From Agrococcus carbonis (GTDB taxonomy: Bacteria > Actinomycetota > Actinomycetes > Actinomycetales > Microbacteriaceae): a DNA stretch of 64,000 bases. This document shows, one piece after another, positions 1 to 64,000 of this stretch; position 1 is the stretch's first letter; each line of letters opens with the position of its first letter. The stretch covers positions 2,542,001-2,606,000 of the forward strand of contig NZ_LT629734.1 in assembly GCF_900104705.1 (NCBI RefSeq), written 5' to 3'. Both the position numbers and the translations under genes were made by a program. Below the pieces are notes generated by a model. It was not told the origin of the DNA and ran no database searches. It saw nothing but the letters and a program-made list of their open reading frames with translations.

Positions 1-443
1 ACCGCGTGACGATGCTGCTCGCGCCCCACCCGGGCGCCGAGCCGCGCCCGATCCAGAAGGGCGCCTCCGGCGGCGAGCTCAGCCGCATCATGCTCGCGCT
101 CGAGGTCGCGCTCGCCGACGAGAGCGTGCCGACGATGGTGTTCGACGAGGTCGACGCTGGCGTCGGCGGCGCCGCGGCGATCGAGATCGGCCGACGCCTC
201 GCGCGGCTCGCCGAGCACTGCCAAGTGATCGTCGTCACGCACCTCGCGCAGGTCGCGGCCTTCGCCGAGCACCACGTGCGGGTCGAGAAGGGCACCGACG
301 GCCGCATCACCGCATCCCAGGTGACGCGCGTCGACGGCGAGGAGCGCCTCGCCGAGCTCGCCCGCATGCTCTCGGGCACCGCATCCGAGACCGCGCTCGC
401 GCACGCCCGCGAGTTGCTCGAAGATGCGCGAGTGGTGGGATAG
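1..443 (+). CDS. recN: DNA repair protein RecN, C-terminal part (5' end outside window)
   Basis: RecN is an SMC-like ATPase that acts at DNA double-strand breaks. Only the last ~147 codons are present, and the frame is open from base 3. The piece contains the ABC signature GASGGELSR followed by the Walker B stretch [13 protein letters not shown], then the D-loop/H-loop region with [17 protein letters not shown]. This order (signature, Walker B, switch His) is the C-terminal head half of an SMC/RecN ATPase, and the short tail after it is typical of RecN. It is followed directly by pyrG, as in many actinobacteria. The stop codon TAG is itself part of the -10-like hexamer of pyrG. Confidence 0.93.
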
Positions 444-446
444 GCT
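441..446 (+). promoter_or_regulatory. -10-like hexamer for pyrG
   Basis: TAGGCT ends 8 bases before the GTG of pyrG and overlaps the recN stop. Position suggests a leaderless or near-leaderless mRNA. A clear -35 box was not assigned. Confidence 0.45.
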
Positions 447-454
447 CGAAGCCC

Positions 455-2199
<1,745 letters not shown>

Positions 2200-2203
<4 letters not shown>

Positions 2204-2814
2204 TCGCCGACGCGCTCGGCCGCCAGCCGGTGCTCGCGCGCGAGCGGCTGTTCGACGGGCGCATCTGGGACGTCGAGGCCGAGGAGTTCGACTTCGGCGG
2301 CCAGCGCATCCGCCGCGAGGTGATCGTGCACCCGGGGGCGGTCGCCGTCGTCGCGCTGAACGACGCCGACGAGGTGATGCTCGTGCACCAGTACCGGCAT
2401 CCCGCGGGCGGCACGCTGTGGGAGCTGCCCGCGGGGCTGCTCGACGTCGACGGCGAGGATCCGCTCACCGGGGCCCGGCGCGAGCTCGCCGAGGAGGCCG
2501 ACCTCGAGGCGGTCACGTGGCGCACGCTCATCGACGTCTCGACGACCGGGGGCGGCTCGACCGAGATGATCCGGGTCTACCTCGCGACCGACGTGCGCGA
2601 GCTGCCCGAAGCGCACGCGCGCGAGCACGAGGAGGCCGAGATGGAGCGCCGCTGGGTGCCGCTCGCCGAGATCCTCGAGGCGGCGAGCAGCCTGCGGCTG
2701 CACAACGCGACGCTGCTCGCGGCGATGCTCGCGCTCACGCAGCTGCGCGAGCGGGGCGCCGATGCGCACCCCGCCGACCTGTCGTTCGACTGGCACCGGC
2801 CCCGCCCGGCATGA
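2200..2814 (+). CDS. NUDIX hydrolase, ADP-ribose pyrophosphatase type
   Basis: Likely hydrolyses ADP-ribose or a related nucleoside diphosphate derivative. The 204-aa protein has the NUDIX box starting at [10 protein letters not shown] and ending in [12 protein letters not shown], with the metal-binding REL-EE core. The segment before it ([20 protein letters not shown]) is the hallmark of the ADP-ribose pyrophosphatase (NudF) subfamily. The start is the ATG that shares ATGA with the pyrG stop. It also shares ATGA with the next gene, xerD, so pyrG-NUDIX-xerD form a coupled run. This order is common in actinobacteria. Substrate is inferred from subfamily only. Confidence 0.9.
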
Positions 2815-3773
2815 CGCCGCAGCAGGCCGTCGAGCGGCTGCTGCGGCAGCTCGCGATCGAGCGCGGCCTGTCGAAGCACACGGTCGCCGCATACCGCCGC
2901 GACCTCGCCGGCTACCTTGAGGTGCTCGAGGCGCGGGGGGTGACGGATGCGTCGGCCATCACGGGCGAGGACGTCGCGGCGTTCCGCGCGGCGCTCGCCG
3001 ACCGGGCGCTCGCGGCGTCGTCGGTCGCGCGGCACCTCTCGGCCGTGAAGGCGCTGCACCGCTGGCTCGTCGACGAGCGCGTCGCGGCCGAGGACGTCGC
3101 GCGCGACCAGCGGCCGCCGAAGCTGCCGCAGAGGCTCCCGAAGGCCATCTCGGTGTCGCAGATGCAGCGGCTGCTCGAGGTCGCGGGAGCGGATGTCGAC
3201 CCAGGCGACGGCTCGGGCGACGGCTCGGCCGCGAGCGACGGCGCGGCCGTCGATCCGGCGCGGCTGCGCGATCGCGCGCTGCTCGAGCTGCTCTACGCGA
3301 CCGGCGCGCGCGTGTCGGAGGTGATCGCCCTCGATGTCGACGCCGTGCCGCCCGCCGACGCCGAGCATCCGCTCATCAGGGTCACGGGCAAGGGCGCCAA
3401 GCAGCGGCTCGTGCCGATCGGCTCCTACGCGCGGGCGGCGCTCGACGCGTGGCTCGTGCGGGGGAGGGCGGCGCTCGCCGCGAACGGGCGCGGCACGCCT
3501 GCGCTGCTGCTCGGCGTGCGCGGCGGGCGCCTGAGCCGGCAGGCGGCGTGGGAGATCATCCAGCGCGTCGCCGAGGAAGCCGGGGTGCCGGGCGTCTCGC
3601 CGCACACCTTCCGCCACTCGTTCGCGACCCACCTGCTCGAGGGCGGGGCCGACGTGCGCGTGGTGCAGGAGCTGCTGGGCCACGCATCCGTCGCGACGAC
3701 GCAGATCTACACGCACGTGACCGCCGACACGCTGCGCGATATGTATACGGTCGCGCACCCGCGGGCCAGATGA
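2811..3773 (+). CDS. xerD: Tyrosine recombinase XerD
   Basis: Site-specific recombinase that, with XerC, resolves chromosome dimers at dif during division. The 320-aa protein has an N-terminal SAM-like core-binding domain (residues ~1-90) and a catalytic domain. The tetrad is visible: Arg in [11 protein letters not shown], Lys in [13 protein letters not shown], His-x-x-Arg in [14 protein letters not shown], and the final His and Tyr in [16 protein letters not shown]. An acidic/serine-rich insert of about 20 residues lies before the catalytic Arg. It sits immediately upstream of the segregation block parA-scpAB, its usual place, so it is the housekeeping enzyme rather than a phage integrase. 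The contiguity is broken here by the RelA/SpoT insertion, which begins right after its stop. Confidence 0.93.
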
Positions 3774-3795
3774 TTGTCTGGTGGCCCTGACAATG

Positions 3796-3836
3796 CGGTG
3801 TCTCAATGACTAACGATACGGTGTCTGAATGACTAA
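3796..3836 (+). repeat. 18-bp direct repeat (two copies, 23-bp period) spanning promoter and start of the RelA/SpoT gene
   Basis: CGGTGTCTCAATGACTAA at 3796-3813 recurs with one mismatch (CGGTGTCTGAATGACTAA) at 3819-3836. The second copy contains most of a -10-like TACGGT (3817-3822) and the ATG at 3829. A short inverted repeat, ATTGTC at 3773-3778 with GACAAT at 3789-3794, lies just upstream, immediately after the xerD stop. The AT-rich, iterated character resembles either insertion-sequence end repeats or a regulator site. I cannot tell which from sequence alone. Confidence 0.7.
3817..3822 (+). promoter_or_regulatory. -10-like hexamer for the RelA/SpoT-domain gene
   Basis: TACGGT followed by exactly 6 bases and the ATG at 3829. 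It lies inside the direct-repeat pair and supports the chosen start, for which no Shine-Dalgarno is visible. Confidence 0.45.
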
Positions 3837-4851
3837 TGGCTGGACACGACCGGCTCACAGCAAGAACGCCGTGAATCGCGCTGGTGAGGTCCTGATTGAC
3901 GACACTTCAAGCGACTTAGAGAGGGCTGAAGCTCTTGCTGTCGTGAATAACTGGCGTTCGTCACACGGGTTCCCCCTCAACACCATCGCCATGTCGCTTC
4001 GAAGCAAGGCAACGAAGATCGACCCCGACGCGATTATTGCGCGGCGCACCAAGCGAATGCCGTCGATCGTAAGGAAGCTTGCGCGGTTCCCCGCGATGCG
4101 GGCGGCGCGGATGCAGGACCTCGGGGGTTGCAGGGCTGTCGTCCGCGACATCCAGGCGGTGCTGGAGGTCGATGCTGCCATGCGTGCGAGTCAGCACAAG
4201 CATCGACTGCAGGGTTCGAAGGACTATATTGCGGAGCCCAAGCCCGACGGATATCGCGGCATTCATTTGGTCTATCAGTATCGGAGCGACAAGACCGAGA
4301 TCCACAATGGTCAGTTGATCGAGGTTCAGATCCGCACCAAGGCGCAGCACGCTTGGGCGACAGCGGTCGAAACGGCGGGAACGTTCACGAGCCAGGCGCT
4401 GAAGTCTGGCGAGGGCGACGCTGACTGGCGGGAGTTCTTCAGGCTTGCTTCCTCCGCGATCGCACTGGAGGAAGGCGCACCCACGGTGCCTGGAACGCCG
4501 GATTCAGCAACGGTCATTCGTGAACGGCTAACGGACCTGGAAGGCGGATTGCGTGTCCGCGACAAGTTGTCTGGCTGGGCGAAGGCCGTGCAAGTTGTGG
4601 AGCAACAAGCGGCTTCAGGAAACTACGTGCTACTGGTACTGGATTCGCTCGAAAACACCCTCGCGTTCTCGAGTTTTGCTCGGCAAGAAGACGCAGAGGC
4701 GGCATACGCGGTCATGGAGGCGCGCTCGGAGCCTCATCAAGACGTTGTTCTGGTGGCTGCAGACTCGATCAACGCTCTTCGCGCCGCCTATCCGAACTAC
4801 TTCGGGGACACGGCCCACTTCGTGAAGATCCTCGATCGCTTTCTGGCTTGA
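3829..4851 (+). CDS. RelA/SpoT nucleotidyltransferase-domain protein, possible toxSAS-type alarmone synthetase
   Basis: A 340-aa protein with a RelA/SpoT synthetase-type domain at residues ~50-190. Family motifs are DLGGCRAVV, then DYIAEPKPDGYRGIHLVY (the GYRxxH nucleotide-binding motif), then IEVQIRTKAQHAWA (catalytic E-Q-RT segment). There is no HD hydrolase, TGS or ACT domain, so it could only synthesise or transfer, not degrade. The last ~140 residues are an extension with no domain I recognise. Codon use differs from its neighbours (TTG, GAA, AAG/AAC mixtures, visibly lower GC), and it splits the usually contiguous xerD-parA-scpA block, so it is probably acquired. Relatives include housekeeping small alarmone synthetases and toxic ones that pyrophosphorylate nucleotides or tRNA. 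Which one this is cannot be decided here, and no antitoxin ORF is evident beside it. Confidence 0.8.
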   Translation: MTNGWTRPAHSKNAVNRAGEVLIDDTSSDLERAEALAVVNNWRSSHGFPLNTIAMSLRSKATKIDPDAIIARRTKRMPSIVRKLARFPAMRAARMQDLGGCRAVVRDIQAVLEVDAAMRASQHKHRLQGSKDYIAEPKPDGYRGIHLVYQYRSDKTEIHNGQLIEVQIRTKAQHAWATAVETAGTFTSQALKSGEGDADWREFFRLASSAIALEEGAPTVPGTPDSATVIRERLTDLEGGLRVRDKLSGWAKAVQVVEQQAASGNYVLLVLDSLENTLAFSSFARQEDAEAAYAVMEARSEPHQDVVLVAADSINALRAAYPNYFGDTAHFVKILDRFLA

Positions 4852-5416
4852 CGCCGGTTTATCGCATCGGTGGACGCGGGCGCGCGCCCATGCTCCTCGG
4901 TGGGCGCAGCCCGAACGTCGCATAGCCGAACCCGGGCCGCTCGCCTCGGTGCGGTGCGGCTGATGTGGGACACCAAGGAGACGGTGTGCTCATTCGAGCC
5001 TGGCTACCGGCGCGTGACGGGGCAGAGTCATCATTTGCTCGCGGGTCGCTGCGACAGCCCCGGTGAGGGTCGATGCCACGGCACAGCGGCTCGCGGCTCT
5101 TGGCCTCCGAGCGGTGCCTGAGTCGAGCCATGTGCCCTGGGCCAGCGCCACGCCACTGTCGAGGATCCGGACGGCCACGGGTCGACATCCACGCCGATCA
5201 GATCCGAAGGAGGGCCGCTTGACGCCGTTTCGCGTTCGGGCTCCGCGCCTGCGCCAACAGCGACTGCGGTCGCTACATGTGACGACCGGCGCCCTGAAAA
5301 CGTCTCGTTCGAGAACCGCTGCCAGCGCTCCGCGGCCAGCAGCCTGCGGCAGAGCCTCAACCAGAGGTTGAGATACACGCCGGATGCGGCTACCGCGCAA
5401 GGCGCGCCGAGGTTCC
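4852..5416 (+). other. Gene-free stretch between the RelA/SpoT gene and parA
   Basis: About 565 bases with short overlapping ORFs on both strands, none with recognisable motifs, a convincing ribosome site or the strong third-position GC pattern of the flanking genes. It belongs to the same atypical island as the RelA/SpoT gene. It may be decayed mobile DNA, but I could not identify any transposase remnant. Confidence 0.5.
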
Positions 5417-5422
5417 TACACT
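5417..5422 (+). promoter_or_regulatory. -10-like hexamer for parA
   Basis: TACACT ends 7 bases before the GTG at 5430. It marks where the housekeeping block resumes after the insertion, so parA-scpA-scpB have their own promoter. Confidence 0.4.
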
Positions 5423-5429
5423 CGAAGGC

Positions 5430-6308
5430 GTGAGCAACAGCACCGAGACCCTGGCCGGCATGGAGGCACCCGCGCTCGGGCCGACCGGGCGTCCGGAGCG
5501 GGAGTTCCCGGTGCCCGAGCCGCTCGTGAGCCACGGGCCCGCCCGCATCATCACGATGTGCAACCAGAAGGGCGGCGTCGGCAAGACGACGACCTCGATC
5601 AACCTCGGCGCCGCCGTGGCCGAGTACGGCCGCCGCGTGCTCGCGATCGACTTCGACCCGCAGGGTGCGCTGAGCGCGGGCCTCGGCGTCGACAACCACG
5701 ACGCGACGACCGTCTACGACCTGCTGCTCAACCCCAAGCTCGACCCGCGCGAGGCGATCCAGCCGACGAGCGTCGAGGGCCTCGACATCATCCCGGCGAA
5801 CATCGACCTCTCGGCCGCCGAGGTGCACCTCGTCAACGAGGTCGCTCGCGAGCAGATCCTCGCGCGGGTGCTGCGCAAGGTCGCCGACGACTACGACCTC
5901 ATCCTCATCGACTGCCAGCCCTCGCTCGGCCTGCTCACGATCAACGCGCTCACCGCCGCGCACGGCGTGCTCATCCCGCTCGAGAGCGAGTTCTTCGCGC
6001 TCCGCGGCGTCGCGCTGCTCAACGAGACGATCGAGAAGGTGCAGGACCGCCTGAACCCGGCGCTCGAGCTCGACGGCATCCTCGTCACGATGTACGACGC
6101 CCGCACGCTGCACGCGCGCGAGGTGATGGAGCGGGTGGTGGATGCGTTCGGCGACACTGTGCTCGAGACCGTCGTGCGCCGCACGGTCAAGTTCCCCGAC
6201 GCATCCGTCGCGGGGGTGCCCGTGACGCAGTTCGCCCCCGAGCACGCAGCGGCTGCGATCTACCGCCAGCTCGCGCGCGAGCTCATCGCGCGCGGCGCCA
6301 TCGCCTGA
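5430..6308 (+). CDS. ParA/Soj-family chromosome partitioning ATPase
   Basis: A 292-aa deviant-Walker ATPase. The P-loop NQKGGVGKTTTSINLG carries the signature lysine at about residue 50, followed by VLAIDFDPQGALSAGLG (Walker A') and LILIDCQPSLGLLTINAL (Walker B). Family members dimerise on ATP and bind DNA to move chromosomes or cargo. This copy is the one linked to xerD and scpAB in actinobacteria rather than the parAB pair near oriC. A role alongside the SMC-ScpAB condensin is therefore inferred from context. The ~35-residue N-terminal extension before the P-loop has no recognised motif. scpA starts 8 bases after its stop. Confidence 0.88.
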   Translation: MSNSTETLAGMEAPALGPTGRPEREFPVPEPLVSHGPARIITMCNQKGGVGKTTTSINLGAAVAEYGRRVLAIDFDPQGALSAGLGVDNHDATTVYDLLLNPKLDPREAIQPTSVEGLDIIPANIDLSAAEVHLVNEVAREQILARVLRKVADDYDLILIDCQPSLGLLTINALTAAHGVLIPLESEFFALRGVALLNETIEKVQDRLNPALELDGILVTMYDARTLHAREVMERVVDAFGDTVLETVVRRTVKFPDASVAGVPVTQFAPEHAAAAIYRQLARELIARGAIA

Positions 6309-6316
6309 CGCGGACC

Positions 6317-7213
6317 GTGCCGCCATCGTCCGACGTCGACGCGTCCGCGCCGACGCCCGAACCCGAAGCACCGGGGCCGGGCGGCGAAGGGGCCACCGCG
6401 GCGGACGCTGAGGCATCCCATCCCGAGGCGGTCGGCTTCCGCCTCGCGCTCGACAACTTCGACGGCCCGTTCGACCTGCTGCTCACGCTCATCGGCAACC
6501 GCTCGATGGATGTCACCGAGATCGCCCTCAGTCGCGTGACGAACGAGTTCATCGCCTACGTGCGCACGCTCGACACGCAGGAGGAGCTCGAGCAGGCGAG
6601 CGAGTTCATCGTCGTCGCGGCGACGCTGCTCGACCTCAAGATCGCCTCGCTGCTGCCGGCGGGCGACGTCGTCGACAGCGAGGACGTCGCGCTGCTCGAG
6701 GCGCGCGACCTGCTGTTCGCGCGCCTGCTGCAGTACCGCGCGTTCAAGCAGGCCGCGCTGTGGATGGCCGAGCGGATCGGCGCCGAGTCGGGCCGCCACG
6801 CACGGTCGGTGCGGCTCGAGGAGCGCTTCCGGCAGCGCACCCCCGAGCTCAAGTGGACGCTCTCGGCAGACGACTTCGCCGCGCTCGCGCTCCTCGCCCT
6901 CACGCCGAAGGAGATCCCGACCGTCGGGCTCACCCACCTGCACGCGCCGCTCGTGTCGATCCGCGAGCAGGCCGCGCACATCGTGTCGACCCTGCGCGCG
7001 AAGGGCTCGACGACCTTCCGCGAGCTCATCGCCGGCGAAGCCACGCGCGGCGTCGTCGTCGCGCGCTTCCTCGCGGTGCTCGAGCTCTACCGCCACGCCG
7101 CCATCACCTTCGAGCAGCTGGAGCCCCTGGGCGAGCTCTCCATCAGCTGGACCGGCCATGACTTCCGCGACGAGGACCTCGTGAGCCTGGGGGCAGACTA
7201 TGACCATGCCTGA
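6317..7213 (+). CDS. scpA: Segregation and condensation protein A
   Basis: Kleisin subunit of the SMC-ScpA-ScpB condensin that compacts and segregates the chromosome. The 298-aa protein has a low-complexity acidic/proline N-terminus (residues ~1-37). The kleisin domain then starts at FRLALDNFDGPFDLLLTLI, the ScpA hallmark, with SEFIVVAATLLDLKIASLLP and a C-terminal winged-helix part ending in FEQLEPLGELSISW. GTG at 6317 is the only in-frame start between the parA stop and the kleisin domain. The end overlaps scpB by 14 bases, indicating coupled translation of the two partners. Confidence 0.93.
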   Translation: MPPSSDVDASAPTPEPEAPGPGGEGATAADAEASHPEAVGFRLALDNFDGPFDLLLTLIGNRSMDVTEIALSRVTNEFIAYVRTLDTQEELEQASEFIVVAATLLDLKIASLLPAGDVVDSEDVALLEARDLLFARLLQYRAFKQAALWMAERIGAESGRHARSVRLEERFRQRTPELKWTLSADDFAALALLALTPKEIPTVGLTHLHAPLVSIREQAAHIVSTLRAKGSTTFRELIAGEATRGVVVARFLAVLELYRHAAITFEQLEPLGELSISWTGHDFRDEDLVSLGADYDHA

Positions 7214-7895
7214 GACCGATACGACGGATGCGGCCGAGACCGACGCGGTCGCGGACGCGGAGGATGCGGCCGAGGCCGCCCCGAGCGAGATCCGCGGGGG
7301 CGCTCCCGCCGAGGCCGCCGAGCCCGACCGCTCGCACCTGCCGCTCGAGCGCCGCATCGAGGCGATCCTCATGGTCGCCGACGAGCCGCAGGGCGCGGTG
7401 CACCTCGCGACGGCGCTGCGCGCGCCCGTGAAGGCGGTCAAGGCGGCGATCGAGGCTCTCCGCGACGACTACGACGGCAAGCCCGTCGGCGATCGGCCGG
7501 CGGGCCCCGAGCGCGGCTTCGAGCTGCGCGAGGTCGGTGGCGGCTGGCGCATCTACGTGCGCGAGGGCTACGACGTCGACGCCGCCGACTTCGTGCTCAC
7601 CCAGACGCCCACGCGACTCTCGCAAGCCGCGCTCGAGACGCTCGCCGTCATCGCCTACAAGCAGCCCATCACGCGCGGCGCCGTCGCGGCGATCCGCGCC
7701 GTCAACGTCGACTCGGTCGTGCGCACGCTGCTCGGCCGCGGTCTCATCCGCGAGGCGTTCGCCGACTCGGAGACGGGCGCCATCCACTACGAGACCACCG
7801 AGCTGCTGCTGACGCAGCTGGGCCTGAACTCGCTCGACGAGCTGCCGCCGATCTCGCCGCTGCTGCCCGACGGCGAGGAGGAGCTGCCGCTGTGA
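7200..7895 (+). CDS. scpB: Segregation and condensation protein B
   Basis: Tandem winged-helix partner of ScpA in the SMC complex. The 231-aa protein has an acidic, alanine-rich N-terminus. The ScpB core begins at LERRIEAILMVADEPQGAVHLA, and the second winged helix contains RLSQAALETLAVIAYKQPIT and IRAVNVDSVVRTLLGRGLI. The start may be ATG 7200 (used here, inside the scpA 3' end) or ATG 7206. The tail overlaps the rluB start as GTGA. Confidence 0.94.
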   Translation: MTMPETDTTDAAETDAVADAEDAAEAAPSEIRGGAPAEAAEPDRSHLPLERRIEAILMVADEPQGAVHLATALRAPVKAVKAAIEALRDDYDGKPVGDRPAGPERGFELREVGGGWRIYVREGYDVDAADFVLTQTPTRLSQAALETLAVIAYKQPITRGAVAAIRAVNVDSVVRTLLGRGLIREAFADSETGAIHYETTELLLTQLGLNSLDELPPISPLLPDGEEELPL

Positions 7896-8653
7896 ACCGC
7901 ACCGACCGCCACGAAGGCGCCGAGGGCGAGCGCCTGCAGAAGGTGCTCGCCGCCGCCGGCGTCGCGAGCCGCCGCGTCGTCGAGGACATGATCGTCGCGG
8001 GCCGCATCACGGTCGACGGCCGCGTCGTCACCGAGCTCGGCACCCGCATCCGCCCCGACGCTCGCGTCACGGTCGACGGCACCGCGGTGCAGCTCGACAC
8101 GACGAAGCGCTACCTCATGCTCAACAAGCCCACCGGCGTCGTCTCGACCATGAGCGACGAGCGCGGCCGGCCCGACCTCCGCGGCTTCCTCGCCGACATC
8201 GACGAGCGCGTCTACAACGTCGGTCGCCTCGACGCCGACACGTCGGGCCTCCTCATCCTCACCAACGACGGCGAGCTCGCGCACGTGCTCGCGCATCCGT
8301 CCTTCGGCGTCGAGAAGACCTACGTCGCGAAGGTGCGGGGGAGCGTCGACCAGCGCGTCATCCGGCGCCTGCTCGACGGCTTCGAGCTCGAGGACGGACC
8401 GATCCGCGCGGATGCCGCGAAGCTCGTCGGCAGCCCGTCGAAGGGCCACTCGATGGTCGAGCTGACGCTCCACTCGGGCCGCAACCGCATCGTGCGGCGG
8501 ATGCTCGACCACGTCGGGCACCCGGTGGTCGAGCTCGTGCGCCGCTCGTTCGGGCCGCTGCACCTGGGCACGCTCCGGTCGGGGCAGGTACGCGAACTCA
8601 CTACGATGGAGCGCGGTGCCATCCTCACCCTCGCGAGGGGCGCCAAGACCTGA
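7892..8653 (+). CDS. rluB: rRNA pseudouridine synthase, RluB/RsuA family
   Basis: Isomerises uridine to pseudouridine, probably in 23S rRNA. The 253-aa protein has an N-terminal S4 RNA-binding domain (RLQKVLAAAGVASRRVVEDMI) followed by the RsuA-type catalytic domain with the aspartate in NVGRLDADTSGLLILTNDG. GTG 7892 overlaps the scpB stop. The order scpA-scpB-rluB is widely conserved in Gram-positive bacteria, which favours RluB over RsuA. The exact target base is inferred. Confidence 0.92.
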   Translation: MNRTDRHEGAEGERLQKVLAAAGVASRRVVEDMIVAGRITVDGRVVTELGTRIRPDARVTVDGTAVQLDTTKRYLMLNKPTGVVSTMSDERGRPDLRGFLADIDERVYNVGRLDADTSGLLILTNDGELAHVLAHPSFGVEKTYVAKVRGSVDQRVIRRLLDGFELEDGPIRADAAKLVGSPSKGHSMVELTLHSGRNRIVRRMLDHVGHPVVELVRRSFGPLHLGTLRSGQVRELTTMERGAILTLARGAKT

Positions 8654-8664
8654 AGGAGCCTGGC

Positions 8665-9744
8665 GTGACCCACCGACTGCGCGGCCCCGTGCGCATCGTG
8701 GGCACGGGCCTGCTCGGCACCTCGATCGGTCTGGGGCTCGCCGCCCGCGGCGTCGAGGTGCAGCTCGTCGACGCGTCGCCGACCGCGATGCGGCTCGCCG
8801 CCGACTTCGGCGCCGGCCGGCCGGCCGAGCCGGGCGACCGGCCCGAGCTCATCGTCGTCGCCGTGCCGCCGGACGTCACCGCGCAGGTCGTCGCGGCCGA
8901 GCTCGAGGCGTTCCCGGATGCGGTGGTCACCGACGTCGCATCCGTCAAGGCGGTGCCGCTCGCCGAGCTGCGCGCGCTCGGCGCGGACGTCAGCCGCTAC
9001 CTCGGGTCGCACCCGATGGCGGGCCGGGAGCGCTCCGGCGCGCTCGCCGGCTCCGGCGACCTCTTCGTCGGCCGCCCGTGGGTGATCGCCGGCCACGACG
9101 CCATCTCCTACCAGCGCGGCAGCCTCGTCGACGACCTCATCCTCGACCTCGGCGCCGTGCCGATCGAGTCGACGCCTGACGAGCACGACCGCGCGGTCGC
9201 GATCGTCAGCCACCTCCCGCAGCTCGTCTCCTCGCTCATGGCGGCGCGCCTCGCCGACGCGCCCGACGAGGCGCTGCGGCTCGCCGGCGGCGGCGTCCGC
9301 GACGTGACGCGCGTCGCTGCGAGCGATCCGGCGCTCTGGATCCAGATCCTCGGCGCCAACGCCCCCGCCGTCGTCGAGCAGCTGCGCGCCCTGCAGGCCG
9401 ACCTCGCGAGCCTCACCGACGCGCTCGAGGCGATCGACGCATCCGGGAGCCGCAGGGCGGTGGCGGATGCGCTGCGCGCGGGCAACGAGGGCGTCGCGCG
9501 CCTGCCGGGCAAGCACGGCACGCACACGCGCTTCACGCGCGTGCAGGTGCGCATCGACGACCGCCCGGGACAGCTCGCGCGGCTGCTGACCGACATCGGC
9601 GACGCGGAGGTCAACCTCGAGGACGTGCGCATCGAGCACGCGGAGGGCGCGCAGTTCGGCGTGGTCGAGATCACCGTCGTGCCCGAGGCGGTGCAGCGGC
9701 TCCACGAGGCGCTCGAGGAGCTCGGCTGGCAGGTGGTCGCATGA
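8665..9744 (+). CDS. tyrA: Prephenate dehydrogenase
   Basis: Oxidatively decarboxylates prephenate in tyrosine synthesis using NAD(P)+. The 359-aa protein opens with the Rossmann motif VRIVGTGLLGTSIGLGLA, continues with the catalytic region YLGSHPMAGRERSG and HDRAVAIVSHLPQ, and ends in an ACT domain (~residues 290-359, VQVRIDDRPGQLARLLTDIG) likely to sense tyrosine. The GTG start follows AAGGAG at good spacing. The stop overlaps the cmk start (ATGA). An aspartate phenol-ring precursor enzyme, arogenate dehydrogenase, is an alternative within the same family. Confidence 0.92.
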   Translation: MTHRLRGPVRIVGTGLLGTSIGLGLAARGVEVQLVDASPTAMRLAADFGAGRPAEPGDRPELIVVAVPPDVTAQVVAAELEAFPDAVVTDVASVKAVPLAELRALGADVSRYLGSHPMAGRERSGALAGSGDLFVGRPWVIAGHDAISYQRGSLVDDLILDLGAVPIESTPDEHDRAVAIVSHLPQLVSSLMAARLADAPDEALRLAGGGVRDVTRVAASDPALWIQILGANAPAVVEQLRALQADLASLTDALEAIDASGSRRAVADALRAGNEGVARLPGKHGTHTRFTRVQVRIDDRPGQLARLLTDIGDAEVNLEDVRIEHAEGAQFGVVEITVVPEAVQRLHEALEELGWQVVA

Positions 9745-10442
9745 GCGCCGGGGACGCTGTGGACGAGCGCGCCGAGGGCGGCGCGACCGTCATCGCGATC
9801 GACGGCCCGGCCGGCAGCGGCAAGTCGTCGGTCGCGCGCGCCGTCGCGCGCGAGCTCGGCTTCCAGTTCCTCGACACCGGCGCCGCCTACCGCGCGCTCA
9901 CGTGGCTCATCCTCGAGCGCGGCGGCGACACCGACGACGAGGCCACCGTGCTCGCGAGCCTCGGCGCGCTCGACACGCTCGAGCTCACGATCGACGCGAG
10001 CGGGCAGCGCGTCGCGATCGCGGGGCACGACGTGACCGAGGCGATCCGCACCGAGCGGATCTCCGCCGCGGTTGCCGGCGTCGCCCGCACCCTGCCGGCC
10101 CGCGAGGCCGTCAACGTGCGGTTCCGCGCGATCATCGCCGCAGCCGATCCCGGCATCGTCGCGGAGGGCCGCGACATCACGACCGTCGTCGCGCCCGACG
10201 CCGACGTGCGGGTGCTGCTCACCGCCGACGAGGCCGTGCGCATCCGCCGCCGCTTCGGCGACGTGGGCGGCGACGAGCAGCAGGTGGGTGCGCGCCTGAG
10301 CGCGCGCGACGCCTCCGATTCCCGCGTGATCGACTTCCTGCACGCCGCCGACGGCGTGACGGTCGTCGACTCCACCGACCTGACCTTCGACGAGACGGTC
10401 GACGCGATCGTCCGCCTCGCGACCGAGGAGCGCCATGACTGA
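9741..10442 (+). CDS. cmk: Cytidylate kinase
   Basis: Phosphorylates CMP and dCMP with ATP. The 233-aa protein carries the P-loop [17 protein letters not shown] at about residues 16-32, the substrate-binding [12 protein letters not shown], the conserved EGRDITTVV and the lid region RRRFGDV. It is sandwiched between tyrA and der with overlaps at both ends. The tyrA-cmk-der order is typical of actinobacteria. Confidence 0.95.
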
Positions 10443-11964
10443 CGAGCACGAGCACGACCAGCACGAGCCTGCGTCCGATGAGGCCGCGATCGACGAGGCC
10501 GCCGCGCCGCTCGACGACGGCTACGAGACCGACGAGGCGCGGGTCACCGCGCTGCGGGCGGGCCTCGCGGACTACGAGCTCGACGAGGAGGACGCGTCGC
10601 TGCTCGAGGCCGCCGAGGAGGGGCCCGACGCCATCCAGGTGCTGCCGGCGCTGCCGGTGCTCGCGATCGTCGGGCGGCCGAACGTCGGCAAGTCGGCGCT
10701 CGTCAACCGCATCCTCGGCCGCCGCGAGGCTGTCGTCGAGGACACGCCCGGTGTGACGCGCGACCGCGTCTCGTACAAGGCCGAGTGGAACGGGCGCCGC
10801 TTCACCGTGGTCGACACCGGCGGCTGGGAGCCCGACGCGCGCGGCATCGACCTCTCGGTCGCGCAGCAGGCCGAGATCGCGGTCGAGCTCGCCGACGCGG
10901 TGCTCTTCGTCGTCGACGTCAACGTCGGGCCCACGTCGACCGACGAGCACGTCGTGCGGATGCTGCGGCAGTCGGACCGGCCCGTGCTGCTCGTGGCGAA
11001 CAAGTCGGACGACGCGCGTCGCGACCTCGAGGCAGCGTCGCTGTGGAGCCTCGGGCTCGGCGAGCCGCACCCCGTCTCGGCGCTGCACGGCCGCGGCGTC
11101 GCCGACCTCCTCGATCTCGCGATGGAGGCGCTGCCCGAGGTCTCGAAGGTCGCGAAGGAGGAGCTCGGCGGGCCGCGCCGCGTCGCGATCCTCGGCCGCC
11201 CGAACGTCGGCAAGTCGAGCCTGCTCAACAAGGCAGCGGGGGAGGAGCGCGTCGTCGTCAACGAGCTCGCCGGCACCACGCGCGACCCCGTCGACGAGCA
11301 GATCGAGCTCGGCGGCAAGGTGTGGCGCTTCGTCGACACCGCGGGCATCCGTCGCCGGGTGCACCTGCAGCAGGGCGCCGACTTCTACGCGACGCTGCGC
11401 ACGCAGGCCGCGCTCGAGAAGGCCGAGGTGGCGGTCGTGCTCATCGACGTCACCGAGCCGCTCAGCGAGCAAGACGTGCGCATCGTCGATCTCGTGCTCG
11501 AGTCGGGCCGCGCGCTCGTGCTCGCGTTCAACAAGTGGGATCAGCTCGACGACGACCGCCGCCGCTACCTCGAGCGCGAGATCGAGCAGGATCTCGCGCA
11601 CGTCGACTGGGCGCCGCGCGTCAACATCTCGGCGCGCACGGGCCGCCACCTCGAGAAGCTCGTGCCGGCGCTCGAGACGGCGCTCGAGTCGTGGGACACC
11701 CGCATCCCCACGGGCAAGCTCAACGCCTTCGTCGCCGAGCTCGTCGCCGCGCACCCGCACCCGCTGCGGGGCGGCAAGCAGCCGCGCATCCTCTTCGCGA
11801 CGCAGGCCTCGACACGGCCGCCGACCTTCGTGCTGTTCACGACCGGCTTCCTCGACCCGCAATACCGCCGCTTCATCCAGCGGCGCCTGCGCGAGGACTA
11901 CGGCTTCGAGGGCACCCCCATCGTCGTGAACATGCGAGTGCGGGAGAAGCGGCAGCGCAAGTAG
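10435..11964 (+). CDS. der: Ribosome biogenesis GTPase Der (EngA)
   Basis: Two tandem GTPase domains and a KH-like domain that assist 50S subunit maturation. The 509-aa protein has an acidic N-terminal extension of ~70 residues, common in actinobacterial Der. G domain 1 follows ([31 protein letters not shown]), then G domain 2 ([31 protein letters not shown]) and the KH-like tail from about residue 420. The start lies 8 bases inside cmk. It is the last gene of the co-directional block and is followed by the REP-like array. Confidence 0.96.
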
Positions 11965-11973
11965 CGCGGCCCG

Positions 11974-12801
11974 TCCGCTGGTCGAGGAGCGCGTCGGAGC
12001 GCCTGCGCTGTCCGCTCTGTCCGCTGGTCGAGGAGCGCGCGCCGGAGGCGCTCGCGTCTCGAGGCCGAGGAGCGGTTCGCTGGGCCCTCCGGTTTCGAGA
12101 CGGCAGCGGCCTGCGGCCGCGGCCTCCTCAACCTACGGGGGCGGCTGCCCTGTCCGCTGGTCGAGGAGCGCGCCGGCGCAGCCGGCTCGCGTCTCGAGGC
12201 CGAGGAGCGGTTCGCCGGCCCCTCCGGTTTCGTGACGGCAGCGGCCTGCGGCCGCGGCCTCCTCAACCTGCGGGGCTGACGGCAGCGGCCTGCGGCCGCG
12301 GCCTCCTCAACCAACGGGGCGGTTCGCCCTGTCCGCTGGTCGAGGAGCGCGCGCCGCAGGCGCTCGCGTCTCGAGGCCGAGGAGCGGTTCGCCGGCCCCT
12401 CCGGTTTCGTGACGGCCGCGGCCTGCGGCCGCGGCCTCCTCAACCTACGGGGCTGTCCGCTGGTCGAGGAGCGCGCGCCGCAGGCGTTCGCGTCTCGAGG
12501 CCGAGGAGCGGTTCGCCGGCCCCTCCGGTTTCGTGACGGCAGCGGCCTGCGGCCGCGGCCTCCTCAACCTGCGGGGGCGGTTCGCCCTGTCCGCTGGTCG
12601 AGGAGCGCGCCGGCGCAGACGGCTCGCGTCTCGAGACCGAGGAGCGGATCGCCGGCCCCTCCGGTTTCGTGACGGCAGCGGCCTGCGGCCGCGGCCTCCT
12701 CAACCTACGGGGCTGACGGCAGCGGCCTGCGGCCGCGGCCTCCTCAACCTACGGGGCTGACGGCAGCGGCCTGCGGCCGCGGCCTCCTCAACCTACGGGG
12801 C
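11974..12801 (+). repeat. Compound array of REP-like GC palindromes downstream of der
   Basis: Two elements alternate. Element 1 starts CCGCTGGTCGAGGAGCGCG and runs through a GC hairpin to GTCTCGAGGCC; its TCCGCTGG starts lie at 11974 (truncated), 12020, 12153, 12332, 12456 and 12590. Element 2 starts GACGGCAGCGGCCTGCGGC and ends CTCCTCAACCTACGGGGC; copies start at 12099, 12234, 12278, 12411, 12535, 12671, 12715 and 12759. Where element 2 is tandem (12234/12278 and 12671/12715/12759) the period is exactly 44 bp. Read on the minus strand, element 2 opens with GGTTGAGGAG, the same head as element 1, so the two are inverted versions of one REP type, as in BIMEs. ORFs read through the array in all frames are repeat artefacts. 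Confidence 0.9.
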
Positions 12802-12807
12802 CGGGGC

Positions 12808-13674
12808 TCAGCGCACCTGCCGCGCCGCGAACTGCATCCGCGGGTGCGCGAAGGCCTCCTGCGCCTGCACGATGCGCAGCTCGCGCTCGCCCGAGTCGAT
12901 CGTCACCTGCAGCAGGTCGAACACGCTCGACGCCGTGCGCTCGAGCGCCACAGCCGCCGAGCCCGTCTCGCGGTAGTGCGCGGTGAAGAGCGCGCTCGTC
13001 ACGTCGCCTGAGCCGTTCGCCTTGATCGGCAGGTGCGGCGTCTGCACGATCCACGCGCCCTCGTCGTCGACGGCGAGCATCTCGATCGTCGGCGAGCCGT
13101 CGGGCAGCACCTCGCGATCCGGCCGCAGCACGCTCGTCACGAGCACGGTGCGCGGCCCCAGGTCGCGGGCGCGGTCGGCCGACTCGAGGGTCGACTCGAG
13201 CGTGTCGGGCTCCGTGTGCGTCATGAAGCCGAGCTCGAACTGGTTGGGCGTGATGATGTCGGCCACCGGCACGACCCGCTCGCGGATGAGCGGCGGGATC
13301 GTCGGTGCGACGAAGCAGCCCGACGTCGCGTTGCCCATCACCGGGTCGCACGTGAACGACGCCGCGGGGTTCGCGGCCTTGACGCGAGCCACCGCATCCA
13401 CCACGACGTCGACGATCTCCTCGCCGCCGAGGTAGCCCGAGAGCACGCCGTCGACGGTGCCGAGCACGCCGCGATCCTCGATGCCCGTCACGACCGCGCG
13501 CACGTCGTCGGCGGGGATCGCCGGCCCGCCCCACGCGCCATAGCCGGTGTGGTTCGAGAAGTTCACCGTCAGCACGGGCCACACCTCATGCCCGATGCGC
13601 TGCAGCGGGAAGACGGCGGCCGAGTTGCCGACGTGCCCGTAGGCGACGTGCGACTGGATCGAGAGGAAGCGCAT
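12808..13674 (-). CDS. pdxY: Pyridoxal kinase, PdxY/PdxK type
   Basis: Phosphorylates pyridoxal to PLP in the salvage pathway. The 288-aa ribokinase-fold protein starts FLSIQSHVAYGHVGNSAAVFPLQ, the pyridoxal kinase signature. It continues with VDGVLSGYLG, the CDPVMGN motif, TPNQFELGFMT, and the catalytic anion-hole/base motif KANGSGDVTSALF near residue 230. Length is normal for the family. The stop abuts the REP array, and no operon partner is apparent. Confidence 0.93.
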   Translation of the reverse strand: MRFLSIQSHVAYGHVGNSAAVFPLQRIGHEVWPVLTVNFSNHTGYGAWGGPAIPADDVRAVVTGIEDRGVLGTVDGVLSGYLGGEEIVDVVVDAVARVKAANPAASFTCDPVMGNATSGCFVAPTIPPLIRERVVPVADIITPNQFELGFMTHTEPDTLESTLESADRARDLGPRTVLVTSVLRPDREVLPDGSPTIEMLAVDDEGAWIVQTPHLPIKANGSGDVTSALFTAHYRETGSAAVALERTASSVFDLLQVTIDSGERELRIVQAQEAFAHPRMQFAARQVR

Positions 13675-13699
13675 CCGACCATTCTTCCACCGCGGCGGA

Positions 13700-14218
13700 T
13701 CACACGTCGTCGAGCGCCTCCAGCAGCGTGCCCTGCGCGAAGCCGAGCCACGTGACGACGCCGCGCAGCTGCTCGAGGTCCTCCTCGGTCACGCCGGGCG
13801 CGAGCTCGCTGCGATCCTGCCCCGTGCGCACGTGCAGCACGAGCCGCACCTCGCCGAGCGCCCGCAGCCACGCATCCGCCCCCTCGGCGTCGACCGCGAT
13901 CGGCAGCTCGGCGTCGTCGGCGTCGTCGCCCTCGGCGGGCAGCGCCGTCTCGAGGTCGAGCACCATGCGGGTCATGGTGCGGATGCGGTCGGCGGCGATG
14001 TCGGCGGAGGCGAGCCTGCGGAACTCGGCCGCGTCCTCCTCGCCGGCGTACGCGTTCGGGTAGAGCCGCTGCATGACGGGGTCGTCGAGCACCGCGCGGC
14101 CGTCGATGACGGCGCGGTGGAGCTCGAGCACCTGCCGGCCGAGGGTCGCGAGCATGTCGGCCTCGGAGGTCAGCAGCGCGCACCGCGCGCCGTCGCCGTC
14201 CCGCCGCCAGGCCTTCAC
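13700..14218 (-). CDS. DUF2017 family protein
   Basis: A 172-aa protein of unknown biochemical role, part of a family that in actinobacteria sits next to clpS. Visible features are the opening VKAWRRDGDG, a helical region ADMLATLGRQVLELHRAVIDG, and YPNAYAGEEDAAEFRRL. The GTG start overlaps the clpS stop as GTGA. The stable pairing suggests a link to ClpS-ClpCP protein degradation, which is inference. Confidence 0.8.
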   Translation of the reverse strand: MKAWRRDGDGARCALLTSEADMLATLGRQVLELHRAVIDGRAVLDDPVMQRLYPNAYAGEEDAAEFRRLASADIAADRIRTMTRMVLDLETALPAEGDDADDAELPIAVDAEGADAWLRALGEVRLVLHVRTGQDRSELAPGVTEEDLEQLRGVVTWLGFAQGTLLEALDDV

Positions 14219-14508
14219 GCGCCGGCTCCCGGCATCGGCTCGAGCGTCGCGACGAGGCCTTCGGTGTGCAGCGCCGCGACGTGCATCTCCTGCGCCTCGC
14301 GGGTGCCGTGCGCCACCGCGGCGCGTCCGTCGCGCTCGGCCTGGTGCATGAGCGCGGTCGCGCGCTCGCGGCTGTGGCCGAGCCGGCGCATGAGCACGCG
14401 CACGACGAAGCCCTGCGGGCTCACCGGGTCGTCCCACAGGATCGTCGCCCAGCCGCCGCCGACCGCCGCCGCCGCGCTGTCGGGCGCGCGCAGGGTGTCG
14501 GCGGTCAT
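14215..14508 (-). CDS. clpS: ATP-dependent Clp protease adaptor ClpS
   Basis: Adaptor that delivers N-degron substrates to the ClpC/ClpA unfoldase. The 97-aa protein shows ATILWDDPVSPQGFVVRVLMRRLGHSRERATALM: the D-D-P segment and the M-x-x-V-H-equivalent helix (ALMHQAERDGRA) are the ClpS core. The start ATG lies inside the stop of the upstream MFS gene (ATGA). The run MFS-clpS-DUF2017 is therefore translationally coupled. Confidence 0.93.
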   Translation of the reverse strand: MTADTLRAPDSAAAAVGGGWATILWDDPVSPQGFVVRVLMRRLGHSRERATALMHQAERDGRAAVAHGTREAQEMHVAALHTEGLVATLEPMPGAGA

Positions 14509-15767
14509 CGCTCCACCACCTCGATGCCCGCCGTCGTGGGGCCGAGCACAGTCGCGACGACGTGCACGGATGCGGTGTCTGGCCCGCGCTCGATCGCGAG
14601 GCTCCACAGCGCGAGCAGGAAGCCGGTGCCGGCGAGCGCGACGCCCACCCACGCGGGAGCGAGGTAGCCGAGACCGGCGGCGATCACCGCGCCGCCGAGC
14701 GCCGCGCCGAGCGCGTTGCCGACGTTGAAGGCGGCGTGGTTGGTGGCGGCGCCGAGGAGCTCGGCGTCGCCGGCGATCCCCATGATGCGCGCCTGGATCG
14801 TGGGCGTGAGCACGCTCCCGGCGCCGCCGATGAGGAAGGCGAGGGCGAAGAGCGCCACCGGCTGCCACGCGAGCAGGCCGAACAGGGCGAGGGATGCGAT
14901 GAGCACCGGGAAGGCGGCGAGGATCGTGCGGCGCATGCTGCGGTCGCTCGCCCAGCCGCCGATCGCGTTGCCGATCGTCATCCCGATCCCGACGGTCGCG
15001 AGCAGCCAGGCGATCGCCGACTCGGGCAGCCCGGCGACACGCGTGACGATCTCGGCCGCGTAGGAGTAGACGGCGAAGAAGCCGCCGAAGCCGATGCAGC
15101 CGACCGCGATCATGAGCCACAGGCGGGGATTGCGGAACGCCGCGACCTCGCGCGCCGCGCTGCGCGACGGGTCGCCCGGCACGCGGGGGAGCGCGACCCA
15201 CGCGAGCGCGAGCGTGACGAGGAAGATCGCGGCGACCGCGACGTACGTCCAGCGCCAGCCGGCCGCCTGGCCGAGCCAGGTGCCGAGCGGCACGCCGATG
15301 ATATTGGCGACCGTGAGGCCCGAGAGCGCGAGCGCGACGCCCGCGCCCTGGCGGCCCGGCCCCATGATGCGCGCCGCGAGCAGCGACGCGACGCCGAAGT
15401 AGGCGCCGTGCGGGATGGCCGAGAGGAAGCGGGCCGCGATGGTGAGCTCGAACGTGGGCATCAGGCCGCTCGCGAGGTTCGCGACGGTGAAGGCGGCGAC
15501 GAGCAGCAGCACGAGCGTGAACTGCGACATGCGCGCCGCCCAGATCGACACGAGCGGCGCGCCGACGACGACGCCGAGCGCGTAGGCCGTGATGAGCCAG
15601 CCCGCCTGCGCGATGCCGCCGGCGGGATCGGCGTCGAAGCCCGGGACGAGCTCGGTCGCCGCGAGCGGGAGGATGCCCATGGTCGCGAACTCGGTCGTGC
15701 CGATCCCGAAGCCGCCGAGCGCGAGCGTGAAGAGCGCGAGGAGGCGTCGCGCGGGAGTGAGCTGCAT
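14505..15767 (-). CDS. MFS transporter, DHA1 family (AraJ/YdhP-like exporter)
   Basis: A 420-aa membrane protein with about 12 hydrophobic segments. The first helix GGFGIGTTEFATMGILP and the motif AQAGWLITAYALGVVVGAPL are characteristic of the DHA1 drug or sugar efflux branch (AraJ, YdhP, NepI). The inter-domain loop (~residues 190-210, LPRVPGDPSRSAAREV) is short and charged. The substrate is unknown. The gene is divergent from the siderophore-interacting protein gene, with the DtxR-type box in the shared 99-bp region. Iron control of the exporter is therefore possible but unproven. Confidence 0.88.
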   Translation of the reverse strand: MQLTPARRLLALFTLALGGFGIGTTEFATMGILPLAATELVPGFDADPAGGIAQAGWLITAYALGVVVGAPLVSIWAARMSQFTLVLLLVAAFTVANLASGLMPTFELTIAARFLSAIPHGAYFGVASLLAARIMGPGRQGAGVALALSGLTVANIIGVPLGTWLGQAAGWRWTYVAVAAIFLVTLALAWVALPRVPGDPSRSAAREVAAFRNPRLWLMIAVGCIGFGGFFAVYSYAAEIVTRVAGLPESAIAWLLATVGIGMTIGNAIGGWASDRSMRRTILAAFPVLIASLALFGLLAWQPVALFALAFLIGGAGSVLTPTIQARIMGIAGDAELLGAATNHAAFNVGNALGAALGGAVIAAGLGYLAPAWVGVALAGTGFLLALWSLAIERGPDTASVHVVATVLGPTTAGIEVVER

Positions 15768-15818
15768 GCTGCCTCGATCGTACGCGGATGCGTCGGCGGA
15801 CGCCGGTTGCTACATTGG

Positions 15819-15837
15819 TCAGGTAAGGCTTGCCTCA
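15819..15837 (+). promoter_or_regulatory. DtxR/IdeR-type iron box
   Basis: TCAGGTAAGGCTTGCCTCA is a 19-base imperfect palindrome matching the DtxR/IdeR consensus TTAGGTTAGGCTAACCTAA at 14 of 19 positions, including the AGG/CCT half-sites. It lies 29 bases before the ATG of the siderophore-interacting protein and 51 bases before the divergent exporter start. Occupancy by iron-loaded repressor would silence the SIP gene when iron is plentiful. Confidence 0.8.
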
Positions 15838-15866
15838 CCTGAGGCGCATCGTCCCGAGGAGCACCC

Positions 15867-16664
15867 ATGGCAGGACCCGAGCGCGTCGCCGCGGTCGCAC
15901 CGAAGTTCGTCGAGCTCGAGGTGCTCGGCAGCCAGCAGGTGTCGCCGCACGTCCGCCGGGTGACGCTCGGCGGCGACGAGGTGTCGGCGATGACGCCGCA
16001 GGGCTACGACCAGTGGTTCCGCTTCTTCATGCGCCGGGACGGCCAGGAGCAGCTGCGCGTGCCGAGCAGCCCCGCCACGTGGTTCCCGCAGTACCTCGCG
16101 ATGCGCGAATCGCACCGCCCGTGGGTCCGCAACTACACCGTGCGCGACTTCCGGCTCGAGGAGGGCGAGCTCGACATCGACTTCGTCTGCCACGAGGATC
16201 CCGGCCCCGGCGCCGCGTGGGCGATGGCAGCGCAGCGGGGCGAGCGCGCCGTGCTGCTCGACGAGGGGCTGCTGTACAACGACGACGGGCTGTCGGGCGA
16301 CGTGCTCATGGTGGGCGACGAGTCGGCGCTGCCGGCGATCGCCGGCATCTGCGGCTCGCTCGACCCCGAGGCCCAGGGCGTCGCGATCATCGAGGTCGGG
16401 CACCGCGACGACATCCAGGACGTCCAGGCGCCCGCCGGGCTCGACGTGCGCTGGATCGAGCGGGGCGGCGCTCGCGAGGGCGACGCGGCGCTCGAGGAGC
16501 TGCGCGGGCTGCGGCTCGCGACCGAGCTCGGCTACGCATACTCGGCGGGCGAGCAGGCGCTCGCGACAGGCGCCCGCCGGCACCTCGTCCGCGACCGGGG
16601 CATCGACAAGCAGCGCATCACCTTCACGGGCTACTGGAAGCTCGGCAAGGCCTACGTCTCCTGA
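15867..16664 (+). CDS. Siderophore-interacting protein (NADPH-dependent ferric reductase family)
   Basis: Cytosolic flavoprotein that reduces ferric siderophores to release iron. The 265-aa protein has an N-terminal FAD-binding barrel (VTLGGDEV, RNYTVRDFR where R-x-Y-T-x-R binds FAD, AVLLDEGLLYN) and a C-terminal NAD(P)-binding half (LMVGDESALPAIAGIC, then AGEQALATGARRHL). Length is typical. The iron box upstream agrees with the assignment. No siderophore uptake genes are in the window. Confidence 0.92.
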   Translation: MAGPERVAAVAPKFVELEVLGSQQVSPHVRRVTLGGDEVSAMTPQGYDQWFRFFMRRDGQEQLRVPSSPATWFPQYLAMRESHRPWVRNYTVRDFRLEEGELDIDFVCHEDPGPGAAWAMAAQRGERAVLLDEGLLYNDDGLSGDVLMVGDESALPAIAGICGSLDPEAQGVAIIEVGHRDDIQDVQAPAGLDVRWIERGGAREGDAALEELRGLRLATELGYAYSAGEQALATGARRHLVRDRGIDKQRITFTGYWKLGKAYVS

Positions 16665-16676
16665 TCCGCCGCGACG

Positions 16677-16696
16677 GAAAGTTCCGTGGAACTTTC
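16677..16696 (+). promoter_or_regulatory. Perfect palindrome 1 upstream of gapB
   Basis: GAAAGTTCC-GT-GGAACTTTC, a 9-bp dyad with a 2-bp centre, between the SIP stop and the gapB promoter. The tiny centre and lack of a T-run favour an operator over a terminator. Confidence 0.6.
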
Positions 16697-16702
16697 GCCA
16701 CG

Positions 16703-16724
16703 GTCACGTTGCTCGCAACGTGAC
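16703..16724 (+). promoter_or_regulatory. Perfect palindrome 2 upstream of gapB
   Basis: GTCACGTTG-CTCG-CAACGTGAC, a 9-bp dyad with a 4-base loop, 6 bases after palindrome 1 and about 35 bases before the gapB -10-like hexamer. It could be an operator or a short terminator for the SIP gene. Confidence 0.6.
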
Positions 16725-16759
16725 GGGCCGGTCGGCCGGACCTCGCGCATCCGCTTGCC

Positions 16760-16765
16760 TATCGT
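16760..16765 (+). promoter_or_regulatory. -10-like hexamer for gapB
   Basis: TATCGT followed by 6 bases and the GTG at 16772, which predicts a leaderless gapB mRNA and fixes the start. Confidence 0.5.
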
Positions 16766-16771
16766 GAAGAC

Positions 16772-18214
16772 GTGCCCACCGCAGAATCGCTTCCCGTCGA
16801 CGACGCCCACCAGGCCTGGCTCGACCGTCTCGCCCTCGCAGAGCTCGCCGTGCCGATCCTCGGCCGCCTGTACCGGGAGCGCGACGTCGTCACGCACGTG
16901 CACGGGAAGAAGCTCGTCAACCAGTCGCCGATCGAGATCCTGAAGGCCCACAAGTGGGCACGGCGGGTGGGCGAGCGCGTGCTTCGCATCGAGGACACCA
17001 TGACCGTCCTGCGCGTCGTCGACGAGCTCGGCGTGCGCGGCATCTCGCTCGACCTCGGCCGCATCCTGGTCGACGCCCCCGAGACCGGCCTCGAGGAGTA
17101 CGCCCGCGAGCAGGTCGCGGCGCTCGAGTCGTGGTCGCAGGACGAGCCGACCGATGTCGTGCTCTACGGCTTCGGCCGCATCGGGCGGCTCCTCGCCCGC
17201 ATCCTCATCGGCCACGCCGGCAGCGGCCTCGGCCTGCGGCTGCGCGCCATCGTCGTGCGCAAGGGCGGCGAGGACGACCTCGAGAAGCGCGCGAGCCTGC
17301 TGCGCCGCGACTCCGTGCACGGCGCCTTCCAGGGCACGATCGACATCGACCGCGAGGCGAACACGATCCTCGCGAACGGCACCCTCATCCAGGTCATCTA
17401 CTCGGACGACCCGACGAGCATCGACTACACGAAGCACGGGATCCGCCGCGCGATCGTGGTCGACAACACCGGCCGCTGGCGCGACGAGGAGGGCCTCTCG
17501 CAGCACCTGCAGTGCCCCGGCGTCGAGCGCGTCGTGCTCACCGCGCCCGGCAAGGGCGCGCTCAAGAACATCGTCTTCGGCGTCAACCACGAGTCGATCG
17601 GCGCCGAGGACCCCGTCATCACCGCCGCATCCTGCACGACGAACGCGATCACGCCCGTGCTGCAGGTCGTCAACGACGCGTACGGCATCGAGCACGGCCA
17701 CGTCGAGACGGTGCACTCGTACACGAACGACCAGAACCTCATCGACAACTTCCACAAGGGCGCCCGCCGCGGCCGCTCGGCCGCGCTCAACATGGTGCTC
17801 ACCGAGACCGGCGCCGCGAAGGCGGTCTCGAAGGCACTGCCCGAGCTCGAGGGCAAGCTGACCGGCAACGCGATCCGCGTGCCGACGCCCGACGTGTCGA
17901 TGGCGATCCTCAACCTCTCGCTCGAGCAGGAGGTCGACCGCGAGGCGGTCAACGAGCTCCTGCGGCAGACCTCGCTCACGGGCGAGCTGCGGGCGCAGAT
18001 CGACTTCACGGATTCGGCCGAGGTCGTCTCGACCGACTTCGTGGGCAACAACCGCGCCGGCATCGTCGACGGTCTCGCGACCATCGCCTCCGGCCGCCAC
18101 CTGGTGCTCTATGTCTGGTACGACAACGAGTACGGCTACTCGTCGCAGGTCATCCGCGTGATCGAGCACATGGCCGACCAGATGGCCAAGGCACGGCAGC
18201 TGCAGCCGGCCTGA
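16772..18214 (+). CDS. gapB: Glyceraldehyde-3-phosphate dehydrogenase, long GapB type
   Basis: Interconverts glyceraldehyde-3-phosphate and 1,3-bisphosphoglycerate. At 480 aa it carries a ~130-residue N-terminal extension before the Rossmann motif VVLYGFGRIGRLLARIL. This is the layout of the GapB enzyme of Corynebacterium, which serves gluconeogenesis. The catalytic cysteine is in ITAASCTTNAITP, the phosphate-site histidine in VHSYTNDQNLID, and the C-terminal WYDNEYGYSSQV is intact. Cofactor preference (NADP-leaning in the corynebacterial relative) is inferred. The two palindromes upstream suggest dedicated transcriptional control. A strong terminator follows. Confidence 0.93.
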   Translation: MPTAESLPVDDAHQAWLDRLALAELAVPILGRLYRERDVVTHVHGKKLVNQSPIEILKAHKWARRVGERVLRIEDTMTVLRVVDELGVRGISLDLGRILVDAPETGLEEYAREQVAALESWSQDEPTDVVLYGFGRIGRLLARILIGHAGSGLGLRLRAIVVRKGGEDDLEKRASLLRRDSVHGAFQGTIDIDREANTILANGTLIQVIYSDDPTSIDYTKHGIRRAIVVDNTGRWRDEEGLSQHLQCPGVERVVLTAPGKGALKNIVFGVNHESIGAEDPVITAASCTTNAITPVLQVVNDAYGIEHGHVETVHSYTNDQNLIDNFHKGARRGRSAALNMVLTETGAAKAVSKALPELEGKLTGNAIRVPTPDVSMAILNLSLEQEVDREAVNELLRQTSLTGELRAQIDFTDSAEVVSTDFVGNNRAGIVDGLATIASGRHLVLYVWYDNEYGYSSQVIRVIEHMADQMAKARQLQPA

Positions 18215-18221
18215 CACAGAC

Positions 18222-18264
18222 TGCCGCCGCCGGGACTCTCCTGGGTGGAAGCCCGGCGGCGGCA
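18222..18264 (+). terminator. Terminator between gapB and the response regulator gene
   Basis: A 13-bp perfect GC stem (TGCCGCCGCCGGG with CCCGGCGGCGGCA) and a 17-base loop. It lies between convergent genes 8 bases after the gapB stop and 7 bases from the end of the minus-strand operon, so it may serve both directions. Confidence 0.75.
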
Positions 18265-18271
18265 AACCCCT

Positions 18272-18931
18272 TCACGCGTCGCGCGTGCGCGTGCCGTCCA
18301 CGTAGGCGAGCGCCGCGACGACCCGGCGGTGCAGCCCCTCGCCGTCGAGGATGCCGAGCTTCGGCAGGATGCGCGCCATGTGCGCCTCGACGGTGCGCTC
18401 GGCGAGCCAGAGCCGCTCGGCGATCGCGCGGTTCGAGAGGCCCTCGGCGACGAGCGCGAGCACCTCGCGCTCGCGATCGGTCAGCGGACCGAGCGGGTCG
18501 CGCCGTGGCCGGGCGAGCAGCGACTGCACGATCGCGGGGTCGAGCACCGACTCGCCGGCCGTGAGCCGCTCGAGGCAGTCGAGCAGCACGGCGCCCTCCG
18601 AGACGCGCTCCTTGAGCAGGTATCCCACGCCGTGCGGGCGCTCCTCGAGCAGGGTGAGCGCGTAGACGGGCTCGATGTGCTGCGAGAGCACGAGGACCGA
18701 GATCTGCGGGTGCTCGTCGAGGATGCGGCGGGCGGCCTCGATGCCCTCGGTCGAGTGGGTCGGGGGCATGCGCACGTCGATGACCGCGACGTCGGGGAGG
18801 CGCTGCGCGACCGCGGCGAGCAGCGCCCTCGCGTCCCCGGCTTCGGCGACGACGTCTGCGCCGGCGCGCTCGAGCACGCGCACGATGCCCTCGCGCGTCA
18901 GCAGGCTGTCCTCGGCGACGACTACCCGCAT
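18272..18931 (-). CDS. LuxR/NarL-family response regulator
   Basis: Last gene of the five-gene signalling operon. The 219-aa protein has an N-terminal receiver (VVVAEDSLLTREGIVRVL with acidic pocket ED, phospho-Asp in VAVIDVRMPP, Lys in GYLLKERV). A C-terminal LuxR helix-turn-helix follows (LTDREREVLALVAEGLSNRAIAERL, then ERTVEAHMARILPKLGI). Its ATG lies 10 bases inside the end of the preceding kinase gene. It is the presumed phosphate recipient of the two kinases. Target genes are unknown, with autoregulation of the operon a possibility. Confidence 0.93.
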   Translation of the reverse strand: MRVVVAEDSLLTREGIVRVLERAGADVVAEAGDARALLAAVAQRLPDVAVIDVRMPPTHSTEGIEAARRILDEHPQISVLVLSQHIEPVYALTLLEERPHGVGYLLKERVSEGAVLLDCLERLTAGESVLDPAIVQSLLARPRRDPLGPLTDREREVLALVAEGLSNRAIAERLWLAERTVEAHMARILPKLGILDGEGLHRRVVAALAYVDGTRTRDA

Positions 18932-20658
18932 GGCAGCTCCAGCGCGATCGGGTCCGCCCTGCTGCGCAGCCGGCCTCCGAGGGCGCGGGCGCGGTCGGCG
19001 ATCGCGCGCGCGTCGGCGGGAGCGAGTCGAGCGCCGTCGAGGCGCAGCTCGAGGCGTCGGTCGTCGCTCGAGAGGCGGATGCGGATGCGGTCGGCGCCGT
19101 CGACGATCGTCGCGCGGTCGGCGAGCCGGTAGGCGGTCAGCGCGCACGCGGCCTCGACCTCGGTGCCTCCTCGCGCGTCGAAGGACGTGGGGGTGTTCGC
19201 GCTGCGCGCGAGGGACTCGAGCGCGGCCGTCAACCCCGCATCGGAGAGCAGCACCGGGTACATGCCGTGCGCGACCGCGCGCAGCCGCTCGGCTGCCGCC
19301 GAGACCTCGGCGATGCACTGCTCGAGGGCGGCTGCCGCGTCGGCGTCGTCGCGTTCGAGGCTTCGCTCCTGCGCATCGCGCAGCGCGAAGACGGCGGCGA
19401 GCAGGAGGTGCTGCGCGCCGTCGTGCAGATCGCGCTCGGCCCTCCGCCGGGCGTCGTCGGCGGCGAGCACCTCGGCGCGGCGCGCAGCGCGGAGATCGGC
19501 GAGGCGGTGGAGCGACTCGGCGTGCGTGCGCGCCGCGTCGAGGGCGAGCGCGGTCGCGGGCCCGAGTGCGCGCTCGAGCTCCTCGCCCAGCGCCGCGCCG
19601 GCGGCGCTCCACCCGATGCGCGCGATCGGGCGACCGTCGCGTCGGACCGTGGCGAGGGTCGCCGCCCGGCCGCTCTCGGGTCGCGGCTCCCCGCGCTCGT
19701 CGACCCAGCCGCCCCCGTCGCCGAGGTCGAACGCGAGCGTCGCGGCGGGGTCGCCGAGCCGCCGCGCGATCGCGTCGCGCACCGAGGCGGGCGGGGTCAC
19801 CGCGATGATCTCGTCGGCGAGCGCGCCGAGCCTCGCCGATCGTCGGGCTCGTGCCGCGATCGCTCCGATGAGCGCGACGGCGAGCGCGACCGCGAGCGCG
19901 GCGCGCACGTCGAGCGCCGCGGGAGCGGCGAAGGCCGCCGGCCCGACCGTCGCGCGGGCGGTCGGCCCGAGCACCCACCACAGCTCGGCGCCGCAGAGCG
20001 CGGCGAGGGGGAGCGCGACCGCCCGGTCGGCGAGCTCCCTGGCGCGGAAGCCGGCGGCGACGGCCATCGCGCACGCCGCGGCGGCGCACGCGCCGGCGAT
20101 CGCGCGCACCGCGGCCGCGAGCAGCGCTGCCGCGCCGGGCACCGCGAGCGGCGGGTCGATCGACCCGCACCGCACGACGCAACCGGGGTCGAGCAGCGGA
20201 TCGCGCGTGAGCGCCAGCAGGAGCGCGCTGGCCGCCGCCGCACCATAGGCGACTCCGAGCCACCGCCCCGCCGGGACGGCGAGGAGGGTCGCCGCGAGGT
20301 GCAGGAGCGCCGCCGGCTGCAGGCTCGCGATCACGAGCGCCGCGCCTCGGACCACCGCATCCTCCGCCCAGAGCGCGAGCGCGAGCGCCGGCCAACCCGC
20401 CGCGAGCACGGCGATCGCCGCGGCCGGCCCGCGCCACGGCTGGCCGCGGAGCCACGCCGCGCCCACCGCCGCGACGGCGAGCGCGACGCCGGCGGCTTGC
20501 ACGAGCCACCGCTCGAGGGGCTGCTGCAGCCATTCTGCCGGCGGGAGCCCCGAGGCGTTCGGGATCGCCAGGGACGACGTGAGCGCCGACGTCGTCGCGG
20601 CGACCGCGGCCACGAGTGCGACGGCGAGGGAGGGCCGCGCGGCGGGGTGGCCGCTCAT
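18922..20658 (-). CDS. Membrane histidine kinase with intact H-box but degenerate ATPase domain
   Basis: A 578-aa protein. Residues ~1-320 hold roughly eight to ten hydrophobic segments, and the C-terminal third is kinase-like. The HisKA_3 H-box is canonical, RRRAERDLHDGAQHLLLAA, with phospho-acceptor His412. The following HATPase domain aligns by pattern (ACALTAYRLAD ... RALGGRLRSRADPIALELP) but its nucleotide-binding boxes have decayed. The N-box asparagine is absent (ADRATIVDGAD), the DDGxG G1 box reads LDGARL, and the glycine-rich G2 box reads ADARAIADRA. It probably cannot phosphorylate itself. It overlaps the upstream kinase gene by ATGA and the response regulator by 10 bases. The ligand is unknown. 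Confidence 0.85.
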   Translation of the reverse strand: MSGHPAARPSLAVALVAAVAATTSALTSSLAIPNASGLPPAEWLQQPLERWLVQAAGVALAVAAVGAAWLRGQPWRGPAAAIAVLAAGWPALALALWAEDAVVRGAALVIASLQPAALLHLAATLLAVPAGRWLGVAYGAAAASALLLALTRDPLLDPGCVVRCGSIDPPLAVPGAAALLAAAVRAIAGACAAAACAMAVAAGFRARELADRAVALPLAALCGAELWWVLGPTARATVGPAAFAAPAALDVRAALAVALAVALIGAIAARARRSARLGALADEIIAVTPPASVRDAIARRLGDPAATLAFDLGDGGGWVDERGEPRPESGRAATLATVRRDGRPIARIGWSAAGAALGEELERALGPATALALDAARTHAESLHRLADLRAARRAEVLAADDARRRAERDLHDGAQHLLLAAVFALRDAQERSLERDDADAAAALEQCIAEVSAAAERLRAVAHGMYPVLLSDAGLTAALESLARSANTPTSFDARGGTEVEAACALTAYRLADRATIVDGADRIRIRLSSDDRRLELRLDGARLAPADARAIADRARALGGRLRSRADPIALELPCG

Positions 20659-21977
20659 GACCGCTCCAGCGCTCCGGGCACCGTCATGACGATGCTCGTG
20701 CCCGCGCCGCTCGCGGAGTCGAGCGCGAGCGTGCCCCCGACAGCGCTCGCGCGCTCGCGCATGCCGGCGAGCCCGCCTGCTGGCGCGTCGCTCGCTCCTC
20801 CGACGCCGTCGTCGTCGATCCGCAGGTCGACGCCGTCGTCGACGCACAGCCGCATCCGCAGCGTCGTCGCACGCGCGTGCTTGACGGCGTTCGCGATCGC
20901 CTCGGCGGCGACGTAGTAGACCGCGAGCGCGACCTCGTCGCGCACGGGCGGCAGGGCATCCTCATCCGGCAGGGTGAGCGCCACCGGGATGGGCGCGGTG
21001 TCGGCGAGGCGGCGGAGGGCCGACACGAGCCCGTCGTCGAGCGGATGCGGCTGCAGACCGCGGCCGAGCGCGTCGAGCTCGCGGATGGCGTCGAGCAGGA
21101 GCTCGCGTCCTCGCGCGAGCGATGCTCCCGCATCGCCGTCGAGCGCGACCGGCAGCGACTCCACCGCGCGCGCGAGCCGCTCGACGGCCACGACCTCGAG
21201 CTCGGCCCGCAGCGCCTGCCGCTCCCTCGCGTCCGCCGCCGCGAGCCGCGCCGCCGAGCGCTCGGTCGCCGCCACGACCGCGGCGAGCGCCGCGGCCCGG
21301 TCATCGAGCCGCGCCCGGAGCCGCCGCGCCGTGGCACGCGCCTCCCGCGCCTCGTCGTCCTGCGCGCCATCGGCCACGGAGGAGCGCAGCGCCCGCTCGA
21401 GCCGTGGCTGCGCATCGCCGACCTCGACGGCGAGGTCGGTGGCCCAGTGCGGCTCCGCACGCGCCGCGAGCAGGATGAGCCCCGCGATGAGCGCCTGCGC
21501 CATCGCGTATCCGAGCAGCACCGCGAGCGACCACTCCCGCGGCAGCTGCAGCAGTCGCAGGAGCGCGGGTGCACCGATCGCGAGCGCCGCGAGCCACGCA
21601 GCGGCGCGCCATGCCGGCAGCCGTGAGCGGGTGACCGACCGGTGACGGCGCTCGGCGGCCGCCGCGAGCGGCAGCGCGGCGGCGAGGCCGAGCCAGGCCC
21701 ACGGCACGGCGGCGGCAGCGGGCACGACCGCGACGACGCTCGCGACGACGATGAGCGCTCGCGCCGCCCACGAGCGGGGCCACCGCGCGCCGCCGCTCAG
21801 CAGCAGGTGGAGGAGCGCGGCGCGATGCCACAGGGCGGCGACGGGCCAGATCGCGGCCGCGAGCCACGCGAGGGCGAGCGCCGCCGCCGGCACCGCGAGC
21901 CGTGGGCGCCTGCGGGTCGCCAGCGCCACGAGCAGCCAGGCGCCGGCGAGCAGCAGGGCTACCCGATCCTGGTCCAC
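20655..21977 (-). CDS. Membrane histidine kinase-like ATPase lacking the phospho-acceptor histidine
   Basis: A 440-aa protein with about six hydrophobic segments in residues ~1-185, a coiled-coil-like region (~200-260) and a kinase core. The HATPase domain is complete: N-box VAAEAIANAVKHA (Asn363), G1 DLRIDDDGVGG, G2 GGLAGMRERASAVGGTL. The H-box position reads RQALRAELEVVAVERLA, with Glu261 where the ELHD histidine should be, and no nearby His substitutes. It should bind ATP but not carry a phosphoryl group. GTG 21977 overlaps the preceding lipoprotein gene by 19 bases. The gene is coupled by ATGA to the kinase that has the His. Confidence 0.83.
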   Translation of the reverse strand: MDQDRVALLLAGAWLLVALATRRRPRLAVPAAALALAWLAAAIWPVAALWHRAALLHLLLSGGARWPRSWAARALIVVASVVAVVPAAAAVPWAWLGLAAALPLAAAAERRHRSVTRSRLPAWRAAAWLAALAIGAPALLRLLQLPREWSLAVLLGYAMAQALIAGLILLAARAEPHWATDLAVEVGDAQPRLERALRSSVADGAQDDEAREARATARRLRARLDDRAAALAAVVAATERSAARLAAADARERQALRAELEVVAVERLARAVESLPVALDGDAGASLARGRELLLDAIRELDALGRGLQPHPLDDGLVSALRRLADTAPIPVALTLPDEDALPPVRDEVALAVYYVAAEAIANAVKHARATTLRMRLCVDDGVDLRIDDDGVGGASDAPAGGLAGMRERASAVGGTLALDSASGAGTSIVMTVPGALERS

Positions 21978-23431
21978 GGGCCGCCGCCGAAGATGCCCTG
22001 GATGAGCAGGTCGCTGCCGTGCCCCGAGCGGACGTCGGTCAGCACGAGCGCATCGTCCTCGAGCGCCCAGCGAGCGGAGAAGAGCACCCGCCCGGCCGCC
22101 TCGCCGCACCCCGGCCCGGCGGGCCCGAGCTCGACGACGATGACGTCGCGGTCGACGCGATACGTGCTCCCCGGGCAATCGCTGCCCTCGGGGGGACCGA
22201 AGACGCCGTCCCGCAGCAGCAGGTCCCAGACCCCTGCGTGCCCTGCCGCATCCGACCGATGCACGCCGCGCGCCTCGAGATCTGCCGCCGACACCTCTCG
22301 GCGGTAGTGACCCTCGGGAAAGGGTCCGGGATCGCTCGCGACCGGCGTCGGCGCGGTCGTCGGCTCGGCCGCCGCCGAAGCGGCGCCCGAACATGCCGCG
22401 ACGGGCTCGGCGCGCACGCCGAGCCCGCCCTGCAGCCGCTCGATGCGATCGGCGAGCCGGTCGAGGTCGACGGATGCGCGCAGCTCGGCCACGCGGTCGG
22501 CCACCGCAGCGCGCCACTCGGCGCGCGCCTCGGCGCCAGCGAGCACGACGCGCGCACCGGGATTCCGCGCGCACATTGCGCGCGCCTCGGCGGCGTCCGT
22601 GGGACGCGACTCGGCCGCCCACGCAGCGGTGTCCCGCGCGGCGCTCGCGATCGCCTCGCGATGCGCCGGCGAGAGCGCGTCGAGCGCGTCGTCGTTGCCG
22701 ACGAGGGCGAAGGCGAGCGGATGCGTCGCGACGTCGCCCGCGGTCGTCGGCGCGTCGTAGAAGGCGTCGGCGAGCGCGAACATGCTGTCGAGCCACGGCT
22801 GCGGGCCGTCCTCGCGCGGCTCCGCGCCGAGCGCCTCGATCGTCGCCCAGACGTCCTCCGAGCGCGGCGCCCGCACGCTCGCGCCCGCGAGGTCGGCCGG
22901 ACGGAGGGCGGCGGAGCCGTCGCCGAAGAGGTGCCGCATGCCGCCGGGCACGAGCGCGAGCGGAGTCGCGCCCGTCGGCTCGATGCCGGCGAGCAGGGCG
23001 TCGGCGAGGTCGCTCGTCGCGATCGCGTCGAGCGCCTCCTCATCGGCGACGAGGAACGGCACCTGCAGCACGCGCAGCGTGTCGACCCCCAACGCATCCC
23101 ACGCCGACGCATGGACGAGCGCGAGGTCGAGCTCGCCGTCGAGCGCCGCGCCCGCGAGCACCTGGTTCCAGCCCGGCGACTCGCCGTCCTCGGGGAAGCG
23201 GCGCACCGCGACGTCGACGTCGCCGCCGGTCGCCGCCTCCACCCTGGCCGCGAACTCCTCGGCCGCGTCGAAGCTGAAGCGACCGGGCGGGTCGGCGACG
23301 CCCATCTCGAGGTGGATGACCGGCTCGGCGAAGCCCGCGATCCCGACCTCGGACGCGGTGCACCCCGTCAGCGCCGCTGCGGCCAGCAGCCCCGCGGCGA
23401 CGCTCGCGGGGCGGCCACTCGATGGGTGCAT
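21959..23431 (-). CDS. Lipoprotein with DctP-like solute-binding domain (second copy)
   Basis: A 490-aa predicted lipoprotein with a signal peptide ending LAAAALTGC (lipobox Cys24). A TRAP DctP-like binding domain spans about residues 40-330 (FSFDAAEEFAARVEAATGGDVDV, WNQVLAGAALDGELDLALVHAS, VPFLVADEEALDAI). A C-terminal ~120-residue beta-type domain contains SDCPGSTYRVDRD and a second Cys near GPGCGEAAG. No TRAP membrane subunits accompany it, so it is more likely a sensor subunit for the kinases encoded next. ATG 23431 has GGGAGG upstream and gives a canonical lipoprotein signal. An alternative ATG at 23488 overlaps the stop of the upstream paralogue. Confidence 0.78.
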   Translation of the reverse strand: MHPSSGRPASVAAGLLAAAALTGCTASEVGIAGFAEPVIHLEMGVADPPGRFSFDAAEEFAARVEAATGGDVDVAVRRFPEDGESPGWNQVLAGAALDGELDLALVHASAWDALGVDTLRVLQVPFLVADEEALDAIATSDLADALLAGIEPTGATPLALVPGGMRHLFGDGSAALRPADLAGASVRAPRSEDVWATIEALGAEPREDGPQPWLDSMFALADAFYDAPTTAGDVATHPLAFALVGNDDALDALSPAHREAIASAARDTAAWAAESRPTDAAEARAMCARNPGARVVLAGAEARAEWRAAVADRVAELRASVDLDRLADRIERLQGGLGVRAEPVAACSGAASAAAEPTTAPTPVASDPGPFPEGHYRREVSAADLEARGVHRSDAAGHAGVWDLLLRDGVFGPPEGSDCPGSTYRVDRDVIVVELGPAGPGCGEAAGRVLFSARWALEDDALVLTDVRSGHGSDLLIQGIFGGGPWTRIG

Positions 23432-23484
23432 GGGGCCGTACCGCCTCCCGCCGGATGACAGCGCCCATCGTACGCTCGCGGCGA

Positions 23485-25059
23485 TCATTCCGCGCCGACC
23501 CGTTCGAGGGGGAGCGTGCCCAGCAGCACCGCGTTGAAGCCGAGCATCGAGAAGGGCTGCGGTACGCGCCAGTCGGTGAGCGTGAGCCGATCGCCCTCGA
23601 CCGCCCAAGCCGCGTCGACCGCCACCTCGCCGAGGCCGGCGCCGCAGTGCCACTCGCTCGGACGGGAGGTGGCGGTCATCACGAGCCGGTCTCCGTCGAT
23701 CGCGTACGTGCCGGGGCACGAGTCGCCCGAGGGCACGTGCAGGAGGTCGTAGCGGCCGCGGTCGAGCGTGAGGCGCAGCTCGCCGGCGTTCCCCCGCGCG
23801 ACCTCGGCGGACTCCGGGTTGTCGTCCCCGCCGAGCGCGGCGGCGAGGTCGGCGACCTCCCACTCGACGGCGTACGTGCCGTCGAGACCCGCAGCGGCGG
23901 CGTCGGGACCCGCCGATCCCGGGCCCGCGCCGGGCTCTGGGCTCGACGCCGGATCGGGGGTGGCGGGCGCGGCGGCGTCCTCGCACGTCGCGATGTCGAT
24001 CCGGGCGGCCTCGATGCCGTCGGTGAGCGTCGCGATCGCGTCGAGGTGGTCGGCGACCACCGCATCCGCCCGCAGCGCGCCGAGCACCGGTTCGAAGGCG
24101 CGCTCGATCTCGCGCACCGCGTCGTCGCCCGCGAGCGCGAGGCTCGCGCCGGCGCTGCACGCCTCGGCGGCGAGCGCCTGCTCGTCGTCGGCCCGGTCGA
24201 GGGCGTCGTCGGCGACAGCCGCGATCGCGCGCAGCACGGCCTCGCGGTCCTCGCCGAGCGCCTCGAGGGCGTCGCCGTCGGCGATGAGCACCGCGGTCGA
24301 GGGCCAGAGCCCCAGATCGACCGTCATGGTGCGAGCCCGCCAGTCTGCGTTGCGCGCGAGGAAGGCGAGCGAGTTCTCGTAGGCGCGGATGCTGCCGTCG
24401 GCGATGCGGGCGTTCCGCTCGCTCGGCGACGCGTCGACGTTGACGGCTCCGAGTGCCTCGATGGACATCGCGTTGATGTCGCCGTGCCAGCTGTAGAACG
24501 AGATGCCGTCGAAGTCGGCGAGCGTGTGCAGCGGCGCGTCGGCGATCGGGCGACGGATGGGCCCGGCGAGCACCGCCAGCCCCTCGACGCCGAGCGGTTC
24601 GACGCCGGCGAGCATCGCGTCGGGCAGGTCGCTCGCGAGCACGGCGCGCTGCGCCTCCACCGAGTCGAGCACCATCGGTGCGATGAGCGCGTCGAAGTCG
24701 CGCACCCCGAGCTCGCGGAAGGCACGGGCCCCGACGAGCCCGAGGTCGATCGCGCCGTCGGCGACGCCGCGCACGATGCGCTGCTCGACGCCGAGCGCCT
24801 GCGAGTCGAACTCCGACGCGACGTCGATGGTGACGCGGCCATCGGTGGCGGCGGGGAGGGCGTCCTGCAGCGCCTCGACCTCGGCGTCGGCGAGGCCCGC
24901 GACGAAGCCTAGGCGCAGCGCCACGGGCGAGGGGTCGGCCGGCGGGGCGGCGGAGGGGGAAGGGACGGCGCCCGGCGCGGAGCCGGATGCGGCGCATCCG
25001 GTCGTGAGCAGCAGGGCGGTCAGGATGGCGCCGATGCGCGCCGGCTGGTTCGTGTGCAT
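23485..25059 (-). CDS. Lipoprotein with DctP-like solute-binding domain (first copy)
   Basis: First gene of the signalling operon. The 524-aa protein has a signal peptide with lipobox LTTGC (Cys22). A DctP-like domain spans ~residues 50-330 (LRLGFVAGLADAEVEALQDAL, GAIDLGLVGARAFRELGV, HTLADFDGISFYSW). A Pro/Ala/Gly linker follows at ~395-425, then a C-terminal domain with SGDSCPGTYAIDGDRLVM and a paired Cys in EWHCGAGLG, homologous by motif to that of the next gene. The paralogues probably arose by duplication. Surface anchoring, and kinases rather than DctQM downstream, suggest ligand sensing. The start is set by the hexamer TACCGT 6 bases upstream. Confidence 0.78.
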   Translation of the reverse strand: MHTNQPARIGAILTALLLTTGCAASGSAPGAVPSPSAAPPADPSPVALRLGFVAGLADAEVEALQDALPAATDGRVTIDVASEFDSQALGVEQRIVRGVADGAIDLGLVGARAFRELGVRDFDALIAPMVLDSVEAQRAVLASDLPDAMLAGVEPLGVEGLAVLAGPIRRPIADAPLHTLADFDGISFYSWHGDINAMSIEALGAVNVDASPSERNARIADGSIRAYENSLAFLARNADWRARTMTVDLGLWPSTAVLIADGDALEALGEDREAVLRAIAAVADDALDRADDEQALAAEACSAGASLALAGDDAVREIERAFEPVLGALRADAVVADHLDAIATLTDGIEAARIDIATCEDAAAPATPDPASSPEPGAGPGSAGPDAAAAGLDGTYAVEWEVADLAAALGGDDNPESAEVARGNAGELRLTLDRGRYDLLHVPSGDSCPGTYAIDGDRLVMTATSRPSEWHCGAGLGEVAVDAAWAVEGDRLTLTDWRVPQPFSMLGFNAVLLGTLPLERVGAE

Positions 25060-25065
25060 GGCAGG

Positions 25066-25071
25066 ACGGTA
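25066..25071 (-). promoter_or_regulatory. -10-like hexamer for the signalling operon
   Basis: On the minus strand TACCGT is followed by 6 bases and the ATG at 25059. This is the likely promoter of the whole 25059-18272 operon. Confidence 0.45.
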
Positions 25072-25219
25072 GGAGCGGATGCGGTGGCCGGGCATCCGTG
25101 CTGGCACGGCATCGCGCGCGGCCGGGCCCGGCCCGGCGCACCGCATCCGGCACGTCGCACCGCCTCCGGCACGGCGGTCGTCGGGGACGACGGACCTCCG
25201 CGCTCGCAGGAGCATCCGA

Positions 25220-25225
25220 TACCGT
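25220..25225 (+). promoter_or_regulatory. -10-like hexamer for the FBP-domain gene
   Basis: TACCGT ends 7 bases before ATG 25233. It is divergent from the signalling-operon promoter about 150 bases away and has the same hexamer sequence. Confidence 0.4.
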
Positions 25226-25232
25226 CGAGGCC

Positions 25233-25724
25233 ATGCGCGAGGTGACCGAGACCGAGCTGCGGCGCTGCTTCGTCAACGCGACCAGGCAGGAGCTCGAGCA
25301 GCTGCCGCTGCCGGGCCTGCACGAGATGATCTGGGACGAGCGCGAGTACCTCGGGTGGCGCGATCCGCGTTCCCCCCGGCTCGGGTACGTCGTGCACTGG
25401 CGCGGCGACGAGCTCGTCGGCCTCGTCGTGCGGGCGGCGCCGGGCGGGCTGCGCCCGGGCATCGCGGCGATGTGCGCGCTGTGCCACTCGACGCAGCCCG
25501 CGACGCAGGTGCGCATGTTCAGCGCCCGCCTCGCCGGTCTCGAGGGCGACACGGGCAGCACGATCGGCACCTACATCTGCGACGCGCTCGACTGCTCGCA
25601 CATCATCCGCACCGGTCCGCCGCACCTGCTGACCGCCGACCGCCTCGCGTCGAGGTCGGAGGCGCTGCTCGGCCGCGTCACCCGCTTCACCGCGCGCGTC
25701 GAGCGCGCCATCCGCGATGCCTGA
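25233..25724 (+). CDS. FBP domain (EF-G-binding treble-clef zinc finger) protein
   Basis: A 163-aa protein of the FBP_C family related to FusB, whose members bind elongation factor G and rescue it from fusidic acid stalling. The zinc-finger cysteines are visible in MCALCHSTQP and TYICDALDCSHIIR. The N-terminal segment VTETELRRCFVNATRQE is the usual helical start. Actinobacterial copies are widespread and their physiological role is not settled. It overlaps the amidohydrolase gene by 8 bases. Confidence 0.85.
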   Translation: MREVTETELRRCFVNATRQELEQLPLPGLHEMIWDEREYLGWRDPRSPRLGYVVHWRGDELVGLVVRAAPGGLRPGIAAMCALCHSTQPATQVRMFSARLAGLEGDTGSTIGTYICDALDCSHIIRTGPPHLLTADRLASRSEALLGRVTRFTARVERAIRDA

Positions 25725-26977
25725 TCGCCTCGTCGGCATCAGCCGCGTGCGGCCGTGGGGCGGCGTCGCGGTCGACCTCGAGTTCGACGGCGACCGCATC
25801 GCCTCCGTCGTGCCGCACGATCCGGGCCGGATGCGTGCGGGGATGCTCGACGGGCGCGGCCTGCTCGCGCTCCCGACCGTCGTCAACGCCCACGCCCACG
25901 TCGACAAGTCGTGGATGGGGCTGCCGTGGCAGCCGTACGGGGGCGAGGGCGGCACGGACGGCCGCATCCGCCACGAGCGGGCCCACCGCGACGCGCTCGG
26001 CATCCCGAGCGTCGAGCGCACGGCCGCCGTGCTCGACGCCCACGTGCGGCACGGCACGACCGCCATCCGCACCCACGTCGACGTCGACCTCGGCATCGGC
26101 CTGCGCGGCATCGACGCCGTGCGCGAGGCCGTCGACGCCTACGACGGCGCGATCGAGGCGACGATCGTGGCCTTCCCGCAGGACGGCGTGCTGCGCCGGC
26201 CGGGCGTGCTCGACCTGCTCGACGCGGCTGCGGCCGCGGGCGTCGAGCACATCGGCGGCCTCGATCCTGCCTCCATCGATCGGGATCCCGTCGGCCAGCT
26301 CGACGCGATCTTCGCGCTCGCGGAGCGCCACGGCGTCGGCCTCGACATCCACCTCCACGACGCCGCCGAGCTCGGGGCGTTCCAGCTCGAGCTGATCATC
26401 GAGCGCACCGACCGGCTGGGGCTCGCGGGCTGCGTGAACATCGCCCACGGCTTCGCCGTCGCGCAGCTGCCCGAGCCGCGCCGACGTGACCTGCTGCAGG
26501 CGTGCGGCGCGCTCGGGATCACGTTCACGACCGTCGCGCCGCTGCGCCTGCCGCAGCTGCCGATGGCCGAGCTCGACGCGGCCGGGGTCGGCGTCGCCTT
26601 CGGCACCGATGGCATCCGCGACCTGTGGAGCCCGTACGGCGACGGCGACACGCTCGCGATCGCCCGCCAGTTCGCCCGGGCGTCCTCGATCGTGCGCGAC
26701 GACGATCTGCGGCGCGTCGTCGAGCTCGCGACCAGGGACGCCGCGGCCTTCGTCGGCCGCGAGGTGCACGACCTCGTGCCCGGCGCCCGCGCCGACGTGA
26801 TGCTGCTCGACGCCGAGCACGCGATGGATGCGCTCGTGCGGGCGCCCGCGCGGCTCGCGGTCGTGGGCGGCGGGCGGCTGCTGCACGACGAGCGCGACGC
26901 GCGCCACGATCGCGACGAGCACCAGGAGCGCGACGCGCGCCCCGACGACGAGCACGACCGGAACCCCGGAGGTCCCC

Positions 26978-26985
<8 letters not shown>
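25717..26985 (+). CDS. Amidohydrolase, cytosine deaminase-like
   Basis: A 422-aa TIM-barrel metal-dependent hydrolase. Metal ligands and catalytic residues appear in order: VNAHAHVDKSW (HxH), RTHVDVDLG, LDIHLHDAAELG, NIAHGFAV and FGTDGIRDLW (Asp). The HAHVDK form and GTDGIRD are typical of the CodA/isocytosine deaminase branch, which acts on cytosine or related N-heterocycles. The last ~30 residues (from HDERDARHDRD) are a highly charged, His/Asp-rich tail not expected in the family, perhaps created by extension of the ORF into the next gene. The thiolase start lies inside it. Confidence 0.85.
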
Positions 26986-28174
<1,189 letters not shown>

Positions 28175-28197
28175 GCCGCAGCGGGCGGACCGCTCGG

Positions 28198-28203
28198 TAG
28201 GGT
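28198..28203 (+). promoter_or_regulatory. -10-like hexamer for the S10 peptidase gene
   Basis: TAGGGT ends 7 bases before GTG 28211. It makes that GTG more likely than the one at 28205, which lies only 1 base from the hexamer. Confidence 0.4.
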
Positions 28204-28210
28204 CGTGCGG

Positions 28211-29692
28211 GTGAGCGACGACGCCAAGCAGCCCGAATCCGCCAAGCAGCCCGACCCGGTCGTGACCGACGAGCTCGTCACCACCCGCCACACGCTGACG
28301 ACGCCGGAGGGCGAGCTCGCGTACACGGCTCGCGCAGGCCGCGTCGTGCTGTGGCGCGAGCACGTCGAGGACGACGTCTTCCAGGGCCGGAAGCCGCGCG
28401 CGCAGGTCGCGATCACCTCGTACACGCTCGACGGCGCCGACCCGACGACGCGCCCGGTGACCTTCGCGTTCAACGGCGGCCCGGGCTCGGCGAGCGTCTG
28501 GCTGCACATGGGCGTGCTCGGCCCCAAGCGGGTGCTGATGGGCGACGCCGGCGAGCTGCTCCCGCCGCCCTACGGCATCGCCGACAACCCCGAGTCGCTG
28601 CTCGCGGTGAGCGACCTCGTGTTCATCGATCCGGTCTCGACGGGGCGCTCGCGCGCGGTCGAGGGGCAGAAGCCCAAGGACTTCCACGGCTTCACCGCCG
28701 ACATCGAGTCGGTGGCCGAGATCATCCGCCAGTGGGTGAGCGCCGAGGGGCGCTGGCTGAGCCCGAAGTTCCTCGCGGGGGAGTCGTACGGCACCACGCG
28801 CGCCGCGGGCCTCGCCCAGCTGCTGCAGGAGGAGCTCGGCATGTACCTCAACGGCCTCCTGCTCATCTCGAGCGTGCTCGACTTCTCGACCGCCAACTTC
28901 GAGCGCGGCGGCGACCGCGCCCACGCGATGTACCTGCCGTTCTACGCGGCGACCGCATGGCGGCACGGCTTCCACGAGGGGCGCTCGCTCGAGCAGGTCG
29001 TCGACGAGGCGCGCGCCTACGCGGCCCGCGACTACCCCTACGTGCTCGGCCGCGGCGCCCGCCTGACGGAGGACGAGCGGGCGGATGCGGTGGCTGCGGT
29101 CGCGCGCCTCACCGGCTTGAGCGAGGACTACGTCGACCGCGCCGACCTGCGCATCGAGCACTGGCGCTACTTCGGCGAGCTGCTGCGCGAGCAGGGCCGC
29201 ACCGTCGGTCGCCTCGACTCGCGCTTCACCGGGCCCGCCGCGAGCGGCATCGCCGAGCACATGGACGCCGATCCCTCGATGGACGCGATCCTCGGGCCCT
29301 ACGCCGCCGCGTACCAGCACTACCTGCACCACGACCTCGAGGTGCGCGACACGGGGCCGTTCCACGTCTTCGGCAAGGACGTCATCGAGCACTGGAGCTA
29401 CAAGGAGTTCGAGAACGCGCCGGTCTACGTGATCGACCGCCTCTCGCGCGCCATGCGGCAGAACCCCCACCTCGCGGTGCACTTCGCCTACGGCTGGTTC
29501 GACGGTGCGACGCCGTTCTCGGCCGCGGAGGACTCCGTCGCGCACCTGCAGATCCCCGAGGAGCTGCGCGACAACCTCGAGCACCGCTACTACGAGGCCG
29601 GCCACATGATGTACGTGCATGGGCCCTCGCGCATCGCGCAGTCGGCCGACCTCGCCGACTTCGTGCGCCGCCGCAGCGGGCGGGCGGGCTGA
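28211..29692 (+). CDS. Serine carboxypeptidase-like protein, peptidase family S10
   Basis: A 493-aa alpha/beta-hydrolase. The S10 oxyanion motif FAFNGGPGSASVWLHMG, the nucleophile elbow FLAGESYGTTRAAGL (Ser), the Asp-containing GWFDGATPFSAAE and the final His in YEAGHMMYVHGPS complete the triad. There is no secretion signal, so unlike fungal vacuolar enzymes it may be cytosolic. Bacterial S10 proteins are common in actinobacteria and poorly characterised, and peptide C-terminal trimming is inferred. It is followed by a REP-like array. Confidence 0.87.
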   Translation: MSDDAKQPESAKQPDPVVTDELVTTRHTLTTPEGELAYTARAGRVVLWREHVEDDVFQGRKPRAQVAITSYTLDGADPTTRPVTFAFNGGPGSASVWLHMGVLGPKRVLMGDAGELLPPPYGIADNPESLLAVSDLVFIDPVSTGRSRAVEGQKPKDFHGFTADIESVAEIIRQWVSAEGRWLSPKFLAGESYGTTRAAGLAQLLQEELGMYLNGLLLISSVLDFSTANFERGGDRAHAMYLPFYAATAWRHGFHEGRSLEQVVDEARAYAARDYPYVLGRGARLTEDERADAVAAVARLTGLSEDYVDRADLRIEHWRYFGELLREQGRTVGRLDSRFTGPAASGIAEHMDADPSMDAILGPYAAAYQHYLHHDLEVRDTGPFHVFGKDVIEHWSYKEFENAPVYVIDRLSRAMRQNPHLAVHFAYGWFDGATPFSAAEDSVAHLQIPEELRDNLEHRYYEAGHMMYVHGPSRIAQSADLADFVRRRSGRAG

Positions 29693-29720
29693 GCCGCCGG
29701 AGGCGCACGCGAACAGTTCG

Positions 29721-29889
29721 TCGGTCGAGGAGCGCGCGCCGAACGCGCACGCCTGCCCCGCGTCGGTCGAGGAGCGCGCGCCGAAGGCGCGCCCGAACAG
29801 TTCGTCGGTCGAGGAGCGCGCGCCGAAGGCGCGCCCGAACAGTTCGTCGGTCGAGGAGCGCGCGCCGAAGGCGCACGCGTCACGAGACC
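29721..29889 (+). repeat. 42-bp tandem REP-like array
   Basis: TCGGTCGAGGAGCGCGCGCC recurs at 29721, 29763, 29805 and 29847, an exact 42-bp period. Each copy has an inner GCGCGCC-GAA-GGCGCGC-type hairpin. The last copy ends in GCGTCACGAGACC, which pairs with the GGTCGAG head, so a complete element runs GGTCGAGGAG...GTCACGAGACC. It lies between the S10 gene and tRNA-Pro. The rest of this 342-bp gene-free stretch (29890-30034) holds only the tRNA promoter region. Confidence 0.88.
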
Positions 29890-30034
29890 CCGGCAGAAGT
29901 CCGCCTCAGCGCACCTCGAGACGGATGTTCCGCCCCGCCACGCCCACACGCGGACATCCGCTGGCGTCACGAGACCGCCCGCCGATGCGGTAGCCTGTCT
30001 TGGTTGCCTTCGGGCACCTCGATCGCGAGATCGA

Positions 30035-30111
<77 letters not shown>

Positions 30112-30116
30112 CGAGC

Positions 30117-30142
30117 GAGGCCCCTCCTTCGGGAGGGGCCTC
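30117..30142 (+). terminator. Terminator of tRNA-Pro
   Basis: An 11-bp stem, GAGGCCCCTCC with GGAGGGGCCTC, closed by a stable TTCG tetraloop and followed by TTCGTCGT. Confidence 0.9.
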
Positions 30143-30209
30143 TTCGTCGTCTCGGGCGCTGGTGCCGTCCGGGGTTGACACATCACCGCCGAGGGAGCCG
30201 ACTTGGCTC

Positions 30210-30791
30210 GTGAGCGCACGAGCCGTCGTCCTCGTCGAGGGGGAGAGCGACCGGCTCGCCGTCCTTGCCGTCGCACACCGCCAGCACCGCGACCTGCTGG
30301 CCGAGCGCATCGAGGTCGTCGCGATGCACGGCATCACGAACACCCGCTCCTTCGCCCGCCGATACGGTCCGCAAGGCCTCGCGCTGCCGCTCGCCGGACT
30401 CTACGACGCGCCCGAGGAGCACAAGCTGCGCATCGGGCTCGCCCAGGCGGGCATCGCCGCGGCGCGCACGGAGCCGCTCGCCCAGCTCGGATTCTTCCGC
30501 TGCGACCGCGACCTCGAGGACGAGCTCATCCGCGCGCTCCGCGCCGACGCCGTCGAGGCCGTCGTCGAGGCGGCGGGGGAGCTCCCCTCGCTGCGGCGCC
30601 TCGCGCAGATGCCGGTGCAGCGCGACTGGCCGCGCGAGCGCGTGCTGCACCGCTTCCTCGGCGTGCGCTCCGGCCGCAAGGCGCGCTACGCGCCGCTGCT
30701 CGTCGCGGCGCTGGCGTCCGGCGCCGAGCCTCCGCCGCTCCGCGCGCTGCTCGCGCACCTCGCGGCGCCCGCGGCGGGCGGCGACGGCTAG
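30210..30791 (+). CDS. Stand-alone TOPRIM (OLD-like) domain protein
   Basis: A 193-aa protein made of a TOPRIM-type fold alone. The metal-binding glutamate is in AVVLVEGESDRLAVLAVA at the N-terminus and the acidic DxD/DLE motif in FFRCDRDLEDELIRAL. A basic C-terminal region (FLGVRSGRKARYAPLLVAAL) may bind nucleic acid. It resembles the TOPRIM half of OLD-family nucleases but has no ATPase half. Such short proteins are scattered in actinobacteria with unknown function. GTG 30210 follows GAGGGAG. An upstream GTG at 30159 is possible but closer to the tRNA terminator. Its stop shares the palindrome CTAG with the converging metQ stop. Confidence 0.72.
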   Translation: MSARAVVLVEGESDRLAVLAVAHRQHRDLLAERIEVVAMHGITNTRSFARRYGPQGLALPLAGLYDAPEEHKLRIGLAQAGIAAARTEPLAQLGFFRCDRDLEDELIRALRADAVEAVVEAAGELPSLRRLAQMPVQRDWPRERVLHRFLGVRSGRKARYAPLLVAALASGAEPPPLRALLAHLAAPAAGGDG

Positions 30792-31606
30792 AAGGCGACC
30801 TCGATCGTCTCGTTCGCCTCGATGACCTCGCGCACCTGGTCGCTCGTGAACGCAGCCCGCAGCGCCTCGACGGCGGCCGGATCGGCGTCCTCGCGCACGA
30901 CCACCTGCAGCGCGAAGCGGTCGTCGAGCTCGGTGATGAGGCCGTCGTCCTGCGGGGTGAGGCCGAGCGCGGCGATGTGCGACGGCCACTGGAAGACGAG
31001 ATCCGCCTCCTCGTAGGCCGTGTTGAGCGACGGGATCGGCACCTCGAGGAACTCGACGCCCTTCGGGTTCTCGGTGATGTCGGCGACCGTCGCCTCGTAC
31101 GGATCGACCGACGGGTCGAGCGTCACGATGCCCGCCTCGTCGAGCATCTTGAGCGCTCGGCCGAGGTTGGAGCGGTCGTTCGGCACGGCGATGGTGGCGC
31201 CCTCGGGGAGGTCTGCGATGTCGTCGATCGAGCTCGAGTAGAAGGCGATGGTGAAGTTGTAGACCGTCTGCACCGCCGTCAGGGAGCCGTCGTTGCCGGC
31301 GTTGAACTCCTGCATGAAGGGCTCGTGCTGCGAGAAGCTCGCGTCGATGTCGCCGCTCTGCAGGGTCACGTTCGTGGTGATGTAGTCGGCGATCTCGACC
31401 AGCTCGATCTCATAGCCGTCCTCGATCGCGTCGGCCGCCGCGAGCACGACATCCGTCATCGGCGGCTGCACCGCGGCCACCTCGAGCACCACCGGCTCGT
31501 CCGCCGTGCCGGGACCCGCGGCCGGCGCGCCGGCGCTGCAGCCGACGAGGCCCAGGGCGGATGCGAGGGTGATGCCGGCGAGCGCGGCGAAGCGAGTGCG
31601 GGTCAT
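30788..31606 (-). CDS. metQ: MetQ/NlpA-family substrate-binding lipoprotein
   Basis: Surface lipoprotein that captures methionine or a related substrate for the MetNI transporter. The 272-aa protein has a signal peptide with lipobox GLVGC (Cys23). The NlpA fold shows IELVEIADYITTNVTLQSGDIDASFSQH, YSSSIDDIADLPEGATIAVPNDRSNLGRAL and PSLNTAYEEADLVFQW. It is divergent from metN, an unusual split of the transporter into two transcription units sharing a 124-bp control region. Confidence 0.9.
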   Translation of the reverse strand: MTRTRFAALAGITLASALGLVGCSAGAPAAGPGTADEPVVLEVAAVQPPMTDVVLAAADAIEDGYEIELVEIADYITTNVTLQSGDIDASFSQHEPFMQEFNAGNDGSLTAVQTVYNFTIAFYSSSIDDIADLPEGATIAVPNDRSNLGRALKMLDEAGIVTLDPSVDPYEATVADITENPKGVEFLEVPIPSLNTAYEEADLVFQWPSHIAALGLTPQDDGLITELDDRFALQVVVREDADPAAVEALRAAFTSDQVREVIEANETIEVAF

Positions 31607-31730
31607 GGGCTGGCTGCTTCCTGGTCGAGGACACCCCGGATGCGCACGGACGGCACCATAGGGCGATTTGCTGGACTGCGTTCAACTATAGGGTGGTCGA
31701 CGAACCGGGATCAGACATGGGGGAACTGCC

Positions 31731-32486
31731 GTGCCGCACGAAGCCGCCGAGGCGCCCGAGCACGTCGCGACGCTCGAGCGCGTCAGCGTGCGCTACGGCG
31801 ACGTCGCCGCGCTCGACGACGTCAGCCTCGGCATCCGCAGCGGCGAGATCCTCGGCGTCGTGGGGGAGTCCGGCGCCGGCAAGTCGACGCTGCTGCGGCT
31901 CCTCGATGCGACCGAGCACCCCACGAGCGGCCGCGTCACCATCCTCGGCGCCGAGCCCGCGCGCCTGCGCGGGCCGCGCATCCGCGCCCTGCGCCGCCGC
32001 ATCGGCATGGTCTTCCAGGGCTTCAACCTGCTCGGCAACCGCACCGTGCAGCAGAACGTCGCGCTGCCGCTCGTGCTCGAGCGGCGCGCCGACCCCGCGC
32101 GCGTGGCCGAGCTGCTCGACTACGTCGGCCTCGCCGATCGCGCGCGGCACTACCCGGCACAGCTCTCGGGCGGGCAGCGGCAGCGCGTCGCGATCGCCCG
32201 TGCGCTGGTGACGCGCCCGGGAATGGTGCTCGCCGATGAGCCCACGAGCTCGCTCGACACGCGAGCCACCGACGACGTGCTCGCGCTGCTCGCCCAGGCG
32301 CGCGCCGACTTCGGCACGACGGTCGTGCTCGTCACGCACGAGCTCGAGTCGGTCGCCGCGATCGCCGACCGCGTCGCCGTGCTCGAGCGCGGCGCGCTGC
32401 GCGACGTGCTGCCGGTGGCCCGCGGGGCGGCCCGCGATCGCGGCGGCAGCTACGCCGATCACGTGCGGCGGGTGCTCGGCGCGTGA
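31731..32486 (+). CDS. metN: Methionine-type ABC transporter ATP-binding protein
   Basis: ATPase of the MetNIQ importer. The 251-aa protein has Walker A GESGAGKSTLLRLL, Q-loop GMVFQGFNLLGNRTVQQNV, signature LSGGQRQRVAIARAL and Walker B MVLADEPTSSLD. The segment RTVQQNVALPL is typical of MetN. It stops right after the ATPase fold and lacks the ~90-residue C-terminal NIL/C2 domain that mediates methionine trans-inhibition in longer MetN proteins. Its last bases overlap the permease start (GTGA). The substrate is inferred from MetQ and MetI similarity. Confidence 0.9.
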   Translation: MPHEAAEAPEHVATLERVSVRYGDVAALDDVSLGIRSGEILGVVGESGAGKSTLLRLLDATEHPTSGRVTILGAEPARLRGPRIRALRRRIGMVFQGFNLLGNRTVQQNVALPLVLERRADPARVAELLDYVGLADRARHYPAQLSGGQRQRVAIARALVTRPGMVLADEPTSSLDTRATDDVLALLAQARADFGTTVVLVTHELESVAAIADRVAVLERGALRDVLPVARGAARDRGGSYADHVRRVLGA

Positions 32487-33154
32487 ACGAGGTGCTCGAC
32501 TCGCTCGCCGAGAACGGCGACCAGATCGTCGTCGCGCTCGTCGAGACGGCGTTCATGCTCGGCTTCTCGCTCGCGGCGGCTGTGCTCGTCGGGCTGCCGC
32601 TCGGGGTGGCCATCTTCCTCACGCGCCCAGGTGGACCCAAGGAGCGCCGCGGCATCTGGCTCGTCGCGAACGCCTACGTCACCGTGGTGCGCTCGTTCCC
32701 GTTCCTGCTGCTCGTCGTCGTCCTCATCCCGCTCACCCGCCTGCTCTACGGCACGACCTTCGGCACCGGAGCGGCCACGTTCCCGCTGTGCTTCGTCGCG
32801 GTCGCGATCTACGCGCGGCTCGTCGAGCAGATCCTGCTCGAGATCCCCTCCGGCGTGCTCGCCGCCGCGCGGTCGATGGGGGCGGATGCGCTGCAGACGG
32901 TGTGGCACTTCCTGCTCGTCGAGGGCCGGTCCGGCCTGGTCTACGCGCTGACGTCCGCCGCCATCAGCCTCATCTCGTACTCGACGGTGCTCGGCATCGT
33001 CGGCGGCGGCGGACTCGGCGACTTCGCGCTCCGCTACGGCTACCAGGAGTACGACTGGCCGCTCATGTACACGACCGTCGCCGTCGTCATCGTGCTCGTT
33101 CTGCTGCTGCAGGCGGTCGGCGAGAAGGCGTCGGCGCTGCTCGACAAGCGGTAG
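32483..33154 (+). CDS. metI: Methionine-type ABC transporter permease
   Basis: Five-helix membrane subunit of the MetNIQ system. The 223-aa protein contains TAFMLGFSLAAAVLVGLPLGVAIF, the coupling motif region VRSFPFLLLVVVLIPLTRLLYG, and EIPSGVLAAARSMGADALQTVWHFLLVEGRSGL (the EAA loop contacting MetN). It is translationally coupled to metN. Confidence 0.92.
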   Translation: MNEVLDSLAENGDQIVVALVETAFMLGFSLAAAVLVGLPLGVAIFLTRPGGPKERRGIWLVANAYVTVVRSFPFLLLVVVLIPLTRLLYGTTFGTGAATFPLCFVAVAIYARLVEQILLEIPSGVLAAARSMGADALQTVWHFLLVEGRSGLVYALTSAAISLISYSTVLGIVGGGGLGDFALRYGYQEYDWPLMYTTVAVVIVLVLLLQAVGEKASALLDKR

Positions 33155-33198
33155 CCTGCGCGCCCCGGCCGGAGGTTGTGGCCGGCGCCTGCGCGTCG

Positions 33199-33204
33199 TA
33201 GCGT
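33199..33204 (+). promoter_or_regulatory. -10-like hexamer for the PEP-mutase-family gene
   Basis: TAGCGT followed by 6 bases and ATG 33211. Confidence 0.4.
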
Positions 33205-33210
33205 GCGGGC

Positions 33211-34026
33211 ATGGCGACCGTCCGCGCGGCGACCGAGGCCTTCCACCGCCTGCACGAGCAGGACACCTTCGTGATGCCCAACCCGTGGGACGCCGGCAGC
33301 GCCGTCACCCTGGAACGCATGGGGTTCCCGGCGCTCGCGACCACGAGCGCGGGCGCCGCGTGGAGCCTCGGCCGCGCCGACCGCGGGCTGCGGCTCGACG
33401 ACGCGCTCGCGCACCTGCGCGAGCTCGCGGATGCGGTGGCGGTGCCGCTCAACGCCGACTTCGAGGGCGGCTACGCCGTCGAGTCCGAGGAGGTCGCCGA
33501 GCACGTCGCGGCTGCCGTCGCGACCGGCATCGCGGGGCTGTCGATCGAGGATTCCACGGGCGTCGCCGAGCACCCCCTGCACGATCGGGCGCTCGCGATC
33601 GAGCGCATCGCCGCGGCACGTCGGGCGATCGACGAGAGCGGCACCGGCGTGCTCCTGACCGCCCGCTCGGAGGGCTTCGTCGTCGGACGGCCCGACCTCG
33701 ACGAGACGGTGGCGCGCCTGCAGGCGTATGCCGATGCCGGCGCCGACTGCCTCTACGCGCCGCGGCTGACGACCGCCGACGAGGTCGCCACGATCGTCGG
33801 CGCCGTCGCACCGAAGCCGGTCAACGTGCTGCTCAACGCGCCGTTCCTGAGCGTCGCCGAGGCCGCCGACCTGGGGGTGCGCCGGATCAGCGTCGGCGGC
33901 ACGCTCGCGCGCGCCGCGTGGGGCGGCTGGCTCGCTGCCGCCCACGAGCTGCGCGAGCGCGGCACGGTCACGCGCTTCGCACAGCTGCCCGACGTCGACG
34001 GCATGCTCGGCGCACGCGAAGCCTGA
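33211..34026 (+). CDS. Isocitrate lyase/PEP mutase family protein
   Basis: A 271-aa TIM-barrel of the ICL/PEP-mutase superfamily, whose members make or break C-C or P-C bonds next to a carboxylate using Mg2+. Motifs are FVMPNPWDAGSAVTLERMG, VPLNADFEGGYAV (metal-binding Asp/Glu), AGLSIEDSTG and LLTARSEGF. The KKCGH catalytic loop of isocitrate lyase is absent, so it is not a glyoxylate-cycle enzyme. This carboxyvinyl-carboxyphosphonate mutase-like subgroup is common in actinobacteria with unassigned substrate. It is monocistronic. Confidence 0.83.
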   Translation: MATVRAATEAFHRLHEQDTFVMPNPWDAGSAVTLERMGFPALATTSAGAAWSLGRADRGLRLDDALAHLRELADAVAVPLNADFEGGYAVESEEVAEHVAAAVATGIAGLSIEDSTGVAEHPLHDRALAIERIAAARRAIDESGTGVLLTARSEGFVVGRPDLDETVARLQAYADAGADCLYAPRLTTADEVATIVGAVAPKPVNVLLNAPFLSVAEAADLGVRRISVGGTLARAAWGGWLAAAHELRERGTVTRFAQLPDVDGMLGAREA

Positions 34027-34064
34027 CGAGGAAGCCCGGCGTGCGATCGAGCGGCGGGTCGGGG

Positions 34065-35204
34065 TCAGGGCGAGACGAGGAGGATGCGGTCGTCGCCCTC
34101 TGCGGGCGAGCCGCGCCCGTCGGTGTTGCTCGTGAGCATCCAGAGCGAGCCGTCCGGCGCGGTCGCGACGTCGCGCAGCCGCCCGTACCGCCCCTGCCAG
34201 TGCACCGTGGAGGTGCCGGGGTCGGCGAGCGGCACCTCGCGCAGCGCCGCACCGCGCAGGTGCGCGATCCAGATGCTGCCGCCCGCGATCGCGATGCCGC
34301 TCGGGCTCGCCTCGGCCGGCCGCCACTGCTGCACGGGATCAGCGAACCCGGTCGAGCCCGCCGCCCCCTCGACCTCGGGCCAGCCGTAGTTCGCCCCCGC
34401 ATCGATGCGGTTGAGCTCGTCCCACGTGTCCTGCCCGAACTCGGTCGCCCACATCGTGCCGTCGTCGTCCCACGCGAGGCCCTGCGGGTTGCGGTGGCCG
34501 AGCGTGTAGACCGGCGAGCCGGGGAACGGGTTGTCGGCCGGGATCGCGCCGTCGGGCTCGAGCCGCAGGATCTTGCCGGCGAGGCTGTCCCGGTCCTGCG
34601 CCGCGGACGGATCGCCGGCGTCGCCCGTCGTGACGTAGAGCATGCCGTCGGGCCCGAAGGCGATGCGGCCGCCGTCGTGGAACGAGGTGGCGGGGATCCC
34701 CGCGATCACCGCTTCGGGCGCGCCGAGCTCGCGCGCGCCGGGGGAGCCGGTCAGGCGCGCCCGCGAGACCGCGTTCCCGTCGCGCGCCGTGGCGTACCAG
34801 TAGAGGTGCCCGTCGGCGATCGCGAGCCCGAGCAGGCCCGCCTCGCCGCGCGGGGCGACGCCGTCGATGCGCGCGAGCTCGCGCACCGCTCCCGCGGGCG
34901 AGACTTCGAGGATGCGCGCGGTGTCGCGCTCGCTCACGAGCGCCCCGCCGCCCGGCATCGGCACGACCGACCAGGGCGACGACAGTCCCGTCGCGAGCAC
35001 GGCGGGCGCATCGAGCGTTCCCGGCGGCACCGCGGCCGCCGTCGCGGCTGGGCCGGATCCGCTCGGACCGGGGCCCTCGGACGCGGCCGTCCCTGCGCCG
35101 GTCGCGTCGGGCCCCGGAGGCGGCGAGCCGATCCCGCACGCCACGAGCGCGAGCGCGGCGACCGCGGCGAGCGCGCCGACCGCCGCGCGTCTGGGTCCCC
35201 GCAT
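34065..35204 (-). CDS. PQQ-type sugar dehydrogenase lipoprotein (GSDH family)
   Basis: A 379-aa secreted lipoprotein with a signal peptide ending LALVACG (Cys23) and a low-complexity Gly/Ala/Ser/Pro spacer to ~residue 65. A six-bladed beta-propeller of the glucose/sorbosone dehydrogenase family follows: GLSSPWSVVPMPGGGALVSER, GEAGLLGLAIA, SFHDGGRIAFGPDGMLYVTTGD, YTLGHRNPQGLAWDDDGTMW. The HRNPQG motif contacts PQQ in soluble aldose dehydrogenases. The ATG has GGGAGG 7 bases upstream. Whether this strain makes PQQ is unknown from the window, so the cofactor is inferred. Confidence 0.86.
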   Translation of the reverse strand: MRGPRRAAVGALAAVAALALVACGIGSPPPGPDATGAGTAASEGPGPSGSGPAATAAAVPPGTLDAPAVLATGLSSPWSVVPMPGGGALVSERDTARILEVSPAGAVRELARIDGVAPRGEAGLLGLAIADGHLYWYATARDGNAVSRARLTGSPGARELGAPEAVIAGIPATSFHDGGRIAFGPDGMLYVTTGDAGDPSAAQDRDSLAGKILRLEPDGAIPADNPFPGSPVYTLGHRNPQGLAWDDDGTMWATEFGQDTWDELNRIDAGANYGWPEVEGAAGSTGFADPVQQWRPAEASPSGIAIAGGSIWIAHLRGAALREVPLADPGTSTVHWQGRYGRLRDVATAPDGSLWMLTSNTDGRGSPAEGDDRILLVSP

Positions 35205-35296
35205 CGCCACCTCCCGACGGTGCCAGCATAGGCGCGCCGCGAGTGGCGCGGGAGCCCGCGGCGGGCCCGAGGCTGTGCAGATCGGGCGAGGATGCG

Positions 35297-35302
35297 TAGC
35301 GT
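35297..35302 (+). promoter_or_regulatory. -10-like hexamer for the MASE1 kinase gene
   Basis: TAGCGT ends 7 bases before ATG 35310 and supports that start over ATG 35292. Confidence 0.4.
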
Positions 35303-35309
35303 TTGCTCC

Positions 35310-37289
35310 ATGAGCACCGTGGAGGCGGCGCGCCCGCCCTACGGGGAGCGCGAGACCGGCTGGCGCCCCGTGCTGCCCTGGTGGGCGTGGGTGCTCGCCC
35401 CGGCGGCGATCTTCGCCGCCGCGGCGCTCGGCGTGCAGCTCACGCCGCCCGGCACCTCGGTGGCGCTGTGGTGGCCCGCGGCGGGGCTCTCGGTGCTCTT
35501 CGCGATGCTGCAGCCCGCGTCGCGCCTGCCCGCGGCGGTCGGGATGGTGCTCGTCATGACCGCGATCGCGAACGCGGTCAGCGGCAGGCCGCTGCCGCTC
35601 GCGCTCGCCTTTGGGGCCGCGAATGCCGCGGAGGTCGCCGTCGTCGTTGCGCTGCTCGGCGTCGCGAGGCGCCGCTTCGCGCTCGCATCGCTGCGGGCCG
35701 GCATGCGCTTCGCGCTCGCGACGCTCGCGGGGGCCGCGACGGCAGGGGCGATGGCTGCGCTCGCCCTGGCGCTCGTCGAGGGCGCCTCCTTCTGGCCGAC
35801 GCTCCTGCACGTGACCGCCTCGCACGCCGCCGCCGTCATCCTCATCGCGCCGCTCGCGGCGCTGCCGAACCGCATCCCCGTCTCGGCCCGCCCGATCGAG
35901 ATGGCGGTGCAGGCGGTGCTGCTCGGAGCGGTCATCGCGATCGTCTACCACCCCGAGTCCACCCTGCCGCTCGCCTTCGCCCCCTTCCCGCTGCTCGCGT
36001 GGGCGGCACTGCGGTTCCCCGTGCGGGTCGTGCTGCCCGAGGCGGCGATCGCCGCGCTCCTCATGCTCGTGCTCATGCTCGACGGCGGCGGACCCTTCGT
36101 GCGGGCGGGGCTCGACCCGGCGCTCGGCGCGGTGATGTTCGAGCTCATGCTCGTGTCGTTCGGCGGCTTCGCGGTCGTGCTCTCGGCCGCCCAGTACGAG
36201 CTGCGAGCCCTCACGCAGCAGGTCGAGGCGAACCACCGGCTGCTGAGCGGCAGCCTCCTCGACGCGCAGATCGGGCTCGTGCTGGCCGCGCGCGACGAGC
36301 ACGCGACGCGCGTCACGTGGACGAACCCGGCCGGACGCCGGCTGCTGAGCCGCGAGCTCATCGGCCATGAGTGGGCGGGTCCGCTGCGCTCCGCCGCGCT
36401 GGCGGCGCTGCGCACCGGCGAGCAGGTGACCGTCACGACCGACGCGGGCCGCACGATCACCGTCGCGGCCAACCGGATCGCCGGCCAGGGGGACCGCCTC
36501 GCGGTGCAGCTGCTCGACGTCACCGCGATGCTCAGCGCGCGCCGCACGCAGCTCGAGGCCGAGGTGGAGCGCGACGCCGCGAGGGCCATCCGCGCGGAGC
36601 TCGAGCGCCAGCGCGACGACTTCCTCGTCACCACGAGCCACGAGCTGCGCACGCCCATCACGAGCATCGTCGGCTACGCCGAGCTGCTCGGCGGCGGCAC
36701 GCTCGGCGAGCCGGAGCGCAAGTGGGTCGAGGTGATCGACCGCAACGCGTTCCGGCTCTCCGAGCTCGTGGAGGACCTGCTCACGCTCAGCCGCACGGCT
36801 CCCGCGCCGAGCTCGCCGCAGCCCGAGCGGCTGCGCTGCGACGTCCTGCTCGAGGAGGTGCGCGATAACCTGCAGGTGGTGAGCGCGGCCAAGCGGCTCG
36901 AGGTCCTGGTCGACTGCCGCGACGAAGCCGTGCTCGCCGTGCGCAGCGACGTCATCCGCATGCTCTCCAACCTGCTGATGAACGCGTGCAAGTTCACGCC
37001 CGACGGCGGTCGCATCGAGCTGCGGGCCGAGCAGGCGGGGGATGCGGTGCGCATCCTCGTCTCCGACACCGGCCCCGGCATGAGCCCCGAGGAGCTCATG
37101 CACGCCTTCGACCGCTTCTACCGAGCGCCGAGCGCCGAGCGCGAGAGCACGCCGGGCACGGGCCTCGGGCTCGCGATCGTCTCGGAGCTCGCGCAGCGCA
37201 ACGGCGGCATGGCCGCGCTCGCGACGAACGATCGCGGGGGCATCACGGCCGAGCTGCACCTGCCGGCCGCGCCGCCGGCGGCTGCCTGA
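35310..37289 (+). CDS. Sensor histidine kinase with MASE1 membrane domain, orphan
   Basis: A 659-aa kinase. Residues ~20-295 form a MASE1-like membrane sensor with about eight helices (GTSVALWWPAAGLSVLFAML is the MASE1 hallmark). A PAS-like cytoplasmic segment follows (~310-405), then HisKA with H-box DDFLVTTSHELRTPITSIVGYAELL (phospho-acceptor His) and a complete HATPase (N-box MLSNLLMNACKFTPDGG, VSDTGPGMSPEEL, GTGLGLAIVSEL). No response regulator gene is adjacent, so its partner is encoded elsewhere. The signal is unknown. It converges on the transsulfuration gene. Confidence 0.9.
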   Translation: MSTVEAARPPYGERETGWRPVLPWWAWVLAPAAIFAAAALGVQLTPPGTSVALWWPAAGLSVLFAMLQPASRLPAAVGMVLVMTAIANAVSGRPLPLALAFGAANAAEVAVVVALLGVARRRFALASLRAGMRFALATLAGAATAGAMAALALALVEGASFWPTLLHVTASHAAAVILIAPLAALPNRIPVSARPIEMAVQAVLLGAVIAIVYHPESTLPLAFAPFPLLAWAALRFPVRVVLPEAAIAALLMLVLMLDGGGPFVRAGLDPALGAVMFELMLVSFGGFAVVLSAAQYELRALTQQVEANHRLLSGSLLDAQIGLVLAARDEHATRVTWTNPAGRRLLSRELIGHEWAGPLRSAALAALRTGEQVTVTTDAGRTITVAANRIAGQGDRLAVQLLDVTAMLSARRTQLEAEVERDAARAIRAELERQRDDFLVTTSHELRTPITSIVGYAELLGGGTLGEPERKWVEVIDRNAFRLSELVEDLLTLSRTAPAPSSPQPERLRCDVLLEEVRDNLQVVSAAKRLEVLVDCRDEAVLAVRSDVIRMLSNLLMNACKFTPDGGRIELRAEQAGDAVRILVSDTGPGMSPEELMHAFDRFYRAPSAERESTPGTGLGLAIVSELAQRNGGMAALATNDRGGITAELHLPAAPPAAA

Positions 37290-37295
37290 CGGGCG

Positions 37296-38489
37296 CTACG
37301 CGACCGCCGCGGCGATCGCCCGCTCGAGATCGTCGATGAGGTCCTCAGGGTCCTCGAGGCCGATCGAGACGCGCAGCACGCCCGCGTTGGGCTTCGCCTC
37401 GGCCTGCACCGGCCGGTGCGTGAGGGACGCCGGGTGCTGGATGAGCGAATCGACGCTCCCGAGCGAGACGGCGTGCGTGAAGAGCCGCACGCCCTCCGCG
37501 ACCGCGGCGGCCCGCTCGTGCGAGCCGAGGTCGAAGGCGAGCATCGAGCCGGGGCCCTCCATCTGCCGGCCCTCGCCGACGAGGCCGGACGGGTCGCATC
37601 CGTCGAGACCGGGGTAGCGCACCTCGTGCACCCCCGGCATCGCGGCGAGCGCCTCGGCGACGCGCTGGGCACCCGCCTGCTGCGCGCGCACGCGCAGCGG
37701 CAGCGTCTGGAGCCCGCGATGCATGAGGTAGGCGCTGAACGGGTGGGCGATCGCGCCGGTGATCGCGCGGACGGGGCGCAGCGCCTGCGCCCACTCGTCG
37801 CTGCACGCGACGACGCCGCCCATGACGTCGCCGTGGCCGCCGATGTACTCTGTCGCCGAGTGCATCGAGAAGGCGGCGCCGTGCTCGAGCGGACGCTGCA
37901 GCACGGGGGTCGCGAACGTGTTGTCGATGAGGACGGGCGCATCGCCCGCCGCGGCGACGAGCGCGTCGAGGTCGACGAGCTCGAGGGTGGGGTTGCCCGG
38001 CGTCTCGGCGACCACGAGGCCCGTGTCGGACCGCACCGCCCGCGCGACCTGGTCGTGGTGCTCGACGAAGGTCGTCTCGGTGCCGAGCAGTCCGCTCGCG
38101 AGCAGGTGGTCGGTGCCGCCGTAGAGCGGCCGCACCGCGACGACGTGGCTGCCGCGGCGCTGCTTCGCCGCCGTGAGCACCGCCGTCACGGCGGCCATGC
38201 CGGTCGCGAACGCGACGGCTGCCTCCGCGCGCTCGAGCGCGGCGAACGCCCGCTCGAAGCGGGCCACCGTGGGGTTCCAGAGGCGCTGGTAGACGGCGGT
38301 CACCTCCGACGGGTCGCCGCCGCCGGCGCCCACTTCGTAGGCGTCGCCGCCCGCCGCCACGCTCGGCAGCGGGTAGGTGGAGGAGAGGTCGATGGGGGTC
38401 GCGTGCACGCCGAGCGACTGGAAGTCCTCGCGGCCAGCATGCACCGCGAGTGAGTCGAGTCGGAGGCGAGCGTCATTGCTCGTCGTCAT
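37296..38489 (-). CDS. Cys/Met-metabolism PLP-enzyme homologue with the PLP lysine replaced
   Basis: A 397-aa member of the cystathionine gamma-synthase/lyase, methionine gamma-lyase family. Cofactor and substrate regions are well kept (FATGMAAVTAVLTA, VAETPGNPTLELVDLDAL, LIDNTFATPVLQRPLEHGA). The active-site motif that is normally SATKYxGGHxD reads HSATEYIGGHGD. The Schiff-base lysine is Glu214 (codon GAG, bases 37848-37850). Without it normal PLP chemistry is not expected. Either a recent point mutation (AAG to GAG) has killed the enzyme, the protein has another role, or the base is a sequencing error. The start at 38489 is favoured over 38501 by the upstream hexamer. Confidence 0.87.
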   Translation of the reverse strand: MTTSNDARLRLDSLAVHAGREDFQSLGVHATPIDLSSTYPLPSVAAGGDAYEVGAGGGDPSEVTAVYQRLWNPTVARFERAFAALERAEAAVAFATGMAAVTAVLTAAKQRRGSHVVAVRPLYGGTDHLLASGLLGTETTFVEHHDQVARAVRSDTGLVVAETPGNPTLELVDLDALVAAAGDAPVLIDNTFATPVLQRPLEHGAAFSMHSATEYIGGHGDVMGGVVACSDEWAQALRPVRAITGAIAHPFSAYLMHRGLQTLPLRVRAQQAGAQRVAEALAAMPGVHEVRYPGLDGCDPSGLVGEGRQMEGPGSMLAFDLGSHERAAAVAEGVRLFTHAVSLGSVDSLIQHPASLTHRPVQAEAKPNAGVLRVSIGLEDPEDLIDDLERAIAAAVA

Positions 38490-38496
38490 GCGTCCG

Positions 38497-38502
38497 ATCA
38501 TG
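38497..38502 (-). promoter_or_regulatory. -10-like hexamer for the PLP-enzyme homologue
   Basis: CATGAT on the minus strand, 7 bases before ATG 38489. Confidence 0.3.
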
Positions 38503-38608
38503 CCGCAAACGCGCAGTGATGGCCGGGAGGCGCGGCGGCGCGCGTCGCCGCGGCGCTCGGCTCGGTCGCTACGGGCTCGGCCTGGTCGCTACGGGCTGCG
38601 GCTGGTCG

Positions 38609-39904
38609 CTAGGGCGCCGAGGTCGGGCCGCCGTCGCCGGGGAGCGACAGCCCCGCGTCGGGCGAGGGGTCGATGCTCGGGGAGGGATCGACCGGCGGGA
38701 GCGGCTCGGACGGCTCGGCGGGCGCCGTCGGCTGGGGCTCGGGCGCCGGCGACGGGTCGAGCGGCGGCACGATGACGGGCGGGAGCGCGGGACCGACGCC
38801 GCCGGACGGCGCGGGCGGCGGCACGGGCGTGCGCGACGGGCCCGGCGACGGGCTCGACGGCGCGGGCGCTGGCGCGGGCACCTCGCGCACCGGTGCCGGC
38901 CGCACGGGCGCGTAGTCGGTGATGGGGCGAGGCGCGGCGCGCGCGATCGCGTCACGCGTCTGCTGCGATGCCGCGAGGAGCGCGTCGGCGGCCTCCTGCT
39001 CGCCCTGCGCGGCGAGCTGGAAGGCCTCCGCGACCCACGCGGCCGCCGCGTGCAGCCCCATGCCCTCCACGAGGTCGAGGATGTCGGCGAGCGACGGCTG
39101 CTCGTCTCGCGCGGCGAGCAGCGCCGCGAGGTGGTCGTCCGCATCCTTGAGCGCGCCGAGGGCCTCCGCCGGTGCGAGCCCGAGCCGCGCCTGCACCGCG
39201 GCGACGTCGGCGCGGCCCTCGGCGGTGCGCACCGCGCTCGCGCCGAGCTGCGCGAGCGCCGCCTCGAGGCGATCGATGCGGGCGTCGTCGAAGTCGCGCG
39301 GGTCGCCGAGCCGCCGCAGCTCGCGCGCGAGCGCGTCGACGCGCTCGGCGGTCACCCCGGCGAGCGGCTGCCGATCGGCGGCCGCCGCGGCGATGCACTC
39401 GCCGAGGAGGTCGAACGAGCCGGGATCGCCGGTCGCGAGCGCCCGCGCCTCCCAGCGGTCGGCGAGCTCGCGATCCTCATCCGTCATGTAGACGCCGTCG
39501 GCGATGCCCGTCAGCAGCGCCTCCCGCTGCTCGGCGAAGCGGGTGCGCTCGGCGGAGGGGAGCAGCTCTTCGGCCGCGCCGAGGTCGGCGGCCTCGAGCA
39601 CGTCCTTCGCGCGCCGCTCGAGCCCGACGGCGCGCACGATCCGCACCGCGAGCTCGCAGCCCGCGCGCTCGTGCTCGACGTGCCACGACTCGATCGCTCC
39701 GGCGAGCGCTCCGGCGCGGGCCTGCGAGCTCCACGCGACCGCCGAGCCCGCGATGATGAGCGCCGAGGCGGCGAGCGTCGAGAGCCCAACCGTCCAGCGC
39801 CGGCGGGTGCGTCGGCGCCGCAGCTCGGCGAGCACGCCGGCACGCCGACGCGCCTCCGCTTCAGCGGAGAGCGTCGGGGGCCGCGACGCCGGCTGCTCAT
39901 CCAC
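38609..39904 (-). CDS. Unknown single-pass membrane protein with Pro-rich C-terminus
   Basis: I do not recognise this 431-aa protein. It has a basic cytosolic N-terminus (RRRRTRRRWT), one transmembrane helix (VGLSTLAASALIIAGSAVAW, ~residues 38-57), then an extracellular helical region of ~250 residues rich in Ala/Glu/Leu with two cysteines (GCELAV, LGECIA). The final ~110 residues are dominated by Pro, Ser, Asp and Ala and resemble a cell-wall-spanning or disordered stalk. No sortase motif or catalytic motif is evident. GTG 39904 is chosen because it begins the hydrophilic N-terminus. ATG 39976 is possible. It is divergent from the flavin oxidoreductase gene. Confidence 0.65.
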   Translation of the reverse strand: MDEQPASRPPTLSAEAEARRRAGVLAELRRRRTRRRWTVGLSTLAASALIIAGSAVAWSSQARAGALAGAIESWHVEHERAGCELAVRIVRAVGLERRAKDVLEAADLGAAEELLPSAERTRFAEQREALLTGIADGVYMTDEDRELADRWEARALATGDPGSFDLLGECIAAAAADRQPLAGVTAERVDALARELRRLGDPRDFDDARIDRLEAALAQLGASAVRTAEGRADVAAVQARLGLAPAEALGALKDADDHLAALLAARDEQPSLADILDLVEGMGLHAAAAWVAEAFQLAAQGEQEAADALLAASQQTRDAIARAAPRPITDYAPVRPAPVREVPAPAPAPSSPSPGPSRTPVPPPAPSGGVGPALPPVIVPPLDPSPAPEPQPTAPAEPSEPLPPVDPSPSIDPSPDAGLSLPGDGGPTSAP

Positions 39905-40017
39905 CGGGGAGACCTCGCAATCGTGCGTGATGTGCAGGTTCCAAGGTAGAGGACGCGGGGCGTCGAAGGCCAGCATGCGTGCGCGCTCCGCCCGCGCGGG
40001 AGTGCCAGGATCGTGTC

Positions 40018-41988
40018 GTGACCCTCCTCGCCCAGCCGCTGCGCATCGGATCCTTCGAAGCGCCGAACCGCATCATGCAGGCCGCCCACTCGAAGCAGTA
40101 CTCCGACCGCGTCGAGTCCGACCGCGAGACCGCGTACTTCGTGCGCCGTGCCCGCGGCGGCTGCGGGCTGTTCGTCGCCGGCAACCACTTCGTGCACCCG
40201 AGCGCCTCGACGCGCGGGTTCCAGGATGCGTGGCGGCCCGAGTCGGTCGACGCGAACCGCCGCATGACCGACGCGATCCACGAGGCCGGCGCGCGCGTGC
40301 TCGTGCAGCTCAACCACCACGGTGCGCAGGCGGCGCCCGAGGGGCCCGACGGGCCGCGCGCCGTGATCGCGCCCAGCCGCATCCTCTCGCCCTCGACCGC
40401 GATCGCGACGCGTGCGGCGAGCGCGCGCGACATCGCGACGCTCGTCGAGGCGTGGGCGGATGCGGCCGAGCGCGCCCGGCTGGGCGGCTTCGACGGCGTC
40501 GAGATCCACATGGCCCACGGCTACCTGCTGCACCAGTTCCTGAGCCCGATCTCGAATCGGCGCACGGATGCGTACGGCGGCGACGTGGAGGGGCGCACGA
40601 GGTTCCCGCGCGAGGTGCTGCGCGCGGTGCGCTCGCGCGTCGGCGACGACTTCACCGTCGGCATCCGCATCGTCGTCAACGAGCACAACGACGCCGGCCT
40701 CGACGCCGCCGCGTGCCGCACGCTCGTCGCGGCCCTCCGCGAGGAGGCGCGCATCGACTTCCTCGACCCGGCCGCAGGCAGCTACGACGACGTGCACTGG
40801 GTGTTCCCGTCGTCGGCGATGCCCGTCGACTGGCTGCGCGACGACGTCGCCGAGCTCAAGCGCGCCAACCCCGACATCCCGGTCTTCGGCGTCGGCGTCG
40901 CCCACTCGGTCGAGCAGGCCGAGGAGGTGCTCGCGAGCGGGATCGCCGACACGGTGGCGCTCACGCGCGGCCAGCTCACCGACCCCGACCTCGGCAACCG
41001 CCTGCTCGCAGGGGAGACCTCGGGCATCCGCCACTGCATCCGCCTGAACCAGGGCTGCCTCGGTCGCGGCAGCCAGGGCCTCGCGGTCACCTGCACCGTC
41101 AACCCGCAGGCCGGTCGCGAGCTCGAGGCGTCGCCCGAGCGCGCCGCCGCGCGCGAGCGCTGGACGGTCGTCGGCGGTGGCCCGGCGGGGCTGCGCGCCG
41201 CCCTCGACCTCGCGCGCCTCGGCCACGCGGTGACCCTGCTCGAGCGGGAGGCGCAGCTCGGCGGGCAGCTGCGGCGCGCGTCGCGCGTGCCCGGTCGCGG
41301 CTCGGTCGGCCTGCTCGTGGCCGACCTCGAGCGCGACGCGCGCGCGGCCGGGGTCGACCTGCGGCTCGGCGTGGAGGCGACGGCCGAGGCGATCCGCGCG
41401 ACGGCACCCGACCGCGTGGCGCTCGCGACCGGCGCGGTCGCTCCCGAGGGCACGACGCTCGCGGCGGGCGGCGGCTTCGCGGGGCAGCGGCCCGCGACGG
41501 TCGACGCGTGGACGGCGATGGATGCGCCCGACCGGCTGGGCGCTCGGGTGCTCGTGGTCGACGACGACGGCACCGCCCACGCCTCCGGCGTGCTGCTGAG
41601 CCTCGTCGCCGCGGGGCTCGCGGTGCAGGTCGTGACGCCCTTCGAGCAGCTGCTGCCGCATGTGGGCACCGGCTACGAGCGGCAGCTGGTGCTGCGCACG
41701 CTCGCCGCCGGCGCGTTCGACCGCATCACGAGCGCGCGCGTGCGCGCGGACGCCGAGCGGCTCGTCGCCGTCGACGCGCTCACGGGCGCCGAGACGCCGC
41801 TGCGGGAGCCGGACGCCGTCGTGGCGCTCACCCCGCGCCGGTCGGTCGGTCTCGCGGGGCTCGACGCAGAGGGCCTCGAGGCGCAGCTCGGCGTACCGGT
41901 CGCGGCGATCGGCGACGCGCTCTCGCCGCGCGGCATCGACGCGGCGATCGCGGAGGCGTGGCGGCTGGCCCTCTCGACCGCCGACTGA
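40018..41988 (+). CDS. NADH:flavin oxidoreductase / 2,4-dienoyl-CoA reductase family protein
   Basis: A 656-aa two-part enzyme. The N-terminal OYE-type TIM barrel binds FMN (residues ~1-330, with EIHMAHGYLLHQFLSPISNRRTDAYGG). The C-terminal part (~380-656) has an FAD/NAD fold starting WTVVGGGPAGLRAALDLARLG. The linker normally ligates a 4Fe-4S cluster with four Cys (CxxC-x3-C-x11-C). Here it reads CIRLNQGC with a later TC: Cys340, Cys347 and Cys359 remain but the second position is Leu343. Cluster binding is therefore doubtful or depends on a non-Cys ligand. Likely substrates are conjugated enoyl-CoAs, enones or N-methyl amines. GTG 40018 lies 6 bases after CAGGAT. Confidence 0.87.
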   Translation: MTLLAQPLRIGSFEAPNRIMQAAHSKQYSDRVESDRETAYFVRRARGGCGLFVAGNHFVHPSASTRGFQDAWRPESVDANRRMTDAIHEAGARVLVQLNHHGAQAAPEGPDGPRAVIAPSRILSPSTAIATRAASARDIATLVEAWADAAERARLGGFDGVEIHMAHGYLLHQFLSPISNRRTDAYGGDVEGRTRFPREVLRAVRSRVGDDFTVGIRIVVNEHNDAGLDAAACRTLVAALREEARIDFLDPAAGSYDDVHWVFPSSAMPVDWLRDDVAELKRANPDIPVFGVGVAHSVEQAEEVLASGIADTVALTRGQLTDPDLGNRLLAGETSGIRHCIRLNQGCLGRGSQGLAVTCTVNPQAGRELEASPERAAARERWTVVGGGPAGLRAALDLARLGHAVTLLEREAQLGGQLRRASRVPGRGSVGLLVADLERDARAAGVDLRLGVEATAEAIRATAPDRVALATGAVAPEGTTLAAGGGFAGQRPATVDAWTAMDAPDRLGARVLVVDDDGTAHASGVLLSLVAAGLAVQVVTPFEQLLPHVGTGYERQLVLRTLAAGAFDRITSARVRADAERLVAVDALTGAETPLREPDAVVALTPRRSVGLAGLDAEGLEAQLGVPVAAIGDALSPRGIDAAIAEAWRLALSTAD

Positions 41989-42061
41989 GCTCTGGCGGCT
42001 CCCGCTGGCCTGCGCGATGCTGGCCGGGTGCGGCCGGCCGGCGGCCGCAGGAGGAGGCACG

Positions 42062-42484
42062 ATGTCGACGGTCTTGAACCCCTACCTCGCGTTCGGCCGC
42101 GAGGCGCGCGAGGCGATGAACTTCTACCACGGCGTCTTCGGCGGCGACCTCGTCGTGACGACCTTCGGCGAGGGCGGCATGCAGCACGAGCCGGGCGAGG
42201 CCGACCTCGTCATGCACGCGCAGCTCACGACCGCCGACGGCCACACGCTCATGGCGAGCGACACGCCGTCGACGATGCCGGTGCCCGAGCGAGGCCAGCA
42301 GGTCTCCGTCTCGGGCGACGACGCGCACCTGCTCACGCGCTACTGGGAGGGCCTCAGCGACGGTGCCCGCATCGTCGAGCCGCTCGCGCAGGCGCCATGG
42401 GGCGACACGTTCGGCATGCTCGTCGACCGGTGGGGCGTCACCTGGATGGTGAGCATCGCGGCGCCGACCGGGCACTCGGGCTGA
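42062..42484 (+). CDS. VOC family protein, PhnB-like
   Basis: A 140-aa glyoxalase-fold protein. The pattern LNPYLAFGREAREAMNFYHGVFGGDLVVTTFGE and the closing PWGDTFGMLVDRWGVTWMVSIA are typical of PhnB-like VOC proteins (DUF1428/3-demethylubiquinone-like), which act as small dioxygenases, isomerases or binding proteins. No reaction can be assigned. The ATG follows GGAGG. Confidence 0.85.
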   Translation: MSTVLNPYLAFGREAREAMNFYHGVFGGDLVVTTFGEGGMQHEPGEADLVMHAQLTTADGHTLMASDTPSTMPVPERGQQVSVSGDDAHLLTRYWEGLSDGARIVEPLAQAPWGDTFGMLVDRWGVTWMVSIAAPTGHSG

Positions 42485-42520
42485 CCCGCGCCTCGGCCGG
42501 CGCCGCGCGCTCCGGCTGCG

Positions 42521-42676
42521 TCAGGCGCCGTCGGGCTCCTGCGCGGCTCCGCCCGAGGCGGTGTCCTCCTCGGTGCCGGGGTCGTGCTGGTCGGGCTCGG
42601 GCCGGCCCTCGTCGCCATGCCCCTGCTGCGGGGTCGCGGCGCCGTCGTGCTCGCTGCGGTCGTCGTGGTGGTCCAT
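42521..42676 (-). CDS. Small acidic His/Asp-rich protein, 51 aa
   Basis: An ORF of 51 codons beginning MDHHDDRSEHDG and ending AAQEPDGA, with ATG preceded by GAGAGGAGCG at good spacing. It is almost entirely hydrophilic (Asp, Glu, His, Gly, Gln, Pro), with no membrane segment or Cys, and is likely disordered. The His/Asp clusters could bind metal. It lies upstream of and co-directional with (but on the far side from) arsC, and may be independent. No family recognised. The supporting evidence is the ribosome site and the unbroken frame in an otherwise empty 290-bp gap. Confidence 0.5.
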   Translation of the reverse strand: MDHHDDRSEHDGAATPQQGHGDEGRPEPDQHDPGTEEDTASGGAAQEPDGA

Positions 42677-42774
42677 CCATCGCTCCTCTCGTCTCGCACT
42701 GGCCCCCTTTCCTACCCGCCGCGGCTGAGTGCCAGGGGAGAGTGCAGGCGAGGGAGAGCGGCGAGGCGAGAGGG

Positions 42775-43188
42775 TCAGCGGGTCGGCTCGATGCCGAGCG
42801 AGTCGAGCAGGCCGCGGATGCGGCGCTCGATGTCGTCACGGATGGGCCGCACGGCGTCGATGCCCTGACCGGCGGGGTCGTCGAGCTCCCAATCCTCGTA
42901 GCGCTTCCCCGGGAAGACGGGGCACGCGTCGCCGCAGCCCATCGTGATGACGACGTCGGACGCGCGCACCGCATCCGTCGTCAGCACCTTGGGGGTCTCG
43001 GCGGCGATGTCGATGCCGATCTCGCGCATCGCCTCGACGGCGACGGGGTTGATCTGGTCGGCGGGCAGGCTCCCGGCCGAGCGCACCTCGACGGCGCCGC
43101 CGGAGAGCTCGCGGAGGAGGCCCGCGGCCATCTGCGAACGGCCGGCGTTGTGCACGCACACGAACAAGGCGCTGACGGGATCGGTCAC
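42775..43188 (-). CDS. Arsenate reductase, low-molecular-weight phosphatase family
   Basis: Reduces arsenate to arsenite. The 137-aa protein has the P-loop FVCVHNAGRSQMAAGLL (CxxNxxRS: the catalytic Cys of LMW-PTP-type ArsC), a second Cys pair in VVITMGCGDACPVFPGKRYEDW and the general acid Asp in WELDDPAGQG. Actinobacterial members use mycothiol and mycoredoxin rather than thioredoxin, which is inferred here. No ArsR, Acr3 or other ars genes flank it. Confidence 0.9.
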   Translation of the reverse strand: MTDPVSALFVCVHNAGRSQMAAGLLRELSGGAVEVRSAGSLPADQINPVAVEAMREIGIDIAAETPKVLTTDAVRASDVVITMGCGDACPVFPGKRYEDWELDDPAGQGIDAVRPIRDDIERRIRGLLDSLGIEPTR

Positions 43189-43310
43189 GGGTCCATCATC
43201 GCGCGTACGCCGGGCGCGGCGCGACCTGAACCGCTCGTCAGGTTCGTGGCTCGCTTCGGGCCCGGCGGCGGTACGATGGGCGCGATCCCGACCTGCGAAG
43301 GAGCAGCACC

Positions 43311-44489
43311 ATGCCCGAGACGATCATCGCCGGCTACGCCCGCACGCCGTTCGCCAAGTTCCTCGGCCAGCTGGCCCAGACGCCGTCGACCGAGCTCGGC
43401 GCGCACGCCGCGAAGCACGCGCTCGCGAAGGCCGGCGTCGCTCCCGACGAGGTCGACGCCGTCGTCGTCGGCCAGGTGCTGCAGGCAACCGTCGGCCAGA
43501 ACCCGCCGCGGCAGACCGCCGTCGGCGCCGGCATCCCGATGACGACGCCCGCGCTCGGCATCAACGCCGTGTGCCTCTCGGGCACCGAGGCGATCGTGAC
43601 CGGCCACCGCATGATCCAGCTGGGCGAGGCCGACGTCGTCGTGGCCGTCGGCCAGGAGTCGATGACGCTCGCGCCGCACGCCGTGCCCATGCGCGCCGGC
43701 AGCAAGTTCGGCGACGCGAGCCTCATCGACACGATGCAGTTCGATGGGCTCACGGATGCGTTCGACCGGGTCGCGATGGGGGAGTCGACCGACGGCTACA
43801 ACGCGTCGTTCGAGATCACGCGCGAGCAGCAGGACGAGCTCGCGGCGGCCTCGCACGCGCGCCTCGCGCGCGCCCAGGGCGACGGCACCTTCGACGACGA
43901 GATCGTGCCGATCGAGGCGAAGGCCGGGCGGAAGACCGTCACGGTCTCGGCCGACGACGGCGTGCGCCCCGAGACGACCGCCGAGTCGCTCGCGGCCCTC
44001 CGCCCCGCCTTCACGAAGGACGGCACGGTCACGGCCGGCAACGCATCCCAGATCACCGACGGCGCGGCCGCGGTCGTGCTCGTGTCGGACGCCTACGCAT
44101 CCGCCCACGGCATCGCGGGGCTTGCGAAGATCCGCTCGACGGGCTTCGTCGCGGGCGGCGACGTGTCGCTGCACTCGCAGCCCGCCGACGCGATCGAGCA
44201 GGCGCTCGAACGCGCGGGCCTCAGCACCGGCGACCTGCAGGCGGTCGAGATCAACGAGGCGTTCGCGGCGGTGGGCGTCGCATCGACCCGCCAGCTCGGC
44301 GTCGACCCCGAGATCGTCAACGCCAACGGCGGCGCGATCGCGCTCGGCCACCCGATCGGCGCGTCGGGCGCCCGCATCGTCGGCCACCTCGCGCTCCGCC
44401 TCCAGCGGCTCGGCTCGGGCTCGATCGGCGCGACCGGCATCTGCGGCGGCGGCGGCCAGGGCTCGGCCGTCGTGCTCGAGGCCATCTGA
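43311..44489 (+). CDS. Acetyl-CoA acetyltransferase (thiolase)
   Basis: A 392-aa thiolase probably condensing two acetyl-CoA or cleaving acetoacetyl-CoA. Nucleophile Cys is in INAVCLSGTEAI, followed by NEAFAAVGVAS, GGAIALGHPIGASGARI (His) and TGICGGGGQGSAVVLE (second Cys). The biosynthetic-type lengths and CLSG form favour acetyl-CoA acetyltransferase (AtoB/PhaA). AAGGAG precedes the ATG, and TACGAT ~34 bases upstream is a possible -10. Confidence 0.93.
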   Translation: MPETIIAGYARTPFAKFLGQLAQTPSTELGAHAAKHALAKAGVAPDEVDAVVVGQVLQATVGQNPPRQTAVGAGIPMTTPALGINAVCLSGTEAIVTGHRMIQLGEADVVVAVGQESMTLAPHAVPMRAGSKFGDASLIDTMQFDGLTDAFDRVAMGESTDGYNASFEITREQQDELAAASHARLARAQGDGTFDDEIVPIEAKAGRKTVTVSADDGVRPETTAESLAALRPAFTKDGTVTAGNASQITDGAAAVVLVSDAYASAHGIAGLAKIRSTGFVAGGDVSLHSQPADAIEQALERAGLSTGDLQAVEINEAFAAVGVASTRQLGVDPEIVNANGGAIALGHPIGASGARIVGHLALRLQRLGSGSIGATGICGGGGQGSAVVLEAI

Positions 44490-44536
44490 CGCTTCCGCCT
44501 CGAGCGGACACCCGCGCGAGACGCACCCGCCCCGCC

Positions 44537-44542
44537 TAGGCT
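44537..44542 (+). promoter_or_regulatory. -10-like hexamer for the LLM flavoprotein gene
   Basis: TAGGCT followed by 6 bases and GTG 44549. Confidence 0.5.
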
Positions 44543-44548
44543 GGGCGG

Positions 44549-45550
44549 GTGCGTCTGTCTGTGCTCGATCTCGCCCACATCGCCCCCGGCGAGTCCGTCG
44601 GCGCAGCGCTGCAGGGCTCGGTCGAGCTCGCGCGCGCCGCCGAGCGGCTCGGCTACGCGCGCGTCTGGTACGCGGAGCACCACAACATGGCGACGATCGC
44701 CTCGAGCGCGACGAGCGTGCTCATCGCGCACGTCGCGGCGCACACCGAGACGATCCGGCTCGGCGCCGGCGGCATCATGCTGCCCAACCACTCGCCGCTC
44801 GTGATCGCCGAGCAGTTCGGCACGCTCGCCGAGCTGCACCCGGGCCGCATCGACCTCGGGCTCGGCCGCGCGCCCGGCACCGACCAGCGCACGTGGAGCG
44901 CGCTCCGCCGCGACATCCGCGCGTCCGAGCGCTTCCCCGAGGACGTCGTCGAGCTGCGCGGCTACCTCGCCGGCGAGTCGGTCGTCCCCGGCATCGCGGC
45001 GGTGCCCGGCCGGGGCACGCGCGTGCCGCTGACGATCCTCGGCTCGTCGCTCTTCGGGGCGCAGCTCGCCGCGGCGCTCGGCCTGCCGTACGCGTTCGCC
45101 TCGCACTTCGCCCCCGACGCGCTCCACCAGGCCGTCGCGGTCTACCGCGAGCGGTTCGAGCCGAGCGAGCAGCTCGCCGAGCCCTACGTGATCGCCGGCA
45201 TCAACGCGGTGGTCGCCGACACGCGTGACGAGGCGCTCGCGCTCCAGCGCCAGGTCGTGCGCTCGCGCGTGCGCAGCATCCTGCTGCGGGACAGCCCGAT
45301 CGCGCAGACCGTCGGCGATGACGAGCTCGACGCGCTCGCCGCGAGCCCCCAGGGCGCGCAGGTCGCGAAGATGGTCCAGTACACCGCCCTCGGCACCGGC
45401 GAGGAGGCCACCGCGACCCTGCGGCGCTTCCAGCACGAGGCCGACGCCGACGAGCTCATCATGGCCGTGCAGGGCCGCACGCCCGAGCGCGTGCGCGCGC
45501 TCGAGCTGCTCGCCGCGGCAGGCGCGCTCGGCGACGCAACCGGCCCCTAG
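44549..45550 (+). CDS. LLM class flavin-dependent oxidoreductase
   Basis: A 333-aa luciferase-like monooxygenase family TIM barrel using FMN/F420-type flavin. Motifs are [46 protein letters not shown] and [19 protein letters not shown]. This is the MsnO8/YhbW-like subgroup. The substrate is unknown. The start is at the end of a canonical hexamer-plus-6 promoter. A CHRD-domain remnant begins immediately after its stop. Confidence 0.9.
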
Positions 45551-45764
45551 CCCCGCCACCCGCGACGACGCGCTCGCCGCGCACATCCACGCCGCACCCG
45601 CAGGGGTGGCGGGCTCCGTCGTCGTGCCGCTCTCCTTCGGCGACGACTGCGCCAGCGTCTCGCGCGAGCTCGCGCTCGCCCTGCTCAGGTCGCCCGCCGA
45701 CTACTACGTCAACGTCCACACCGCCGCGTTCCCCGCAGGCGCGCTGCGCGGCCAGCTGGGCTGA
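45551..45764 (+). pseudogene. CHRD-domain protein remnant, 5' part missing
   Basis: The frame ending at 45764 encodes LAAHIHAAPAGVAGSVVVPL and then YYVNVHTAAFPAGALRGQLG, the conserved second half of a CHRD domain (HIH and NVHT...FP.GA.RGQL motifs), a family usually secreted. No start codon or signal peptide exists between the upstream TAG and the HIH motif, and the first half of the domain is lacking. It is read as a truncated gene fused by deletion to the end of the LLM gene. Loss of the N-terminus rather than a frameshift is likely, since no upstream CHRD half was seen in other frames. Confidence 0.65.
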
Positions 45765-45790
45765 GGCCAGGCTCGTGTCGGACGCTCCGC

Positions 45791-46921
45791 TCAGGCGGAG
45801 CGCATCGCTCGCGCGAGCCGGGCGACGGATGCGGCGGTCGCCGCCAGCAGGTCGGCCGCGTCGCGCTGCAGCGCGTCGAGCGCCGCCGGGCCGACGGCGA
45901 GCGAGAACGCCGGCACGCCCATCGCGGCGGCTGCATCGGCGTCCACCGAGCCTGCGACGACGCACAGCGGCACGCCGCGCCGGGCGGCGGCCGCGTGCAC
46001 GACCGAGACGACCTTGCCGCCCGCCGACTGGCCGTCGAAGCGGCCCTCGCCGGTCAGCACGAGCTGGGCATCCGCGATCGCGGCGTCGAGTCCCGCGAGC
46101 TCGGCGAACCACGCCCCGCCCGCGACGACGTCGCCGCCGGTGAGCGCGCGCAGCACGCTCGCGACCCCGCCCGCCGCGCCGGCGCCCGGCACGTCGACGA
46201 TGGATGCGGCGTCCACGCCGAGCGCGTCGGCGCCGAGGCGCGCGAAGCGGTCGAGCGCCGCGTCGAGCGTCCGCACCTCGTCGCGGCTCGCGCCCTTCTG
46301 CGGCCCGAAGACGGCGGCAGCGCCGCGCGGGCCGGTGAGCGGTGCGTCGACGTCGGTCACGAACCGCCATCGCGCGGCCCTCGCGCGCGCGTCGAAGTCG
46401 GCGACGTCGAGGTGCGCGACGGCCGCGAGGCCACCGCCGCCGGGCGGCACCGGCCGGCCCGACGCATCCGTGAGCCTCGCGCCGAGCGCCGAGAGCAGCC
46501 CGGCCCCGCCGTCGGTCGTCGCCGAGCCGCCGAGCAGCAGCGTCACCTCGTCGGCGCCGCGGTCGAGCGCGTCCAGCACGACGGCGCCGAGGCCGGCGGT
46601 CGACGCCTCGAGCGGCCGCAGCGGCACGTCCTCGACCTGGGGGAGCCCGGCGGCCTGGGCGAGCTCGATGATCGCGTGCGAGCCGTCGAGCGCCCAGCGG
46701 GCCGAGACCGTCCGGCCGATCGCGTCGACGGTGTCGGTGATGACCTCCTCGCCGCCGCGCGCGAGGAGTGCGTCGAGGCTGCCCTCGCCGCCGTCCGCCA
46801 TCGGCACCAGCACCACCTCGGCTCCGGGCACCGCGCCGCGGATGCCGCGCGCGGCGGCCTCGCACGCCTCGGCGGCGGTCAGGCTGCCCTTGAACGCGTC
46901 GAAGGCGACGACCGCCCTCAC
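45791..46921 (-). CDS. glxK: Glycerate kinase
   Basis: Phosphorylates glycerate (type II, GlxK family, usually forming 2-phosphoglycerate). The 376-aa protein has VAFDAFKGSLTAAEACEAAARG, VPMADGGEGSLDAL, LLLGGSATTDGGAGLLSALG and the late LVLTGEGRFDGQSAGGKVV, all family signatures. GTG 46921 overlaps the stop of the amidotransferase gene (GTGA). Confidence 0.92.
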   Translation of the reverse strand: MRAVVAFDAFKGSLTAAEACEAAARGIRGAVPGAEVVLVPMADGGEGSLDALLARGGEEVITDTVDAIGRTVSARWALDGSHAIIELAQAAGLPQVEDVPLRPLEASTAGLGAVVLDALDRGADEVTLLLGGSATTDGGAGLLSALGARLTDASGRPVPPGGGGLAAVAHLDVADFDARARAARWRFVTDVDAPLTGPRGAAAVFGPQKGASRDEVRTLDAALDRFARLGADALGVDAASIVDVPGAGAAGGVASVLRALTGGDVVAGGAWFAELAGLDAAIADAQLVLTGEGRFDGQSAGGKVVSVVHAAAARRGVPLCVVAGSVDADAAAAMGVPAFSLAVGPAALDALQRDAADLLAATAASVARLARAMRSA

Positions 46922-47637
46922 CGCTGCAGCCCGTAGCGCTCGGCGAATCGGGCGAGGATCGTCTGCGGATGCGTCACGTGCGCCGCGCGGCCCGCGGCGA
47001 CGAGGTCGTCGACCTCGTCGGGCGAGAAGTAGCCGTGGTCGCGGTAGACGCGGATGCGCTGCTCGAGCCCGTCGGCGTCGAGCTCGGGATGGAACTGCGT
47101 GCCGACCACGTGCTCGCCGACGCGCACCATGTGCACGCACGCGGCCGAGACGGCGAGCGTCGTCGCGCCTTCCGGGGCCTCCGCGATGCCCTCCTTGTGG
47201 CCGCCGAACGCGGTGAATGCGCGCGGCAGGCCGTCGGTGAGCCAGTCCTCGCCCACGAGGCTCAGCTCGACCGGCGCGACCGACTCCGCGATGCCGCGCA
47301 CCATGCGCCCGCCGAGCGCGTGCACGAGCGCGCCGAGGCCGAGGCAGGCGCCGAGGTAGGGCACGTCGTCCCGGATGACCTCGGTCGCGAGGCGCGTGAG
47401 CCACGTGATCGTCGACGCGTGCCCGTCGGGCCGCAGGTGCTCGTCGCTGAAGTTCGCCGGACCGCCGCCCACGAGCACCGCGTCGACGCCGGCGAGGTCG
47501 ATCGCCGGCTGCTCGCGGTCGAGCCGCACGCGCTCGACGCGCGCCGTGTCGAGCGAGCCGAAGCGCAGCATCGCCTCGAGCTCGGCGTCGGCGACCGCGT
47601 CCTCCGGCCGCGACTGCACGATCAGGATCCGCCTCAT
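46918..47637 (-). CDS. Class I glutamine amidotransferase-like protein
   Basis: A 239-aa stand-alone GATase1. Nucleophile Cys is in VPYLGACLGLGALVHALGG, and the His/Glu pair in VGTQFHPELDADGLEQR. AFGGHKEGIAEAPEGAT corresponds to the loop before the triad His. Such proteins hydrolyse gamma-glutamyl amides or supply ammonia, and the substrate is unknown. It is coupled by ATGA to the tag gene and by GTGA to glxK, making a three-gene minus-strand unit of unrelated functions. Confidence 0.88.
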   Translation of the reverse strand: MRRILIVQSRPEDAVADAELEAMLRFGSLDTARVERVRLDREQPAIDLAGVDAVLVGGGPANFSDEHLRPDGHASTITWLTRLATEVIRDDVPYLGACLGLGALVHALGGRMVRGIAESVAPVELSLVGEDWLTDGLPRAFTAFGGHKEGIAEAPEGATTLAVSAACVHMVRVGEHVVGTQFHPELDADGLEQRIRVYRDHGYFSPDEVDDLVAAGRAAHVTHPQTILARFAERYGLQR

Positions 47638-48257
47638 GCCGCCCTCCCCGCATCCGCCCGCCGTCCGTCGGCGGTCCACACGCCGCTCGTGCCGCGGCGG
47701 TGCGAGCCCAAGAGGTGCGTGTCGACGATGCCGACCGCCTCCATGAGCGCGAACATCGTCGTCGGCCCCACGTGCGCGAAGCCGCGGCGCTTGAGCTCCT
47801 TCGACAGCGCGATCGACTCGGCGCTCTGCGTCGGCACGTCGGCGGCCGTCAGCGGCATCGGCGTCGCCTCCGGCTGAAACGACCAGATGAGCGCCGCGAG
47901 CCCCTCGGACTCGCGCAGCGCGACGGTCGCGCGCGCGTTCTGGATCGTCGCGGCGATCTTGCGTGCGTTGCGCACGATGCCGGCGTCGGCCATGAGCCTG
48001 GCCGTGTCCGCCTCGCCGAACCGGGCCACCGCATCCGCCTCGAAGCCCGCGAACGCGGCGCGGAACGCGGGGCGCTTGCGCAGGATCGTCGCCCACGAGA
48101 GCCCCGACTGGAAGGCCTCGAGCGAGAGCCGCTCGAACAGGCCCCTCTCGTCGCGCACCGGCATGCCCCACTCGCCGTCGTAGTAGTCGCGCAGCAGCGG
48201 ATCGGTCGCCGCCCATGCGGGCCGGGCGCGGCCGTCGTCGCCGACGATGAGGTGCAT
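47634..48257 (-). CDS. tag: DNA-3-methyladenine glycosylase I
   Basis: Removes 3-methyladenine from DNA (base excision repair). The 207-aa protein keeps the helix-hairpin-helix glycosylase body: DPLLRDYYDGEWGMPVRDERGLFERLSLEAFQSGLSWATILRKR, GIVRNARKIAATIQNAR and GFAHVGPTTMFALMEAVGIVDTHLLG. The zinc clamp of E. coli Tag (Cys4, His17, His175, Cys179) is largely missing. The first two positions read Pro13 and Tyr26, and the last pair reads H-x3-S. The zinc is structural, so activity may persist. It is divergent from azlC. Confidence 0.9.
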   Translation of the reverse strand: MHLIVGDDGRARPAWAATDPLLRDYYDGEWGMPVRDERGLFERLSLEAFQSGLSWATILRKRPAFRAAFAGFEADAVARFGEADTARLMADAGIVRNARKIAATIQNARATVALRESEGLAALIWSFQPEATPMPLTAADVPTQSAESIALSKELKRRGFAHVGPTTMFALMEAVGIVDTHLLGSHRRGTSGVWTADGRRADAGRAA

Positions 48258-48264
48258 GCCGACC

Positions 48265-48270
48265 AGGCTA
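48265..48270 (-). promoter_or_regulatory. -10-like hexamer for tag
   Basis: TAGCCT on the minus strand, 7 bases before ATG 48257. Confidence 0.4.
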
Positions 48271-48290
48271 GTCGCGCCCGCGGCCCCGCA

Positions 48291-48296
48291 TAGGCT
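48291..48296 (+). promoter_or_regulatory. -10-like hexamer for azlC
   Basis: TAGGCT followed by 6 bases and GTG 48303, the same layout and hexamer as at 44537. Confidence 0.5.
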
Positions 48297-48302
48297 GGAT
48301 CG

Positions 48303-49031
48303 GTGCAGACGGATGCGGTGGGCCGCGCCTGGCGCGAGGGCCTGTCGGTCGTCGTCGCCACGAGCGCGTACGGGCTCTCGTTCGGGGCGCTCTCGATCGC
48401 GAGCGGCCTCGACCTGTGGCAGACGATGGTGCTGAGCCTGCTGATGTTCTCCGGGGGCTCGCAGTTCGCCTTCATCGGGGTCATCGCCGCGGGCGGCGGT
48501 GTCGCGGGCGTGGCGAGCGCCGCGATGCTCGGGCTGCGCAACGCCCTCTACGGCATGCGGATGCGGCAGGTCGTGCAGCCGCGGCGCGCGATGGCGGCGA
48601 TCGCCGCCCACGTGACGATCGACGAGTCGACCGCGGTGTCGCTCGCGCAGACCGAGCCGCGCGCGCAGCGGGTGGGCTTCTGGGTCACGGGCGTGGGCAT
48701 CTACATCGGCTGGAACCTCGCGACCCTCGCCGGCGCGCTGCTGGGCGACCTGCTCGGGGATCCGAAGCAGTGGGGGCTCGACGCTGCCGCGGCTGCCGCG
48801 TTCGTCGGCCTCCTGTGGCCGCGGCTCAAGGCGCGGCAGGCGATCGCGACCGCGGCTGCGAGCGCGGCGCTCGCGGCAGCCCTGCTGCCGGTGCTGCCCT
48901 CGGGCATGCCGGTGATCGTCGCGGCGGTCGTCGGGGTCGTGGTGGGCGTGACGAACGTGCTCGGACCACGGCACGAGTCGTCGCTGCCCGATCCCGGCGG
49001 CCCCGATCACCGAGAGGGGCAGCACGCGTGA
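48303..49031 (+). CDS. azlC: AzlC family branched-chain amino acid exporter, large subunit
   Basis: A 242-aa membrane protein. The AzlC signature AWREGLSVVVATSAYGLSFGALSIASG and LSLLMFSGGSQFAFIGVIAAGG are present, with AMLGLRNALYGMRM and five to six further hydrophobic segments. It works with a small AzlD partner to export valine, leucine or isoleucine. It overlaps azlD by GTGA. Confidence 0.92.
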   Translation: MQTDAVGRAWREGLSVVVATSAYGLSFGALSIASGLDLWQTMVLSLLMFSGGSQFAFIGVIAAGGGVAGVASAAMLGLRNALYGMRMRQVVQPRRAMAAIAAHVTIDESTAVSLAQTEPRAQRVGFWVTGVGIYIGWNLATLAGALLGDLLGDPKQWGLDAAAAAAFVGLLWPRLKARQAIATAAASAALAAALLPVLPSGMPVIVAAVVGVVVGVTNVLGPRHESSLPDPGGPDHREGQHA

Positions 49032-49342
49032 CCCTGTGGCACCTCCTCCTCCTCGCGTCGATCGCCGTGCTCGCCATCAAGCTCGTCGGCTACGCGGTGC
49101 CGCCGCGGCTGTTCGAGCGACCCAGGCCCCGTCGCACCCTCGAGCTCCTCACCGTCTCGCTCCTCGCGGGCCTCGTGGCGGTGCAGACGCTCGGCGGCGA
49201 CGGCGGGCTCGTGCTCGACGCGCGGATCCCGGCGGTGCTCGTCGCGGCCGGGCTCTTCGCGGTGCGCGCGCCGTTCATCGTCGCGGTCGCGGCCGCTGCG
49301 GCGGTCGCGGCGGCGCTGCGCCAGTGGGCGGGCTTCGCGTGA
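49028..49342 (+). CDS. azlD: AzlD family transporter subunit
   Basis: A 104-aa membrane partner of AzlC with three to four hydrophobic segments: LLLLASIAVLAIKLVGYAVPP (the conserved KLxGY), LELLTVSLLAGLVAVQTLGG and IPAVLVAAGLFAVRAPFIVAVAAA. GTG 49028 overlaps the azlC stop. Confidence 0.9.
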   Translation: MTLWHLLLLASIAVLAIKLVGYAVPPRLFERPRPRRTLELLTVSLLAGLVAVQTLGGDGGLVLDARIPAVLVAAGLFAVRAPFIVAVAAAAAVAAALRQWAGFA

Positions 49343-49477
49343 CGTCCCGTGACCCCGCCGCATTCGCTAGGGTGGGCGGATCGAGCGATCGCCGTGGCCC
49401 GGTGCAGGGTCACAGCGTCCTGTCGCTATGCTGATCGTCCCGCCAGCGCCGCTGGCACCGTCGCGTGGAGGAAGCGC

Positions 49478-49933
49478 ATGACCGAGCAGGACGGCCGCAG
49501 GCCCGGCCCCGACAGCGAGAGCACGCAGTCGTGGGGTGACGACTACCGCGCGCAGCTGGCGTCGATGCTGTCGGGAACCTCGGCCGAGGACCGCGAGGCG
49601 GTCGCCTCGCTGCCGTCCGGCTCCGCCATCCTCGTCGTGCGCCGCGGCCCCAACGTCGGCGCGCGCTTCCTGCTCGACCAGGACTCCACCATCGCGGGTC
49701 GCCACCCGGATGCCGACATCTTCCTCGACGACGTCACGGTCTCGCGCCGGCATGCGGAGTTCTCCCGCACCGGCACCACCTTCGAGCTGCGCGACCTCGG
49801 TTCGCTCAACGGCACGTACCACAACGGCGAGCGGGTCGAGCAGGTCACGCTGCGCGACGGCGCAGAGGTGCAGGTGGGCAAGTTCCGCCTGACGTTCTAC
49901 CGCTCCCGCCTCGATCTCGAGCCCCAGGCGTGA
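49478..49933 (+). CDS. garA: GarA/OdhI-type FHA domain protein
   Basis: Phospho-switch that, in relatives, inhibits 2-oxoglutarate dehydrogenase and glutamate dehydrogenase and is controlled by Ser/Thr kinases. The 151-aa protein has the FHA domain at residues ~62-145: RRGPNVGARFLLDQDSTIAGRHPDADIFLDDVTVSRRHAEF and LGSLNGTYHNGE, close to OdhI. The N-terminal phospho-acceptor stretch, ETTSVF in mycobacterial and corynebacterial homologues, reads SESTQSWGDDY here, with one Thr kept but the twin-Thr motif gone. The ATG has GGAGGAA. It is followed by ftsR with GTGA overlap. TATGCT at 49427 is a possible -10. Confidence 0.92.
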   Translation: MTEQDGRRPGPDSESTQSWGDDYRAQLASMLSGTSAEDREAVASLPSGSAILVVRRGPNVGARFLLDQDSTIAGRHPDADIFLDDVTVSRRHAEFSRTGTTFELRDLGSLNGTYHNGERVEQVTLRDGAEVQVGKFRLTFYRSRLDLEPQA

Positions 49934-50613
49934 GCGCGCAGGCGGCCCGGAAGCAGTCGGGCCTCCTCTCCATCGGCCAGGTGCTCGCGAAGCTGGGCCC
50001 CGAGTTCCCCGACCTCTCGCCGTCGAAGCTGCGCTTCCTCGAGGACCAGGGCCTCATCACGCCGCAGCGCACCGCATCCGGGTACCGCAAGTTCGACGCG
50101 GCCGACCTCGAGCGGCTGCGCTACATCCTCACGCTGCAGCGAGACCACTACCTGCCGCTCAAGGTGATCCTCTCCCACCTCGACGACATCGACGCCGGGC
50201 GCTCGCCGCAGATCCCGGGCGCCAACGTGCGCGTCGAGGCGCCGTCGATCCTCGGCGCCGATCGGCGGCTCTCGCGCGCCGAGCTCCAGGCCGAGTCGGG
50301 CGCCTCCAAGCAGCTGCTCGCCGATGCGATCTCAGCCCAGCTCGTGCCGGGCGCCGAGCCCTTCGGCGAGGCGGCGCTGCAGTCGCTCAAGGCACTCGTC
50401 GAACTGCAGCGCTTCGGCATCGAGCCGCGCCACCTGCGCGGCATGCGGCAGTCGGCGCAGCGGGAGGCCGCGCTCATCGAGTCGGCGCTCGCGCCCATGC
50501 GGGGCCGTCGCGAGACGGGCAGCCAGGCGAAGGCCGCCGAGACCGCGCGCGACCTCGCGAGCCACATCCAGTCGGTGCGCGAGCTGCTCACGCGCGAGGC
50601 GCTCGAGGGCTGA
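49930..50613 (+). CDS. ftsR: MerR-family regulator FtsR (Rv1828-like)
   Basis: A 227-aa transcription factor with an N-terminal MerR winged helix (LLSIGQVLAKLGPEFPDLSPSKLRFLEDQGLITPQRTASGYRKF) and a long C-terminal helical dimerisation or sensor region (GASKQLLADAISAQLVPG ... IQSVRELL). The gene order garA-ftsR-second merR is conserved in actinobacteria. In Corynebacterium the homologue activates ftsZ. It is coupled to garA by GTGA. Confidence 0.9.
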   Translation: MSAQAARKQSGLLSIGQVLAKLGPEFPDLSPSKLRFLEDQGLITPQRTASGYRKFDAADLERLRYILTLQRDHYLPLKVILSHLDDIDAGRSPQIPGANVRVEAPSILGADRRLSRAELQAESGASKQLLADAISAQLVPGAEPFGEAALQSLKALVELQRFGIEPRHLRGMRQSAQREAALIESALAPMRGRRETGSQAKAAETARDLASHIQSVRELLTREALEG

Positions 50614-50729
50614 TCGCGGGCGCGTCCCTGTGCTCGGTGGGCGGCAGGGCGTAGACTCGGCTCCGACACGCCGCGCCGATCGCCAGATGCACGGAGTCGG
50701 GGCGTCGAGTCGCTACGGTGGGGCCAACA

Positions 50730-50753
50730 CTCAACCCGCACTTGAAGGTTGAG
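50730..50753 (+). promoter_or_regulatory. Inverted repeat upstream of the second MerR gene
   Basis: CTCAACC (50730-50736) and GGTTGAG (50747-50753) flank a 10-base centre, 24 bases before ATG 50778. The spacing and TTGA content are typical of MerR-family operators, so self-regulation or control by FtsR is plausible. A -10-like TACGGT lies at 50714-50719. Confidence 0.5.
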
Positions 50754-50777
50754 CCCAGCACAGCGGAAGGGACGGCC

Positions 50778-51374
<597 letters not shown>

Positions 51375-51532
51375 CGGCCGCGATCGTCGCCGCGCTGCGG
51401 TGACGGCTGCGCTGTTGCGCGCCGATCTTCCGCCGCGACGTCGGGCGCCTCGCAGGCGATCCCTGATCGTCGGGGGGCGCCGAGCGCCGGCGCCTGCAGG
51501 CGCGACGTACGGTGCCGGCTATGCCTCGCCGG

Positions 51533-52447
51533 CTATGCCTTGCCGGCCTCGCTGTCGTTCGCCTCGGCCTCAGCCGCGGCGGCCTCGAGCTCAGCAGCGG
51601 CGGTCGCGTCGACCGCGGCTGTCGGTGCGGGCACCCGGCGACCCGAAGCCGCCTCGTCGCCCATGCGGCCGGCCGACGTGAGCACGGTCTGCAGCAGCTC
51701 GTCGAACTGGAGCGCCATCTCCTGCGCGCCCTCGCCGGGCCACACGTGCAGGGGACGGGCCGCGCCCTGCGCCTGCTGCATCGACGTGCGCTCCGGCAGC
51801 ACGGTGTCGAGCACGAGTGGCCCGAACATGTCCTTGAGCTCCTGGATGCGGTACTGGTGCTCGAGGGACTGCGGGCGCGCGCGGTTCACGACGATGCCGA
51901 GCGGCTGGAGGCGCGGGCTCAGGCCGCGGCGGATCTCCTCGATCGCGCGCAGCGCGCGGTCGGCGGCCGCGACCGAGAAGAGCCCGGGCTCGGTCACCAC
52001 GAGCACGCGGTCGGAGGCCGCCCACGCGGTGCGGGTGAGCGCGTTGAGGGACGGGGCGCAGTCGACCAGCACGAGGTCGTAGTCGTTCTCGACGGTCGTG
52101 AGCGCCGTCTCGAGCTTCCAGATGTCCTTGATCGTCGGGTGCGGGCCGTCGAAGTTGATCGCCGAGGGGCTGCCGATGAGCACGTCGATCGTGCCGCCGT
52201 GGCCCTGGGTCCAGCCCGAGGGCGAGATGGCCTGCTGGACGACCTTGTCCCGCGGGTTCGAGAGCACATCGGCGATGTTGAGGCGGCCCTCGATCTCGAT
52301 GTCCATGCCGGTCGAGGCGTCGGACTGGGGGTCGAGATCGACGACGAGCGTGCGGAGGCCCTTGGCGAAGGCGGCCGAGGCCAGACCCAGCGTCACCGTG
52401 GTCTTGCCGACACCGCCCTTGAGCGAGCTGATCGAGAGTACGTGCAC
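51533..52447 (-). CDS. ParA family ATPase (second copy)
   Basis: A 304-aa deviant-Walker ATPase with the P-loop ISSLKGGVGKTTVTLGLASAA at the extreme N-terminus, VVDLDPQSDASTG and LVLVDCAPSLNALTRTAW. The C-terminal ~45 residues are an Ala/Glu-rich tail (AAAELEAAAAEAEAND) that may be disordered. It lacks the N-terminal extension of the copy at 5430. In actinobacteria a ParA-like gene next to pyruvate carboxylase is common, and its cargo is unknown. GTG 52447 follows TAGGCT by 8 bases. Confidence 0.88.
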   Translation of the reverse strand: MHVLSISSLKGGVGKTTVTLGLASAAFAKGLRTLVVDLDPQSDASTGMDIEIEGRLNIADVLSNPRDKVVQQAISPSGWTQGHGGTIDVLIGSPSAINFDGPHPTIKDIWKLETALTTVENDYDLVLVDCAPSLNALTRTAWAASDRVLVVTEPGLFSVAAADRALRAIEEIRRGLSPRLQPLGIVVNRARPQSLEHQYRIQELKDMFGPLVLDTVLPERTSMQQAQGAARPLHVWPGEGAQEMALQFDELLQTVLTSAGRMGDEAASGRRVPAPTAAVDATAAAELEAAAAEAEANDSEAGKA

Positions 52448-52455
52448 GGCGGCCA

Positions 52456-52461
52456 AGCCTA
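52456..52461 (-). promoter_or_regulatory. -10-like hexamer for the second ParA gene
   Basis: TAGGCT on the minus strand, ending 8 bases before GTG 52447. Divergent to it, TAGATT (52469-52474) is a candidate -10 for pyc. Confidence 0.4.
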
Positions 52462-52510
52462 GCGCCACTAGATTGGAGCGGACACGCCGCCACACCCCGA
52501 AGGGTCCTGC

Positions 52511-55500
52511 ATGTTCTCCAAGCTCCTCGTCGCCAATCGAGGCGAGATCGCGATCCGGGCGTTCCGCGCCGCCAACGAGCTGGGCATCAAGACGGTCGCC
52601 GTCTTCGCCCACGAGGATCGCAACTCCCTCCACTGCCAGAAGGCCGACGAGGCGTACCAGATCGGCGAGCCCGGTCGCCCGGTGCGCGCCTACCTCACCG
52701 TGAGCGAGATCATCCGCGTCGCGAAGGACGCCGGCGCCGACGCCATCTACCCCGGCTACGGCTTCCTGAGCGAGAACCCCGAGCTCGCGACCGCCGCGGC
52801 CGAGGCGGGCATCACGTTCGTCGGCCCCGGACCCTCGGTGCTCGCCATGGCCGGCAACAAGGTGACGGCGAAGGAGCACGCGATCTCGGCCGGCGTGCCG
52901 GTGCTGCGCTCGACGCCCGCGACGACCGACCTCGAGGCGCTCCTCGCGGGCGCCGACGAGATCGGCTTCCCCGTGTTCTGCAAGGCGGTCGCCGGCGGCG
53001 GCGGGCGAGGGATGCGGCTCGTCCAGCGCCGCGAGGACCTCCGCGAGGCGCTCGAGGCCGCGATGCGCGAGGCCGACAGCGCGTTCGGCGACCCCACCAT
53101 GTTCATCGAGCAGGCCGTCGTCCGCCCGCGCCACATCGAGGTGCAGATCCTCGCCGACGCGACCGGGGAGACCGTGCACCTCTTCGAGCGGGACTGCTCG
53201 GTGCAGCGCCGGCACCAGAAGGTCGTCGAGCTCGCGCCCGCGCCCAACCTCAGCGAGGAGAAGCGGGCCGAGCTCTACCGCGACGCCGTCGCCTTCGCAC
53301 GGTCGATCGGCTACGTCAACGCGGGCACGGTCGAGTTCCTGCTCGACACCGCGGGCGAGCGGGCCGGCGAGCACGTCTTCATCGAGATGAACCCGCGCAT
53401 CCAGGTCGAGCACACCGTCACCGAGGAGATCACCGACGTCGACCTCGTCGCGAGCCAGATCCGCATCGCCGCGGGGGAGACGCTCGCCGAGCTGGGCCTG
53501 ACCCAGGACCAGATCGAGATGCACGGCGCCGCGCTGCAGTGCCGCGTGACGACCGAGAACCCCGCCGACGGGTTCCGCCCCGACACCGGCCGCATCACGG
53601 CCTACCGCTCGCCCGGCGGCGCCGGCGTGCGCCTCGACGGCGGCACGATCAACCCGGGCACCGAGGTGAGCCCGCACTTCGACTCGATGCTCGCGAAGGT
53701 CACGTGCCGCGGCCGCGACCTCGACACCGCCATCCGTCGCGCCCACCGCGCGGTGAGCGAGTTCCGCATCCGCGGCGTCGCCTCGAACATCCCCTTCCTG
53801 CTCAACCTGCTCGAGACCGAGGAGTTCCGCGCGGGCGACGTCTCGACGAACTTCATCGACGAGCACCCCGAGCTCACGCGCATCAACCCGCCGAAGGATC
53901 GCGCGTCGAAGGTGCTCGCGTGGCTCGCCGATGTCACGGTCAACAAGCCCAACGGCGAGGCCGACGGAGTCATCAACCCGGCGATCAAGCTGCCCGCGGT
54001 CGACGTCGACCTGCCGGCGCCCGACGGCGAGCGGCAGCGGCTGCAGGAGCTCGGGCCCGAGGGCTGGGCGAAGGCGCTGCGCGAGCGCACCTCGCTCGCG
54101 GTCACCGAGACCACCTTCCGCGACGCCCACCAGTCGCTGCTCGCGACCCGCGTGCGCACCGCCGACCTCGTGGCCGTCGCGCCGCACGTCGCGCGGCTCA
54201 CGCCGCAGCTGCTCTCGATGGAGGCCTGGGGCGGGGCGACCTACGACGTCGCGCTGCGGTTCCTCGGCGAAGACCCGTGGGAGCGCCTCGCGCGCATCCG
54301 CGAGGCGATGCCCAACATCCCGCTGCAGATGCTGCTGCGCGGCCGCAACACCGTCGGCTACACGCCGTACCCGACCGAGGTCACGAGCGCGTTCGTCGAC
54401 GAGGCCGCCCGCACGGGCATCGACGTCTTCCGCATCTTCGACGCGCTCAACGACGTCGACCAGATGCGCCCCGCGATCGACGCCGTACGCGGCACGGGAT
54501 CGACGGTCGCCGAGGTCGCGCTGTGCTACTCGGGCGACCTGCTGAACCCTGCAGAGGACCTCTACACGCTCGACTACTACCTGCGGCTCGCCGAGCGCAT
54601 CGTCGAGGCGGGCGCCCACGTGCTCGCCATCAAGGACATGGCGGGCCTGCTGCGCGCGGGCGCCGCATCGAAGCTCGTCGCGGCGCTCCGCGAGCGCTTC
54701 GACCTCCCGGTGCACCTCCACACGCACGACACCGCCGGCGGCCAGCTCGCCACCCTGCTCGCCGCATCCGCCGCCGGGGTCGACGCGGTCGACGTCGCGA
54801 GCGCCGCGATGTCGGGCACGACGAGCCAGCCCTCGATGTCGGCGCTCGTCGCCGCCGTCGCGCACACCGAGCGCGACACGGGCCTCTCGCTGCAGGCCGT
54901 GAGCGACCTCGAGCCCTACTGGGAGGCGGTCCGTCGCCTGTACAAGCCGTTCGAGTCGGGCCTGCCGGGCCCGACCGGGCGCGTGTACCACCACGAGATC
55001 CCCGGCGGCCAGCTCTCCAACCTGCGCCAGCAGGCGATCGCGCTCGGCCTCGCCGACGACTTCGAGAAGATCGAGGACTGGTACGCGGCGGCCTCGCGCA
55101 TCCTGGGCCGCCCGACGAAGGTCACGCCGTCGTCGAAGGTCGTCGGCGACCTCGCGCTGCAGCTCGTCGCGCAGGGCGTCGACCCCGACGACTTCGAGCG
55201 CGACCCGCGCAAGTACGACATCCCCGACTCGGTGATCGGCTTCATGGCGGGCGAGCTCGGCGACCTGCCCGGCGGCTGGCCCGAGCCCTTCCGCTCGAAG
55301 GTGCTCGAGGGCCGCGACGTCGACGTCTCGGTCAAGCCGCTCGCGCCCGAGCAGGCCGAGCGCCTGCAGACCCCCGGCGCCGACCGCCAGCACGCGCTCA
55401 ACGAGCTGCTGTTCCCCGGGCCCACCAAGGCGTTCGACGAGAGCCGCGCCCAGTACGGCGACCTCTCGGTCGTCGACACGATCGACTACCTGTACGGCAT

Positions 55501-55915
55501 GCAGGCCGGCGAGGAGCACCACGTCGGCATCGGCCGCGGCGTGACCCTCAACGTCGAGCTCGAGGCGGTCGGCGAGCCCGACGACGACGGCATGGTGACG
55601 GTCATGACGGTGCTCGGCGGCCAGCTGCGCCCCGTCTACGTGCGCGACCGCTCCGTCAAGGTCGACAAGCCGCAGGCCGAGAAGGCGGATGCGTCGGTGC
55701 CCGGCCAGGTCGCCGCCCCCTTCGCCGGGGCGGTCACCATCAAGGTCGCCGAGGGCGACACGCTCGCCGCGGGCGACGCGGTCGCGACGATCGAGGCGAT
55801 GAAGATGGAGGCGGCGATCACGACGCCGGTCGCCGGCATCGTGCAGCGCCTGGCGCTCACCGGCACGACCCCCGTCGAGGCGGGCGACCTCATCGCGGTG
55901 GTGGAGCCCGCATGA
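52511..55915 (+). CDS. pyc: Pyruvate carboxylase
   Basis: Biotin enzyme that carboxylates pyruvate to oxaloacetate (anaplerosis). At 1134 aa it is a single-chain enzyme. The biotin carboxylase/ATP-grasp domain (~1-450) has VANRGEIAIRAFRAANELG, KAVAGGGGRGMRLV and EMNPRIQVEHTVTEE. The carboxyltransferase domain (~530-830) has TTFRDAHQSLLATRVRT, the metal-site KDMAGLLRAGAA and HLHTHDTAGG. An allosteric linker and a biotinyl domain (biotin attached to Lys1098 in EAMKMEA) complete the chain. The stop overlaps the deformylase start (ATGA). Confidence 0.97.
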   Translation: MFSKLLVANRGEIAIRAFRAANELGIKTVAVFAHEDRNSLHCQKADEAYQIGEPGRPVRAYLTVSEIIRVAKDAGADAIYPGYGFLSENPELATAAAEAGITFVGPGPSVLAMAGNKVTAKEHAISAGVPVLRSTPATTDLEALLAGADEIGFPVFCKAVAGGGGRGMRLVQRREDLREALEAAMREADSAFGDPTMFIEQAVVRPRHIEVQILADATGETVHLFERDCSVQRRHQKVVELAPAPNLSEEKRAELYRDAVAFARSIGYVNAGTVEFLLDTAGERAGEHVFIEMNPRIQVEHTVTEEITDVDLVASQIRIAAGETLAELGLTQDQIEMHGAALQCRVTTENPADGFRPDTGRITAYRSPGGAGVRLDGGTINPGTEVSPHFDSMLAKVTCRGRDLDTAIRRAHRAVSEFRIRGVASNIPFLLNLLETEEFRAGDVSTNFIDEHPELTRINPPKDRASKVLAWLADVTVNKPNGEADGVINPAIKLPAVDVDLPAPDGERQRLQELGPEGWAKALRERTSLAVTETTFRDAHQSLLATRVRTADLVAVAPHVARLTPQLLSMEAWGGATYDVALRFLGEDPWERLARIREAMPNIPLQMLLRGRNTVGYTPYPTEVTSAFVDEAARTGIDVFRIFDALNDVDQMRPAIDAVRGTGSTVAEVALCYSGDLLNPAEDLYTLDYYLRLAERIVEAGAHVLAIKDMAGLLRAGAASKLVAALRERFDLPVHLHTHDTAGGQLATLLAASAAGVDAVDVASAAMSGTTSQPSMSALVAAVAHTERDTGLSLQAVSDLEPYWEAVRRLYKPFESGLPGPTGRVYHHEIPGGQLSNLRQQAIALGLADDFEKIEDWYAAASRILGRPTKVTPSSKVVGDLALQLVAQGVDPDDFERDPRKYDIPDSVIGFMAGELGDLPGGWPEPFRSKVLEGRDVDVSVKPLAPEQAERLQTPGADRQHALNELLFPGPTKAFDESRAQYGDLSVVDTIDYLYGMQAGEEHHVGIGRGVTLNVELEAVGEPDDDGMVTVMTVLGGQLRPVYVRDRSVKVDKPQAEKADASVPGQVAAPFAGAVTIKVAEGDTLAAGDAVATIEAMKMEAAITTPVAGIVQRLALTGTTPVEAGDLIAVVEPA

Positions 55916-56403
55916 CGGTGCGCGAGATCCGGGTCTTCGGCGACCCCGTGCTGCGGGAGCGCGCGGCCCCCGTCGACCCCGCCGACCCAGCGACCGCCGC
56001 GCTCGTGCAGGACCTGCTCGACACCGTCGTGGTGCCCGGCCGGGCCGGGGTCGCAGCGTGCCAGATCGGCGTCGCGAAGGCGGCGTTCTCCTACGCCGTC
56101 GACGGCGAGGTCGGCTACGTGCTCAACCCGCGCATCGACGAGGTGCGCGGCGAGCCGCAGCTCGTGGACGAGGGCTGCCTCTCGGTGCCCGAGCTCGGCT
56201 TCCCGACGCCGCGCCACCCGTACTGCCGGGTCGTCGGCGTCGACCTCGAGGGCGATGAGGTCGTGCTCGAGGGCGAGGGGCTCATGGCGCAGATGCTGCA
56301 GCACGAGATGGGCCACCTCGATGGCCTGCTCTACCTGCAGGCGCTCGAGAAGGAGATGCGCTCGGCGGCGATGGCCGAGGTGCGCAAGGCCTCCTGGTAC
56401 TGA
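55912..56403 (+). CDS. def: Peptide deformylase
   Basis: Removes the N-formyl group from nascent proteins. The 163-aa metalloenzyme has the three family motifs: GRAGVAACQIG (motif 1, with Cys in place of the usual Pro), DEGCLSVP (motif 2, metal Cys) and QHEMGHLDG (motif 3, HExxH). Coupled to pyc and followed by a strong terminator. It may be a second deformylase, because motif 1 departs slightly from the standard GxGLAAPQ. Confidence 0.93.
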   Translation: MTVREIRVFGDPVLRERAAPVDPADPATAALVQDLLDTVVVPGRAGVAACQIGVAKAAFSYAVDGEVGYVLNPRIDEVRGEPQLVDEGCLSVPELGFPTPRHPYCRVVGVDLEGDEVVLEGEGLMAQMLQHEMGHLDGLLYLQALEKEMRSAAMAEVRKASWY

Positions 56404-56409
56404 CGCAGA

Positions 56410-56445
56410 CGGCGAGGGCCCCCGCGATCGCGGGGGCCCTCGCCG
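56410..56445 (+). terminator. Bidirectional terminator between def and the acyl-CoA synthetase gene
   Basis: A perfect 36-base palindrome (16-bp stem, GATC centre), starting CGGCGAGGGCCCCCGC, between the convergent stops at 56403 and 56464. Confidence 0.9.
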
Positions 56446-56463
56446 TGTGCGGCGCGGCGCCGC

Positions 56464-58296
56464 TCAGTCGACGTCGTGCGCCGTGGAGTTCGACGCGTAG
56501 ATGTCGTCGATCTGGGCGGCGAAGTCCTGCAGGATGTTGTGCCGCTTGATCGACATCTTGGGCGTCAGGTGGCCGTTGGCCTCGATGAACTCGATGGGGA
56601 GGATCGCGAACTTCCTCACCGACTCGGCGCGGGAGACCTGCTTGTTGGCGCGCTGGATCGCCGAGCGGACCTCCTCGATCACCGCGGGGTGCGCGGCGGC
56701 CTCCTCGAGCGACATCGAGCCGTCGTGCCCGTTGTTCGCGAGCCACGTCGCGAGCATCTCGGAGTCGAGGGTGATGAGCGCGGCGACGAACTTGCGCTGA
56801 TCGCCCACGACGACGGGCTGGCCGACGATCGTGTTCGCGCGGATCGGGTCCTCGAGGGTGTTCGGCGCGACGTTCTTGCCGCCGGCGGTGACGATGAGCT
56901 CCTTCTTGCGGCCCGTGATGGTGAGGTAGCCGTCGGCGTCGAGCGCGCCGATGTCGCCGGTGCGGAACCAGCCGTCCTCGGTGAACGCCTCGGCGGTGGC
57001 CTGCTCGTTCTTCCAGTAGCCGTCGAAGACGCACACGCCCTTCGCGAGCACCTCGCCGTCCTCCGCGATGCGCACGCCGTTGCCCGGCAGCGCCGGTCCC
57101 ACGGTGCCGATCTTGAACTTGTCGGGCAGGTTCACCGTCACGGGCGCCGTCGTCTCGGTGAGGCCGTAGCCCTCGAGGATCCGGATGCCGAGCGAGCGGT
57201 AGAAGTGCGCGAGGAACGTGCCGAGCGGTGCCGAACCCGAGACGGCGTACTTGACGTTGCCGCCGAGCGCGGTGCGCAGCTTCTTGAGCACGAGCGCGTC
57301 GAGCACCGCGAAGCGCAGCTTGAGGCCGAGCGGCACGTGCCCGGCGTCGAGCGCCTTCGAGTGCGCGACGGCGGCGTGCGCGGCGGCGCGGAAGATCTTG
57401 CCCTTGCCGCCTGCCTCCGCCTTCTGCTCGCTCGCGTTGTAGACCTTCTCGAAGACGCGGGGGACCGCGAGGAAGAACGTCGGCTTGAACGAGCCCATCG
57501 AGGGCAGCAGCTTCTTGGTGTCGGACTGGTGGCCGACCCGCACCGCCGCCGCGACGCCGAGCACCGAGATGAAGCGGGCGAAGACGTGCGCCTGGGTCAC
57601 GAACAGCAGCGTCGACGAGCCGGGGCCGACGACCTCGGCGAGCGCCGTCTTGGCGTTCCGGCACAGCTCGACGAAGTTGGCGTGCGTGAGCATCGTGCCC
57701 TTGGGCCTGCCGGTCGAGCCCGAGGTGTAGATGAGCGTCGCGAGGTCGGCGCCGTCGGCGAGTGCGCGGCGGCGCTCGATCTCGTCGTCGGCGACATCCT
57801 TGCCCTGTTCGACGAGGCGGTCGAGGTCGCCGCGGTCGATGCGCCACACGTCGGTGACTGCAGGGAGGTCGCCGTGCGCCTCGTCGAAGCGCGAGACGAG
57901 CTCGGCGTCCTCGAGGATGACGCGCGTCGCGCCGCTGTCCGAGAGGATCCACTGGATCTGCGAGGGCGCCGAGGTCTCGTAGACCGGCACCATGCGGGCA
58001 CCGGCGTAGAAGAGCGCGAAGTCGACGAGCGAGAACTCGTAGCGCACCTTGCACATGAAGCCGACGAAGTCGCCCGGCTGCACGCCGGCGGCGACGAAGC
58101 CCTTGGCGAGGGCGACCACCTGGCGGCGGAACTCCGTGCTCGAGATGTCGCGCCAGCCCTCGCCGTCGGGGACTGCGAACAGGGGAGCGTCGGGGTACTG
58201 CCGCACCGTGTCCTCGAGCAGGTCGGTGATGTTGGCCTGAGGATCGGCGGCGACGACGGGCGGGACGACCCCCTCGGGGGCGGTGAGCTCTGGCAC
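56464..58296 (-). CDS. Long-chain acyl-CoA synthetase (AMP-dependent)
   Basis: Activates fatty acids to acyl-CoA through an acyl-adenylate. The 610-aa ANL-superfamily enzyme has the P-loop ATLIYTSGSTGRPKGTMLTHANF, the adenine motif ILEGYGLTETTAPVTVNLP, GWFRTGDIGALDADGYLTITGRKKELIVTAGGKNV and the C-terminal swivel lysine region. It resembles FadD15-type synthetases, which in mycobacteria lie near the acyltransferase and DAHP synthase genes as here. The GTG start at 58296 has AAGGAG upstream. Confidence 0.93.
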   Translation of the reverse strand: MPELTAPEGVVPPVVAADPQANITDLLEDTVRQYPDAPLFAVPDGEGWRDISSTEFRRQVVALAKGFVAAGVQPGDFVGFMCKVRYEFSLVDFALFYAGARMVPVYETSAPSQIQWILSDSGATRVILEDAELVSRFDEAHGDLPAVTDVWRIDRGDLDRLVEQGKDVADDEIERRRALADGADLATLIYTSGSTGRPKGTMLTHANFVELCRNAKTALAEVVGPGSSTLLFVTQAHVFARFISVLGVAAAVRVGHQSDTKKLLPSMGSFKPTFFLAVPRVFEKVYNASEQKAEAGGKGKIFRAAAHAAVAHSKALDAGHVPLGLKLRFAVLDALVLKKLRTALGGNVKYAVSGSAPLGTFLAHFYRSLGIRILEGYGLTETTAPVTVNLPDKFKIGTVGPALPGNGVRIAEDGEVLAKGVCVFDGYWKNEQATAEAFTEDGWFRTGDIGALDADGYLTITGRKKELIVTAGGKNVAPNTLEDPIRANTIVGQPVVVGDQRKFVAALITLDSEMLATWLANNGHDGSMSLEEAAAHPAVIEEVRSAIQRANKQVSRAESVRKFAILPIEFIEANGHLTPKMSIKRHNILQDFAAQIDDIYASNSTAHDVD

Positions 58297-58376
58297 TGGG
58301 ACTCCTTCGGCGTGCGTGCGTCGCTCCAGTCTAGGGTCGGCGCGCCGCCGGGGACGGCAGCGCGGACGCATGTCCG

Positions 58377-58396
58377 GGGCAGGCGCTCGCCTGCCC
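58377..58396 (+). promoter_or_regulatory. Perfect dyad in the divergent fadD/plsC region
   Basis: GGGCAGGCG-CT-CGCCTGCCC, 9-bp arms with a 2-base centre, directly abutting the -10-like TAGGCT (58397-58402) of the acyltransferase gene. Its position suits a repressor operator shared by the divergent lipid genes. Confidence 0.45.
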
Positions 58397-58424
58397 TAGG
58401 CTCGTGGGGCGAACGGGAGGTGCG

Positions 58425-59132
58425 ATGTTCTACTGGCTGCTGCGGCACTGGATCGTCGGTCCGTACATGACACGGGTCTTCCGGCCGTGGGTGGTCGGGC
58501 TCGAGAACATCCCCGAGCACGGCGGCGCGATCATCGCCGGCAACCACCTCTCGGTGATCGACTCCTTCCTCATGCCGCTCGTGCTCGACCGTCGGGTCTA
58601 CTTCCTCGCGAAGTCCGACTACTTCACCGGCAAGGGGCTCAAGGGCAAGCTCGTGCGCTGGTTCTTCCTCGGCGTCGGTCAGCTTCCGATGGATCGCTCG
58701 GGCGGCTCGAAGAGCTCGCAGAGCCTCGACGCCGCGCTCGAGAAGCTGCAGGAGGGCCAGCTCATCGGCATCTACCCCGAGGGCACGCGCAGCCCCGACG
58801 GGAAGCTCTACCGCGGCCGCACCGGCGTCGCCCGCATGGTGCTCGACGCCCGCGTGCCGGTCGTGCCGTGCGTCATGGTCGACACCGAGAAGGTCATGCC
58901 CATCGGCCGCAGCCTGCCGCGCGTCGGCCGCATCGGCATCATCTTCGGCGAGCCGCTCGACTTCTCGCGCTACTACAACCTCGAGGGCGACCGCTTCGTG
59001 CTGCGCTCGATCACCGACGAGATCATGGTGACGCTCAACCGCATCTCCGACCAGGAGTACGTCGACGTCTACGCATCGAGCGTCAAGGCCCGGGTCGAGG
59101 CGGAGCGCAAGGCGCTCGCCGCCCGTCGCTGA
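58425..59132 (+). CDS. 1-acyl-sn-glycerol-3-phosphate acyltransferase family protein
   Basis: Membrane-associated acyltransferase that acylates lysophosphatidic acid in phospholipid synthesis. The 235-aa protein shows the four PlsC boxes: IIAGNHLSVIDSFLMP (NHxSxxD), VYFLAKSDYFTGKG, LIGIYPEGTRSPDGKLYRGRTG and VPVVPCVMVDTEKVMP. The ATG follows GGGAGG. It lies next to the divergent acyl-CoA synthetase, an arrangement shared with mycobacteria (Rv2182c region). Confidence 0.93.
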   Translation: MFYWLLRHWIVGPYMTRVFRPWVVGLENIPEHGGAIIAGNHLSVIDSFLMPLVLDRRVYFLAKSDYFTGKGLKGKLVRWFFLGVGQLPMDRSGGSKSSQSLDAALEKLQEGQLIGIYPEGTRSPDGKLYRGRTGVARMVLDARVPVVPCVMVDTEKVMPIGRSLPRVGRIGIIFGEPLDFSRYYNLEGDRFVLRSITDEIMVTLNRISDQEYVDVYASSVKARVEAERKALAARR

Positions 59133-59196
59133 GCACACGCCCCGCAGTAGACTGGGATGTCGGCGCACCTCGGCGCCGCCCGACATTGAGGCACGC

Positions 59197-60579
59197 ATGA
59201 CTGACACGATCGCGACCCCCGGCCTTCTGGAGCACGGCTCCATCGAGCAGGGCCTCGACGCGTATCGCGCACTGCCGATCAAGCAGCAGCCCACGTGGCT
59301 CGACGAGGCAGAGGTCGAGCGCGTGCGTCGCGAGCTGCGCAGCGCCCCGCCGCTCGTGTTCGCGGGCGAGGTCGACATGCTGCGCGACCGGCTCGCCGCC
59401 GCGGCGCGCGGCGAGGCCTTCCTGCTGCAGGGCGGCGACTGCGCCGAGACGTTCGCGGGCGCGACGGCCGACAACATCCGCAGCCGGGTGAAGACCATCC
59501 TGCAGATGGCGGTCGTGCTCACCTACGGCGCCGCGATGCCCGTCATCAAGATGGGCCGCATGGCGGGCCAGTTCGCGAAGCCTCGCTCGAGCGACTCCGA
59601 GACCCGCGGCGACCTGACGCTCCCGGCCTACCGCGGCGACATCGTCAACGGCTACGACTTCACGCCCGAGTCGCGCGCGGCCGACCCGCAGCGCATCCTG
59701 CGCGGCTACCACATGGCCGCCTCGACGCTGAACCTCGTGCGCGCGTTCACGCAGGGCGGCTTCGCCGACCTGCGGCAGGTGCATTCCTGGAACAAGGGCT
59801 TCGCCGAGAACCCCTCGTTCGCGCGCTACGAGGCGCTCGCCGCCGAGATCGACCGCGCCGTGCGCTTCATGGAGGCCGCGGGCGCCAACTTCGACGAGCT
59901 CAAGGGCGTCGAGTTCTTCACGGGCCACGAGGGCCTGCTCATGGACTACGAGCGCCCGCTCACGCGCATCGACTCGCGCACGGGCCTCGCCTACAACACC
60001 TCGAGCCACTTCCAGTGGATCGGGGAGCGCACCCGCGAGCTCGACGGCGCGCACGTCGACTTCTTCTCGCGCGTGCGCAACCCCATCGGCGTGAAGCTCG
60101 GTCCCACGACGACGCCCGCCGACATGGAGGCGCTCGTCGACCGGCTCGACCCCGAGCGCGAGCCCGGCCGCCTCACGTTCATCACCCGCATGGGCGCCGG
60201 CCGCATCCGCGACGTCCTGCCGGGCCTGCTCGAGGCCTCGAAGTCGCTCGAGTCGACGCCGCTGTGGGTCACCGACCCGATGCACGGCAACGGCATCACG
60301 ACGAAGAACGGCTACAAGTCGCGCCGCTTCGACGACGTGGTCGACGAGGTGCGCGGCTTCTTCGAGGCGCACCGCCAGGTCGGCACGTTCCCGGGCGGCA
60401 TCCACGTCGAGCTCACCGGCGACGACGTCACCGAGTGCCTCGGCGGCTCGGAGGACATCGACGAGGTCGCGCTCGAGTCGCGCTACGAGTCGCTGTGCGA
60501 CCCGCGCCTGAACCACATGCAGTCGCTCGAGCTCGCGTTCCTCGTGGCCGAGGAGCTGCGGGCCGCGCCGCGCCCGTAG
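59197..60579 (+). CDS. aroG: Class II 3-deoxy-7-phosphoheptulonate (DAHP) synthase
   Basis: First step of the shikimate pathway (PEP plus erythrose-4-phosphate). The 460-aa protein is the plant/mycobacterial class II form: EAFLLQGGDCAETFAG, PVIKMGRMAGQFAKPRS, WNKGFAENPS, HEGLLMDYERPLTR, WVTDPMHGNGI and GGIHVELTGDDVTECLGG. Members are inhibited by aromatic amino acids and may pair with chorismate mutase. TAGACT ~39 bases upstream is a possible -10. Confidence 0.95.
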   Translation: MTDTIATPGLLEHGSIEQGLDAYRALPIKQQPTWLDEAEVERVRRELRSAPPLVFAGEVDMLRDRLAAAARGEAFLLQGGDCAETFAGATADNIRSRVKTILQMAVVLTYGAAMPVIKMGRMAGQFAKPRSSDSETRGDLTLPAYRGDIVNGYDFTPESRAADPQRILRGYHMAASTLNLVRAFTQGGFADLRQVHSWNKGFAENPSFARYEALAAEIDRAVRFMEAAGANFDELKGVEFFTGHEGLLMDYERPLTRIDSRTGLAYNTSSHFQWIGERTRELDGAHVDFFSRVRNPIGVKLGPTTTPADMEALVDRLDPEREPGRLTFITRMGAGRIRDVLPGLLEASKSLESTPLWVTDPMHGNGITTKNGYKSRRFDDVVDEVRGFFEAHRQVGTFPGGIHVELTGDDVTECLGGSEDIDEVALESRYESLCDPRLNHMQSLELAFLVAEELRAAPRP

Positions 60580-60613
60580 CGGCAGCCGGGCGGATGCGCG
60601 GGCGGCGGCCGCG

Positions 60614-62536
<1,923 letters not shown>

Positions 62537-62542
62537 CCACAG

Positions 62543-62548
62543 AGGATA
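62543..62548 (-). promoter_or_regulatory. -10-like hexamer for the PASTA kinase gene
   Basis: TATCCT on the minus strand followed by 6 bases and GTG 62536. Confidence 0.5.
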
Positions 62549-62602
62549 GGCGCTGCTGTGCTCGCGAGGGGTGTTCCACGCCGCGTCGCGCGGGAGTCAG
62601 GG

Positions 62603-62608
62603 CATGAT
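62603..62608 (+). promoter_or_regulatory. -10-like hexamer for the Rv2175c-like gene
   Basis: CATGAT followed by 6 bases and GTG 62615. It lies back-to-back with the kinase promoter within 79 bases, so the kinase and its likely substrate share one control region. Confidence 0.35.
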
Positions 62609-62614
62609 GGATGC

Positions 62615-62962
62615 GTGACGCAAGACGTTGAGGCGCAGGACGCCGTGTGGCTCACCGTGCCCGACCTCGTCGAGATGCTCGACGAGCCGGTCGGGCGCAT
62701 CCATCGACTGATCCAGGAGCACCGCCTGCCGGCCACGCGCCGGAACGGTCCGCTGCAGGTGCCCGCCGCGTGCATCCGTGACGGCGAGCCGATGTCGGAG
62801 GTGCGCGGCACGCTGCTCGTGCTGCTCGACCTCGGCTTCACCGAGGACGAGGCGATCGACTGGCTGCTCGGCGACGACGACGCGCTCGGCACGACGCCGA
62901 TCGACGCGCTCCGCCAGGGCCGCAAGGCCGAGGTGCGCCGCGTCGCCCAGACGCAGGGCTGA
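62615..62962 (+). CDS. Rv2175c-like DNA-binding protein
   Basis: A 115-aa helix-turn-helix protein. VWLTVPDLVEMLDEPVGRIHRLIQEHRLPATRRNGPLQVP is a winged-helix-like DNA-binding N-terminus, and GTLLVLLDLGFTEDEAIDWLLGDDDALGTTPIDALRQGRK is the C-terminal domain of the family. In M. tuberculosis the homologue is phosphorylated by PknL, its divergent neighbour, which loosens DNA binding. The same divergent pairing here predicts the same relation. A REP-like array begins 10 bases after the stop. Confidence 0.88.
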   Translation: MTQDVEAQDAVWLTVPDLVEMLDEPVGRIHRLIQEHRLPATRRNGPLQVPAACIRDGEPMSEVRGTLLVLLDLGFTEDEAIDWLLGDDDALGTTPIDALRQGRKAEVRRVAQTQG

Positions 62963-62972
62963 GCGACCCCCT

Positions 62973-63313
62973 CGCTGATCGAGCAGCGCGAAGCGCCCCT
63001 CGCTGATCGAGTAGCGCGAAGCGCGTATCGAGATCCGCCGCCGCTTCGCTGATCGAGTAGCGCGAAGCGCGTATCGAGATCCGCAGCCCCCTCGCTGATC
63101 GAGTAGCGCGAAGCGCGTATCGAGATCCCGCTGTCCCCTCGCTGATCGAGTAGCGCGAAGCGCGTATCGGGATCCGCCGTCGCTTCGCTGATCGAGTAGC
63201 GCGAAGCGCGTATCGAGATCCGCCGTCGCTTCGCTGATCGAGTAGCGCGAAGCGCGTATCGGGATCCGCCGCCCCCTCGCTGATCGAGTAGCGCGAAGCG
63301 CGTATCGGGATCC
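62973..63313 (+). repeat. 46-bp tandem REP-like array, left of the GIY-YIG gene
   Basis: Seven full copies of a ~36-base element that opens CGCTGATCGAGTAGCGCG and closes GCGTATCGAGATCC (or GGGATCC), starting at 63001, 63047, 63093, 63140, 63186, 63232 and 63278, preceded by a truncated copy at 62973. The period is 46 bp (one 47). The element is an imperfect palindrome: GATC ends, inner CGCG-AAG-CGCG hairpin. The 10-11 base spacers are similar to each other (CGCCG(C/T)CGCTT or CCGCAGCCCCCT types). The 411-bp gap between genes contains only this array and 60 bases of leader. Confidence 0.93.
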
Positions 63314-63373
63314 CGCTCCACAGGCAGCGCATCCCACGAACGTCTGCCGGCCCCGCCATGGCACCCTCTGCCG

Positions 63374-63703
63374 ATGCCATGGGTCTACATCCTCCGCTGC
63401 AGCGACGGCTCGACCTACGTCGGGAGCACCCGCGACATCGATCGCCGCGTGGATCAGCATCAGCGCGGGGCGGGCGCTGAGTACACGCGGCGCCGACTCC
63501 CAGTCGAGCTCGCCTTCGCGCACTTCGACGAGTCGGTAGCTGCCGCGTTCGCGCTCGAGAAGCAGATCCAGGGATGGAGCCGGGCCAAGCGCGAGGCGCT
63601 CATCCTGGGCGACTTCGAAGGGATCGCTCGAGCGGCGAAGAAGCGCGACTGGGAGGGGTTCCGGCGGCGACGCGGCGCGACGGAGCGCGGGGAGCTCTCG
63701 TGA
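63374..63703 (+). CDS. GIY-YIG nuclease family protein
   Basis: A 109-aa single-domain GIY-YIG (URI/YhbQ-type) endonuclease. The motif is WVYILRCSDGSTYVGSTRDIDRR: tyrosines in VYI and TYVG and the arginine in the following helix are catalytic positions. The metal-binding glutamate is in ALEKQIQGWSRAKREALIL. The C-terminal ~25 residues are basic and could bind DNA. It lies alone between a forward REP-like array (62973-63313) and inverted copies that overlap its own stop codon (63700 onward), so the gene and flanking palindromes look like one unit. No Shine-Dalgarno is evident. Stand-alone GIY-YIG proteins have unknown roles. Confidence 0.9.
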   Translation: MPWVYILRCSDGSTYVGSTRDIDRRVDQHQRGAGAEYTRRRLPVELAFAHFDESVAAAFALEKQIQGWSRAKREALILGDFEGIARAAKKRDWEGFRRRRGATERGELS

Positions 63704-63820
63704 TCTCGATACGCGGTTCGCGCTACTCGATCACCGAGGGTGGGGGAGGCGCGGGGTGTGATCTCGATACGCGCTGCGCGCTACTCGATCACCGAGGGAA
63801 GTGCTGCTCGATCACCGAGG
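63700..63820 (-). repeat. REP-like copies in opposite orientation, right of the GIY-YIG gene
   Basis: GTGATCTCGATACGCGGTTC... at 63700-63739 and GTGATCTCGATACGCGCTGC... at 63758-63797 are reverse complements of the left-array element (each ends CTACTCGATCACCGAGG), with a half copy at 63803-63820. The first begins on the last base before the GIY-YIG TGA and contains that stop codon. The loop sequence varies between copies (GGTTCGCG, GCTGCGCG) while the stems stay paired. Confidence 0.88.
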
Positions 63821-63858
63821 CAGGCGCGGTGCGGGCGCCGGGTGCGGCTCGCCGCTCC

Positions 63859-64000
63859 CTAGCGGTCGCGCTTCGCGACCGAGTCGGCGAGCCGCTCGAG
63901 CTCGAGCACGGCCGAGCGCGACAGGTCGCCGTCGTGGAGGGACTCGAGCGCCTCGCCGACCGCGCGGTCGATGAGCGCCTCGAGGCGCTGCGGTGCCTCG
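63859..64000 (-). CDS. C-terminal end of a probable polyprenyl synthetase (5' part outside window)
   Basis: The last 47 codons of a minus-strand gene, with TAG at 63859-63861. The visible sequence, EAPQRLEALIDRAVGEALES followed by a helix and LADSVAKRDR at the end, matches the C-terminal helices of geranylgeranyl/polyprenyl diphosphate synthases (which commonly finish with a V-x-RDR-like tail). Context agrees, since a polyprenyl synthetase gene is a usual neighbour of the PknL/Rv2175c pair. None of the aspartate-rich catalytic motifs lies inside the window, so the call is tentative. Confidence 0.55.
   Translation of the reverse strand, partial: EAPQRLEALIDRAVGEALESLHDGDLSRSAVLELERLADSVAKRDR

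Follow-up and report, generated by a model that had tools for sequence, protein, structure and literature searches.

A probable binding-protein-dependent split sensor kinase in Agrococcus carbonis

Introduction

The Rv0600c/Rv0601c system comprises separate ATP-binding and histidine-bearing proteins together with the regulator TcrA, a description to which the locus reported here can be likened. Spo0B, a phosphorelay part like ChpT, joins a DHp-like bundle carrying the histidine to an ATP-binding-like fold. ChpT is built in the same way, with no ATP bound in its crystals; as described there, it is part of a phosphorelay and not a membrane sensor paired with an ATP-only partner (PMC3433190).

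In Rhodobacter sphaeroides, CheA3/CheA4 carries the catalytic part on one protein and the phosphorylated domain on the other, and free CheA3, the phosphorylated partner, is described as the main phosphatase (PMC3591291). The same paper argues that splitting a kinase can give switch-like responses. Our pair resembles CheA3/CheA4 in that kinase function is divided over two proteins, but CheA3/CheA4 is of the CheA class and has P1 as a separate domain (PMC3591291), whereas the halves studied here keep DHp and CA folds and are split by residue loss in membrane kinases of the HisKA_3 type, accompanied by lipoproteins. In Synechocystis, Hik36-Hik43 with Rre6 likewise consists of a kinase split over two genes plus a regulator but, unlike our pair, is of the CheA/PilL type with an HPt domain (PMC7656254). 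DesK shares with one of our proteins, P0001, the HisKA_3 DHp and CA fold, being its nearest solved fold, and differs from both halves in having the histidine and the ATP site in one kinase (PMC5231405). In Bordetella, the solute-binding protein BctC activates the sensor kinase of BctE/BctD; BctC is a TctC-type protein belonging to a transporter, and the passages cited do not describe the kinase as split (PMC9602780, PMC5812351).

The split kinases of the cited passages are thus of the CheA type, whereas those reported here are membrane kinases. A search of titles and abstract openings in part of the open-access literature found no actinobacterial split kinase that is either DctP-linked or of the HisKA_3 type.

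Results

The window, a stretch of 64,000 nucleotides of the A. carbonis genome (2.54-2.61 Mb), contains five genes in the order SBP1-SBP2-ATP-only-His-only-regulator, all on the minus strand:

23485..25059, minus strand: SBP1, DctP-type solute-binding lipoprotein, 524 amino acids from a chosen start (PF03480, E 5.8e-14)
21959..23431, minus strand: SBP2, second DctP-type lipoprotein, 490 amino acids, start set by the lipobox (PF03480, E 1.8e-22; lipobox; junction sequence)
20655..21977, minus strand: ATP-only sensor kinase half P0002, 440 amino acids, GTG start (HATPase_c above cut-off, no HisKA_3)
18922..20658, minus strand: His-only sensor kinase half P0001, 578 amino acids (HisKA_3 only)
18272..18931, minus strand: response regulator with receiver and LuxR-type DNA-binding domain, 219 amino acids (Response_reg, E 2.7e-15; GerE, E 1.9e-16)

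At the junctions, the end of SBP2 and the start of the ATP-only gene share 19 bases, the kinase genes meet in the ATGA overlap GGTCATGAGC, and a further 10 bases are common to the His-only and regulator genes. The latter two overlaps, like the reading frames of both kinases, are as originally predicted.

When compared with Pfam (E up to 10), P0001 matched HisKA_3 (E 1.9e-4; its 22.4 bits narrowly miss the cut-off of 24) but none of the HATPase models; P0002 gave no HisKA_3 match and did match HATPase_c (E 9.8e-8), its 32.9 bits exceeding the cut-off. P0001 consists of a membrane domain, a DHp with His412 and a CA-like domain devoid of recognisable N, G1 and G2 boxes; P0002 has a membrane domain, a DHp hairpin lacking the histidine, and intact N and G1 boxes. 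The deciding residues, judged by alignments A1 (His-only) and A2 (ATP-only), are these:

19423..19425, minus strand: codon of His412, phospho-acceptor of the H-box DLHDGAQH (invariant in 29/29 rows of A1)
21195..21197, minus strand: codon of Glu261 at the phospho-acceptor position (not His in 28/30 rows of A2)
20889..20891, minus strand: Asn363 of the N box NAVKHA (invariant in 30/30 rows of A2)
20799..20813, minus strand: G1 box DDGVG, residues 389-393 (D389, D390, G391 and G393 invariant in 30/30 rows of A2)

The original prediction had given P0001 an H-box histidine with eroded ATP boxes, and P0002 a glutamate for the histidine with intact N, G1 and G2 boxes. His412 and Glu261 indeed both occupy the H-box column, and the comparisons revealed neither an ATP site in P0001 nor a histidine in the H-box of P0002. 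The N and G1 boxes of P0002 are intact as well, but its G2 box is slightly altered to AGGLAGM, with Ala in place of the first Gly of GxG by alignment. PF07730 was found at E <=0.01 in 28/29 A1 rows and in 3/30 A2 rows, so that the HisKA_3 H-box belongs to one half only. A histidine is kept in 2/30 A2 rows and in 3/11 locus partners, none of which has HDxxxQ. The structure model of P0001 (pLDDT 86, pTM 0.70) has DesK as its nearest solved fold and the ChpT structure 4fpp at rank 50; model and motifs together give P0001 a ChpT-like build, a DHp with histidine and a CA-like fold without ATP site. The model of P0002 reached pLDDT 86 and pTM 0.51.

Homologues collected without selection fall into a complementary pattern. 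All 101 other proteins matching P0001 have the histidine, with N and G1 boxes both present in 41, which are complete kinases, and not both in 60. Among the 119 others matching P0002 (best 120 of 258 matches), N and G1 are present without exception; the histidine is absent from 33, 16 have it without HDxxxQ, and 70 have HDxxxQ, making at least 70 complete kinases. None of these 220 rows, which include many close kin and some partial proteins, lacks both halves, although searches with a His- or ATP-bearing query are biased against such rows. Homologues in which each kinase is complete, named beforehand as evidence against a split, thus exist only at a distance: the nearest relatives share the query's defect, namely P0003-P0007, which among full-length A1 rows are the five closest to P0001, and P0105, the nearest relative of P0002 among the matches listed.

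The pair recurs in other actinobacteria. We examined 13 His-only genes in 11 actinobacterial genomes, and for 11 of the 13 the contig also carries an ATP-positive partner kinase; histidine and ATP site thus lie on separate proteins that occur together. A regulator like that of the window (phmmer with the window regulator) follows the His-only gene in 12/13 loci, the remaining one being at a contig end. Gene order is variable among split loci, while the gene set is kept. HDxxxQ is retained in 11/12 His-only proteins and in 0/11 ATP-only partners. Among 80 fetched loci, an ATP-positive kinase without HDxxxQ is present in 7/8 with a His-only call, one of them (L071) with a partner H-box that is unreadable in a run of N, vs 1/72 others. 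These counts retain L129, a gene truncated by the contig end and scored as His-only, and L134, where the pair is of a different sensor kind and has no lipoprotein; in G595, L191/L264 is also truncated at the end of a contig. The first locus calls demanded the second Asp of G1, so that DNG counted as missing; later calls used the first Asp and two Gly only. Chance or decay in a single genome is ruled out by the unselected homologue counts and the recurrence elsewhere.

Some genomes fit less well. G601 (89% complete) has no partner on the 12.3-kb contig of its His-only gene, and its best match to the ATP-only alignment is that same gene. In G533, an ATP-positive kinase in which Asp replaces His lies on a 5.7-kb contig that has neither a His-only gene nor a lipoprotein; the A2 score of this kinase, 362 bits vs at least 646 for five true partners, suggests that it may represent another subfamily. 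One MAG locus, L263, has broken frames; distant actinobacteria have both halves in open frames. Among the 27 genomes of the class of G442, matches came only from G442, G601 and G630, all already found. Absences in the genome searches are not firm, since only three candidates (A1, A2) or four (lipoprotein) were scored per genome.

Other Microbacteriaceae, where the pair had been expected to be sought, gave a different picture. An A1 match was present in 166 of 299 genomes, and 30 loci of the stronger matches were fetched, with four or five candidates scored per genome and weaker matches outside the classification; all 29 loci other than the window (L143-L171) combine the histidine and an identifiable N box within one protein and are single complete kinases. 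The split system therefore looks rare in this family, and may possibly have been acquired from elsewhere.

A two-domain DctP-type lipoprotein is encoded near the His-only gene in 12/13 split loci, by a search profile built from three of the 12, thus placing a binding protein beside the kinase as in binding-protein-dependent three-component systems; the window, included among them, has two copies upstream. Among the 80 loci it accompanies 6/8 with a His-only call vs 0/72 others, and it is absent from all of 22 further complete-kinase loci. In a 396-genome sample, His-only matches of at least 476 bits and lipoprotein matches above 330 bits occur in the same five genomes. Each system has one to five copies, and their genes frequently lie on the opposite strand. 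General TRAP models are the only ones that the lipoproteins match (PF03480 in 10/10 rows of alignment A4), and SBP1 carries an extra C-terminal part that belongs to no Pfam family. Within the 299 Microbacteriaceae genomes, full-length matches are confined to the window genome; four others scored 198-229 bits, with the DctP part alone. In G479, G557, G352, G564 and G661, matches of 180-290 bits (DctP part) had no kinase in 4-12 kb, where genes were called by a simple codon-position heuristic. The search for a TRAP membrane subunit in the window genome placed DctM at 1.55 Mb (a weak match), 1.68 Mb and 1.70 Mb, with none near the window's DctP genes. True TRAP genes exist elsewhere in that genome, with an SBP at 1700704-1701717 beside DctM at 1699346-1700611; the match of this SBP is limited to the DctP part (7-344 of 488) and leaves out the extra part.

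Partner distances correlate across 10 pairs (r 0.869, permutation p 5e-5). A tree of DHp plus CA unites the 17 His-only rows in one group (98) and the 12 ATP-only rows in another (87); with DHp only, the columns are too few, and neither group is recovered or rejected. Comparison thus strongly supports a split kinase: the complementary pair recurs, its halves diverge in step, and HDxxxQ stays with one half.

Discussion

Judged from sequence comparison, the five genes probably form one operon for a binding-protein-gated split sensor kinase, whose ATP-only half would phosphorylate the histidine of its partner; the split as such we consider quite likely. In this mechanism, the halves would pair through their DHp helices as an asymmetric and, we infer, obligate heterodimer. 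Within it the ATP-only half would use its CA domain to phosphorylate His412 in trans, and the phosphoryl group would pass to the LuxR-type regulator. The DctP-type lipoproteins may recognise a ligand outside the cell, probably an organic acid, and regulate phosphotransfer by docking onto the membrane domain of one half or of both. Because HDxxxQ is kept there alone in most members, dephosphorylation of the regulator is expected on the His-only half, so that the kinase/phosphatase balance would depend on how much of each half is present and how the halves pair. In the window and five relatives (6/29 A1 rows) the phosphatase Gln is replaced by His, which makes that role doubtful there. The lipoproteins, absent from the original prediction, shift the view from an AND gate of two sensors towards a binding-protein-dependent system. 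Our confidence in the whole is lowered by G533, the partnerless G601, the unreadable H-box of L071 and the few candidates scored per genome.

A split kinase could also be real while its lipoproteins are linked otherwise, for instance as regulator targets feeding a distant transporter, and gate nothing. We regard this as somewhat unlikely. The frequent opposite strand of the lipoprotein genes and the presence of true TRAP genes elsewhere in the genome would suit it, and the genes could be linked because they are regulated together, with no contact between the proteins; against it stand the overlap of SBP2 with a kinase gene, the coincidence of lipoprotein and His-only matches across the 396-genome sample, and the lack of the extra part in the genome's TRAP SBP. 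Distinctly less probable is that P0001 acts as a membrane-bound ChpT-like phosphotransferase or phosphatase fed by another, complete kinase, with the ATP-only protein a separate modulator. Its CA-like domain does keep the fold without the ATP site, as in ChpT (4fpp; PMC3433190), seven other HisKA_3 matches occur in the window genome, G601 offers a His-only gene without a found partner, and evolved ChrS and HrrS are described as a pseudokinase acting through a paralogous kinase (PMC9491836). Yet the regulator has the only receiver domain among the five genes, an ATP-positive partner lies on the same contig in 11/13 loci and diverges in step, and N and G1 boxes persist in every A2 row.

That the two kinases are merely decaying paralogues, pseudokinases that sequester or scaffold, appears very improbable. 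Motif loss, the slightly altered G2 box in the window and the broken frames of L263 would be in keeping with decay, but the losses are complementary, no homologue row lacks both halves, and frames are open in distant actinobacteria.

On the preferred reading, a binding-protein-gated split kinase, two whole kinases would have lost residues, rather than one gene having been cut, leaving one direction of phosphotransfer. More tentatively, and with somewhat less than even confidence, we envisage a recurring actinobacterial system whose membrane kinase is an obligate, asymmetric heterodimer gated by orphan two-domain DctP lipoproteins; the location of kinase and phosphatase on different subunits would yield a switch-like response, and each half or lipoprotein copy could serve as a separate input. 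Membrane split kinases of this origin, by residue loss, would provide a clean model for asymmetric dimers, for the separation of kinase and phosphatase, and for SBP-driven sensing in actinobacteria. Such a unit is easily missed, because the halves, where given a database name, are plain signal transduction histidine kinases and the lipoproteins match general TRAP models only.

One further trait marks the His-only half:

20167..20181, minus strand: Cys160 and Cys164 between predicted membrane helices (invariant in 29/29 rows of A1)

A C-x(1-3)-C motif precedes the DHp in 12/12 His-only proteins, 0/11 ATP-only partners and 21/99 complete kinases; as a guess, these cysteines are a possible docking or redox site.

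Complementary motifs in two coupled kinase genes

Five genes of common direction occupy 25059-18272 on the minus strand of the window:

23485-25059, minus strand, SBP1, DctP-type solute-binding lipoprotein (start chosen by us)
21959-23431, minus strand, SBP2, DctP-type solute-binding lipoprotein (start chosen by us)
20655-21977, minus strand, ATP-only kinase half (P0002)
18922-20658, minus strand, His-only kinase half (P0001)
18272-18931, minus strand, response regulator, LuxR-type

A spacer of 53 bases separates SBP1 from SBP2, which overlaps the ATP-only gene by 19 bases. The coupling of the kinase genes by an ATGA overlap and the 10-base overlap of the His-only gene with the regulator, both originally noted, were read directly in the sequence. 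The ends of the regulator gene and of a plus-strand frame (16772-18214) that by eye resembles glyceraldehyde-3-phosphate dehydrogenase lie 57 bases apart.

The complementary defects of the two kinases held in Pfam searches, where P0001 matched HisKA_3 and no HATPase, and P0002 matched HATPase_c and no HisKA_3. The residues named in the prediction were correct for both kinases, except that alignment places Ala at the first Gly of the P0002 G2 box. BLASTP gave no significant alignment of P0001 with P0002. A similarity search returned 101 relatives of P0001, all with the His, of which 41 had both the N and G1 boxes and 60 did not. The 119 relatives of P0002 among the best 120 of 258 matches all carried N and G1; 33 had no His, 16 had a His without the HDxxxQ H-box motif, and 70 had HDxxxQ. 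These counts took every protein returned, unselected, from the candidates with the most words in common with the query (7995 and 7998 scored, respectively), and close kin and partial proteins among the rows mean that they are not independent events. They rule out decay confined to one genome. Our alignments of P0001 relatives (A1, 29 rows) and P0002 relatives (A2, 30 rows) were picked mainly by Pfam column and thus show conservation within each kind, not frequency. Relatives of ~550 aa have, between their membrane part and the H-box hairpin (DHp), a stretch that is largely missing from the ATP-only half of the window (20655-21977).

The predicted structure of P0001 (pLDDT 86, pTM 0.70) comprises, in order, membrane helices, a small alpha/beta domain, a long DHp hairpin and a domain resembling the ATP-binding (CA) domain. 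In our secondary-structure reading, the link from a strand to the next helix in this domain is five residues long (542-546); the like link in the P0002 model (pLDDT 86, pTM 0.51), the site of G1 and the ATP lid, has 12 (390-401). Foldseek placed DesK first for P0001 (3ehf, E 3.3e-4) and ChpT at rank 50 (4fpp). Judged from the model, P0001 seems to have retained the CA fold with its ATP boxes gone.

Recurrence of the pair with a lipoprotein

We fetched 80 loci from named genomes as a sample among the matches listed, and 8 contained a His-only gene. An ATP-positive kinase without HDxxxQ lay in the fetched stretch at 7 of these 8 loci versus 1 of the 72 others, the single exception (L067) being a kinase of a different type. 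At the eighth His-only locus (L129) the gene is cut by the contig end, and at one of the seven (L071) the partner H-box falls on a run of N and is unreadable. Hosts of the sampled pairs include Streptomyces olivochromogenes, Humibacillus xanthopallidus, Acrocarpospora macrocephala, a Micromonospora, a Kribbella and a Solirubrobacterales MAG. Additional pairs were found at two loci each in genomes G442 and G380, with broken frames in one of the latter, and additional His-only genes in G601 and G630. Without L129 and L134, the latter a pair of another membrane type, this gives 13 His-only genes in 11 genomes including the window's, 11 with the partner on the same contig. In G630 the two genes lie at the ends of separate contigs; in G601 no partner was found on 12.3 kb, nor elsewhere among three candidates scored. 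At the broken G380 locus (L263:2202-6843, from a MAG), the His-only and lipoprotein genes are both frame-broken, by sequencing error or decay.

SBP1 and SBP2 both belong to PF03480, and each extends at its C-terminus by somewhat more than 100 residues without a match to any Pfam family (window 21959-25059). DctP was likewise the sole Pfam match in 10 of 10 relatives in the lipoprotein alignment (A4). A profile built from four members (window, and G442 twice) matched at 12 of the 13 split loci, at none of the 72 loci without a His-only gene and at none of 22 further complete-kinase loci, in flanks of mostly ~6 kb, shorter at contig ends. In a sample of 396 genomes, with three or four candidates scored in each, His-only matches of at least 476 bits and lipoprotein matches above 330 bits picked the identical five genomes; the next lipoprotein match reached 289 bits, over the DctP part only. 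Since A4 rows come from three of these five, the independent cases are G601 and G630. Most loci have one lipoprotein copy and the window two, with four tandem frames in G601 (L259) and five in G630 (L303), the latter on a different contig with a regulator-like frame at its end. At L066 an apparent second copy of the C-terminal part follows. The gene set is constant while gene order and strand differ between loci, pointing to a functional tie. DctM is not near the window (2.54-2.61 Mb), its matches in this genome lying at about 1.55, 1.68 and 1.70 Mb. Dicarboxylates are the predicted ligands of DctP members (PMC9602780).

Evolution of the two halves

In a DHp plus CA tree of 63 rows, including 34 complete kinases that we chose from the loci, 17 His-only rows grouped together (98), as did 12 ATP-only rows (87), the latter group lying among complete kinases. 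As eroded CA domains might group by mutual attraction, the tree was repeated on DHp alone. Here the two groups were not recovered (3 and 2 changes) and were not rejected either (p-AU 0.341 and 0.515). Across 10 pairs, pairwise distances among the His-only halves correlate with those among their partners (r 0.869, permutation p 5e-5; with DHp alone, r 0.677 and p 7e-4); the pairs include the G630 genes on separate contigs and omit L263 (broken) and L071 (unreadable). By this correlation, the halves are jointly inherited, which fits contact between them but is not proof of it.

Proposed mechanism

Most likely, the two halves would share a mixed DHp bundle in which the ATP-only one phosphorylates the His-only one; the response regulator would then take the phosphoryl group, and the lipoproteins would set the activity. 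A candidate site for docking or redox sensing is a Cys pair between predicted membrane helices; by a simple pattern it occurs in all 12 His-only proteins, in none of 11 ATP-only proteins and in 21 of 99 complete kinases. AND logic of the two sensor halves, as proposed in the original prediction, is possible.

In DesK, of the HisKA_3 family, Gln193, five residues past His188, is placed to position the dephosphorylation water, and the His of NarX was nonessential for dephosphorylation (PMC5231405). Of 12 His-only proteins at the loci, 11 carry HDxxxQ, as do 23 of the 29 A1 rows; the motif is absent from all 11 ATP-only locus proteins and all 30 A2 rows. The locus counts omit the His-only protein of L263 and the ATP-only protein of L071. 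Three of 11 ATP-only partners (L262, L263 and L076) retain the His without HDxxxQ and may represent an intermediate stage. Phosphatase activity of window P0001 and its five nearest full-length relatives (P0003-P0007) is uncertain because His replaces the Gln of the motif.

Relation to known systems and other incomplete kinases

Split kinases of the CheA type (PMC3591291, PMC7656254) and kinases driven by solute-binding proteins (PMC9602780, PMC5812351) are already described. We found no report combining the two in HisKA_3 membrane kinases in the open-access literature, as far as this was covered. No NCBIfam model scored above cut-off for either kinase half, and SBP1 and SBP2 pass the general TRAP_S1 model only.

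An ATP-positive kinase in G533 (L265:3265-5238) has Asp for His (DLDDEVQ) and scores 362 bits versus 646-720 for the five strongest partners; neither a His-only gene nor a lipoprotein was found on its 5.7-kb contig. An Acidimicrobiales MAG (L134:3784-9968) encodes two kinases in tandem whose membrane part is of a different type; one is His-only, and the other combines full ATP boxes with Asp in place of the His (LDSGPQQ). No DctP lipoprotein was found in the fetched stretch. Splits of this sort may have arisen more than once. In a Chloroflexi MAG (L139:6947-9181), a kinase without the His and most ATP boxes directly follows a paralogue having both.
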